In this document: piece by piece, positions 1-36,994 of the stretch
Position numbering within the stretch: the stretch's first letter is position 1
How the letters are laid out: every line of letters starts with the position of its first letter
NCBI RefSeq assembly: GCF_947039605.1
Contig: NZ_CAMQZG010000033.1
Coordinates: 1-36,994, forward strand
Direction: 5' to 3'
From: an uncultured Clostridium sp.
GTDB taxonomy: Bacteria; Bacillota; Clostridia; Clostridiales; Clostridiaceae
DNA: 36,994 nucleotides
Notes under the pieces: generated by a model
What the model was told of the DNA's origin: nothing
What the model saw: only the letters and a program-made list of their open reading frames with translations
Database searches by the model: none
Made by a program: the position numbers and the translations under genes

Positions 1-49
1 ATCTACACAGGCGAAGACACTCTTTCCCTACACGACGCTCTTCCGATCT
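1..49 (+). other. Illumina P5/i5 sequencing adapter (contamination)
   Basis: Positions 1-8 (ATCTACAC) are the end of the Illumina P5 sequence, 9-16 (AGGCGAAG) match the TruSeq HT i5 index known as D505, and 17-49 are the 33-base Read 1 primer site ending CTCTTCCGATCT. Genomic sequence starts at 50. Translated on the minus strand, the adapter adds the tell-tale residues DRKSVV and a stop (28-30) to the neighbouring gene. This marks a true contig end with an untrimmed adapter. Confidence 0.98.
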
Positions 50-1676
50 ATTCCATTATCTAAACTATGCTCTGGATTATCAAGCGGCACTGCATCTGTT
101 AAAATAACATCTGTTGCATCTGAAGGTCCAACGTTGCTTACTACTAAATCATAAATAGCCTGTTCTCCTGCTACAACTGGAATAGGAGTAATACCTTTTA
201 TAACACTTATATCTGCAAGTTGCTCTACTGGGTCAGTTACTGTATCTGTATTATTATCAAGATTTGGATCTGGTGTTGTACTTAGTGCTGTTGCTGTATT
301 TACTATGTCACCTACAAATCCTGAAGGAACATCTCCTCTTATTAAAACATCTACTGCACCACCACTGACTATTGTTCCAAGGTTTGTATTTCCACCCCAT
401 ACAGCCCATGAGATACCATTATTTAAGCTTATTTCTGGATTTTCAAGTGGGATAACATCACTTAAATTTACATTAAGTGCATCTGATGGACCTACGTTGC
501 TTACTACAAAACTGTATATAGCTTCTTCTCCAGCTACTAAAGGATTAGTATCAGTTGTTTTAACAATACTTACATCCGCTAAGTTTGTTACACTAGTTTT
601 TACAGTATCTGTATTGTTTGTTATATCTGGATCTGGTGTCGGACTTGTTACAGTTGCTGTATTATCTATACTTCCTACTATACTTACTGGAATTATACCT
701 CTTAATAAAATACTTTCTGATGCACCTACACCTAAAGTTCCTATATTTAAATTTCCTAGCCAAGGGTTCCAACTTAAACCATTATCCACACTAAATTCTG
801 GAGTATCAAGTGGCATTACATCCACTATATCTACATCTAAAGCATCTGAAGGTCCTGCATTTGATACTGTTAAAGTATAAACTAACTCTTCTCCGGCAAT
901 TACAGGATCTGGACTTGCTGTTTTAATGATACTTAAATCTGCAGATGTTTCAACTTGTGTTGTAATTGTATCTGTATTATTTGCTGAAATAGGGTCTGGA
1001 GTTGTACTTGCAACTGTTGCTGTATTATTTATACTTCCAACTGTATCTTGTGGAATTATTCCTCTAATTAAAATATCTTGTGTTTGTCCTGGTATGAAGG
1101 TTCCAAGAGCTATATTTCCTATCCATAAAAACCAAGTTGTTCCACCATCTAAACTATATTCAGCTCCATTTAAAGGAATGACATCAGTTATAGTTACATT
1201 AGATGCATCTGATGGGCCTGCATTCATTACTGCTAAAGTATAAATTAACTGTTCCCCTGCAATTACAGGATCTGGACTTCCAGTTTTAATAATACTCATA
1301 TCCGCTAATTGAACAATTAGTGTTGTCACTGTATCTGTATTATTACTTAAATCTGGATCAGCTGTTGTACTTACTACTGCTGCTGTGTTAACTAAAGTTC
1401 CTGTTGCATCATGTGCAACATCTCCTCTAATTAAAACTGTAATAGTTGTGAATGCTGCTATTGTTCCAAGACTTAAATTTCCAAGCCATGGTAGCCATGT
1501 TGTCCCCCCATCTAAGCTATACTCTACATTACTTATAACTCCTGGAATTGTATCTGTTAAATCTACATTTTCAGCATTACTTGGTCCTGTATTGTTAATT
1601 ACCAAAGTATAGACTATCTGTTCACCTGCATTTACGGGATCTGGACTTGCTGTTTTAACTATGCTTAAGTCTGCTA
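50..1676 (-). repeat. Tandem DUF11-coding repeats, about 366 bp unit
   Basis: Four full copies and one partial copy of a 366-bp coding unit lie head to tail, with unit boundaries near 1676, 1311, 945, 580 and 214. The encoded units are similar in protein but clearly diverged in DNA, so this is an old duplication series. More copies probably lie beyond the contig edge. Confidence 0.85.
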
Positions 1677-4600
1677 CATTAACTGTTGCTCTTACTTCAT
1701 TTGATGTTTCAGTTATTGGTACTCCATTGCTTTGATAATCTACATCTGCAGAATTCACTATCGGATTTAGCACTGGAATTGTATTTATTATTATGTCAAA
1801 CTCAACTGTTACAACTTGACTAGGTGCTATAAGATTTGGTAGTGTTACTCCAACATTCGGGTCATCTCCACTTAGAACTGCATCAACTGTTAATGTTCCT
1901 GGATCATAACTTGTCCCATTAGGAACTACATCTGTTAAAATAGTATTTATTGCATCAATATTACCTATATTAGTTACTTCTATGGTATACGTGATAGTAT
2001 CACCAACATCAACAACATCTGTACTTTGACTCTTAACAATGGTAAGTTCTGCATCACCTACCATTTCTACTAAATAGTCCTCTACCTCTCCATCTACTGC
2101 TGCACCAAAACTTCTTGTATCTTCATCTGTTGGTCCACCATTATTTACAAGCGTATCTGTTGTTATCCTTACTCTCATAAAAGTATCAGTATCTAAAGTT
2201 GTAGGAATTCCTGTAAAGTCTAAATTTATTGTTTGAACGCCTACTTGACTTGGAATAATTGTTGTAAAACTTTCATTTGTTTGGAAGATACCATCTTGGT
2301 TATAATCTATCCAAGCATATATATTAGCAGTTTGTCCTGTATTATTAGTAAAATCAACTGGAACACTGAAATTTACTATTGCTATCGGTATTTGTACCGG
2401 TGCTATAAGACCCTCATCTACATCACCTGTTGCTATTGGATTTTGTAATCCATCATCTTCTGCAGTTACTCCCTGTCCTACAAATAATTCATTTATAATT
2501 TGATGTCTTGGTCCATCATTAGAAAGTAAAGTTCTATAATTCCCTGGACTTGTTCCCACTATAATATCTGGTGCATCACCAAAATCAAGCTCAATAATTG
2601 CATCTAAGCACATTGTTGCATCATTTCTGATTGTTCCAAGTGTTTGTGAGAATAAATCCCCGTCCATAGTTCCCCCAATATTTTGCCATCTTACAACATC
2701 ACCTGTGTCATTATCTATACCATAAATAAATCCTTGTGCATCTGATGCTATGCCTCCATATTCCAATGGAAATCCTATATCTGTTGGTAAAAGATTGGTT
2801 TGTCCTGTTGCAGGATCCATTGTTAAGAACTGTGTTGGTGGATCTGCTATTGAATATAGCAATCCATCATTGACATTATAAGTCCAGTCTCCTTGTGTAA
2901 GAGTTCCTACTGGAAGAACCGGTGTAGATGTTGTCGTTGTAATATAGCCATTAGTTGGATCTACTAATTGACCATAAGTTAGAGAACCCGGTCTTAAATC
3001 TACTGTCCAATAATAATCTCTATTTGATCTTTTAAAATAATAAAAACCTTGATCATCAATGGCTCCAACATTAAGTCCTGCTGTATCAGTTACATTTGGA
3101 ATAGGACCCAAGTCCACTACATTTCCAAGTGAATCTATTTGAGCTAAATTTCTTTGTATTGAACTTCCACTACCATCAAAAATAGTTAAATTACCATAAA
3201 TATAATCATCTAAGATATTATATCCTATGGCATTTAGAACATATCCCATATCTATATTTACAATTTCAACATCCCCAGTTACAGTGTTAATTCTTCTGAA
3301 TTCTGAATTTTGAAGTAATTCTGCAACTACTTGGTACATAAATGTATCACATATAAAAGCTTCCAATATAAATGTTTGAACTTCATTACTAGTTACAGTT
3401 GTTACTGGATTTCCACCATAATCATAATCTAGATCAGCTGTATTTAATAAAATATTCGGATTTGGAATACTATCTACTGTAACTTTAAAACTTACCGTAG
3501 TACTAGCTCCTGGAAGTATATCCGGAACGCTTATACCAATTTCTGGATTTGCACCTTCATCTGCTACCCCATTAACAATAACACTGCCACCAACAAAACT
3601 TGTTTCTGCTGGTATAATATCTGTAATAGTTGTAAGTCCCATAGTTATATTCCCATTATTTTGTATAATAAAACTATACTCTAATTCATCCCCAACCTGT
3701 GCAACTGCTAAATCAACCGCTTTAGTTATTACTGTATTAGCTAAAACATTATTAGTTGTAAAACCAATTGTATTCACCAGATAAGAATCGCCCACAGTTG
3801 TAATTCTGACTACCGCATCAGTTTGTGAATTAGCCATTAATCCACTTACATCTTGAGTATTTACATCCCATCCATGTCTTGAACCACTTGTATTTGAATT
3901 TGTAAATGTGTCATTATTTCTTGTGCCAAAAGTTCCACTTGTGTCTAAATTTCCTGATGAATCTGTTATTATTCCACCAAAAAAGTTTGTAACTGCGTTC
4001 ACTGGCCCTGACAGTGCAGTTAAAGTTCCTGCATCTGGTCCAAAAAGTGCTTGGTCTCCACCAATATCTCCATCACCTTCTTGTGCACTTAAATATAAAT
4101 TACTCTCTATTGGTCCAGTTGGTAAAGTTTCAAATCCTCCAATTGGAATATCTACTGCTCCACTTCCAGCTGTAATTCCCTGTGCCCCTACATATAAATA
4201 TATATTTTTATAGTCTTCCGCTGGATTTTCATAAACAACAGCAAGTGTCCACCCTACATGTGATGTTCTCCCTGAATAATTACTTATATTTGTTATTAAT
4301 GATGGTACTTGTTCTGTTGAATAAGTACCTACACCGACGCCCTGAACTATTGATGTTACATCCGCACTTCTCATATACCATTCAACAGTCGTAAATCCTG
4401 GTGATATATTAGTATATTCCTGTCCTGTTGTAGGATCTGGATTTACTGATATTCCATTAAAAAGAATGGGATCATCAATAAGAGCTACAATTGTATCACT
4501 TTCTGGTGGCTCTGGATTCCCAACAAATATATAATCATATGAAAAGATTGCTCCCCAAATAAGTTCAGCTCTAACAACTGTACTTCCTACTGGAAGAACA

Positions 4601-4812
4601 AGCTGTGCTTCTGAACCATTCTCTAAATAATCTAAAGTTGTTCCTGCTGGAAATGTATTAACTTGATTGGCTAAGTCTAATGAAACAAAAGCTCCCATTG
4701 TACCTTGAACACCAGGCTCATATACATTAGTTTCTTGACTTAAACCTAATGTATTACCAGTTAAGACTAGTCCTCCATTAGTACTTGTTGTATATCTCAA
4801 ATTTAAAGGCAT
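50..4812 (-). CDS. Giant DUF11-repeat/GEVED surface protein, 3' end missing
   Basis: Only about 1587 codons are present; the gene runs into the adapter, so its C terminus is unknown. Order seen: a beta-rich N-terminal region (1-355), a DUF11 domain (about 357-484), a propeller-like DUF6923-type region (487-740), a GEVED domain opening DFGDAPD and ending GEVEDYLV (743-917), another DUF11 domain (918-1045), then tandem DUF11 repeats of about 122 residues starting near 1046, 1168, 1290, 1411 and 1533, the last cut. Repeats share ADxSIxK, AGEQxxYxLxVxNxGPSxA and NNTDTV. There is no signal peptide or transmembrane segment, which argues against Sec export and for mother-cell synthesis and assembly on the spore. 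The start has an AAAGGAGG site 8 bases before ATG. It lies downstream of SPOCS-domain coat genes on the same strand, behind tandem terminators, so it is probably its own transcript. Spore-surface location is inferred. Confidence 0.85.
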
Positions 4813-4945
4813 TTATATTTCCTCCTTTGTGTATATTTTTTATTTTTATAAAACATATTAAATAACTTGCAAATTTCTTTTTAGAAATTTATTTTATAAT
4901 TTATCTTATCCACTCCTTACATAAATTAATTAATTACTAACGTAA

Positions 4946-4975
4946 ATTTTATGTTGGCCTAAAATGTCTGATATT
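4946..4975 (-). promoter_or_regulatory. Possible sporulation (sigma-E-like) promoter
   Basis: Read on the minus strand, AATATC (4970-4975) and CATAAAAT (4946-4953) are separated by 16 bases. CATAAAAT differs at one position from the sigma-E -10 CATACAAT; the -35 is weaker. It lies about 135 bases before the giant DUF11 gene. In DNA this AT-rich the match could be chance. Confidence 0.3.
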
Positions 4976-5062
4976 TATTTTCAGTGAATTTTTTAATTCC
5001 TTATTTTTAAATTTCATTTACATATTTCTCTTTATTTTATGCTTTCCCCTTCAAATTTGGGA

Positions 5063-5097
5063 CAAAAAAAAGTAATATGCTACTGAACATATTACTT
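5063..5097 (-). terminator. Rho-independent terminator
   Basis: Perfect 10-bp arms AAGTAATATG (5070-5079) and CATATTACTT (5088-5097), 8-base loop, and a U-tract on the minus strand from the A-run at 5063-5071. It isolates the giant DUF11 gene from the transcript upstream. Confidence 0.8.
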
Positions 5098-5171
5098 GAA
5101 AATAAAAAATGTAATTAAATCTCTTCTACAGAAATTTAATTATAAAAATATATTGTTTTTTAGCTAACTAA

Positions 5172-5213
5172 AAAAGTTGTAGTTAAATTATAAAGATTTT
5201 AGCAACAACTTTT
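5172..5213 (-). terminator. Probable first terminator of the DUF11-SPOCS gene
   Basis: Arms AAAAGTTGT (5172-5180) and ACAACTTTT (5205-5213) form a perfect 9-bp stem with a long loop and a short U-tract in the minus-strand RNA. It starts 13 bases after the stop codon of the gene ending at 5226. Confidence 0.5.
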
Positions 5214-5225
5214 CCACTTCAACTT

Positions 5226-6755
5226 TTAAGTGTAAAATAAAATGCTTGCTCCTAAGTTAATCTCACTAGGATTTAAAATATCCACTACACTGTATTCTAT
5301 ATTATGAAATATTTCTACACTGTCTCCCTCTTCATAATCTGGTGATAATATAATTTGACTAGTAAAAGGAATACTCCATGTTTTCAGTCTAATTTCAGCA
5401 TCTAAATTCATTACTGCATATTGAACAAGCGCATCTATATGTCCAAAAAATTTCAATTGACATCCTGAAAGTATATTACCATCATGACCTCTAAAGCATA
5501 TTCCTTCAAAAACATATTGTTCATCCACAATTACTTCCATATCAATATCTTCAACAGATACACTCCCTCTACTACACTCTTCTAAATCTACTAATTTATT
5601 TAAACTTACTACCTTAAAATTCATTGCTTTAACTTTAGTTTTTGAAGTAAAAACCTTACTTTCACCTTCTATAAGATCTTCTTGATTCAAAGAATATAAA
5701 CACTTAGCATAAATTCCACTCCTAATCCAACCATCCTTACTTGTTGATTTCACTCTCATTTTATATTCTATATTACACTCTTGCAATGGTTGTAAATCAC
5801 CTATATTCAACAGTGAATCTAATATATCTATATTTATTTTTTGTCCATTGAATATTAGCGTTCCTTTAACAAATTCAAGAGAATAATGTATATCCTCAAA
5901 CAGTTTTATACTAAATAAATTCACTTTTTCATTATTTATAACATTAATTTTATACGTAATAATATCATTAAATTCTACATACTCTTTATTTGCTATTTTA
6001 AAAATATTTAGACTTAAATATTTTTCTTCCTCTGCCTCCCTTAAAACTTCCTCACAATAATTTGATAAATCAAGACCTCTATTTTCATTAGTTTCATACT
6101 CTCTAAATCTTTTCTTTTTCCTTTCATATCCACTAAACTCTTGTTCTATAGTATGATTTCCATTCCACTGAATATTATCCTCATAGTCTTCATTACAGGA
6201 CAATACTTCTATCTCAGTACTTACATTATTTGTGTTAATAGATTCCTTTTCGTTTATTATCACTGTTGAAAAATTTCCTATTGTTTTTGGCATAGGCTCG
6301 GCTATATTTATACTTACTTCAAAAGTTATAATTACTCTTGAATCTCCATTTATTTTAGGAATAAGAAATCCTAGTTGTGGATATGCACCACCTTGAATAT
6401 ATCCATTAAGCTTTAAGCTATTAATTATATATGTTGTCCCTGACGGTAAATTATCCTGCAAAATTATATTATATACTGGTATTCCACTTAAATTATCTAT
6501 AATTACTTTATAACTTAAAATTTCTCCTACACTAATTCTTAATTTATCAACTAATTTATAAGCTTTAAGATTTGTGTAGCTCTTACTTTCTTCATAATTA
6601 AAATTACTGATACTAGATCCAAAAGAATTGATTTCATATTGTTTTTCTTCATCAAAACAGCTAGTAAAAGCTACCTCTCTCCCATCATTCTTTAAATCAA
6701 AACTTATCAAATCAATCCCATTTGAATCATCTACATGATTAATAGAATTGTTCAT
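5226..6755 (-). CDS. DUF11-SPOCS fusion protein, probable spore coat/exosporium
   Basis: 509 residues. Two diverged DUF11 domains (about 63-185 and 246-370) flank a charged linker (186-245, including KKKRFREY), followed by a C-terminal SPOCS/DUF3794-type domain (about 378-509: LVDLEECSRGSVSVEDIDME, then GNILSGCQLKFFGHID). The SPOCS domain is established in the clostridial coat protein SipL. No signal peptide or membrane segment is visible, as expected for a coat protein made in the mother cell. The start has GGGGAGAAGAA just before ATG. An inverted repeat (AAACTTAATT with AATTAAGTTT, about 6773-6800) sits in its leader. It is a diverged relative of the four-repeat DUF11-SPOCS protein upstream, separated from that operon by a hairpin and with terminators after it. 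Function on the spore is inferred. Confidence 0.75.
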   Translation of the reverse strand: MNNSINHVDDSNGIDLISFDLKNDGREVAFTSCFDEEKQYEINSFGSSISNFNYEESKSYTNLKAYKLVDKLRISVGEILSYKVIIDNLSGIPVYNIILQDNLPSGTTYIINSLKLNGYIQGGAYPQLGFLIPKINGDSRVIITFEVSINIAEPMPKTIGNFSTVIINEKESINTNNVSTEIEVLSCNEDYEDNIQWNGNHTIEQEFSGYERKKKRFREYETNENRGLDLSNYCEEVLREAEEEKYLSLNIFKIANKEYVEFNDIITYKINVINNEKVNLFSIKLFEDIHYSLEFVKGTLIFNGQKINIDILDSLLNIGDLQPLQECNIEYKMRVKSTSKDGWIRSGIYAKCLYSLNQEDLIEGESKVFTSKTKVKAMNFKVVSLNKLVDLEECSRGSVSVEDIDMEVIVDEQYVFEGICFRGHDGNILSGCQLKFFGHIDALVQYAVMNLDAEIRLKTWSIPFTSQIILSPDYEEGDSVEIFHNIEYSVVDILNPSEINLGASILFYT

Positions 6756-6842
6756 TTCTTCTCCCCTTACAAAACTTAATTTTAAAAATAAATTAAGTTT
6801 ATTTCTAGTCTATATACTTATATGTATTTTTCTAAACTTAAA

Positions 6843-6892
6843 ATTAATACCTTAACATCTATCTTTATCTAGTTAAATGTTAAGGCATTAAT
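6843..6892 (-). terminator. Hairpin terminator of the SPOCS operon
   Basis: A 16-bp stem, ATTAATACCTTAACAT (6843-6858) with ATGTTAAGGCATTAAT (6877-6892), is fully paired in minus-strand RNA because the only mismatch becomes G-U. It lies 15 bases after the last gene of the operon. The following U-tract is short, so termination may be partial. Confidence 0.55.
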
Positions 6893-6906
6893 TAATTTAT
6901 TTTATT

Positions 6907-7509
6907 TTATCTTGTGTAAGTTGCGTAATTAGTTTTTCCACCTTTTTGATTGCATGATGATGCATAAGTATCATTACAGTCACAATCATTTTTAGGTTCA
7001 CATGGATTTACTGAATAACATGGATGACATGGATTTACTGGTGGACAGTTACAATCACATTCACTTGGATCATATGGTTTTACTACTGGATTGTAAGGTA
7101 AACATGGATTATATCCACCGCCATTTCCATTTCCACATGGTGCACAAGCTCCACAATTTCCACCTTGAGTATCAATTACAAGTTCTTGACCTGTAATTGC
7201 TTTATTTATAATAATTTTATAACATTCATTATCATTATTATCACAAACATCAAACTGATAAAATCCTTCACAATCTGTTATTGTATGAGCTACACCTTCA
7301 TAATATTTTCTATTACCTTGGCATACCACTCTTACAAGTTTCACTAAGCTATTAGCAACCGGCTCATTACAACAGTTTAAAACTTGTCCCCAAATTCTTT
7401 TTGATTCAAATTCATTAACTTTTACATCTGCTCTAATTTCAGCGCTATTATCATTTTTCCCTACATGTATATCTATTGAATTTCCTAAAACTCCACTTGG
7501 TTTTGTCAT
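6907..7509 (-). CDS. Cys-rich protein with CnaB/carboxypeptidase-regulatory-like domain
   Basis: 200 residues with 19 cysteines. Residues about 35-110 look like a small beta-sandwich of the CnaB/carboxypeptidase-regulatory type: IWGQVLNCCNEPVANSLVKL, then TDCEGFYQFDV. From about residue 116 the tail is rich in Cys, Pro, Asn and Gly (GACAPCGNG, SECDCNCPP, NPCHPCYS, NDCDCND). No signal peptide is visible. The start is preceded by AAGGAG. It sits 65 bp after the DUF11-SPOCS gene on the same strand and is followed by a hairpin, so it is the last gene of that operon. Heavily cysteine-rich small proteins are common in spore outer layers, where disulfides crosslink; that role here is inference from composition and context. 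A metal-binding role is the alternative. Confidence 0.75.
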   Translation of the reverse strand: MTKPSGVLGNSIDIHVGKNDNSAEIRADVKVNEFESKRIWGQVLNCCNEPVANSLVKLVRVVCQGNRKYYEGVAHTITDCEGFYQFDVCDNNDNECYKIIINKAITGQELVIDTQGGNCGACAPCGNGNGGGYNPCLPYNPVVKPYDPSECDCNCPPVNPCHPCYSVNPCEPKNDCDCNDTYASSCNQKGGKTNYATYTR

Positions 7510-7574
7510 ATCTAAAACACTCCTTGTTTCTTAAATTTTTACAAATTTTCTTCTTATTGTTCATTTCATTTATA

Positions 7575-9560
7575 TTAGTTGATTTTAGCTATTATTAAAA
7601 ATATTACATTTACCATTGCACTTCTGCAATCAATTAAATCTACTTCCATATTTTCAAGTTCTGTTGATACTTCAACATATGAACCTTGAACATAATCTGG
7701 TGGTAAAATTAAGAAACTACTAAATGGTACTTCACAATGTGCTGAATGCATAGGTTGAGTTGGTAAAAGTGCTGTATATTCTATACTCATTTTTAATCTT
7801 CCATGAATAATTAGTTTAAATCCACTTAGATTTTGACCTTCATGTGATTCTGAAACCATAGTTTCAACTACATAACTATCATCTACAAGGACCTCAACTA
7901 CTACATCATCAATTTCTTCTATGTCTGGTTTTGCAAGTGGTAAAGTAATTGACTTGCTTAATGCTTGTTGCTTAAATGAAGATATAGTTACACATATTAA
8001 AACCATAGCTACATCTGTTTTCTTTTTATTAGTTGCGCTATTTGGTAACTTATAACAATAAGTTGCACATGCTTCATTTTTGATGTATCCAGAGCATGTT
8101 CCACTAATAACTTTAGCTTTATAGTCAATTATTACTTGACCCCCTGCTGGTATACGTCCAACATTTAATCCTTTTTCTTTACTTCCCGTATTAACTAATA
8201 CACCATTGACATATACTGAATTCGGCACAAATTCAAGTGCAGGACTTAATAAATCTTTAACTACTACATCAAAGAGATCTATAGTTCCTGTATTTCTTAG
8301 AATAACTTGATAATCAATAATATCATTTAATTGAACTTCATCTGTATTAGCTTGCTTTTCAATATTAAGCTGTGCTACTTCAACTACTACTTGATAAAGA
8401 TTGCTTTCTATTTCACCTATTTTCACTAATCCATCTGCTGGATCAATATATTTATAAACCGCAGTTGATTGGTTATCAATAGTATCTCCTGATTTGCTTA
8501 CAACTAATGCATCAAAGAAAACACTTACAGATGAATTAACACCCACAGGTCCTATTTGCACCCCAGCAAGTATATCTGCATCTGGAAGGCTCATTCCATT
8601 GATTTTAACACTACCTTCAACAAAGTCTAAATCCGGACTTAGTAAGTCCTTAACAACTACGCTATCTAAAATATAGCCTGTAGTATTTGTGAAAATTAAC
8701 TCATAAGTTAAAATTTCACCTACTACAATTTCTGATAGATTAGATGTTTTAATTAATGTTGGAGTTTCTAAATTTATAAAGTCAGTTTGTACTATTACTA
8801 CCTCAGTTTCTTTTGTGCCTGTGATTAAAGTATCTGGTAATTCATAGTCATACTGTGCATATGCTTTATTTTCTATTGGATCTTCTACAGCCCCAATGAC
8901 TTCGACTTCATATACAACTACAATATCATCACCTTCAAAATCTATTTCTCCAACATTTAAACCTACACTTAAATCTGGATCATTAGCTACTATCCCATCA
9001 ACAGTAACTGCTCCAGAAACTAATTCTGTAGATGGACTTATTAAATCTTTAAGTATTATATTTAAGAGGTTAATAGTTCCTGTGTTTGAAAGAGTAACTG
9101 TATAGGTAATAATATCTCCTAATTTTACTACACCTGGAGTTCCTACTTTTATAATACTAAGCTCGGCTGTTTCAACATCTATCATAAGTGGGTCTGGAGT
9201 GCTTAAATCATCTCCAATTTTCAACTCCCCATCTACAGGATCAATATAGTTATATACTACAGTGGCTGTATTATCTAAACTTCCAGTTGTATTTCCTATA
9301 ACTTTTGCATCAAATGTTATCTCAATTATAGCAAGATCTGCTAGTGGCCCCACTTCTACACCTGCTAATATATCTGCAAGTGGCGCTCCTGTCCCATTAA
9401 CTTTAGCACTGCCTTGAGCAAATTTTAAATCTGGATTTAATAAATCTTTAATTACTACACTATTTAATAAAAAACCTGTATCATTTGTAAATTCTAATGT
9501 GTAAGTTATCACATCACCAACAATTACCTCTACACGATTAGCTGATTTTACTAATGCCAT
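7575..9560 (-). CDS. Four DUF11 repeats plus C-terminal SPOCS domain, probable spore surface protein
   Basis: 661 residues: four DUF11 domains (about 2-130, 132-255, 270-390, 392-525) and a C-terminal SPOCS/DUF3794 domain (about 530-661: LPLAKPDIEEIDDVVVEVLV, GQNLSGFKLIIHGRL, then HCEVPFSSFLILP). Domain 1 resembles 3 (both carry KDLLxPDLxF and ADILAGVxxGP) and 2 resembles 4 (both carry GTIxLxxxxxKDLxSP and GLNVG), so the array arose by duplicating a two-domain unit. There is no signal peptide or membrane anchor. The start has GGTGAGGTGAG before ATG, and the gene begins 21 bases after the stop of the second SPOCS gene, so the two are cotranscribed. The architecture suggests a coat-docking SPOCS foot with a DUF11 stalk; this is inference, since SPOCS function is known mainly from SipL. 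Confidence 0.85.
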   Translation of the reverse strand: MALVKSANRVEVIVGDVITYTLEFTNDTGFLLNSVVIKDLLNPDLKFAQGSAKVNGTGAPLADILAGVEVGPLADLAIIEITFDAKVIGNTTGSLDNTATVVYNYIDPVDGELKIGDDLSTPDPLMIDVETAELSIIKVGTPGVVKLGDIITYTVTLSNTGTINLLNIILKDLISPSTELVSGAVTVDGIVANDPDLSVGLNVGEIDFEGDDIVVVYEVEVIGAVEDPIENKAYAQYDYELPDTLITGTKETEVVIVQTDFINLETPTLIKTSNLSEIVVGEILTYELIFTNTTGYILDSVVVKDLLSPDLDFVEGSVKINGMSLPDADILAGVQIGPVGVNSSVSVFFDALVVSKSGDTIDNQSTAVYKYIDPADGLVKIGEIESNLYQVVVEVAQLNIEKQANTDEVQLNDIIDYQVILRNTGTIDLFDVVVKDLLSPALEFVPNSVYVNGVLVNTGSKEKGLNVGRIPAGGQVIIDYKAKVISGTCSGYIKNEACATYCYKLPNSATNKKKTDVAMVLICVTISSFKQQALSKSITLPLAKPDIEEIDDVVVEVLVDDSYVVETMVSESHEGQNLSGFKLIIHGRLKMSIEYTALLPTQPMHSAHCEVPFSSFLILPPDYVQGSYVEVSTELENMEVDLIDCRSAMVNVIFLIIAKIN

Positions 9561-9581
9561 GTTTTCTCACCTCACCTTTTA

Positions 9582-10064
9582 TTATAATTTCTTGACATCT
9601 ACTAAAAGCATTACACACTTATGAATTGTTCTTTCATCAAGCATTCTGCTTTCTACACATTCAACGTAAGGTGTTATACTTAATCTACCCTTTTTAAATA
9701 TTTTACAAATATCTTCCCCATTAATTTCTTCTGGAACAATAATAAATAAATTTTTTATTGTTTCAAAATGAGCTGCATGAACTGATTGTGTACAATGGTC
9801 TGCAACATAAGTTATCTTTTCTTTAATTCTAAGTTTTACTACAAGCTTGTAACCTGTTAGAATTTGACCTTCATTTGATAAACCTTTTTCTGTTTTAATA
9901 AGTTTTTTATCTTCTACTGTAACATCTACTAATGTTTTTAAAAGTCTTTCCATGTCTGGTTTTTGACAAGGAATTGCTAATATTTCGTTTATTATCTCCT
10001 CTTTAAAGTATTTAGCATATTCTGGAATACTTTGATTTGGAGAAAAATCGCTTCTAAATGACAT
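9582..10064 (-). CDS. SPOCS-domain (DUF3794) protein, probable spore coat
   Basis: 160 residues from the preferred start (MSFRSDFS, ATG at 10062-10064), which has AAGGGGGT about 8 bases upstream. A longer start at 10094 would overlap the preceding gene and lacks a site. The whole protein is one SPOCS-type domain: AIPCQKPDMERLLKTLVDV, GQILTGYKLVVKLRI, then ITYVADHCTQSVHAAHFE. It shares the layout of the adjacent SPOCS gene and is probably its duplicate, but the phenylalanine-rich segment after HAAHFE is diverged (KNLFIIVP instead of PFCEYVVLP). Gaps of 13 and 21 bases to its neighbours show an operon. Likely role: a structural coat or exosporium component assembled on the forespore surface; no enzyme motif is present. 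Confidence 0.8.
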   Translation of the reverse strand: MSFRSDFSPNQSIPEYAKYFKEEIINEILAIPCQKPDMERLLKTLVDVTVEDKKLIKTEKGLSNEGQILTGYKLVVKLRIKEKITYVADHCTQSVHAAHFETIKNLFIIVPEEINGEDICKIFKKGRLSITPYVECVESRMLDERTIHKCVMLLVDVKKL

Positions 10065-10077
10065 ATTCACTACCCCC

Positions 10078-10563
10078 TTAGCATAAATCTGCAACTGTTA
10101 ATAATGTAACATTTCCAAATAAGCATCTACAATCTTGTTGATTAACGTAGACATCTTCTATATATATATCTGGAGCTACTATACTTAAGCCTTTAAAGCC
10201 TAATGGTAAAACTACATACTCACAGAATGGAATTGTAACATGAAAACTGTGCATGCTTTGACATGGTTCATCTGCAACATAATTTATTTTTAAAACTATA
10301 TCACCCATAACTAAAAGTTTATTTCCTGTTATTTCTTGACCTTCAGCTGAAATCCCCTTAGGTGTCTTAACTATTTTATATCTGACAACCTTTTTCTTAA
10401 TTACAACTTTAACTACTTGCTCTATATCTGGCTTTTCTTCTGGAACACAAAGATTTACATCTATTGTTGCTTGTTTAAAGCTCTTAGTACTTAATGCACA
10501 CTCGCCTTTATCCATTAGATCAATACCTTGGTACTCTATAAGATTTCTTACAAAACTACCCAT
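10078..10563 (-). CDS. SPOCS-domain (DUF3794) protein, first gene of spore-surface operon
   Basis: 161 residues. After a short lead the protein is one SPOCS/DUF3794 domain: VPEEKPDIEQVVKVVIKKKV, GQEITGNKLLVMGDI, INYVADEPCQSMHSFHV, PFCEYVVLP. This domain is established in clostridial SipL and related coat assembly factors; here it stands alone, without the LysM domain of SipL. The start has a strong AAGGAGG site 5 bases before ATG. It is the first gene of a tight run continuing to 6907. The upstream AT-rich region has an imperfect sigma-K-like -10 but nothing I would call as a promoter. Likely a coat or exosporium morphogenetic protein. Confidence 0.8.
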   Translation of the reverse strand: MGSFVRNLIEYQGIDLMDKGECALSTKSFKQATIDVNLCVPEEKPDIEQVVKVVIKKKVVRYKIVKTPKGISAEGQEITGNKLLVMGDIVLKINYVADEPCQSMHSFHVTIPFCEYVVLPLGFKGLSIVAPDIYIEDVYVNQQDCRCLFGNVTLLTVADLC

Positions 10564-10693
10564 ACTTACCTCCTTAAAATAAAAATCTTATTTAATATAT
10601 ACTATTTCTTCACTACCTAAGTTGATACAATTATTTTTTTTTCAGAAAAATAAAAATACATGCTCTAATCCTTTAAAACATGCCTTATAATTA

Positions 10694-10750
10694 TCTTAAA
10701 ATAACTTATTATTATATTCTCCACACCTATAATAATAAGTTGTTTTAAGA
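10694..10750. repeat. Long inverted repeat with 22-bp arms
   Basis: Arms 10694-10715 and 10729-10750 are complementary at 21 of 22 positions around a 13-base spacer. The single mismatch is a G-U pair in plus-strand RNA and A-C in minus-strand RNA. It has no adjacent U-tract and lies between the pepF terminator and the SPOCS operon. It could be a hairpin, an operator or a remnant of a mobile palindrome. Confidence 0.7.
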
Positions 10751-10772
10751 TTTCGAAAATTATCAGACAAAT

Positions 10773-10808
10773 AAAAAATGACAAGTTCTAAAAAGCTAGA
10801 ACCTGCCA
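10773..10808 (-). terminator. Rho-independent terminator of pepF
   Basis: A 12-bp stem, 10779-10790 with 10797-10808, is complete in minus-strand RNA when two G-U pairs are allowed; it has a 6-base loop and a U-tract from 10773-10778. It lies 18 bases after the pepF stop codon. Confidence 0.85.
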
Positions 10809-10825
10809 TCTTCAAATTTATTATT

Positions 10826-12604
10826 TTATATTTCTTTGCTAAGTTTTATAAATTCTTCTATATCTTCCTCTATTGTTTTAAGAGAATTTCTCCAGAAGTC
10901 TTCTGACTCTATATCTATATTCATAAGTTTTGTTACATCTGCAAGTTTGTTCTTACCTGTAACGGCTAAAAGTTTATCATAATCTTTTACAAACTCTTCA
11001 CCTTTATTTAGGTACTCTGCATATAACCCTTTTGCAAATAATAATCCAAATGCATATGGGAAGTTATAAAAGTTTAGGTATGCACTATAATAATGTGGCT
11101 TACATGCCCACATGTATGGGTGAAGGAAGTCATTGTCAAGTCCATTTCCATATGATTTTTTTTGTGCATCTATCATTATTTCTTTAAGTTCTTTTGCTGA
11201 TAATGAACCATTTTTTCTTCTTTCGAATAACTCTGATTCAAATAAAAATCTACTTAATATATCAACTATTATTTGTGCACAGTCTGAAAGTTCTGCTTCT
11301 AATATAGAAAATGCTACTTTCTTTTCTGAATTTTTAATAGCTGCCTTTTTAACTATTGTTTCACAGAAAGTTGAAGCTGTTTCTGCTATTGGCATTGGAT
11401 AATCAGCATTTATTACACTCTCATCTTTTAAACACTCTCCATGATATCCGTGTCCAAGTTCATGTGCCATTGTTGTTATATCTGTAAAGTTACCACCAAA
11501 GTTAAGCATTACTCTGCTCTCTTTAAGTGAGTGAACTCCCTGACAGAATGCACCACCAACTTTTCCTTCTCTTGGGTATACATCAACCCATTTCTTATCA
11601 AATGCAGTTTCTGCAAAGTTTCTAAGTCTATCTGAGAATGTTCCAAAGTTTTCAAATACAAAAGCCTTAGCCTCTTCTAGTGTATAAGTTTTATCTCCAC
11701 CCTCTAGTGGTGCAAACATATCATAGAATGGCAATCCATTTTTATGACCAAGCATTTCACCTTTTCTTTTAAAGAATTTTTCAAATACAGGAAGACTTTC
11801 CTTCATAGCACTAAGCATTGCGTCTAAAGTTTTCTTACTCATTCTTGATTTTAATAAAACATCTTGAAGAGGTGATTCAAATCCTCTTGCCTCACAAGTT
11901 GTTATAACTTCGCCTTTAATTCCACAAAGGGAAGCTGCTACTGAGTTTTCTATCTTCTCGTAAGCTTTAAGTTCTGCAAAGTAAGCTATTTTTCTTACTT
12001 CTGGGTCTTTGTCATATGCAAGATTTCTTACCATTGTAAGTGGCATTTGCTTTTTCTCACCATTAAGTTCTATATCTACTAAAAGTGATGAAGTTTCAAG
12101 TTCCATTAGTTTTTCAAAAGCACTTGAACCTGTTGTTTGCATTTTTGCAATCATAAGTTCTTCTTTATCACTTAAAATATATTTACTGCTTTCTTTAATT
12201 TCTATAAGGTGGAAGCTATGATCTTTTAAAAGTTCTGATTTTTCTGTAATAACTTCTATATTATCTATATTTCCTATCCATTTTGAAATTCTAGCACCTG
12301 TATCAGCAGTTTTTGCTACAAGTTTTTGAAGATTTTCAAGTGTTTTAAGTGCTACTTCATTTTTAGTATCAACACTTAGTGTAAGTTGTGTATATAAGAA
12401 TAAATCACTTGTTAAATATTCTAGTTCCTGAGTATTCTTTATATAACGCTCTAGTCTTTGCACTATATCTTTATCTGAATCTATTATGCTATCCGCAAAT
12501 CCTTTATAATTTGCAACTATATTTTCTAATTTTTTATAATCATTTTTAAACTTCTCACTATCAAACCCTGTGTAAAGTTCATCAAGACTCCATTTTACTT
12601 CCAT
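10826..12604 (-). CDS. pepF: Oligoendopeptidase F (M3 family zinc metallopeptidase)
   Basis: 592 residues, the usual length of PepF. The zinc site is HELGH (381-385) with the third ligand expected at Glu408 in PIAETASTF, the standard M3B arrangement. The N-terminal region is helical, as in the family's substrate-channel domain, and GHGYH and PHYYSAYLNFYNFPYAFG are typical. The enzyme cleaves short peptides (about 7-17 residues) in the cytoplasm; no signal peptide is present. In other Firmicutes PepF has been linked to peptide turnover and, when overexpressed, to reduced sporulation in Bacillus; whether it acts on sporulation here is unknown despite the adjacent spore locus. Start supported by AAAGGAAAGGTG before ATG. 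It appears monocistronic, with a clear terminator. Confidence 0.95.
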   Translation of the reverse strand: MEVKWSLDELYTGFDSEKFKNDYKKLENIVANYKGFADSIIDSDKDIVQRLERYIKNTQELEYLTSDLFLYTQLTLSVDTKNEVALKTLENLQKLVAKTADTGARISKWIGNIDNIEVITEKSELLKDHSFHLIEIKESSKYILSDKEELMIAKMQTTGSSAFEKLMELETSSLLVDIELNGEKKQMPLTMVRNLAYDKDPEVRKIAYFAELKAYEKIENSVAASLCGIKGEVITTCEARGFESPLQDVLLKSRMSKKTLDAMLSAMKESLPVFEKFFKRKGEMLGHKNGLPFYDMFAPLEGGDKTYTLEEAKAFVFENFGTFSDRLRNFAETAFDKKWVDVYPREGKVGGAFCQGVHSLKESRVMLNFGGNFTDITTMAHELGHGYHGECLKDESVINADYPMPIAETASTFCETIVKKAAIKNSEKKVAFSILEAELSDCAQIIVDILSRFLFESELFERRKNGSLSAKELKEIMIDAQKKSYGNGLDNDFLHPYMWACKPHYYSAYLNFYNFPYAFGLLFAKGLYAEYLNKGEEFVKDYDKLLAVTGKNKLADVTKLMNIDIESEDFWRNSLKTIEEDIEEFIKLSKEI

Positions 12605-12721
12605 TATGTGTCACCTTTCCTTTTTAGACTCAATGCATAATAACACTGGATCTTTTATTTTAATTAAGCTATGCTCAATTTATGTATTTTTTATATGTAT
12701 TTTTAACTTAAGTTGCTTGTT

Positions 12722-13549
12722 TTATATGGATATTAATCTATCACTATGTATCCATCCAATTTGATTGTTGTAAAATATTTCTACCATATCACCAATACCT
12801 GCAATAATAACAGGTGTAAAGTTCATTAGCTCATTATAATTAAGTGTTCTCTCTACATTCCCTAACATATATGGTGTTTTATAAATATTAAACCCACTAA
12901 TTTTATAATCCTCTGTATTAGAAAGTTTATATAATTTTAAATTACTTACATAACTTAGTTGTCGTGGTTTTACATTCCCAAGTAGGTTAATTTTACTTGG
13001 CATTATAAATGCATAACTTATATTACTACTCCCAAGTTCACTATAACTAACATAGTAGTAGCCATTTATAGCACCAATTACATTTAATTTTTTTGCGTTT
13101 GAAAAAATATTTTCTATATTATATTTACTAGGTTTTGTTTGAAGTGGATTTACTATTCCACTCTTTATTTCTACCTTATTTGATATTGCATACATAGCAA
13201 AAGGAGTTCTAGCTAGCCCTATTTCTCCACCATCAACCATATACTCATATGTTCCTTTTGGAATCATTATCCCATTATCATATTTTAATGATGTAACCAC
13301 CCTTACTGATTTTTGCAGTGGATACTTTCCTATGTTAATAAGCTTTTGTGCACCTAATAACTCTTGCTTTTGTGCTTTTGTATATATAGTTTTTTTTATG
13401 TTGGTATTAAAATTATTATCATTTGATTTTTTTATTGATGAAACTCTCTGTGTTGTTTTAGGAGTTTCCTTGCTTATTGAATTACCAATATAATAAGAAA
13501 CTGAAAGAACCACAACTAATGAGACCGCCATTATAAATTTAAGCTTCAT
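12722..13549 (-). CDS. Secreted or membrane-anchored protein with C-terminal SH3-like region
   Basis: 275 residues. Residues 1-21 (MKLKFIMAVSLVVVLSVSYY) form a signal peptide or N-terminal anchor with no lipobox cysteine. A Ser/Thr/Lys-rich linker follows to about residue 60. The body is beta-rich without recognised catalytic residues; the end (GDMVEIFYNNQIGWIHSDRL) resembles an SH3b strand pattern, as in GWVHSxYL of bacterial SH3 domains. Likely extracytoplasmic and possibly wall-associated. Start supported by GAGGT upstream, though spacing is long. It is divergent from the gene at 13865 and about 117 bp upstream of pepF, with no obvious terminator between. I do not recognise a specific family. 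Confidence 0.7.
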   Translation of the reverse strand: MKLKFIMAVSLVVVLSVSYYIGNSISKETPKTTQRVSSIKKSNDNNFNTNIKKTIYTKAQKQELLGAQKLINIGKYPLQKSVRVVTSLKYDNGIMIPKGTYEYMVDGGEIGLARTPFAMYAISNKVEIKSGIVNPLQTKPSKYNIENIFSNAKKLNVIGAINGYYYVSYSELGSSNISYAFIMPSKINLLGNVKPRQLSYVSNLKLYKLSNTEDYKISGFNIYKTPYMLGNVERTLNYNELMNFTPVIIAGIGDMVEIFYNNQIGWIHSDRLISI

Positions 13550-13864
13550 CTTACTCTATTACCTCATCTCTTGTTCTAAATATTTAAACAAAGTTAATAC
13601 TTTGTATCTTTTATAATATTATATCACTTATTTATTCTAGAAATGCTACAATATTGTACTTTAATGAAACCTTAAAATATTCTAAGAATTTTTATTATAA
13701 GTTTAAAAGAAATTCATTATACAAAATAATTTAATAAAATATATAAATAACTATTGTGATTATTATTAAATTTAAGCTTTACTTTTGGGAATACTAATAA
13801 ATGTATTATTAACTCCTCTCCCTAAAATCGGTATAATACTATTGTATGAAAGTTAGGAGCTACA
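13550..13864. other. 315-bp divergent intergenic region
   Basis: It contains no credible ORF. It carries the promoter of the gene at 13865 on the plus strand and presumably that of the gene ending at 13549; on the minus strand a TATAAT-like box is present but without a convincing -35 at the right distance. Confidence 0.5.
13809..13837 (+). promoter_or_regulatory. Sigma-A-type promoter
   Basis: TTAACT (13809-13814), a 17-base spacer and a consensus TATAAT (13832-13837) lie 28 bases before the start of the HicA-like fusion gene. The -35 matches at 4 of 6 positions. Confidence 0.6.
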
Positions 13865-14800
13865 ATGAAAAATAAAACAAATAAAACAAATAAAAAAATA
13901 ATTCCAAAAGATTATAAAAATATAAATAAATATATATCATCACCAAATGTAAAAAGATATATAAATGAAGCTATTGATTTATCTGATAATTGTAAAAAAA
14001 CAATTGCTAACTTAATTTCAGAAAAATTTATAGACTTTATGACACCTATTGAAAATATTATAAAAGATTTATTTAATGATTTATCATTAGAAATTATGAG
14101 AAGATATCAAGAAATTTTTTCAACTAAAACACATGATATATTCCAACAAAATCTATCACTTGTTTCTAGCTTAGAAATTCATAAACTTTATAATGATTTA
14201 GAGTCTGAAATAATATCTGATGGGAAAATAATTCTAGAAAATTCTAATACTCTTGATGATATTTATGGAATATTTAATGAATATTTAATTAATTTTGATA
14301 AAATTGTTTTATCTGCTGCAAATCTTAAAATACTTGCAGTTATAAATCATCTTGAATTTATTCAACTTGATAGTAAGAATTATATAAATAACTTAGTTCA
14401 ATCTGTTAGCAAAGAAGCCTTTGATTTATATAGTGAAGAAATGGATAGATATTTTCTTGATATCCAGAGCTTTATTAATACTAATAACAGTATTTTAACA
14501 GAACATTTAAAAAGCAAATTACATCATAAAAACCATGAAAATACTATTGATAATTTTTTCAATTGGGTAAAAGATACAGAAGAAGATTTGCATAAAACAA
14601 AGAGTAAAATATTTACACATTATAAATATCAAGAACTCAATAAAATAGCTACTGATAATGGCTTTATTTTAAATAGAATTACTGGTGGTCATGGTATATT
14701 TATAAATAATTCTGGACTTGTAACTGTAATTCCACAAGGCAGAGATATTGGTAAGGGGCTACAAATAAAAATCCTTAAAAGTATTGGTGTTCGTAATTAA
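13865..14800 (+). CDS. Helical protein with C-terminal HicA-like domain
   Basis: 311 residues. The first 10 residues are Lys/Asn/Thr; residues about 20-250 are predicted helical and highly charged, with no recognised family. Residues about 253-310 match the HicA (YcfA) toxin fold: YQELNKIATDNGFILNR, then GGHGIF, TVIPQGRDIGKGLQIKILK. The GGH276 histidine aligns with the catalytic His of the GSHH motif in HicA mRNA interferases. HicA proteins are usually about 60-80 residues and paired with HicB; no HicB-like gene adjoins. So it may be an orphan RNA-binding or nuclease domain, or the long N-terminal part may act as a built-in control. Start: AGGAG 5 bases before ATG. No signal peptide; cytoplasmic. 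The domain match is by eye. Confidence 0.7.
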   Translation: MKNKTNKTNKKIIPKDYKNINKYISSPNVKRYINEAIDLSDNCKKTIANLISEKFIDFMTPIENIIKDLFNDLSLEIMRRYQEIFSTKTHDIFQQNLSLVSSLEIHKLYNDLESEIISDGKIILENSNTLDDIYGIFNEYLINFDKIVLSAANLKILAVINHLEFIQLDSKNYINNLVQSVSKEAFDLYSEEMDRYFLDIQSFINTNNSILTEHLKSKLHHKNHENTIDNFFNWVKDTEEDLHKTKSKIFTHYKYQELNKIATDNGFILNRITGGHGIFINNSGLVTVIPQGRDIGKGLQIKILKSIGVRN

Positions 14801-14834
14801 TTACTTATTATTAAATATAATTTTAAAAAAGGGT

Positions 14835-14890
14835 AAAACTATTGTTAAATATTATGTTATTATATTACTCAGTAATAGTTTTTTATTTTA
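14835..14890 (+). terminator. Probable terminator
   Basis: AAAACTATT (14835-14843) pairs perfectly with AATAGTTTT (14874-14882), followed by a T-rich run. The loop is long and AT-rich. It falls between the HicA-like gene and the next operon. Confidence 0.45.
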
Positions 14891-14934
14891 CTCAAACAAA
14901 AGAAAATTTTAATGGTTAACAAAGGAGATTTCAA

Positions 14935-15852
14935 ATGATAAAAAAGAAAGTAATTCTTATTATTTCTGTACTTGTCGTACTTGGTGGTGCACTTGCAACA
15001 GTTGGAATATTTAAGAACTATTCTGATAATCAAACTAGAAGTTATATTCAAAACTCTATTAAAAAAATCAATACTGATATGCAAGATAATAATCTTGCTA
15101 GTGCTTCTACCGAGCTAAAATCTCTTACAACTAGAAGCAAAGGGCTAAATGATAAAGAATTAAATGATAAGGTTACTGACCTTACAACTGCACTTATAAA
15201 ACAACAAAATGAAGTTCAAATTCAAGCAGATTTAAAAAACCTTTCAAATCTTATAGAAAAAGGTTCATTATCTGAAGCTGCTTTTGAAGCTCAAAAAATA
15301 GCTGGCGAACCACTTTCTCCTGCTGATATAAAAGAGCTTAAAAAACAAGAATCAAAACTTGATAATGCTAATGATGATGAAAAAACTGCTACGGTTGAAT
15401 CAAATGCTATGAGCACATTAAGTGATTTAATAGATGAAGGTAGATATACAAATGCTAATAAATTTTTAGAAAATCTTGATACTTCTGGTTTTAGTGATAC
15501 TAATTTATCTAAAATCCAAGGTTATAGTAAGCAAATCCAGCAATATCAAAATCAATTTAAATTAGATGATTATGATATTCCAAGTTCTCAGCTTAAAGGC
15601 TTATATAAAGAAGCATTCCCTACATCTAAAGATAGTATTTCAATTTCAAGTACAGTACCAGTTTACTTCATAAGTAATACACCTGTTTATCAGGTTAGTG
15701 TTTCTAGTAGTCCATCTACTATTTATTTATCTGCAGATGGGAAAAATGTTACAAAAACTCAGTTTACAACTGAATTAAATAATAAAAACTTATACACTAT
15801 TGAGAATGGAAAGAAAGTTTTAGCTGATAGTATTCCTAGTGATTCTCAGTAA
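14935..15852 (+). CDS. Membrane-anchored protein with helical extracytoplasmic region
   Basis: 305 residues. MIKKK and a hydrophobic segment (about 6-26) make a single N-terminal anchor or uncleaved signal. Residues about 35-210 are helical with heptad-like and TPR-like spacing (INTDMQDNNLASASTELKSL; LIEKGSLSEAAFEAQKI; LIDEGRYTNANKFLENL repeat a similar turn-helix pattern). The C-terminal 80 residues are Ser/Thr-rich and beta-like (VPVYFISNTPVYQVSV). The start has AAAGGAGA 7-8 bases before ATG. The gene is 26 bp upstream of the acetyltransferase, which shares its transcript. I do not recognise a family; a scaffold or envelope role is a guess from topology. Confidence 0.7.
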   Translation: MIKKKVILIISVLVVLGGALATVGIFKNYSDNQTRSYIQNSIKKINTDMQDNNLASASTELKSLTTRSKGLNDKELNDKVTDLTTALIKQQNEVQIQADLKNLSNLIEKGSLSEAAFEAQKIAGEPLSPADIKELKKQESKLDNANDDEKTATVESNAMSTLSDLIDEGRYTNANKFLENLDTSGFSDTNLSKIQGYSKQIQQYQNQFKLDDYDIPSSQLKGLYKEAFPTSKDSISISSTVPVYFISNTPVYQVSVSSSPSTIYLSADGKNVTKTQFTTELNNKNLYTIENGKKVLADSIPSDSQ

Positions 15853-15878
15853 ATTTTATATATAAATAGGGGGCAATA

Positions 15879-16646
15879 ATGAATTTTAAATTTTTAAAAT
15901 CTAATTTTTATGACTTAGAAAATAAAATATCTAGCTACTTTACAAATAATGATATTTTAATCGACTCGTATCTTGAAGAAATTGTACTAAGGTCAAATTT
16001 TTATAAAATAATGATTGATAATACTTATATTGGTTTTTGTGCTATTGAAAAAAAACATACACTTGTTTTATTTAATCTTGAACTAGAATTTGCACATCTT
16101 GGTGAGGATGTATTTTTTAAAGCTAGAAAACTTGAATTTATAAGTAATGCACTCATTTCAACCTCTGATGAATATTTTATGGCACATGCTATGGATAGTT
16201 TTGGAACTTTTGAAAAAGAGGGTTACTTTACAAGACTCAGAAATGATAGTTTAAAGATATCTTCTAATACAATTCTTAGCCTTGCAACTATGCAAGACTT
16301 TGAAATGATAAATGAACTTAGTGAACAGTTCTATCAAGAAAGTTTATCAAGAATGTTAGAAGAAAAAACTTTTTATCTTGCTAAAAATAAACTTGGGGAA
16401 CTTGTCGGCTTTGGACATGCAGAACCTGGTAAAATCAATAAAGATAAAATTAGTGTAGGAATGTTTGTTATTGCTTCTCATAGAAGCAATGGTCATGGTT
16501 CTGATATTTTAAGAGGACTAAGAGATTTAGTTATTGCACTAGAAAAAACTCCTATTGCAGGATGCTGGGCATTTAATCATAATTCACTTAAAGCACAAAT
16601 TAATGCTGGATTTTATCCTGCAACTAGAATGGTTAAATTCAAATAA
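15879..16646 (+). CDS. GNAT-family N-acetyltransferase
   Basis: 255 residues. The C-terminal half (about 130-255) is a GNAT domain: VGMFVIASHRSNGHGSD carries the RxxGxG acetyl-CoA pyrophosphate loop (202-207), and NHNSLKAQINAGF is the usual helix and strand after it. The N-terminal half (1-125) is diverged and may be a second degenerate GNAT fold. It transfers an acyl group from acyl-CoA to an unknown amine; the substrate cannot be read from sequence. Start supported by AGGGGG before ATG. It is the second gene of a two-gene operon with the membrane-anchored protein and ends at a strong terminator. Confidence 0.8.
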   Translation: MNFKFLKSNFYDLENKISSYFTNNDILIDSYLEEIVLRSNFYKIMIDNTYIGFCAIEKKHTLVLFNLELEFAHLGEDVFFKARKLEFISNALISTSDEYFMAHAMDSFGTFEKEGYFTRLRNDSLKISSNTILSLATMQDFEMINELSEQFYQESLSRMLEEKTFYLAKNKLGELVGFGHAEPGKINKDKISVGMFVIASHRSNGHGSDILRGLRDLVIALEKTPIAGCWAFNHNSLKAQINAGFYPATRMVKFK

Positions 16647-16663
16647 AAATTTAAAGTTTTCTC

Positions 16664-16723
16664 AAAAAAGAACCTATAAGCTTATCATATTTTTAATAAA
16701 TGATGAGTATAGGTTCTTTTTTT
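16664..16723 (+). terminator. Strong rho-independent terminator
   Basis: AAAAAAGAACCTATA (16664-16678) pairs with TATAGGTTCTTTTTT (16708-16722), giving a stem with an internal extension and a seven-T tract. It ends the GNAT operon 17 bases after the stop codon. Confidence 0.9.
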
Positions 16724-16787
16724 ATAGAAAATTTTCAAAATAAGTAAATACTATTATTTTGAGCTACCTCCAATAAGTTACATATTT

Positions 16788-16816
16788 TTGACAATTAATT
16801 TCTTTATTGTTACTAT
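16788..16816 (+). promoter_or_regulatory. Probable sigma-A promoter
   Basis: Consensus TTGACA (16788-16793), 17-base spacer, TACTAT (16811-16816). It lies 32 bases before the ATG of the following gene. Confidence 0.6.
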
Positions 16817-16848
16817 AAGTTTACATTTTGAATAAAAGAGGTAAACTA

Positions 16849-17712
16849 ATGAAGAAAAAAATATTAATTCCAATAATAATAATAGCAAGTTGTACCATTG
16901 GTATAGGTGGTTATTCAATATATAATTCTAGTAAATTAACCCCCAAAGTAACTACACCGTTGGCACAAGTTACTCCAAAAACTCCAGTAGTTATAACCCC
17001 TACTCAAACTAAAAAAAACGAAAGTAAAGAAATTGAGAAAATCTTTACTCCTAAAGTAGAAAAACCAATAGCTAAAACTATTGAAAAGCCCCAAATTACT
17101 ACTAATGAAAAATCAGAAATTAAAACTTCTAAGTCTATATCTTCAATAGAGCAACCACAGCCTCAAAAAACTAAAATTAAACATGAAGCTGATACTGAAG
17201 AATCACATATAAATAAATCTACACAGAATACTATAAAAATAAATAATCCCAAAGCAACTACTCACAGAGAAACTAAAAAGCCAACAGAAATTAAACATAC
17301 AGAAGTTGATAAACCACTAGTAACTGAACATACAGAACACAAAACTTCTGACCACAAAGAAGAAAGTGCAAAGCCTATAAAACATATTAATATTACTAAT
17401 GAATATTTAAACAGTAAATTTGAGGGTAGCCATCCTAATTCAATATATAATGATGTTCGTAGGTCTATGTACTATGAAGTTTTAAATGCTTTAGGTTCTT
17501 CTGCATGGGATAATAATTCAGTACAGGTAAATTTACTAAATAAGGTTAATAATATATCAGATAACAAGCTGCGATCTATTACACCTAAAAGCGTAGACCC
17601 TACCTTTGCAACAGTATTAATTAATTATTATTCTAACCCTACACTCCCTATAACTATTAATGTAAATGGAGTACCTAAAACTGTTGATGTCGCATTAGAT
17701 TCTATGGGCTAA
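16849..17712 (+). CDS. Membrane-anchored protein with Thr/Pro/Lys-rich stalk
   Basis: 287 residues from ATG at 16849, preferred over an in-frame TTG at 16828 because AGAGGT lies 6-7 bases before the ATG. Residues about 5-21 (ILIPIIIIASCTIGIGG) form a signal anchor. Residues about 28-175 are low-complexity, rich in Lys, Thr, Pro, Glu and His (TPKTPVVITPTQ; THRETKKPTEIKHTEVDK), a typical wall-spanning spacer. The last 100 residues form a compact domain (YLNSKFEGSHPNSIYNDVRR; LLNKVNNISDNKLRS) with no known family. A Cys (ASCTIG) is present but is not a convincing lipobox. It has its own promoter and terminator. An extracytoplasmic role is likely; function unknown. Confidence 0.75.
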   Translation: MKKKILIPIIIIASCTIGIGGYSIYNSSKLTPKVTTPLAQVTPKTPVVITPTQTKKNESKEIEKIFTPKVEKPIAKTIEKPQITTNEKSEIKTSKSISSIEQPQPQKTKIKHEADTEESHINKSTQNTIKINNPKATTHRETKKPTEIKHTEVDKPLVTEHTEHKTSDHKEESAKPIKHINITNEYLNSKFEGSHPNSIYNDVRRSMYYEVLNALGSSAWDNNSVQVNLLNKVNNISDNKLRSITPKSVDPTFATVLINYYSNPTLPITINVNGVPKTVDVALDSMG

Positions 17713-17757
17713 TAAAAAGCACTAAAAATATTTTTTATATTTTTAGTGCTTTTTATT
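17711..17757. terminator. Bidirectional terminator
   Basis: A perfect 20-bp stem, 17711-17730 with 17738-17757, with A and T runs at both ends. It serves the convergent genes ending at 17712 (plus) and 17761 (minus). Confidence 0.95.
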
Positions 17758-17760
17758 ATT

Positions 17761-18375
17761 TTATTTTTCATTATCTTTAACTTCAAATATATCACGTCTT
17801 AAAGCTCTTACTACTCCTATAATGCTATCAATATGATATTTCATGTAATATATTGAATCTTCAAAAGATGGGTCTGTATCTTTTATTTTATTAAAAAGTG
17901 GATATATATATTTTTCTGTGTCTGCTACATACTTACCAATTTTTTGATCATCAAAGAATTGAAGTGTTGCTATATTATGGCATCTATCTGCTATTTTAAC
18001 TATTGCTGCTTTTGATGAACCTGCAATATTATTATAGTATGCATCAGCCTTATAATCCTTCTCTTTAGTTAAAAGAACTATAATCTCAACAGCATCCTTT
18101 GGTAACTTTTGCTCATTTACAAGCATTTTTGATGTCATACTTGTATCCTCTAACACATCATGTAAAAGAGCTGCAATTATCATATTTTCATCTGCTATCC
18201 CAAGTGATATTAGTCCATTTGCTACTCTCACTGGATGTATAATATAAGGTTCTCCACTTCTTCTTGTTTGCCCCTCATGTAATCTTTCTGCTAAAATTAA
18301 AGCCTTTATAGCCTGTAGATAATTCTTTCCTCTTAAATAACCTTTTAAATAAATAATCTCTTTACTCGCACTCAT
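17761..18375 (-). CDS. Small RelA/SpoT-type HD hydrolase
   Basis: 204 residues holding only the HD hydrolase domain of RelA/SpoT enzymes. The metal and catalytic set is visible: His47 in PYIIHPVRVA, His72-Asp73 in LLHDVLEDT (HDxxEDT), and Asp130 in VKIADRCHNIATL, with HEGQTRRSG before. There is no synthetase, TGS or ACT domain. This layout is that of small alarmone hydrolases (Mesh1-like), which remove the 3' pyrophosphate of (p)ppGpp; other nucleotide substrates are possible. The usual KLADRxHN reads KIADRCHN, a mild change. Start: AGGAGGG before ATG. It is monocistronic and convergent with the preceding gene, sharing a terminator. No small synthetase is nearby. Confidence 0.85.
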   Translation of the reverse strand: MSASKEIIYLKGYLRGKNYLQAIKALILAERLHEGQTRRSGEPYIIHPVRVANGLISLGIADENMIIAALLHDVLEDTSMTSKMLVNEQKLPKDAVEIIVLLTKEKDYKADAYYNNIAGSSKAAIVKIADRCHNIATLQFFDDQKIGKYVADTEKYIYPLFNKIKDTDPSFEDSIYYMKYHIDSIIGVVRALRRDIFEVKDNEK

Positions 18376-18578
18376 ATTTTACCCTCCTAAAATATCAAAA
18401 CTCTCTCATCTTGATATAGCCCTCTAATTTTATAATATCAAACATTTAATCGTATATTTCTCTAACTTTTTACATTTACTTTCTCTTATTATACCATTTT
18501 TCTAAACTTTCTTATATGCCTACTCTTTATAAACATATCATTATATTTTCGTTACTAAATCATTCTACAAAAAATTTA

Positions 18579-18587
18579 TGATATAAT
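18579..18587 (+). promoter_or_regulatory. Extended -10 promoter
   Basis: TGATATAAT at 18579-18587 is a consensus -10 with a TGn extension, 43 bases before the FUSC-type gene. The -35 at 17 bases is poor, which extended -10 promoters tolerate. Confidence 0.5.
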
Positions 18588-18630
18588 ATTAAACTGTATA
18601 AATTAATATTATAAAGAAGGTTTTAATTAA

Positions 18631-19158
18631 ATGATTAAACTAAATAAACTCCCTAAAATAGGTGCAAGAAATTTTAAGTCATCACTAGCTATTATGATTT
18701 CTATAATTATAGCAGAGCTATTTGGTTTTGATACACCTTTTTATGCTGCAATCACATCTGTTGTATGTATGCAAGATTCAGCAGAAAATTCTGTCCACAT
18801 GGGTAAAAACAGATTTGTAGGAACTGTAATTGGTGCTATTTTTGGAAGTGTTGGTACTCTAATATTAAGCATCAATAGTAATCTAATTCTAAAAATCGGA
18901 TTAGTCTTTATTCTTAGTACATCTGTAATCTATATCTGTACTATGATAAAAATGCCTGGTGCTGTTACTATTGCTTGTATAGTTTTACTTGGAACACTGC
19001 TTTTAAATAGGGATTTTTCAAATTATTACTATGCATTTCACAGATCAGTAGAAACTTTTATAGGTGCTTTAATTGCTATAGCTGTTAATCACTTTGTGCT
19101 TCCTCACAAAAAAGTTAAACCTACTGTTGATATAGTTAACAACAAAAAAAGTGCCTAA
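18631..19158 (+). CDS. FUSC/aromatic-acid-exporter-type membrane protein
   Basis: 175 residues with about four transmembrane helices: after a basic N terminus (KLNKLPKIGARNFKSS), segments at about 17-35, 60-80, 85-105 and 135-158. The opening, including FGFDTPFYAAITSVVCMQD and GKNRFVGTVIGAIFGSVGT, is typical of the ArAE_1/FUSC N-terminal domain. Full-length members add a cytoplasmic C-terminal domain; this one ends soon after the membrane region, as many short Firmicute members do. It probably forms oligomers and exports a small organic anion; substrate unknown. Start: AAGAAGG about 8 bases before ATG. The stop codon lies inside the terminator stem. Confidence 0.8.
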   Translation: MIKLNKLPKIGARNFKSSLAIMISIIIAELFGFDTPFYAAITSVVCMQDSAENSVHMGKNRFVGTVIGAIFGSVGTLILSINSNLILKIGLVFILSTSVIYICTMIKMPGAVTIACIVLLGTLLLNRDFSNYYYAFHRSVETFIGALIAIAVNHFVLPHKKVKPTVDIVNNKKSA

Positions 19159-19184
19159 ATCTATTATATGATTTAAGCACTTTT
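19147..19184. terminator. Bidirectional terminator
   Basis: AAAAGTGC-TAAATC (19147-19161) pairs with GATTTA-GCACTTTT (19170-19184), with one mismatch on the plus strand that becomes G-U on the minus strand. It serves the convergent genes ending at 19158 and 19199. Confidence 0.85.
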
Positions 19185-19198
19185 CTATTTTATAAACC

Positions 19199-20185
19199 CT
19201 AACTTATATACTTTTCTTTATATTCTGTAATTGTCATACCCGTCCAACTTTTAAAAGCTCTAATAAATGAATTAGCATCTGAGTATCCAATTAGAAAAGC
19301 AATATCATCATTACTTATTGTCCCATCCTTTAGATAACTTCTAGCAAGCAATTCCCTTGTATGGTTTAACTGCTTTATAAATGTAGTCTTTTCCCCTGCA
19401 AGCTTTCTTTGAAGTGTTCTAGTGCTTACATCAAGCTCTTTTGCAACCATTTCTATACTTCCATCCCCACTTGGAATAAGTTCAAACAGTGTACTTCTCA
19501 CATTTGCTGCAAAGCTTGTATCTATTTCCATTTCTTTTATTCTCTTTTGAAGTTCTGGCTCTAAATAACTAAACATAACATTATTTTCTGTTAAAAATGG
19601 TTTTTTTACATCTTCTATCTTAAATTCTATTACTGATTTTAAATCCTTATAGGGTTTTATACCAAAGTACTCCTCAAAGTCACTTCCATCATATTCATAT
19701 AATGAAGTTATTTTAGTTGGAATAATTCTTTGACCTGTTGCTTTCCTTATAATACTAAGTACTAAAACTTGCTCACTAAGAATTGAAAACTTAGGTAATT
19801 TATTATTTCCATCATCAAATTTAAATTCTAAAGTTAAGTTTTTAGTATCTATATTAACCTCAAGTACAAACGGTCCTATAAGTTTTTTATATTTAGCTAT
19901 TGTATTAAAACAAGTTATACCATCCCTTGAACACATAGCTGCAAAAAGTGGAGGTATAAATCCTATCATCTTTTCAATACTGCTATAACACATTAAATCA
20001 TGAGTACTTATAGCTGCCTCTAAAGAATCCATAAGTTTTATATACTGTTCTCTACTTATAGATAGATTTTTATTATCTAAAGCTTTTATAGGAATATTTG
20101 CATTTTTAAAAACAAGCTCTGCATTAATGCCTTTTGATAATATATATTCAAAATATTTTTTATCTATTGAATAGAATTTAGTCAT
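19199..20185 (-). CDS. AraC-family transcriptional regulator
   Basis: 328 residues. The N-terminal part (about 10-190) resembles the arabinose-binding-like ligand domain of one-component AraC regulators. The C-terminal part (about 238-326) is the two-helix-turn-helix DNA-binding domain: MVAKELDVSTRTLQRKLAGE and ISNDDIAFLIGYSDANSFIR, then FKSWTGMTITEYKEKY. It has the OruR/ArgR-like length of about 330 residues. The start has AAGGGTGA before ATG. It begins 58 bases after the SDR oxidoreductase on the same strand, so the two are probably one operon and the regulator likely controls its own operon in response to a small hydrophobic ligand; the ligand is unknown. Confidence 0.9.
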   Translation of the reverse strand: MTKFYSIDKKYFEYILSKGINAELVFKNANIPIKALDNKNLSISREQYIKLMDSLEAAISTHDLMCYSSIEKMIGFIPPLFAAMCSRDGITCFNTIAKYKKLIGPFVLEVNIDTKNLTLEFKFDDGNNKLPKFSILSEQVLVLSIIRKATGQRIIPTKITSLYEYDGSDFEEYFGIKPYKDLKSVIEFKIEDVKKPFLTENNVMFSYLEPELQKRIKEMEIDTSFAANVRSTLFELIPSGDGSIEMVAKELDVSTRTLQRKLAGEKTTFIKQLNHTRELLARSYLKDGTISNDDIAFLIGYSDANSFIRAFKSWTGMTITEYKEKYIS

Positions 20186-20243
20186 CTTATCACCCTTTTT
20201 TATTTTTATATAAATTCAAATTAACTTTTCTATATTTTTAAAC

Positions 20244-21056
20244 TTACATCATTTTTACAATCTTATCAAACATTCTATCAGATACAATTCTTCTTATAAA
20301 TACAATTGGTTTAGCCGCATAACCGACTAGGTATCTAGTTTTAGGTTTTCTAGCTGTTGCTGCTTTAACTATAGTATTTGCAATTACTATTGGCTTTGTT
20401 AGACTCTCTCCAAGGTATCTTTTTCTCATTCCTTTAGCCGCTTTATTAGCTTCTACTGAATAAGCACCATTTTTAGCACTATTTTCTAGATTATCAGCTG
20501 CTATTGTTCCCCAATCTGTTTTAATTCCACCTGGCTCTACAACTACAACATCAATTCCAAATGGTGCTACCTCAATTCTTAAACAATCACTAAATCCCTC
20601 AACTGCAAACTTTGTTGCATGATACCAACCACCAAAAGCTGTATGCATTTTTCCACCCATTGATGAAATATTAATTATTCTTCCAAATTTATTAGCTCTC
20701 ATGCTTGGAAGTACCAACTGAGTCATTCTTGCAAGTCCAAATATATTAACTTCTACCTGTCTTCTAGCCTCTTCCATTGAAACATCTTCAATTGCTCCAA
20801 AAGAACCATATCCTGCATTGTTTACAAGTACATCAATTCTGCCTTCTTTAGCAAGTATAGTTTCAACACATTTAACCATAGACTCTTCATTTGTTACATC
20901 AAGTGCTATTATGTTAATACCTTGTTCTTCTAATTTTTTTAATCTATCAAGTCTTCTAGCTGCCCCATAAATTATATAACCTTTTTTCTTTAGTTCTATC
21001 GCTGTATCAAATCCAATTCCACTACTGGCCCCTGTTATAAGTGCTACTTTTTTCAT
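20244..21056 (-). CDS. Short-chain dehydrogenase/reductase (SDR)
   Basis: 270 residues, classical SDR length. The cofactor loop is TGASSGIG (8-15), followed by NNAG (79-82), Asn104, Ser132 in NISSMGG, and the catalytic Tyr145-xxx-Lys149 (YHATK), all intact. After the first strand, GAARRLDRLKKLEE carries basic residues typical of NADPH preference. It reduces or oxidises an unknown carbonyl/alcohol, probably a lipophilic one, given the length of the C-terminal extension (KPIVFIRRIVSDRMFDKIVK). Start: AGGAGAG before ATG. It is transcribed ahead of the AraC regulator, 58 bases away, a common pairing of enzyme and regulator. Confidence 0.92.
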   Translation of the reverse strand: MKKVALITGASSGIGFDTAIELKKKGYIIYGAARRLDRLKKLEEQGINIIALDVTNEESMVKCVETILAKEGRIDVLVNNAGYGSFGAIEDVSMEEARRQVEVNIFGLARMTQLVLPSMRANKFGRIINISSMGGKMHTAFGGWYHATKFAVEGFSDCLRIEVAPFGIDVVVVEPGGIKTDWGTIAADNLENSAKNGAYSVEANKAAKGMRKRYLGESLTKPIVIANTIVKAATARKPKTRYLVGYAAKPIVFIRRIVSDRMFDKIVKMM

Positions 21057-21204
21057 TTGTAATCTCTCCTAAACTTAATTTATATTTATATCAACTTAAT
21101 TTAATTTCTTTATCTTACTATAAGTATATATCTTTTATAAGTTTATTCTAACAACAAAATATGCCAAATAAAATTCAATTCGCGCCACTTTATGTATTCT
21201 TTTT

Positions 21205-22047
21205 TTAATCAAAAAGTTTTTTTATCTTTTCTACATTTTCTATTCCAACATTATAACCATGATTATAAATCTTTTTAATCTTCTTTATATCTTTTTCAAA
21301 ACCATTTATACACTCTTCCTTACTTGGTCTTATAATAACTGCTTTTCCCTCTAACTCTAACCTTTCACAAAGGTCTAATGTTTCATTATATTTAATATGC
21401 CTAGTTAAAAAACTATCTACTATCTTTGGATATTTCTTTTTTAAAAGTCTTGAAGCAACTTTATTTATTCTCTCAGCACCAAGTCTATATCCATCTGGAC
21501 TTGTTAAAATTATAAGATGTTTTTCATTACCATCATCAATAGCTTTTTGTACTGGAATAGGGTCACAAAGCCCACCATCATAATATTTATTCTCACCAAT
21601 ACTTATGATAGGAAAAAGAATTGGAATAGCACAAGTTGCCCTAGCCATAGTACATGGCTTATCAATCTCTTTTCCATCAAGATATTCAGCCCTCCCTGTT
21701 AAAATATTACTAACTCCTACAATTATTTTCCCCTCATAAGCTCTAAACGTATCATAATCATATAAATCAAGTTTGTTTGGAATCTCATCAAATATAAAAT
21801 CAAGACCAAATAAACTTCTGTGCTTTATAAAATTTTTAACACCTATATATCTTTTGTCATTTCTGTACTTTTCTAAAACTCTAATATTCCTCTCCTTCTG
21901 CTTTGAAACATAAGAAAAACAATTAGAAATCCCAGCAGAAACTCCAATACAATAAGGAAACATAATTTCATTATCTAAAAGCGCATCCATAACACCAGCA
22001 CTAAATGCTCCTCTAAATGAACCACCTTCTAAAACTAAACTTGGCAT
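21205..22047 (-). CDS. Patatin-like phospholipase family protein
   Basis: 280 residues. Oxyanion loop GGSFRG (8-13), nucleophile Ser37 in GVSAG (35-39) and catalytic Asp157 in DGGLCDP form the complete Ser-Asp dyad of patatin-like hydrolases. The C-terminal part (MARATCAIPILFPII before the Asp; ERINKVASRLLKKKYPKIVD after) matches the small bacterial YjjU-type subfamily. It is cytoplasmic, with no signal peptide, and likely hydrolyses acyl esters of phospholipids; the in vivo substrate is unknown. Start: AAGAGGTGAG before ATG. It appears monocistronic, between the SDR gene and a degenerate region. Confidence 0.93.
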   Translation of the reverse strand: MPSLVLEGGSFRGAFSAGVMDALLDNEIMFPYCIGVSAGISNCFSYVSKQKERNIRVLEKYRNDKRYIGVKNFIKHRSLFGLDFIFDEIPNKLDLYDYDTFRAYEGKIIVGVSNILTGRAEYLDGKEIDKPCTMARATCAIPILFPIISIGENKYYDGGLCDPIPVQKAIDDGNEKHLIILTSPDGYRLGAERINKVASRLLKKKYPKIVDSFLTRHIKYNETLDLCERLELEGKAVIIRPSKEECINGFEKDIKKIKKIYNHGYNVGIENVEKIKKLFD

Positions 22048-22116
22048 ACACTCACCTCTTAAATTTGTTCTCTTACTTAAGAGTTTGTGTAAATTTTTAA
22101 TTTTTATAACCTACTT

Positions 22117-22230
22117 AATTATGGTAATACAATAGGCACTAGCAAAACCTACTTAGTCAAAGAAACTTCTTATAATTGGATTCACCCTGATGACCTAGCA
22201 ACATCTTATAGTGAAGTTATCATTCCTCAT
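22117..22230 (+). pseudogene. Unidentified gene fragment
   Basis: A plus-strand frame without a start encodes NYGNTIGTSKTYLVKE followed by TSYNWIHPDDLATSYSEV, which has the composition of a real protein C-terminal stretch. The frame continues to a stop at 22279-22281, but the last part overlaps the Rpn remnant. I do not recognise the family. Confidence 0.3.
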
Positions 22231-22240
22231 ATACTTTTTT

Positions 22241-22440
22241 CTACTTTAAAGTTTCTATTTCACATTCTAAAAGCCCTGTAAGTTTTGCTATCATTTCTGT
22301 ATCTAATCCACTTGATAACATTTCCCTAGCAATATCAAACTTAGCCTCTTTACTCCCTTCTTTTTGCTTTATTTAAAGCACTATTCTCATCTTTCAAGAT
22401 TTTGCTCTGATTTCATATCTCTGTAGTATAATAAGATGCC
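22241..22440 (-). pseudogene. Remnant of Rpn/PD-(D/E)XK nuclease-family gene
   Basis: The minus strand encodes KQKEGSKEAKFDIAREML and then SSGLDTEMIAKLTGL with a stop at 22241-22243, the typical C-terminal tail of Rpn-type recombination-promoting nucleases. Upstream, ILKDENSALNKAKRR continues the family pattern in another frame, preceded by a stop, so at least one frameshift and one nonsense mutation are present. The catalytic domain is gone. Such genes are mobile and often decay. Confidence 0.6.
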
Positions 22441-22541
22441 TTTTCTAATTTTATATTTGATAATATTATACTTTTTAATTAAGCCTTTGTATTTTCTTTA
22501 AAATTCTTCTATTTCCGTTATCTTTCTAACTTATTCTATAT

Positions 22542-22570
22542 TTGACAATAAAATTTTAAAGTGATATAAA
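22542..22570 (+). promoter_or_regulatory. Sigma-A promoter of htpG
   Basis: Perfect TTGACA (22542-22547), 17-base spacer, TATAAA (22565-22570), ending 15 bases before the CIRCE operator. Transcription should start near 22577. Confidence 0.85.
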
Positions 22571-22585
22571 ATAATTATAGATAAA

Positions 22586-22612
22586 TTAGCACTCTAATCT
22601 TTCGAGTGCTAA
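22586..22612 (+). promoter_or_regulatory. CIRCE operator (HrcA-binding inverted repeat)
   Basis: TTAGCACTC (22586-22594), 9-base spacer, GAGTGCTAA (22604-22612): an exact match to the CIRCE consensus. It lies just after the predicted start of transcription, so HrcA binding would block htpG and heat stress would relieve it. The repeat would also form a hairpin in the 5' end of the mRNA. Confidence 0.95.
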
Positions 22613-22648
22613 TTTAAAGTATTAGTATTTTATTAGGAGATGATTAAT

Positions 22649-24523
22649 TTGGAAAAGAAACAATTTCAAGCCGAATCAAAAAGATTACTAGATATCGTTA
22701 TTAACTCAATCTATACAAACAAAGAAATATTTTTAAGAGAACTAATCTCTAATGCAAGTGACGCTATAGACAAGGTATATTACAAGACATTATCAGATAG
22801 TTCTTTAACTTTTAATAGAGCTGATTACTTTATAAAACTCATACCAAATAAAAAGAATAGAACTTTAACTATTATAGATAAAGGTATTGGTATGAATGAG
22901 GAGGAACTTAATGAAAATCTTGGTATTATAGCCAAAAGTGGTTCTTTAAAATTCAAAACAGAAAATGATTTAAAAGAAGACATTGATATCATCGGGCAGT
23001 TTGGTGTTGGATTCTACTCAGCATTTTTAGTATCTAAAAATGTTACTGTTATAACTAAATCTATTGATTCTGATAAAGCTTATAAGTGGGTTTCAGATGG
23101 TGTTGAAGGTTATACAGTAGAGGAAACTACAAAAGATTCAGTTGGAACACAAATTATCTTAGAACTTAAAGATAATGATGAAGATGAAAATTATGATTCA
23201 TATCTTGATATTCATAAATTAAGAGAACTTATAAAAAAATACTCTGACTTTATCAGATACCCAATTAAACTTGATGTAACTAACTCAAAACTTAAAGAAG
23301 GTAGCGAGTCAGAATATGAAGATTTTATAGTAGAAGAAACAGTAAATAGTATGGTTCCTTTATGGAGAAAAAATAAAAATGAGCTAACACAAGATGATTA
23401 TAATAACTTCTATGCTGAAAAAAGATTTGGTTTTGATAAACCACTAAGACATATGCACATAAGTGTTGATGGTATGATAAGTTATAACTCAATATTATTT
23501 ATTCCATCAAGTACACCATATAACTACTACACTAAAGACTACAAAAAAGGTCTAGAATTATATGCAAATGGTGTATTAATAATGGAAAGCTGCGAAGCCT
23601 TACTTCCTGACTACTTTGGATTTGTAAAAGGAATAGTTGACTCACAAGACTTATCACTTAATATCTCAAGAGAGTTATTACAACATGATAGACAGTTAAA
23701 GCAAATTGCTAAAAATATAAAAACTAAAATTAAAAACGAACTAAAATCATTAATTAAAAATGATAGAGAAAAATATGATACATTCTTTAAAGAATTTGGG
23801 AAACAATTAAAATATGGAATGTATGAAGACTTTGGTACAAATAAAGATGAACTTAAAGAACTTGTAATGTTCTACTCATCAAAAGAGCAAAAGCTTGTTA
23901 CTCTTGATGAATATATAGAAAGAATGAGTGAGGATCAAAAGTATATTTACTATGCTGCTGGTGAGAGTAAAGAAAAAATTGCAAGAATGCCTCAAACAGA
24001 GATGGTTCTTGATAAAGGATTTGAAATACTTTACTTCACAGATGATATAGATGAATTTGCTATAAAAATTCTTGAAAAATATAAAGAAAAAGAATTTAAA
24101 TCAGTTTCTAGTGGGAATTTAGGATTTGAAACTGAAAATAAAGAAGATGAAGTTATAAAAGAAGAAAATAAAGACTTATTTGCTTCACTAAAAGAAGCTT
24201 TAGTAGGTAAAGTTTCTGATGTAAAACCATCTAGCATACTAAAAACTTCACCTGTTTGTTTATCAACTGCTGGAGATTTATCAATAGAGATGGAAAAAAT
24301 ACTTAGTGCTATGCCGAGTAATCAAGATGTTAAATCAGAGAAAATACTTGAAATTAACATTCACCATGATATCTTTAATTCATTAAAAGATTCATTTGAA
24401 AATGATAAAGATAAATTTGGATTATATGCAAATATTCTTTATAACCAAGCTTTATTAATAGAGGGTCTTAGTATAGAAGATCCACTTGAATTTACTAATA
24501 ATCTTTGTAAATTAATGAAATAA
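22649..24523 (+). CDS. htpG: Molecular chaperone HtpG (Hsp90)
   Basis: 624 residues from TTG at 22649. The in-frame ATG at 22640 overlaps the AGGAG site (22635-22639) and is too close for initiation; the TTG lies 9 bases after it and gives [15 protein letters not shown], the usual HtpG N terminus. The GHKL ATPase motifs are present: [23 protein letters not shown], and [11 protein letters not shown] (nucleotide lid). The middle domain carries the conserved catalytic arginine segment [14 protein letters not shown], and the C-terminal dimerisation domain follows. It is a cytoplasmic dimeric ATP-driven chaperone. Perfect promoter and CIRCE upstream make it a member of the HrcA regulon, unlike Bacillus subtilis htpG, which is not HrcA-controlled. 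It is monocistronic with a strong terminator. Confidence 0.97.
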
Positions 24524-24528
24524 TCAAG

Positions 24529-24564
24529 AAAGGTTATCCTAAAATTTTAGGATAACCTTTTTTT
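24529..24564. terminator. Bidirectional terminator
   Basis: AAAGGTTATCCT (24529-24540) pairs perfectly with AGGATAACCTTT (24549-24560), with T and A runs at the ends. It follows htpG and reaches the stop codon of the convergent symporter gene. Confidence 0.93.
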
Positions 24565-25927
24565 AACTATTTTTTTCTATTTTTATCATTTCACCAGTTT
24601 CACACTCTTTACAATCTATTATATAGGCCTTCCACTCCTTACTTGTAAACTTATAAAGTATTGCAAGATTTATAGCAAATGCTACAAAAATTAATAAATC
24701 TACAAGATTAAATACAAGTGATAATCCATAAACTGCAAGTGCTCCTGTAATTGTTAAAACAATTATATAAGTTGCAATTCTAAGCTTTTCATTTTTCTCA
24801 ACAATCATCATAAGGAAATAATATCTCCCAAGAAGTGCTGAAAGCCCTGTAAGTATCGAGAATGTTGCAACTGCAATAGCTCCAAATACTCCTGTAACCT
24901 TAATTGCTGAATCATAATATCCTGTTAAAACTACTGAATTATCTGCACCAAGATTTATAAGATGATTTTGAACTCCAAAAGAAGTTACATAAGTTGTTGC
25001 AAATATTCCAACTATGAAAAGCATTAAAATGACCATAGCAGATGCAAGCGCAGTTTCTCTATGACTAGTTTTACTTTGCTTTGCTGCCATTCCATAAACT
25101 CCTATCCCAACATCAGTAACCTGCATAATTTTTTGAATTCCTACCATAAGTCCAAGAGGAACCCCTATAAACATAGTAACAGGATGCCTCATTGAATCTA
25201 TCATTCTTCCAAAAAATACTGGCCAAAAATCATATGTCTTAAAAAAGAATATGATAAAGAATGTAATATATACACTAACTGATATTGTTGTAAGTGTTGT
25301 TAAAGCTTTTATTATAATACCTTGTTTTCTCATAAGAACAATTGCTGAGAGAACTATCATTATAGGTACTATAACAAATAAGAACATCTCATTATTAGAA
25401 ACTCTTCCTACTCCACTTTTTATAGCAACTATATCAACAGCTCCATTGATAGCACTAAATTGGAATCCCCCAAAACCAAATACAAAAATAATTGTAAATA
25501 CTATCTTATAAACATTACAAAGCCCATTTCCAAAAAACATCTTAATAGACTCAACTGTAGTCTTATTTAAGATTTTCCCCATAAGAGTTTCTGAATAAGC
25601 AAGTGGTGCTAAAAGAATTAGCCCTATAAACGCCCACAAAACTATTCCCTCTATATAAGTTTGTCCTTGTTCTGCTGTACTGCTAAGAGAACCTAGAACA
25701 CCAATTAAAGCCCCTGTTCCTATAACTGTTCCCATTATAACAATACTATTTTTCATAGTTTTAAATAAATGTAGCCCATTATTTAAAGTTGTTTTATTTT
25801 TAACTTTAAAAATCATTCTTATAACTATAATTAACGTAATAATTATTATTAAAGGCATAGCCCATGCCCAAATAATATTTGAAATTGTGTTTACACTTTG
25901 CCCCAAGAAGTTTAAAATATTTCCCAT
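24563..25927 (-). CDS. AGCS-type sodium:amino acid symporter
   Basis: 454 residues with about 10-11 transmembrane segments. The AGCS signature order is seen in diverged form: GTGALIGVLGSLSSTAEQGQ after the second helix, then LAYSETLMGK, and DVGIGVYGMAAKQSKTSHRE before a helix, which corresponds to the family's EAGMGSAPxxAxxAKTxHP segment. Family members import alanine, glycine or related amino acids with sodium. This is a divergent member with changes in the normally GxxGxGNIAG region, so substrate is uncertain. The start has AGAAGAGGT about 7 bases before ATG. A terminator hairpin stands 64 bases upstream in the leader, suggesting attenuation. It is monocistronic. Confidence 0.8.
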   Translation of the reverse strand: MGNILNFLGQSVNTISNIIWAWAMPLIIIITLIIVIRMIFKVKNKTTLNNGLHLFKTMKNSIVIMGTVIGTGALIGVLGSLSSTAEQGQTYIEGIVLWAFIGLILLAPLAYSETLMGKILNKTTVESIKMFFGNGLCNVYKIVFTIIFVFGFGGFQFSAINGAVDIVAIKSGVGRVSNNEMFLFVIVPIMIVLSAIVLMRKQGIIIKALTTLTTISVSVYITFFIIFFFKTYDFWPVFFGRMIDSMRHPVTMFIGVPLGLMVGIQKIMQVTDVGIGVYGMAAKQSKTSHRETALASAMVILMLFIVGIFATTYVTSFGVQNHLINLGADNSVVLTGYYDSAIKVTGVFGAIAVATFSILTGLSALLGRYYFLMMIVEKNEKLRIATYIIVLTITGALAVYGLSLVFNLVDLLIFVAFAINLAILYKFTSKEWKAYIIDCKECETGEMIKIEKNS

Positions 25928-25990
25928 AGATAATACCTCTTCTTGATGTAAATTTATAACTGTCTCTAAAACATATTTATCCCCTAAAAC

Positions 25991-26027
25991 AAAAAAATTC
26001 TGATAAAGAAATAGTCCTTATCAGAAT
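25991..26027 (-). terminator. Terminator hairpin in the leader of the AGCS gene
   Basis: ATTCTGATAA (25997-26006) pairs perfectly with TTATCAGAAT (26018-26027); a run of seven As gives a U-tract on the minus strand. The upstream gene already has its own terminator at 26247-26278, so this one more likely acts as an attenuator. Confidence 0.75.
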
Positions 26028-26246
26028 AGTAATTATATGATACTATTTGCTACCTCAAATAACAATACTATCCCTTTGAATTATCAAACTAATATTTAAA
26101 ATCCATTACATAACTAAAACTTCTTTATTCCCTAGTATTTTTATATCAAAGTATTAAAAGACAGAAATACTTTAAATGTCTTATAAACTAAATTAATACT
26201 TCTATTCCATATATAGAAAACTAACTCTAAAAAATAAATTTCCATA

Positions 26247-26278
26247 ATAAAAAGAATCCATATATCTATAGATTCTTT
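26247..26278 (-). terminator. Terminator of the small membrane-protein gene
   Basis: AAAGAATC (26251-26258) pairs with GATTCTTT (26271-26278), giving a U-rich tract on the minus strand, 13 bases after the stop codon at 26291. Confidence 0.75.
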
Positions 26279-26290
26279 CATATTTATTAT

Positions 26291-26596
26291 TTAAATTTCA
26301 TACTTAGTACATCCAATACCCACACTTAAAGCCATTGCACATATCACAATTCCAAAAATAATTGCACTATTAATAAATGTATATACCATAGCAAGTGCAG
26401 ACCCTATCACTATAAGAATTCCTGATATAAGAAAACTTAGAACAGTCCACTTTAAAAGTTTTTCTTCATTATATACTCGTTCCTCATTATGAGCGGCTAT
26501 TACTCTTAGTGATTTAGTACACCATATAACTATTGAAATGATGATTAAAATTACTCCTATTGTTAAAAATAATCCATTTGGAATATATAAACTCAT
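26291..26596 (-). CDS. Small three-helix membrane protein (DUF3784-like)
   Basis: 101 residues, with transmembrane segments at about 8-26, 50-72 and 76-94. A hydrophilic loop (HNEERVYNEEKLLKWTVLSF) after helix 1 recalls the GYNTxxxEEKxxYDxxKL loop of DUF3784 small membrane proteins; this is a resemblance, not a firm assignment. The start has AGAGGAAAAAC before ATG. The leaders of this gene and of the MFS gene share TTTACAGAGGA at the same place. It is flanked by terminators on both sides, so it is its own transcription unit. Function unknown. Confidence 0.7.
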   Translation of the reverse strand: MSLYIPNGLFLTIGVILIIISIVIWCTKSLRVIAAHNEERVYNEEKLLKWTVLSFLISGILIVIGSALAMVYTFINSAIIFGIVICAMALSVGIGCTKYEI

Positions 26597-26766
26597 ATGT
26601 TTTTCCTCTGTAAATATTACTTTAATATATACTATTCAAGTTACATAAATTTGCTTATGAATTTTTATGTAATTTATGTTTTTATTGTTCGTAATTTTAT
26701 GCCACTACTAAACATACGAATATGTTTACATAAATGTTGATATACTTATTTATATATATTAAAGCA

Positions 26767-26816
26767 TAAAAAAACTCTAGTCTTTCAACTACTCTAAAGT
26801 TAAAAGACCAAAGTTT
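26767..26816 (-). terminator. Terminator of the MFS gene
   Basis: A 14-bp stem, 26772-26785 with 26803-26816, is fully paired in minus-strand RNA with two G-U pairs and followed by a U-tract from 26767-26774. Confidence 0.85.
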
Positions 26817-26824
26817 ACTATTTT

Positions 26825-28030
26825 TTATTTAGCTTGTCTTATAAAAGATTTCTTATGGAATATAAGCCATAAGATAAGCCCTAGTATCCCTACTAAAATA
26901 TACATTATTCCTATATTAAGTATCTTACTACCAAAATTAAGTGTTATAATAATCATCCCAATACTTCCTATCATAGTGTTAGTAAAACTAACAAGTGATG
27001 AAGCTGAACCTATATTATCATCTTGCTGCGCAAGACATATATGAGTCCCTGGAGGTCTTAGCATATTTCCAAACATCAATGCTGGAACAATTGTTACTAT
27101 AAGTATTACTGGAGATTTTTCTCCAAATAAAGCTACACATACTCCACTAATAATAACAATTATAAATAATGCTATTATTATATTATTAGGTTTGAATTTC
27201 TTTGCAAGTTTAATATAAAGCATTGGTCCCATAACAAGGAAAATTCCACCTATAGCAAAGAAATAACTATAATGCTCCTCACTTAGTCCAAATCCTGTTA
27301 TATATATGTATGATGACATTGTTATATAAGCCATTAAAGGCAATGATATAAGTGCAAATACAAACATTAAAAGTGTAAATGCTGGGTTCTTTAAAACTAC
27401 ATGAAGTTTACTAAATACTTCTATAACATTCCCAGTACTTTTTACTTCTAAAGTTTCTGTTAAAAGCATTCCACCAATAAACGCAATAATACTTACTATT
27501 GTTAGAATAACAAAAATTCCTCTCCAAGAAGTATATTTTAGAATTAACGAACCAACAAAAGGTGATATAACTGGTGATGTCATAGCTATAGACTGCACAG
27601 TTGCAAGCATTGCTACAAGTTTTTTTCCTGTATAAACATCCTTCATCATTGCTGTTGCAACTGAAACTGCTGCCCCACTTCCTATTGCCTGAATTATTCT
27701 AAATCCTATAAGCATAGGTACATTTACTGCAAATGCACAAAGTATACTACCTACAAGATAAAAACCCATCCCTACAAGAAGTATATTTTTTCTTCCATGT
27801 TTATCACTAAGTGGACCCCATATAAGCATCCCTACTGCATAAAACACAAAGAAAAGGGTAATTGTTAAATTAAGAAATGCTACATTTGTATGAAATGTCT
27901 TTACCATATCAGGTAATGCTGGCAGATATAAATCTGTAGACATTGGTACAAATGCACTTAAAAATCCTATAAATGCTATAAACCATTTTTTCTTTAAATA
28001 TTTTTGGTTTATTTTTTCTTCCGTTTCCAT
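26825..28030 (-). CDS. Bcr/CflA-type MFS drug exporter
   Basis: 401 residues from ATG at 28028-28030 (METEEKINQ), chosen over an upstream in-frame start because AGAGGAG stands 8 bases before it. It has twelve predicted transmembrane helices. STDLYLPALPDM in helix 1 is the hallmark of the Bcr/CflA (DHA1) group; GPLSDKHGRKN is motif A of the loop 2-3, and GSGAAVSVATAMMKD with SPVISPFVGSLIL is the motif C-like antiporter region. It is expected to export drugs or small metabolites in exchange for protons; the physiological substrate is unknown. It is monocistronic, divergent from the PAP2-type gene, with a good terminator. Confidence 0.93.
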   Translation of the reverse strand: METEEKINQKYLKKKWFIAFIGFLSAFVPMSTDLYLPALPDMVKTFHTNVAFLNLTITLFFVFYAVGMLIWGPLSDKHGRKNILLVGMGFYLVGSILCAFAVNVPMLIGFRIIQAIGSGAAVSVATAMMKDVYTGKKLVAMLATVQSIAMTSPVISPFVGSLILKYTSWRGIFVILTIVSIIAFIGGMLLTETLEVKSTGNVIEVFSKLHVVLKNPAFTLLMFVFALISLPLMAYITMSSYIYITGFGLSEEHYSYFFAIGGIFLVMGPMLYIKLAKKFKPNNIIIALFIIVIISGVCVALFGEKSPVILIVTIVPALMFGNMLRPPGTHICLAQQDDNIGSASSLVSFTNTMIGSIGMIIITLNFGSKILNIGIMYILVGILGLILWLIFHKKSFIRQAK

Positions 28031-28215
28031 TTTATTTTCTCCTCTGTAAATTAAGTGCTTTAAAACACTCAAAAATTTATAAACAATGTTATCTATGATA
28101 CTCTTCTTTCATCTTGTTGTAAAACATTAAATCCAATTCTTTCTTCTAAGTGTAACCTCTTTTATAAAAAAAACATAACTTATATTACTATGAATTTTTT
28201 AAATTGGAGGATTAT

Positions 28216-28977
28216 ATGGATCTTAATTATATTTACAGCTTTAACAATTGCTCTTGCAAAGAAAAATGGTCAGAAATCCCTTACCCTGGTATGTTTAAAC
28301 CACATGATGGAATAGACCCATCAGCAAATTCATGGCCACTTTATTTTTTAAAAAGACACCCTGATGGTAGTTTTTGTACCCTTCTTGGTCAAAAAATACT
28401 ATTTGATATAGAAAATCCTAATACAGTTGACTTTTATGCAGAACTTGAAGAGGTCAAATATGTTCAAAATAATTTAACTTGCAACCAAGAAGGTATGGCT
28501 AAATTTTGGGGTGCTGGTGTACCCTCACAGCAATGGTCACCTATTTTCTTAGAACTATTTACTGCTTATAATGTTACCCCACCTAAATCAGCTAGAATAC
28601 TCTCATGTCTTCAAAATGCTATGAATGATGCGTTTGTAATTACTTGGCTATATAAATATTACTGGGATGCAGCAAGACCTTGTCAGCTTGATAGAAATCT
28701 TGAAACAGCAGTTCCAACACCAATATTCCCAACTTATCCATCAGGACATTCAGTAGTTTCTGCTACTATAGAAGTTGTATTATCATACTTCTTCCCAAAT
28801 GAATATCCTGCAATTAACGAAATGGTAGAAGATGCTTCAATCTCTAGACTTTATGGTGGTATTCATTTTAGATCTGATTTATCAGAAGGTTTAAAACTTG
28901 GAAGACAAATTGGGCAAATTTGTGTTGACTACCTTAAAACTCAACATGAAATAGATTATCTTATATGTAGAGATTAA
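28216..28977 (+). CDS. PAP2-superfamily protein resembling vanadium-dependent haloperoxidase
   Basis: 253 residues from ATG at 28216; the in-frame TTG at 28204 overlaps the GGAGG site. The phosphatase/haloperoxidase site is complete: Lys147 and RP (154-155) in KYYWDAARP, PSGH (175-178), and SRLYGGIHFRSD (210-221) with His217 and Asp221. Placement and the WDAARP context resemble vanadium-dependent haloperoxidases more than membrane-bound PAP2 lipid phosphatases, and no transmembrane helices or signal peptide are visible. It may be a soluble phosphatase rather than a peroxidase; in anaerobes the reaction is unknown. It is monocistronic with a bidirectional terminator. Confidence 0.85.
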   Translation: MDLNYIYSFNNCSCKEKWSEIPYPGMFKPHDGIDPSANSWPLYFLKRHPDGSFCTLLGQKILFDIENPNTVDFYAELEEVKYVQNNLTCNQEGMAKFWGAGVPSQQWSPIFLELFTAYNVTPPKSARILSCLQNAMNDAFVITWLYKYYWDAARPCQLDRNLETAVPTPIFPTYPSGHSVVSATIEVVLSYFFPNEYPAINEMVEDASISRLYGGIHFRSDLSEGLKLGRQIGQICVDYLKTQHEIDYLICRD

Positions 28978-29017
28978 AAAAAGTGTTTCTGGCTTAATTG
29001 TCAGAAACACTTTCTTC
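28975..29017. terminator. Bidirectional terminator
   Basis: AAAGTGTTTCTG (28980-28991) pairs perfectly with CAGAAACACTTT (29002-29013), with an A-run before and a T-rich tail after. It serves the PAP2 gene and the convergent small gene. Confidence 0.9.
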
Positions 29018-29042
29018 TATATTTAACTCTATTTTTTTAAAT

Positions 29043-29189
29043 TTAAAACCCTAATATTGCATCATATTCTATTTCTCTTTGATATTCATTCCAGAAATTT
29101 GTAAGTATTGCTTCATCTTGCCCTTCAACAACTAACCCTTTTCTCTCTGACATCCACTCGATAAAATTTTGATTATTTTTTAAATCCAT
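29043..29189 (-). CDS. 48-residue hypothetical protein
   Basis: Starts at ATG 29187-29189 (MDLKNNQNFIEWMSERKG) with GAGGTG 7-8 bases upstream; a longer frame to 29231 is open but lacks a site. It is acidic and aromatic-rich (NFWNEYQREIEYDAILGF) with no signal or membrane segment. A proper ribosome binding site and a terminator just after support a real gene. Family not recognised. Confidence 0.55.
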   Translation of the reverse strand: MDLKNNQNFIEWMSERKGLVVEGQDEAILTNFWNEYQREIEYDAILGF

Positions 29190-29411
29190 AATAGCACCTC
29201 TCAATAAATTATTAGTTTTAATAAATCCCATTTTTTACCTTATAAATTTATTGTAAACCATATCTTTTAAAAAGTAAACATTTTCATGTAAATTTTTGGA
29301 ATATTTTTAAAATAATTTCATCCATATGTATAAAACCTACTTTAATTGTTCAGAATACATATAAGACCTTTAGTTATATGTTTTTAATAAAAATATTAAT
29401 TACAAAATCTC

Positions 29412-29432
29412 ACAAGTATTTTAAATACTTGT
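29412..29432. repeat. Perfect 21-base palindrome
   Basis: ACAAGTATTT, one central T, AAATACTTGT. It has no U-tract and lies in the space upstream of the 48-residue gene and downstream of the glycine-zipper gene, so a protein-binding site is as likely as a hairpin. Confidence 0.6.
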
Positions 29433-29503
29433 AGTACTAAAGTTTTTATTTTGCTTATATGACCCAAATTTCCCCAAAAATATTTTAAATACACACACAT
29501 AAC

Positions 29504-29541
29504 AAAAAATCATTGGAATCTTTGTCATCCAATGATTTTTT
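29504..29541. terminator. Terminator of the glycine-zipper gene
   Basis: AAAAAATCATTGGA pairs with TCCAATGATTTTTT (arms at the two ends), with runs suited to either direction. It lies 13 bases past the stop codon at 29555. Confidence 0.92.
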
Positions 29542-29554
29542 GCTTTATATAATT

Positions 29555-30904
29555 TTAAACAAAAATTAATATTACACCAGTAATTACAGAAATAACTGCA
29601 CCCCCATAATACATAGGAGCTAAATTTCTTAATTTGAATGCAACTTCTACATTTGGTACTTCACTAAACCTTTTATATAAAAGACCCTGAAATATCTCTT
29701 TTGTATCATTAGAAAATTTATAAGGATGACTCATAACCTTTGATTTTTGCATATGATAATTTCTTATATACTCTTTATCCTTTAAGTTTAAACTTTCATC
29801 ATCTAATAAAAATCCACTTGTCATTATAAGTTCCCCAAGAAACTTATTTTCATCACTTTTTCCTCCACCTTTTTTATCAGCACAAGCTTTGCAAAGCTTT
29901 TTTATCTCTGGGAAAAATCCATCAACAGTCATATGTACCTTTTTAATTGAAACTTCTAAACTTTTAGCATACTCATATGCTAAAATAGCTTCTACACTAA
30001 CCTTTTTATTGCTATATGGATCAAGTTCTCCCATATATCTATTTTTTATTTCTTCTTCTTTTTTTAATAATCCTTCTAGCTTTTCTAACTTCATATACTT
30101 TGCCTTCAAATCTTTTTTCATTTTTTGACTAAACCCAGTAGTATACTTTTTTCCTATATGCTCCACACAATCTATTATTTTACCCCATTTTATTCTATCT
30201 TTTACATAAGAAAATATTCCACCACCAGCTATACCACCAACTATTGTGCCAATACCCGTTCCAATAATTGTTCCAACTCCTGGCAAAATTGTAGTACCTA
30301 TAACTCCACCTATCTGTGAACCACCAAAAGCAAAAAGTCCACCAGTCCCAGCCTTTGCTGCATCTATTCCAACATTCACCCCAAGCTCATATGATGTCTG
30401 CTTTCCATCTGAATAATTTTTTATATTTCCTATAGTCTTAACACCAAAAAGAGCAATCGCAACATATGATATACTCTCTGGAATATCTATATCTGCATTA
30501 TCTAAAATATTCTCACCATGCTCCATAGCACCATATGTATTATCTATACTTGTAACCAAACTCTCCATTTCTATAGCCTTAAAATTATCTAACCATTCAA
30601 GAGGGCTACTATTACCTACAAGCCCCTGAAATCCATCACCAACTAACTCAATTATATCTTCATGATTTTCAATATTTTTATAAATATCAAATAAAGTTAC
30701 AGCACTTGCACCAGCCCCTAAAATCATTCCATCTATAACAGCTTCATTTTTCTTCTCAAGACTAAACTCTTTTGTTTCCAAATCTGTAAAAACAAATTCT
30801 GTGCCCTTCTCTATATCCAATCTCTTTCTATTTGCAAATACTTCTTTCCTTGCTAAAAGAACCCCCACACCTATTAATCCAACTCCGACTCCTGCTAATA
30901 ACAT
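29555..30904 (-). CDS. Membrane protein with glycine-zipper hairpin, unknown
   Basis: 449 residues. N-terminal hydrophobic segment (1-18, MLLAGVGVGLIGVGVLLA), a second around 56-72, and a long Gly-rich hydrophobic stretch (186-234, e.g. GTIIGTGIGTIVGGIAGGGI) with GxxxG spacing like a glycine-zipper hairpin. A charged coiled-coil region follows (255-290, LKAKYMKLEKLEGLLKKEEE), then a helical domain, and a C-terminal membrane segment (430-449). The start has GAGGGGTGAAAT before ATG. It stands alone with its own terminator. Glycine-zipper hairpins occur in membrane-inserting toxins and in many benign membrane proteins, and the sequence does not decide between these. Family not recognised. Confidence 0.7.
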   Translation of the reverse strand: MLLAGVGVGLIGVGVLLARKEVFANRKRLDIEKGTEFVFTDLETKEFSLEKKNEAVIDGMILGAGASAVTLFDIYKNIENHEDIIELVGDGFQGLVGNSSPLEWLDNFKAIEMESLVTSIDNTYGAMEHGENILDNADIDIPESISYVAIALFGVKTIGNIKNYSDGKQTSYELGVNVGIDAAKAGTGGLFAFGGSQIGGVIGTTILPGVGTIIGTGIGTIVGGIAGGGIFSYVKDRIKWGKIIDCVEHIGKKYTTGFSQKMKKDLKAKYMKLEKLEGLLKKEEEIKNRYMGELDPYSNKKVSVEAILAYEYAKSLEVSIKKVHMTVDGFFPEIKKLCKACADKKGGGKSDENKFLGELIMTSGFLLDDESLNLKDKEYIRNYHMQKSKVMSHPYKFSNDTKEIFQGLLYKRFSEVPNVEVAFKLRNLAPMYYGGAVISVITGVILIFV

Positions 30905-31105
30905 ATTTCACCCCTCAAATTAAAATATCTATAAAAGCTTAAAACTTATCTTTCAAACAATTCTCCATATTAAAGGTATTTTTCTAATTATATCACCATA
31001 TTCTTATACAAAACTCGCCTAAATTCTTAAATTTTTCTAACATTTTTGAAATCACTTTCTAATATCAATCTCTATATGATAGATTGTATAATCAAGTGCA
31101 ACACG

Positions 31106-31146
31106 AAAAAAGAGCTTCTTTATTAACTTATAAAGAAACTCTTTTC
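31106..31146. terminator. Terminator of the 119-residue unknown gene
   Basis: A 15-bp stem with one mismatch, 31108-31122 with 31131-31145, with runs of As before and T-rich sequence after. It ends 4-5 bases before the stop codon at 31151. Confidence 0.8.
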
Positions 31147-31150
31147 TATC

Positions 31151-31507
31151 TTATTTATTTTTTTCAATGTATGTGTTATAGACTTTACTTCCTTTATAAA
31201 CACTATCTAAGGCTTTATCATATAATTCATAAATAAATTCTTCCTTCTCACGAATCTCAGCTTCATTATAATTGCTTACATATTCCTGACAAAAAACCTC
31301 TATCATAAATGAACTTGTAATTTCTTTTAGCCCCTTATACTCAGCAAGTATTGTATTTTCTTTTCCATCATCTAGAATATCAAACATTGTTGTAAGTAAA
31401 TCTACTTCATCTTTTTTAAGATTACTTACATCTATACTAACCTCTTCATTATTAAACTTATTGTTGTATACTAAATTATTTTCTATTATTTTTCCTGATA
31501 AAAACAT
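31151..31507 (-). CDS. Hypothetical protein, 118 residues
   Basis: Preferred start is ATG 31505-31507 (MFLSGKIIENN), since GGAGA lies 9 bases upstream; an upstream in-frame GTG at 31514-31516 overlaps that site. The protein is acidic, with a beta-like N-terminal half (ENNLVYNNKFNNEEVSIDVS) and a helical C-terminal half (EIREKEEFIYELYDKALDSV). It has no signal peptide or membrane segment. Divergent from the Nudix gene, with its own terminator. No family recognised. Confidence 0.65.
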   Translation of the reverse strand: MFLSGKIIENNLVYNNKFNNEEVSIDVSNLKKDEVDLLTTMFDILDDGKENTILAEYKGLKEITSSFMIEVFCQEYVSNYNEAEIREKEEFIYELYDKALDSVYKGSKVYNTYIEKNK

Positions 31508-31596
31508 ATACGTCACTCTCCAATCTATTTACTACTTAGTTTAAGTAAATTCTATCACAAATATGTAACAACTTCATACTTATTCTATATTAACTA

Positions 31597-31605
31597 TGCT
31601 ACTAT
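31597..31605 (+). promoter_or_regulatory. Possible extended -10 promoter of the Nudix gene
   Basis: TGCTACTAT (31597-31605) resembles an extended -10 and lies 31 bases before the start codon. No good -35 is seen. Confidence 0.35.
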
Positions 31606-31635
31606 ATACATACTACTTAAAATATGGAGGTTTTT

Positions 31636-32199
31636 ATGAATTATTTGGAACAAGTAAAAAATTATATACCTACTACTAAATCTGAGAAAGCAGATAAAGA
31701 ACTTATTTTATCTATGGTAAATCAATTTGATGATATTTTATCTAGGGACAATAAAATAGCTCATATTACAAGTTCTGCTTTTGTTGTTAATAAGGATAGA
31801 ACTAAAACTCTTATGATTCATCACAATATTTTTGATTCTTGGTCTTTTACAGGTGGTCATGCTGATGGAGATTCTGACCTTATAAATGTAGCTTTAAAAG
31901 AGCTTAAAGAAGAGGCTTCTGTAAAAAATCCAAAACTTATAACTAATAGTCTTATCTCTCTTGATTTACTTCATGTAATAGGTCATATGAAAAAAGGTGA
32001 GTATGTAAGTCCTCATATTCATATATCATTTACTTACCTTGTAGAATGTTCTGAGGATGAAATTCTTCATATTAAAGAAGACGAGAATAAAGGAGTTGCT
32101 TGGATAGATATTAATAATATAGATGGATATACTAATAAAGAACCTCATATGCAGGTAGTTTTTAATAAAATAATCTCAAAATTAGATAATTTTAAATAA
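31636..32199 (+). CDS. Nudix hydrolase
   Basis: 187 residues from ATG at 31636, which has GGAGG 5 bases upstream; the in-frame ATG at 31624 overlaps that site. The Nudix box lies at about 73-96: GGHADGDSDLINVALKELKE then EASV, matching GX5EX7REUXEEXGU with Lys for Arg and Ser in place of the first Glu. The metal-binding KELKEE helix is intact, and GGHADG is a known variant of this motif. The enzyme should hydrolyse a nucleoside diphosphate linked to another group, with a divalent metal; the substrate is not predictable. Monocistronic, with a weak terminator overlapping the stop codon. Confidence 0.9.
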   Translation: MNYLEQVKNYIPTTKSEKADKELILSMVNQFDDILSRDNKIAHITSSAFVVNKDRTKTLMIHHNIFDSWSFTGGHADGDSDLINVALKELKEEASVKNPKLITNSLISLDLLHVIGHMKKGEYVSPHIHISFTYLVECSEDEILHIKEDENKGVAWIDINNIDGYTNKEPHMQVVFNKIISKLDNFK

Positions 32200-32210
32200 T
32201 TATCCTTTTT
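32185..32210 (+). terminator. Possible weak terminator of the Nudix gene
   Basis: GATAATT (32185-32191) pairs with AATTATC (32198-32204), followed by CTTTTT. The stem is short and overlaps the stop codon. Confidence 0.45.
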
Positions 32211-32214
32211 AATC

Positions 32215-32242
32215 TTGAATTATTTTTAAAATGTGGTATTAT
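32215..32242 (+). promoter_or_regulatory. Promoter of the SLC13-type permease gene
   Basis: TTGAAT (32215-32220), 16-base spacer, TATTAT (32237-32242) with TG one base upstream (extended -10). This predicts an mRNA leader of about 144 bases. Confidence 0.6.
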
Positions 32243-32314
32243 TCTTTTATAAGGTATTTTTTACTGTATATAGTTTTATTTAAAAACACATAGTAATTTA
32301 TATCACTTCTAGGT

Positions 32315-32392
32315 AGGGTAAATAGTGTTTTAGCTATAATCGATTTACTTTGCGAAGGAGGCAATGTCACTTTTTTTAGTGGCATAATTAAT
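32315..32392 (+). promoter_or_regulatory. Structured leader of the SLC13-type permease gene
   Basis: AGGGTAAAT (32315-32323) pairs with ATTTACTTT (32343-32351) using two G-U pairs, directly before a strong AAGGAGG (32355-32361). Just after it, TGTCACT (32365-32371) pairs with AGTGGCA (32378-32384) around a six-T loop. If this second hairpin forms, the ribosome binding site lies about 11 effective bases before the permease ATG. It may be a cis-regulatory RNA or a translational coupling device. Confidence 0.45.
32364..32387 (+). CDS. Possible seven-codon leader peptide
   Basis: ATG at 32364-32366, then codons for SLFLVA and a TAA at 32385-32387, five bases before the permease start. The AAGGAGG site is only two bases before this ATG, which is too short for efficient use, so the peptide may be fortuitous. 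Confidence 0.3.
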   Translation: MSLFLVA

Positions 32393-33661
32393 ATGAACAC
32401 AGAACAAATAATTTCCGTAGTAATATTTCTTGTTATTCTAGCTGGTATCATAAGTGAAAAATTTGATATTACAGTTTTAGCTTTAACAGGAGCTGCTGCT
32501 ATGATTGCATTTAAAATTATCCCACTTGGGAAAGTTATGGGATATGTAGATTTTGATACAATAGCCGTTCTTCTTGGAATGATGATTATTGTAGCAATAT
32601 TTAGAAAAACAGGTTTCTTTGAGTACATAGCCATTTTAACGGCAAAAGTGTGTAAAGGTGATAGTCTTAAGATACTTTTTGCACTTGGTCTTATAACTGC
32701 ATTATTCTCAGCAATACTAGATAATGTTACTACTGTCCTTTTAATGGGACCTATAACTCTACTTATAACTAAAATGTTAAAGGTAAATCCTATACCATTT
32801 ATTATAACTGAGATATTCGCATCAAATATTGGTGGTACAAGTACACTTATAGGTGACCCACCAAATATTATGCTAGGAAGTGCTGCAGGACTTAACTTTA
32901 CAGATTTCCTAACTCACTTATTCCCAGTAACAATAGTAATATTAATATTTACTATTATTATTTTATATGTACTTAACAGAAAACATCTTTTTGTAGAAGA
33001 ACATCATAAAATAGCAATATTAAAATTAAATCCTAAAGAAAAAATAACTGATAAAAAGCTTTTAATAAAAGGATTTATAGTTATATTCTTTGTATTACTT
33101 GGATTTATTTTCACTAATCAAATAGGGCTAGATGCTGGTGCAGTAGCTATGATAGGTGCTTGTGTATTCCTGCTTATATCAAAAACTCCAATGGAAACAA
33201 TTATTAATGATGTAGAATGGAATTCTATATTATTCTTTGTTGGACTTTTCATAATGGTTGGAGGACTTGTTCAAACAGGTGTTATCAATATGATAGCAAA
33301 TCTTATAATTCACTATGGTAAGGGGGACCCAATCCTTCTTATGATGATAATGTTATGGGGTTCTGCAATAGTTTCATCATTCCTAAACAATATTCCATTT
33401 GTAGCCACATTAATTCCTCTTGTACTTGTAATGGGCAAAAGTGGAATTGATATAGCACCTCTTTGGTGGGCAATATCACTTGGAGCTTGTCTTGGTGGAA
33501 ATGGAAGTCTTATAGGAGCATCAGCTAACGTTGTTCTATCTGGAATATCAGAAAAAAATGGTTATAAAATAACCTTTGTAGAATACCTGAAAATAGGTTT
33601 CCCACTTATGATCTTCTCAATGATTATTTGTACAGGATACTTATTAATGCTTTACGCATAA
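32393..33661 (+). CDS. ArsB/NhaD-type permease of the SLC13 (ion transporter) superfamily
   Basis: 422 residues with about 11-12 transmembrane helices. The two repeated hairpin motifs of the superfamily are seen: NIGGTSTLIGDPPNIMLGSA (about 147-166) and CLGGNGSLIGASANVVLSG (about 364-382), each followed by a helix, with LDNVTTVLLMGP and FLNNIPFVATLIPL as the paired NxxT/P helices. This fits ArsB/NhaD/YbiR-like permeases, which move sodium, arsenite, or dicarboxylates; the substrate cannot be decided. No SD stands immediately before its ATG; the strong AAGGAGG is 31 bases away, beyond a hairpin. It is monocistronic with a strong terminator. Confidence 0.9.
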   Translation: MNTEQIISVVIFLVILAGIISEKFDITVLALTGAAAMIAFKIIPLGKVMGYVDFDTIAVLLGMMIIVAIFRKTGFFEYIAILTAKVCKGDSLKILFALGLITALFSAILDNVTTVLLMGPITLLITKMLKVNPIPFIITEIFASNIGGTSTLIGDPPNIMLGSAAGLNFTDFLTHLFPVTIVILIFTIIILYVLNRKHLFVEEHHKIAILKLNPKEKITDKKLLIKGFIVIFFVLLGFIFTNQIGLDAGAVAMIGACVFLLISKTPMETIINDVEWNSILFFVGLFIMVGGLVQTGVINMIANLIIHYGKGDPILLMMIMLWGSAIVSSFLNNIPFVATLIPLVLVMGKSGIDIAPLWWAISLGACLGGNGSLIGASANVVLSGISEKNGYKITFVEYLKIGFPLMIFSMIICTGYLLMLYA

Positions 33662-33662
33662 G

Positions 33663-33699
33663 AAAATGCTCTGAAATTAAAAATTTCAGAGCATTTTTT
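33663..33699 (+). terminator. Strong terminator of the permease gene
   Basis: AAAATGCTCTGAAATT pairs with AATTTCAGAGCATTTT around a short A loop, then a T-tract. It starts two bases after the stop codon. Confidence 0.95.
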
Positions 33700-33765
33700 A
33701 TTACTATAAAAGTAAATCCCTCTCCTCATATTTTACTAATTGTATTTAAGTTTTTTAAAATCAAA

Positions 33766-33797
33766 TAAAAAAAACAGACTCTCAGTTTGAAAGTCTG
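33766..33797 (-). terminator. Terminator of the transglutaminase-domain gene
   Basis: CAGACT (33775-33780) pairs with AGTCTG (33792-33797), with an eight-A run (33767-33774) that gives a U-tract on the minus strand. It is 12 bases past the stop codon at 33809. Confidence 0.8.
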
Positions 33798-33808
33798 CCA
33801 TCTAAATT

Positions 33809-36800
33809 CTATTTAGTTAATGGTTTTTGTGTTGTTAATCCATCTTTAGTTAGGTATAAAGTTATTGATTTTGATACGCTATACTTTTTAACTAACTTTC
33901 CATCTATAAAAATATTATTAAGTGTAATATTTGTTCCAGCTTTATAATTTATTGTTATTGAATCACCATAGTTGAATACTTTTCCATTAAATTCCGTATA
34001 TAAGTTCATTGGATTAGGATTACTCTCTTTAATTTTAACTCCTGCTATACTAGTTCCATTTGAACTATCTAATGTAATTCCAATCCCATCTATTTTATTA
34101 TTAGGATAAAAACTTCTCAGATCTGCACCTTGCTTCTCTGAAATTTTCATTTCTTTAGTATTAAATCCTATTGTCCCAAGATTGTAATTCCATCCATCAT
34201 TTATTATTATTGAACTATCTGCAAGTTCTATCTTATTAACTACTGAAGGATTTACTATTGATTGTTTTTCTCCATCTGTTATAACACAAATTTTTGTTGT
34301 TATTAATATTGGTTTTATTGTTGTTATTTCTAATTTATAATCACCTTTTGTATTAGCTTTTGTGCTAAATGTTTGACCATTAGCTTCTATTTTTACAATT
34401 TGATTTGGAATTCCAACTCCCTCTACCATTGCTTTATAAACAGCCTCATTCTCAATTCCTGTTGTAACTATAGCCTTAGCAGTTATAGTTTTTTTAGAAT
34501 TAATTTCCTTTGTTGTTTTAAATAGATTTCTAAATTGAGGGTCATTTCCAAGATTAAAATTATAATAAAGTGCATGATTCCAAACTTCACCTGTATGTTC
34601 CCAAGCTTTTGATGGATCATTTTCAAAATAACTTGTATAGCTATACTCTGGGTTCCAAAGTGTAGCTTGAACTGAGAAGCTATGTCTATTAGTATCTACG
34701 TATTTATTACAATCAAACATATGCCAAGTTGTATCTACTGTCATCCATTTATTTTCTGAAGCTATCCAAACTTGGTTCCATGAATGATACCCTCTATATC
34801 TTTGATAATTGCTTGGATAATTTGCATATCCTGTAACAATTCTAGTTACAAGCCCTGCATATTGCCCCATTATAGCAAATAGCTTTGCTTTATTAAAACA
34901 AACTCCACCATGTTCATAAGTATTTATTGTATTTCCACCAACATTCTCATAAGCTACAGGGCTTACAATATTAAATATTGCTTTAGCTTTTTCAACATCA
35001 CTTGTATCTCCTTTAATTGCTGAGTTTACTCTATCTTTCATAGCCTGATTCATTACCATACTATCAGCAATTCCTTTAGACCCACTATCCCAGCCACTAG
35101 CTGTAAGTCCTGTTGAAACTATTCCATTTCCTGAATAATAGTTTGAAACTTTGAACCCTCCATTATAAACACTTTGATCTTTAATTGCATCAACTAAACC
35201 ATTCTCTGTAATTATAAATGATATATTATCAATTCTTGGAGTAACTACCTTTCCATTTGAAAAAACATTTAACCCTATTGAACCATGATTTTGATATAAA
35301 CTCACAGTATCACCAAAATCAAAACTTATATTATTAACTGCATTATAAATATCTCCTAAAGTATTTGTTCCATTAAAAGATTTATTTAAAATAATTTGAC
35401 CATCCTTTGATTTAACCACAATTCCAAAAACTTTGTAATTTGCCTTAGAATTTATTTGTTGATTTAGATTTGCGGGCTTAACACTTGGGTTATAAGTAGT
35501 TGGATTATTATCTACTGGATTTACTGTTGAATTAGAATCAAACCAATTCATTTTCATTGTAACTGGGTTAAATAATAATTTTCCATAATACCCTGATTGT
35601 CCTGCCATATAAACTCCACTATTGCTTTCAAGCATATTTGAAGCACTTGGATATATAGTTTGTGCTATTTGACCTACACTTTGAACTATAACAGCAGTTG
35701 AAGTTGTAAATCCTTTGTTTGAAGTAACTTTTATAGAAAACTTTCCATTACTATCTGATTTTCCTATGAAATTTTCCCCATTAACACTAACTGTCAATTC
35801 TGTATTCGCTGTTGTTTTTCCTTTAATATCTAAATTATTAGCTTGCGCTGATGTTAAGACATTAAGAGGTTCTATAATTGTAGGATTTTCATATTTTACT
35901 AAACCATTTTGGGTTATTCTAAAATATTCAAGTGCTCCTGTTGAATTCCCTATTAAAGTTTTCGAATTATTTATTTCTACTTTCCCTTGACCTTTATCAA
36001 AAGAAATCCCTACTATATCACCAAATTTAAATCCAAGTTTATTTATTGAATTAGCTAGCACCCCTGTATTATCTGCACCTTTAAACATTACATTTTTTAT
36101 AACCTTACCTGTTTCTCCATCATATAACCCAAACCCTATAAATGGACTTTGATTATTTTGTCCAAGGAATTGATTCCATCCTGAAGTGTTAACCTGCATT
36201 GTCTGAGGGTTAAAGCTAATATTTAAAGCATCACTTCCCCAACCATTAATTACTTTAAGGTAACTACTTAAAATTCCAAACTTATTTCTATTAAATATAA
36301 CTTTAACTACCTGTTTAACTCCTTGTCCATTTAGAATACTAATTTCAGACCCTGCTTTTACTGTGCTTGGAAGTTTTATCTCAAAAGCTCCGTTAGAATT
36401 TGATTTTGAAGTATAGTCTTTGCCATTTGCAATAACCTTTATATTAGAATTTGCATCTATAGTACCAGTTACTAATGTATTATCACCTTGATATTCTGCT
36501 TTATATGTTTTATTATTAGCTACTAAAGAAACTATTCCACTTTTATTTAGCTGTAAATATATATTATTTTTGTAATGATTAGTTCCTACATTTATATTTG
36601 CATTAGAATTACTCACTATATGAAGTATATCTCCATATTCAAAACTTTTTCCATTTAATACTTCATTAACTCCTTGTGCTGGTTTTACACCACCTTTGAA
36701 AATTTTACTATAAAGTGATTCTCCTTTATTATTTAAAAGCTGAACTGTTAGTGAATCACTCCCCTTATAATAAGGATTTGTCTGAGCCCAATCACTAGAT

Positions 36801-36994
36801 ATTGCAAGTTTATTATCTCCTGTAAATCCTACTGAAAACATATGTTGATTCCAAACATTATTTACAGATACACTCTGTCCCTGAAGAACAAAATCTTTTT
36901 TATTTAAAGTTACTTTAACCTGTGATTCAAGCTCATCTGCTGGATATACCAAAACTGTATCACCAAGCTTTCCATTAATAACAGTATTAACTAT
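33809..36994 (-). CDS. Large surface protein with transglutaminase-like domain, 5' end missing
   Basis: The frame is open to the window edge, so the true start lies beyond 36994; a TTG at 36952 is not a real start (residue numbers here count from it). About 1061 residues are visible. Four related beta modules of about 110-130 residues (near 12-140, 235-355, 445-600, 920-1047) share FxxxTxxM, GxGxxLxxxxG and FxxGDxxxIxx, resembling the putative mucin/carbohydrate-binding module (pfam03272 type). Short Ig-like modules (e.g. ANTELTVSVNGENFIGKSDS) lie between them. The transglutaminase-like domain at about 640-760 has Cys685 (GGVCFNKA), His723 (YHSWNQVW) and Asp740 (VDTTW), an intact triad. It may be a protease or crosslinking enzyme. 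No wall anchor is seen at the C terminus, which ends just after module 4. Probably secreted and cell-surface-associated. Confidence 0.85.
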   Translation of the reverse strand: MVNTVINGKLGDTVLVYPADELESQVKVTLNKKDFVLQGQSVSVNNVWNQHMFSVGFTGDNKLAISSDWAQTNPYYKGSDSLTVQLLNNKGESLYSKIFKGGVKPAQGVNEVLNGKSFEYGDILHIVSNSNANINVGTNHYKNNIYLQLNKSGIVSLVANNKTYKAEYQGDNTLVTGTIDANSNIKVIANGKDYTSKSNSNGAFEIKLPSTVKAGSEISILNGQGVKQVVKVIFNRNKFGILSSYLKVINGWGSDALNISFNPQTMQVNTSGWNQFLGQNNQSPFIGFGLYDGETGKVIKNVMFKGADNTGVLANSINKLGFKFGDIVGISFDKGQGKVEINNSKTLIGNSTGALEYFRITQNGLVKYENPTIIEPLNVLTSAQANNLDIKGKTTANTELTVSVNGENFIGKSDSNGKFSIKVTSNKGFTTSTAVIVQSVGQIAQTIYPSASNMLESNSGVYMAGQSGYYGKLLFNPVTMKMNWFDSNSTVNPVDNNPTTYNPSVKPANLNQQINSKANYKVFGIVVKSKDGQIILNKSFNGTNTLGDIYNAVNNISFDFGDTVSLYQNHGSIGLNVFSNGKVVTPRIDNISFIITENGLVDAIKDQSVYNGGFKVSNYYSGNGIVSTGLTASGWDSGSKGIADSMVMNQAMKDRVNSAIKGDTSDVEKAKAIFNIVSPVAYENVGGNTINTYEHGGVCFNKAKLFAIMGQYAGLVTRIVTGYANYPSNYQRYRGYHSWNQVWIASENKWMTVDTTWHMFDCNKYVDTNRHSFSVQATLWNPEYSYTSYFENDPSKAWEHTGEVWNHALYYNFNLGNDPQFRNLFKTTKEINSKKTITAKAIVTTGIENEAVYKAMVEGVGIPNQIVKIEANGQTFSTKANTKGDYKLEITTIKPILITTKICVITDGEKQSIVNPSVVNKIELADSSIIINDGWNYNLGTIGFNTKEMKISEKQGADLRSFYPNNKIDGIGITLDSSNGTSIAGVKIKESNPNPMNLYTEFNGKVFNYGDSITINYKAGTNITLNNIFIDGKLVKKYSVSKSITLYLTKDGLTTQKPLTK

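Follow-up and report, generated by a model that had tools for sequence, protein, structure and literature searches.

A clostridial SPOCS and DUF11 gene cluster that probably builds a spore-exterior structure and shares its core with the appendage genes of Clostridium taeniosporum

The closest described system is the spore-appendage locus of Clostridium taeniosporum, in which nine genes lie in the order CRD1-HYPO1-HYPO2-HYPO3-CRD2-P29a-GP85-P29b-CL2 (PMC5749712). P29a and P29b are the ribbon subunits, proteins of about 269 aa that contain DUF11 only; GP85 and CL2 are collagen-like, and GP85 is a glycoprotein. The CRD proteins consist of DUF11 repeats with a C-terminus resembling HYPO2 and HYPO3, which are themselves small (about 158 and 160 aa) and were termed hypothetical; the locus was considered possibly unique among clostridia (PMC5749712).

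The original prediction had picked out six consecutive minus-strand genes in a 36,994-nt stretch of DNA (the window, by which we mean the whole stretch analysed), and all six were confirmed as open reading frames. The claimed gene set was likewise borne out by Pfam together with a SPOCS profile of our own: two SPOCS-only proteins, two DUF11-SPOCS fusions, one protein with nineteen cysteines, and one very large DUF11/GEVED protein (Table 1). For SPOCS-B, ATG at 10064 is a likelier start than TTG at 10094. Terminator-like sites in the region scanned around the stretch upstream of SPOCS-A numbered 3, against 2.4 expected.

Table 1. Features of the six-gene locus, in window coordinates.
Feature	Position	Strand	Evidence and remarks
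SPOCS-A, 161 aa, standalone SPOCS	10078..10563	-	PF12673 E 6.5e-7; HYPO2 counterpart; A clade
SPOCS-B, 160 aa, standalone SPOCS	9582..10064	-	own profile E 8e-48; HYPO3 counterpart
661-aa CRD-type protein, four DUF11 and C-terminal SPOCS	7575..9560	-	Pfam
200-aa protein with 19 Cys	6907..7509	-	HYPO1-position counterpart; homologue alignment
509-aa CRD-type protein, two DUF11 and divergent C-terminal SPOCS	5226..6755	-	Pfam (DUF11); own SPOCS profile
Giant protein, N-terminal part: conserved head, DUF6923, GEVED, seven DUF11	50..4812	-	Pfam; runs into assembly break
Illumina adapter at contig end, not genomic	1..49		adapter core located in sequence
Intergenic stretch before SPOCS-A	10564..10825	-	weak terminator-like site of upstream gene (10813-10774); ribosome-binding site before ATG

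Pfam recognised the SPOCS domain in two of the four proteins and our own profile in all four. Scores above the PF12673 cut-off of 23.6 bits were reached by SPOCS-A (29.9 bits) and by the 661-aa fusion (36.6 bits). SPOCS-B stayed below it (16.2 bits, E 0.012), and for the 509-aa fusion there was no Pfam SPOCS match at E<=0.1. Our own profile, built from 93 SPOCS domains of other genomes with the source genome and a near-duplicate locus (L098) excluded, detected SPOCS-B at E 8e-48, the 509-aa protein at 6e-13 (residues 379-505), and the other two at 3e-49 and 2e-41, a test that is incompletely independent because the profile used to gather the training domains had itself been seeded from the window. 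The same profile matched none of the 23 remaining ORFs among the window's 27, and none of 415 reversed decoys. The SPOCS domain of the 509-aa protein sits on a very long branch of the SPOCS tree.

We compared the C. taeniosporum locus through its published description, and made the sequence comparison to a relative, genome G107, as a go-between. G107 holds all nine genes in the published order at nearly the published lengths, with Pfam SPOCS matches where HYPO2 and CRD2 lie and, below cut-off, at the HYPO3 position. SPOCS-A is 54.5% identical to the protein at the HYPO2 position of G107 and SPOCS-B 55.5% to that at the HYPO3 position, as against 37.6% and 35.4% crosswise; the 661-aa protein matches G107 CRD2 at 34.9%, and the 200-aa cysteine-rich protein matches the G107 protein assigned to HYPO1 by its position at 47.4% over 114 residues. 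Judged by sequence, HYPO2/HYPO3-type proteins consist of a SPOCS domain, and CRD-type proteins end in one. The search for the same gene set in other clostridia, proposed with the original prediction, recovered the core both in G107, in the nine-gene order, and in genome G069, where a direct counterpart locus shows identities of 78.9% for SPOCS-A, 78.8% for SPOCS-B, 50.8% for the 661-aa protein, and 67.7% for the cysteine-rich protein.

Common to the window and C. taeniosporum are the SPOCS pair in A-B order, CRD-type DUF11-SPOCS proteins, a cysteine-rich protein in the HYPO1 role, and a single gene direction, a core that amounts to five of the nine appendage-locus genes. Unlike C. taeniosporum, the window locus has a giant DUF11/GEVED protein where P29 and GP85 stand, and the gene order differs after SPOCS-B. 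P29a and P29b are missing from the window locus, and their best matches in the source genome, among those listed, lie inside larger DUF11 frames; for the collagen of GP85 and CL2 there was no match on the window's contig (C33), and one gene elsewhere in the genome, on contig C53, passed the cut-off. The description of the system as undescribed is right in part, because the C. taeniosporum appendage locus is in print: the core had already been published, with HYPO2 and HYPO3 as hypothetical proteins (PMC5749712), and their counterparts are recognised here as SPOCS. Their SPOCS identity and the constant A/B pair yield a concrete attachment hypothesis for the ribbons, namely SPOCS-SPOCS docking. 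Since the core recurs with different projecting parts, a single modular scheme may lie behind some of the uncharacterised appendages of clostridial spores.

We conclude that the products of these genes probably assemble into a structure at the spore exterior, that the core is shared with the C. taeniosporum appendage genes, and that one giant repeat protein seems to take the place of the ribbon subunits. Our preferred reading, to which we assign a probability of roughly 0.65, is a spore-surface assembly of the C. taeniosporum appendage kind, made by the mother cell and deposited on the outside of the forespore with no need for export through Sec. SPOCS-A and SPOCS-B would form a hetero-oligomeric, CotE-like base on the coat or exosporium; DUF11 proteins would plug into this base by their C-terminal SPOCS, leaving the DUF11 arrays to stand out as stalks or fibres; and the cysteine-rich HYPO1-type protein would crosslink the assembly. 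The giant DUF11 protein would be the projecting part here, as the P29a/P29b and GP85 ribbon subunits are in C. taeniosporum. This reading draws on the shared core, the A/B pairing, the SPOCS-tailed giant of G069, the absence of export signals, and the presence of SpoIVA described below, and is weakened by the absence of the proven ribbon proteins, P29 and GP85/CL2, from the window locus. A surface appendage with a SPOCS foot and a DUF11 stalk, as originally proposed, fits both the five-gene core and the role of the SpoVID SPOCS domain in coat interaction; the appendage itself is a prediction from sequence.

The missing P29 and GP85 also speak for an inner coat or basal exosporium layer, in which SPOCS-A, SPOCS-B and the DUF11-SPOCS proteins would make up an interlayer sheet or matrix and nothing would project. 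The known SPOCS proteins SpoVID, CotE and SipL are coat morphogenetic proteins, and excerpts of published accounts describe a meshwork formed by CotE (PMC11980541) and propose that the basal array of the C. sporogenes exosporium contains cysteine-rich proteins (PMC4942563). We nevertheless consider such a layer unlikely: long DUF11 arrays, 17 in the G069 giant, would be more in keeping with a fibre than with a sheet, and appendages are what the nearest described locus produces. The cysteine-rich protein was originally called CnaB-type. Its 19 cysteines were counted as stated, and the protein itself has no Pfam match even at E<=1; among its aligned homologues, six of nine match CarboxypepD_reg (best E 9e-4) and two of nine SdrD_B (best E 4e-4), matches of the homologues only, which make a CnaB/prealbumin-like fold plausible.

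Pfam placed DUF6923 at residues 502-736 and GEVED at residues 830-915 of the window giant. Its last residues as translated are false, because window positions 1-49 are Illumina adapter. The intact G069 giant is 2762 aa long and carries 17 DUF11 domains and a C-terminal SPOCS; the window giant matches it at 34.7% over 1494 residues, and we infer that it too would bear a SPOCS tail. A 2586-aa DUF11-SPOCS ORF starts another contig, C62, and may be part of the same gene as the window giant, because both break at adapter inside DUF11 repeats; that the two are one gene is a guess. In a neighbour test across eight relatives, only G107 closely matched both the window-side peptidase and the C62-side aminopeptidase, on different contigs, and G069 and G002 each had a close match to one of the two. 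The C62 SPOCS takes no clear place in the SPOCS tree.

The head of the giant matches DUF11 proteins on plasmids of Priestia, Paenibacillus, Thermus and Deinococcus (35 records). Thermus and Deinococcus are not known to sporulate, and the head, being common to them, is therefore no spore marker. These matches favour a reading in which the giant DUF11 proteins are adhesins that reach the vegetative cell surface by an unrecognised export route, with the adjacent SPOCS genes as bystanders. Exported DUF11 surface proteins, however, have a signal peptide and a wall or membrane anchor, and neither was seen in the six window proteins, the giant's C-terminus being missing from the data. In line with the original claim that none has a signal peptide or membrane anchor, a hydrophobic N-terminus and LPXTG were absent in all six, by a crude hydropathy check rather than a signal-peptide predictor, whereas membrane and exported neighbours scored high. 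DUF11 and SPOCS are, moreover, fused in several loci, and no sampled genome positive for these SPOCS genes (A1-positive) lacks SpoIVA, leaving the adhesin reading improbable. A plasmid or phage origin was unsupported: plasmids gave partial matches below 60% identity to the 661-aa protein (20 records) and none to SPOCS-A, and phages gave none to the 661-aa protein.

All sampled genomes that carry these SPOCS genes also have SpoIVA, 48/48 in the family sample and 9/9 in the class sample, a weak association (P 0.037 and 0.057, respectively) that is uncorrected for kinship. Sigma-K-type promoters are a trait of C. taeniosporum-type loci. Ahead of SPOCS-A, the best sigma-K match shows 2 mismatches and a spacer of 18 nt; the G069 counterpart has a perfect site. 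Across the loci, perfect sigma-K sites preceded 5 of 119 SPOCS/DUF11 ORFs (0.8 expected) versus 17 of 261 among the remaining ORFs there (0.9 expected), and with one mismatch allowed the counts were 26 (11.5 expected) versus 48 (22 expected); the sites thus show no contrast between the two sets of ORFs. Sigma-E sites showed no excess in the same scan.

Strict A/B pairs occur in five genomes of three genera, with six copies in the source genome. Each of the 14 type A genes found is followed by a type B gene (14/14), and the distances within A and B mirror each other (r 0.94). Six pairs in one genome, together with the very divergent SPOCS of the 509-aa protein, could point to a decaying or unexpressed duplicate among paralogous copies. 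We regard this as highly improbable, as no frame is interrupted before the assembly break and A and B share 79% identity with their G069 counterparts. A DUF11-SPOCS gene shares the neighbourhood of 9 of the 14 pairs, with none beside the other 5, and six class genomes have SPOCS genes without DUF11-SPOCS fusions. Tentatively, and at somewhat less than even odds, SPOCS-A/B pairs may serve clostridial spores in general as a docking base, with every paralogous locus providing its own patch or layer with different SPOCS-tailed cargo (P29/GP85 ribbons or giant DUF11 fibres), such that one genome could make several distinct spore appendages. If so, SPOCS would be to the spore what the sortase motif is to the cell wall.

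Among other known systems, SipL of Clostridioides difficile and SpoVID of bacilli have SPOCS in common with the window proteins. In excerpts of the published accounts, the SpoVID SPOCS is a coat interaction domain that binds CotE and SafA (PMC10867305), and SipL has three DUF3794 domains and a LysM (PMC6436350). SipL and SpoVID carry a C-terminal LysM that binds SpoIVA, whereas the window's six proteins have no LysM match (Pfam, E<=0.1); the source genome encodes another SPOCS protein on contig C22, of 520 aa, which is its SipL candidate. CotE of bacilli, a small oligomerising morphogenetic protein of the SPOCS class, offers a works-like comparison for SPOCS-A/B in size and role only: CotE is one protein, SPOCS-A and SPOCS-B are two and paired, and no CotE family match was found (Pfam, E<=0.1). 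F-Anchor-3 of F-ENA, an anchor of clostridial spore appendages, as far as excerpts of its description go, combines DUF11 repeats with DUF4183 and CsxA-like domains (PMC11952670). Pfam gave no DUF4183 match in the six window proteins, the giant being incomplete. F-Anchor-3 and the window proteins are alike in joining DUF11 repeats to a docking domain of their own, which in the window is SPOCS.

Gene calls, Pfam and our own SPOCS profile bore out the predicted set of SPOCS, DUF11-SPOCS, Cys-rich and giant DUF11/GEVED proteins in six consecutive minus-strand genes, with the contig end on one side and, upstream of SPOCS-A, a 592-aa gene on the other. Two of the four window SPOCS domains missed the Pfam cut-off; our profile, trained without this genome, found all four at 6e-13 or better and matched 0/415 reversed decoys, although its training set was collected by a window-seeded profile and the test is thus not fully independent. 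Illumina adapter occupies the window's first bases, so the giant's end is missing. Adapter also lies at two further contig ends, and at those of C33 (the window) and C62 it cuts off DUF11 genes, creating false termini.

Positions of features in the window and at other SPOCS loci
Feature	Location	Strand	Length (aa)	Content
Adapter	window 1-49
Adapter	L024 (contig C62) 1-12
Adapter	L032 (contig C35) about 1-48
Gene 6, giant, 5' part	window 50..4812	minus		DUF6923, GEVED, seven DUF11
Gene 5		minus	509	two DUF11, divergent C-terminal SPOCS
Gene 4		minus	200	19 Cys
Gene 3		minus	661	four DUF11, C-terminal SPOCS
Gene 2, SPOCS-B	window 9582..10064	minus	160
Gene 1, SPOCS-A	window 10078..10563	minus	161
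Inverted repeat	window 10695-10749			about 22 nt per arm, by eye
Upstream neighbour	window 10826-12604		592	presumed oligopeptidase
Repeat protein, incomplete	window 33809-36994	minus	at least 1061	presumed transglutaminase-like core (by eye); runs off contig
SPOCS-only ORFs	L108 12000-17200			six consecutive
Glycosyltransferase	L092 1851-3014
Glycosyltransferase	L033 11144-12289
Glycosyltransferase	L099 8130-9185
Glycosyltransferase	L096 4682-5809
Glycosyltransferase	L097 17273-18409
Glycosyltransferase	L102 14749-15873

The published Clostridium taeniosporum appendage locus runs CRD1, HYPO1, HYPO2, HYPO3, CRD2, P29a, GP85, P29b, CL2, has DUF11 in 4 of 9 proteins, and has CRD1/2 C-termini resembling HYPO2/3 (PMC5749712). 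We compared it through this description, with sequences of a same-family genome, G107, as go-between. G107 holds nine genes in the published order across 9.27 kb, with lengths by position of 556, 161, 158, 160, 413, 269, 289, 254 and 483 aa; published lengths are CRD1 564, HYPO2 158, HYPO3 160, CRD2 413, P29a 269 and P29b 269 aa (PMC5749712). The start of the 254-aa gene may lie earlier (a frame of 273). Identities within the G107 locus fit those reported for C. taeniosporum: 33.8% vs 34% for HYPO2-HYPO3, 33.7% vs 36.6% for CRD1-CRD2 and 28.5% vs about 29% for P29a-CRD2. P29a-P29b identity is 47% vs 87%, and G107 is therefore a relative rather than the C. taeniosporum strain. Its HYPO2 and CRD2 are SPOCS proteins above the Pfam cut-off and HYPO3 falls below it (E 8e-4); the CRD1 SPOCS was detected by our profile only, Pfam giving no match. 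The GP85-position protein combines collagen repeats with a BclA C-terminal domain. In G002, of the same genus, genes run from HYPO1 to P29b in order, with a CRD1-like gene about 30 kb off and no CL2 found adjoining.

The window locus is a variant of this appendage locus. SPOCS-A pairs with HYPO2 (54.5% identity to that of G107, vs 37.6% to HYPO3) and SPOCS-B with HYPO3 (55.5% vs 35.4% to HYPO2), and the Cys-rich protein matches the G107 HYPO1-position protein at 47.4% over 114 residues. Neither a collagen gene nor a P29-type ORF was found within the window locus. A direct counterpart lies in genome G069 (identities: A 78.9%, B 78.8%, CRD 50.8%, Cys-rich 67.7%). Its giant is intact: 2762 aa long, it contains 17 DUF11 and ends in a SPOCS domain. 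The window's 509-aa gene has no separate equivalent in G069. Residues 1-350, the giant's head, are not spore-specific, since they match proteins encoded on plasmids of Priestia (25 records), Thermus (8), Paenibacillus (1) and Deinococcus (1).

The SPOCS domains of the fetched loci, 115 in all without those of the near-duplicate locus L098, gave a tree (136 columns, with many open forks) in which types A and B form separate groups. A type B gene follows on the same strand, 9-66 bp away, for 14/14 type A genes; these pairs come from five genomes in three genera (six from the window's own). A distances track B distances (r 0.94, a value reached by 0/20,000 permutations), although the loci were chosen for holding SPOCS genes and joint operon inheritance alone would yield such a correlation. 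A DUF11-SPOCS gene neighbours nine pairs and is lacking at five (gene tables read by eye). The core recurs in G107, G002 and G069. The six class genomes examined outside the family have SPOCS genes without DUF11-SPOCS fusions, and the DUF11 variant therefore appears narrower in spread than SPOCS arrays generally. In a different architecture, at L106 and L107 (genome G004), SPOCS stands at the N-terminus of proteins that have no DUF11 hits and range from 351 to 2450 aa. The six SPOCS-only ORFs at L108 (genome G019) adjoin two 1628-1629-aa SPOCS-tailed proteins. Several SPOCS loci have glycosyltransferase genes (GT2 or group 1) beside them, which deserves notice since GP85 is a glycoprotein.

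A survey with a SPOCS alignment, A1, found matches in 48/206 family genomes (E<=1e-3, including weak, SipL-like matches) and 9/393 class genomes (E<=1e-8). All carry the spore-former marker SpoIVA (48/48 and 9/9). SpoIVA is present in 194/206 and 287/393 genomes overall, and the chance of such agreement is 0.037 and 0.057, uncorrected for kinship. This is consistent with, but not proof of, a tie between A1-type SPOCS genes and spore formers. Strong Cys-rich homologues (E<1e-20) occur in three A1-negative genomes (G198, G200, G204). A scan for sigma-K sites gave no contrast between SPOCS/DUF11 ORFs and the remaining ORFs of these loci, and the best match ahead of SPOCS-A had 2 mismatches. One arm core of the inverted repeat upstream of SPOCS-A occurs once among fetched loci.

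SpoVID, CotE and SipL gave SPOCS its name (PMC10867305), the SPOCS domain of SpoVID binds CotE and SafA (PMC10867305; see also PMC6282716), and CotE trimers build a meshwork (PMC11980541). SPOCS-A and SPOCS-B are proposed to form a base on which DUF11 proteins would dock via their SPOCS tails; assembly would need no secretion because the mother cell encloses the forespore. At a guess, the Cys-rich protein could be a crosslinker; the analogy is with the exosporium of C. sporogenes, for whose basal array Cys-rich proteins have been proposed (PMC4942563).

The original prediction of an undescribed spore-surface system named the right kind of system, but one already known from C. taeniosporum (PMC5749712). 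In open-access literature, with most subscription papers outside its scope, three papers combine at least two of the words DUF11, SPOCS, DUF3794 and SipL, and DUF11 is in none of them; from 2018 on, C. taeniosporum appendages led to the genome paper, the other matches being a review on appendages of Bacillus cereus and two papers on unrelated matters. What is new is the SPOCS identity of hitherto unassigned C. taeniosporum-type genes, the constant A/B pair, and the core's recurrence in further genomes. A related scheme is in print (PMC11952670): DUF11 forms part of an appendage anchor, and a CsxA-like domain does the docking. Also new, compared with the C. taeniosporum locus, is that a giant DUF11 protein stands where that locus has its ribbon subunits.
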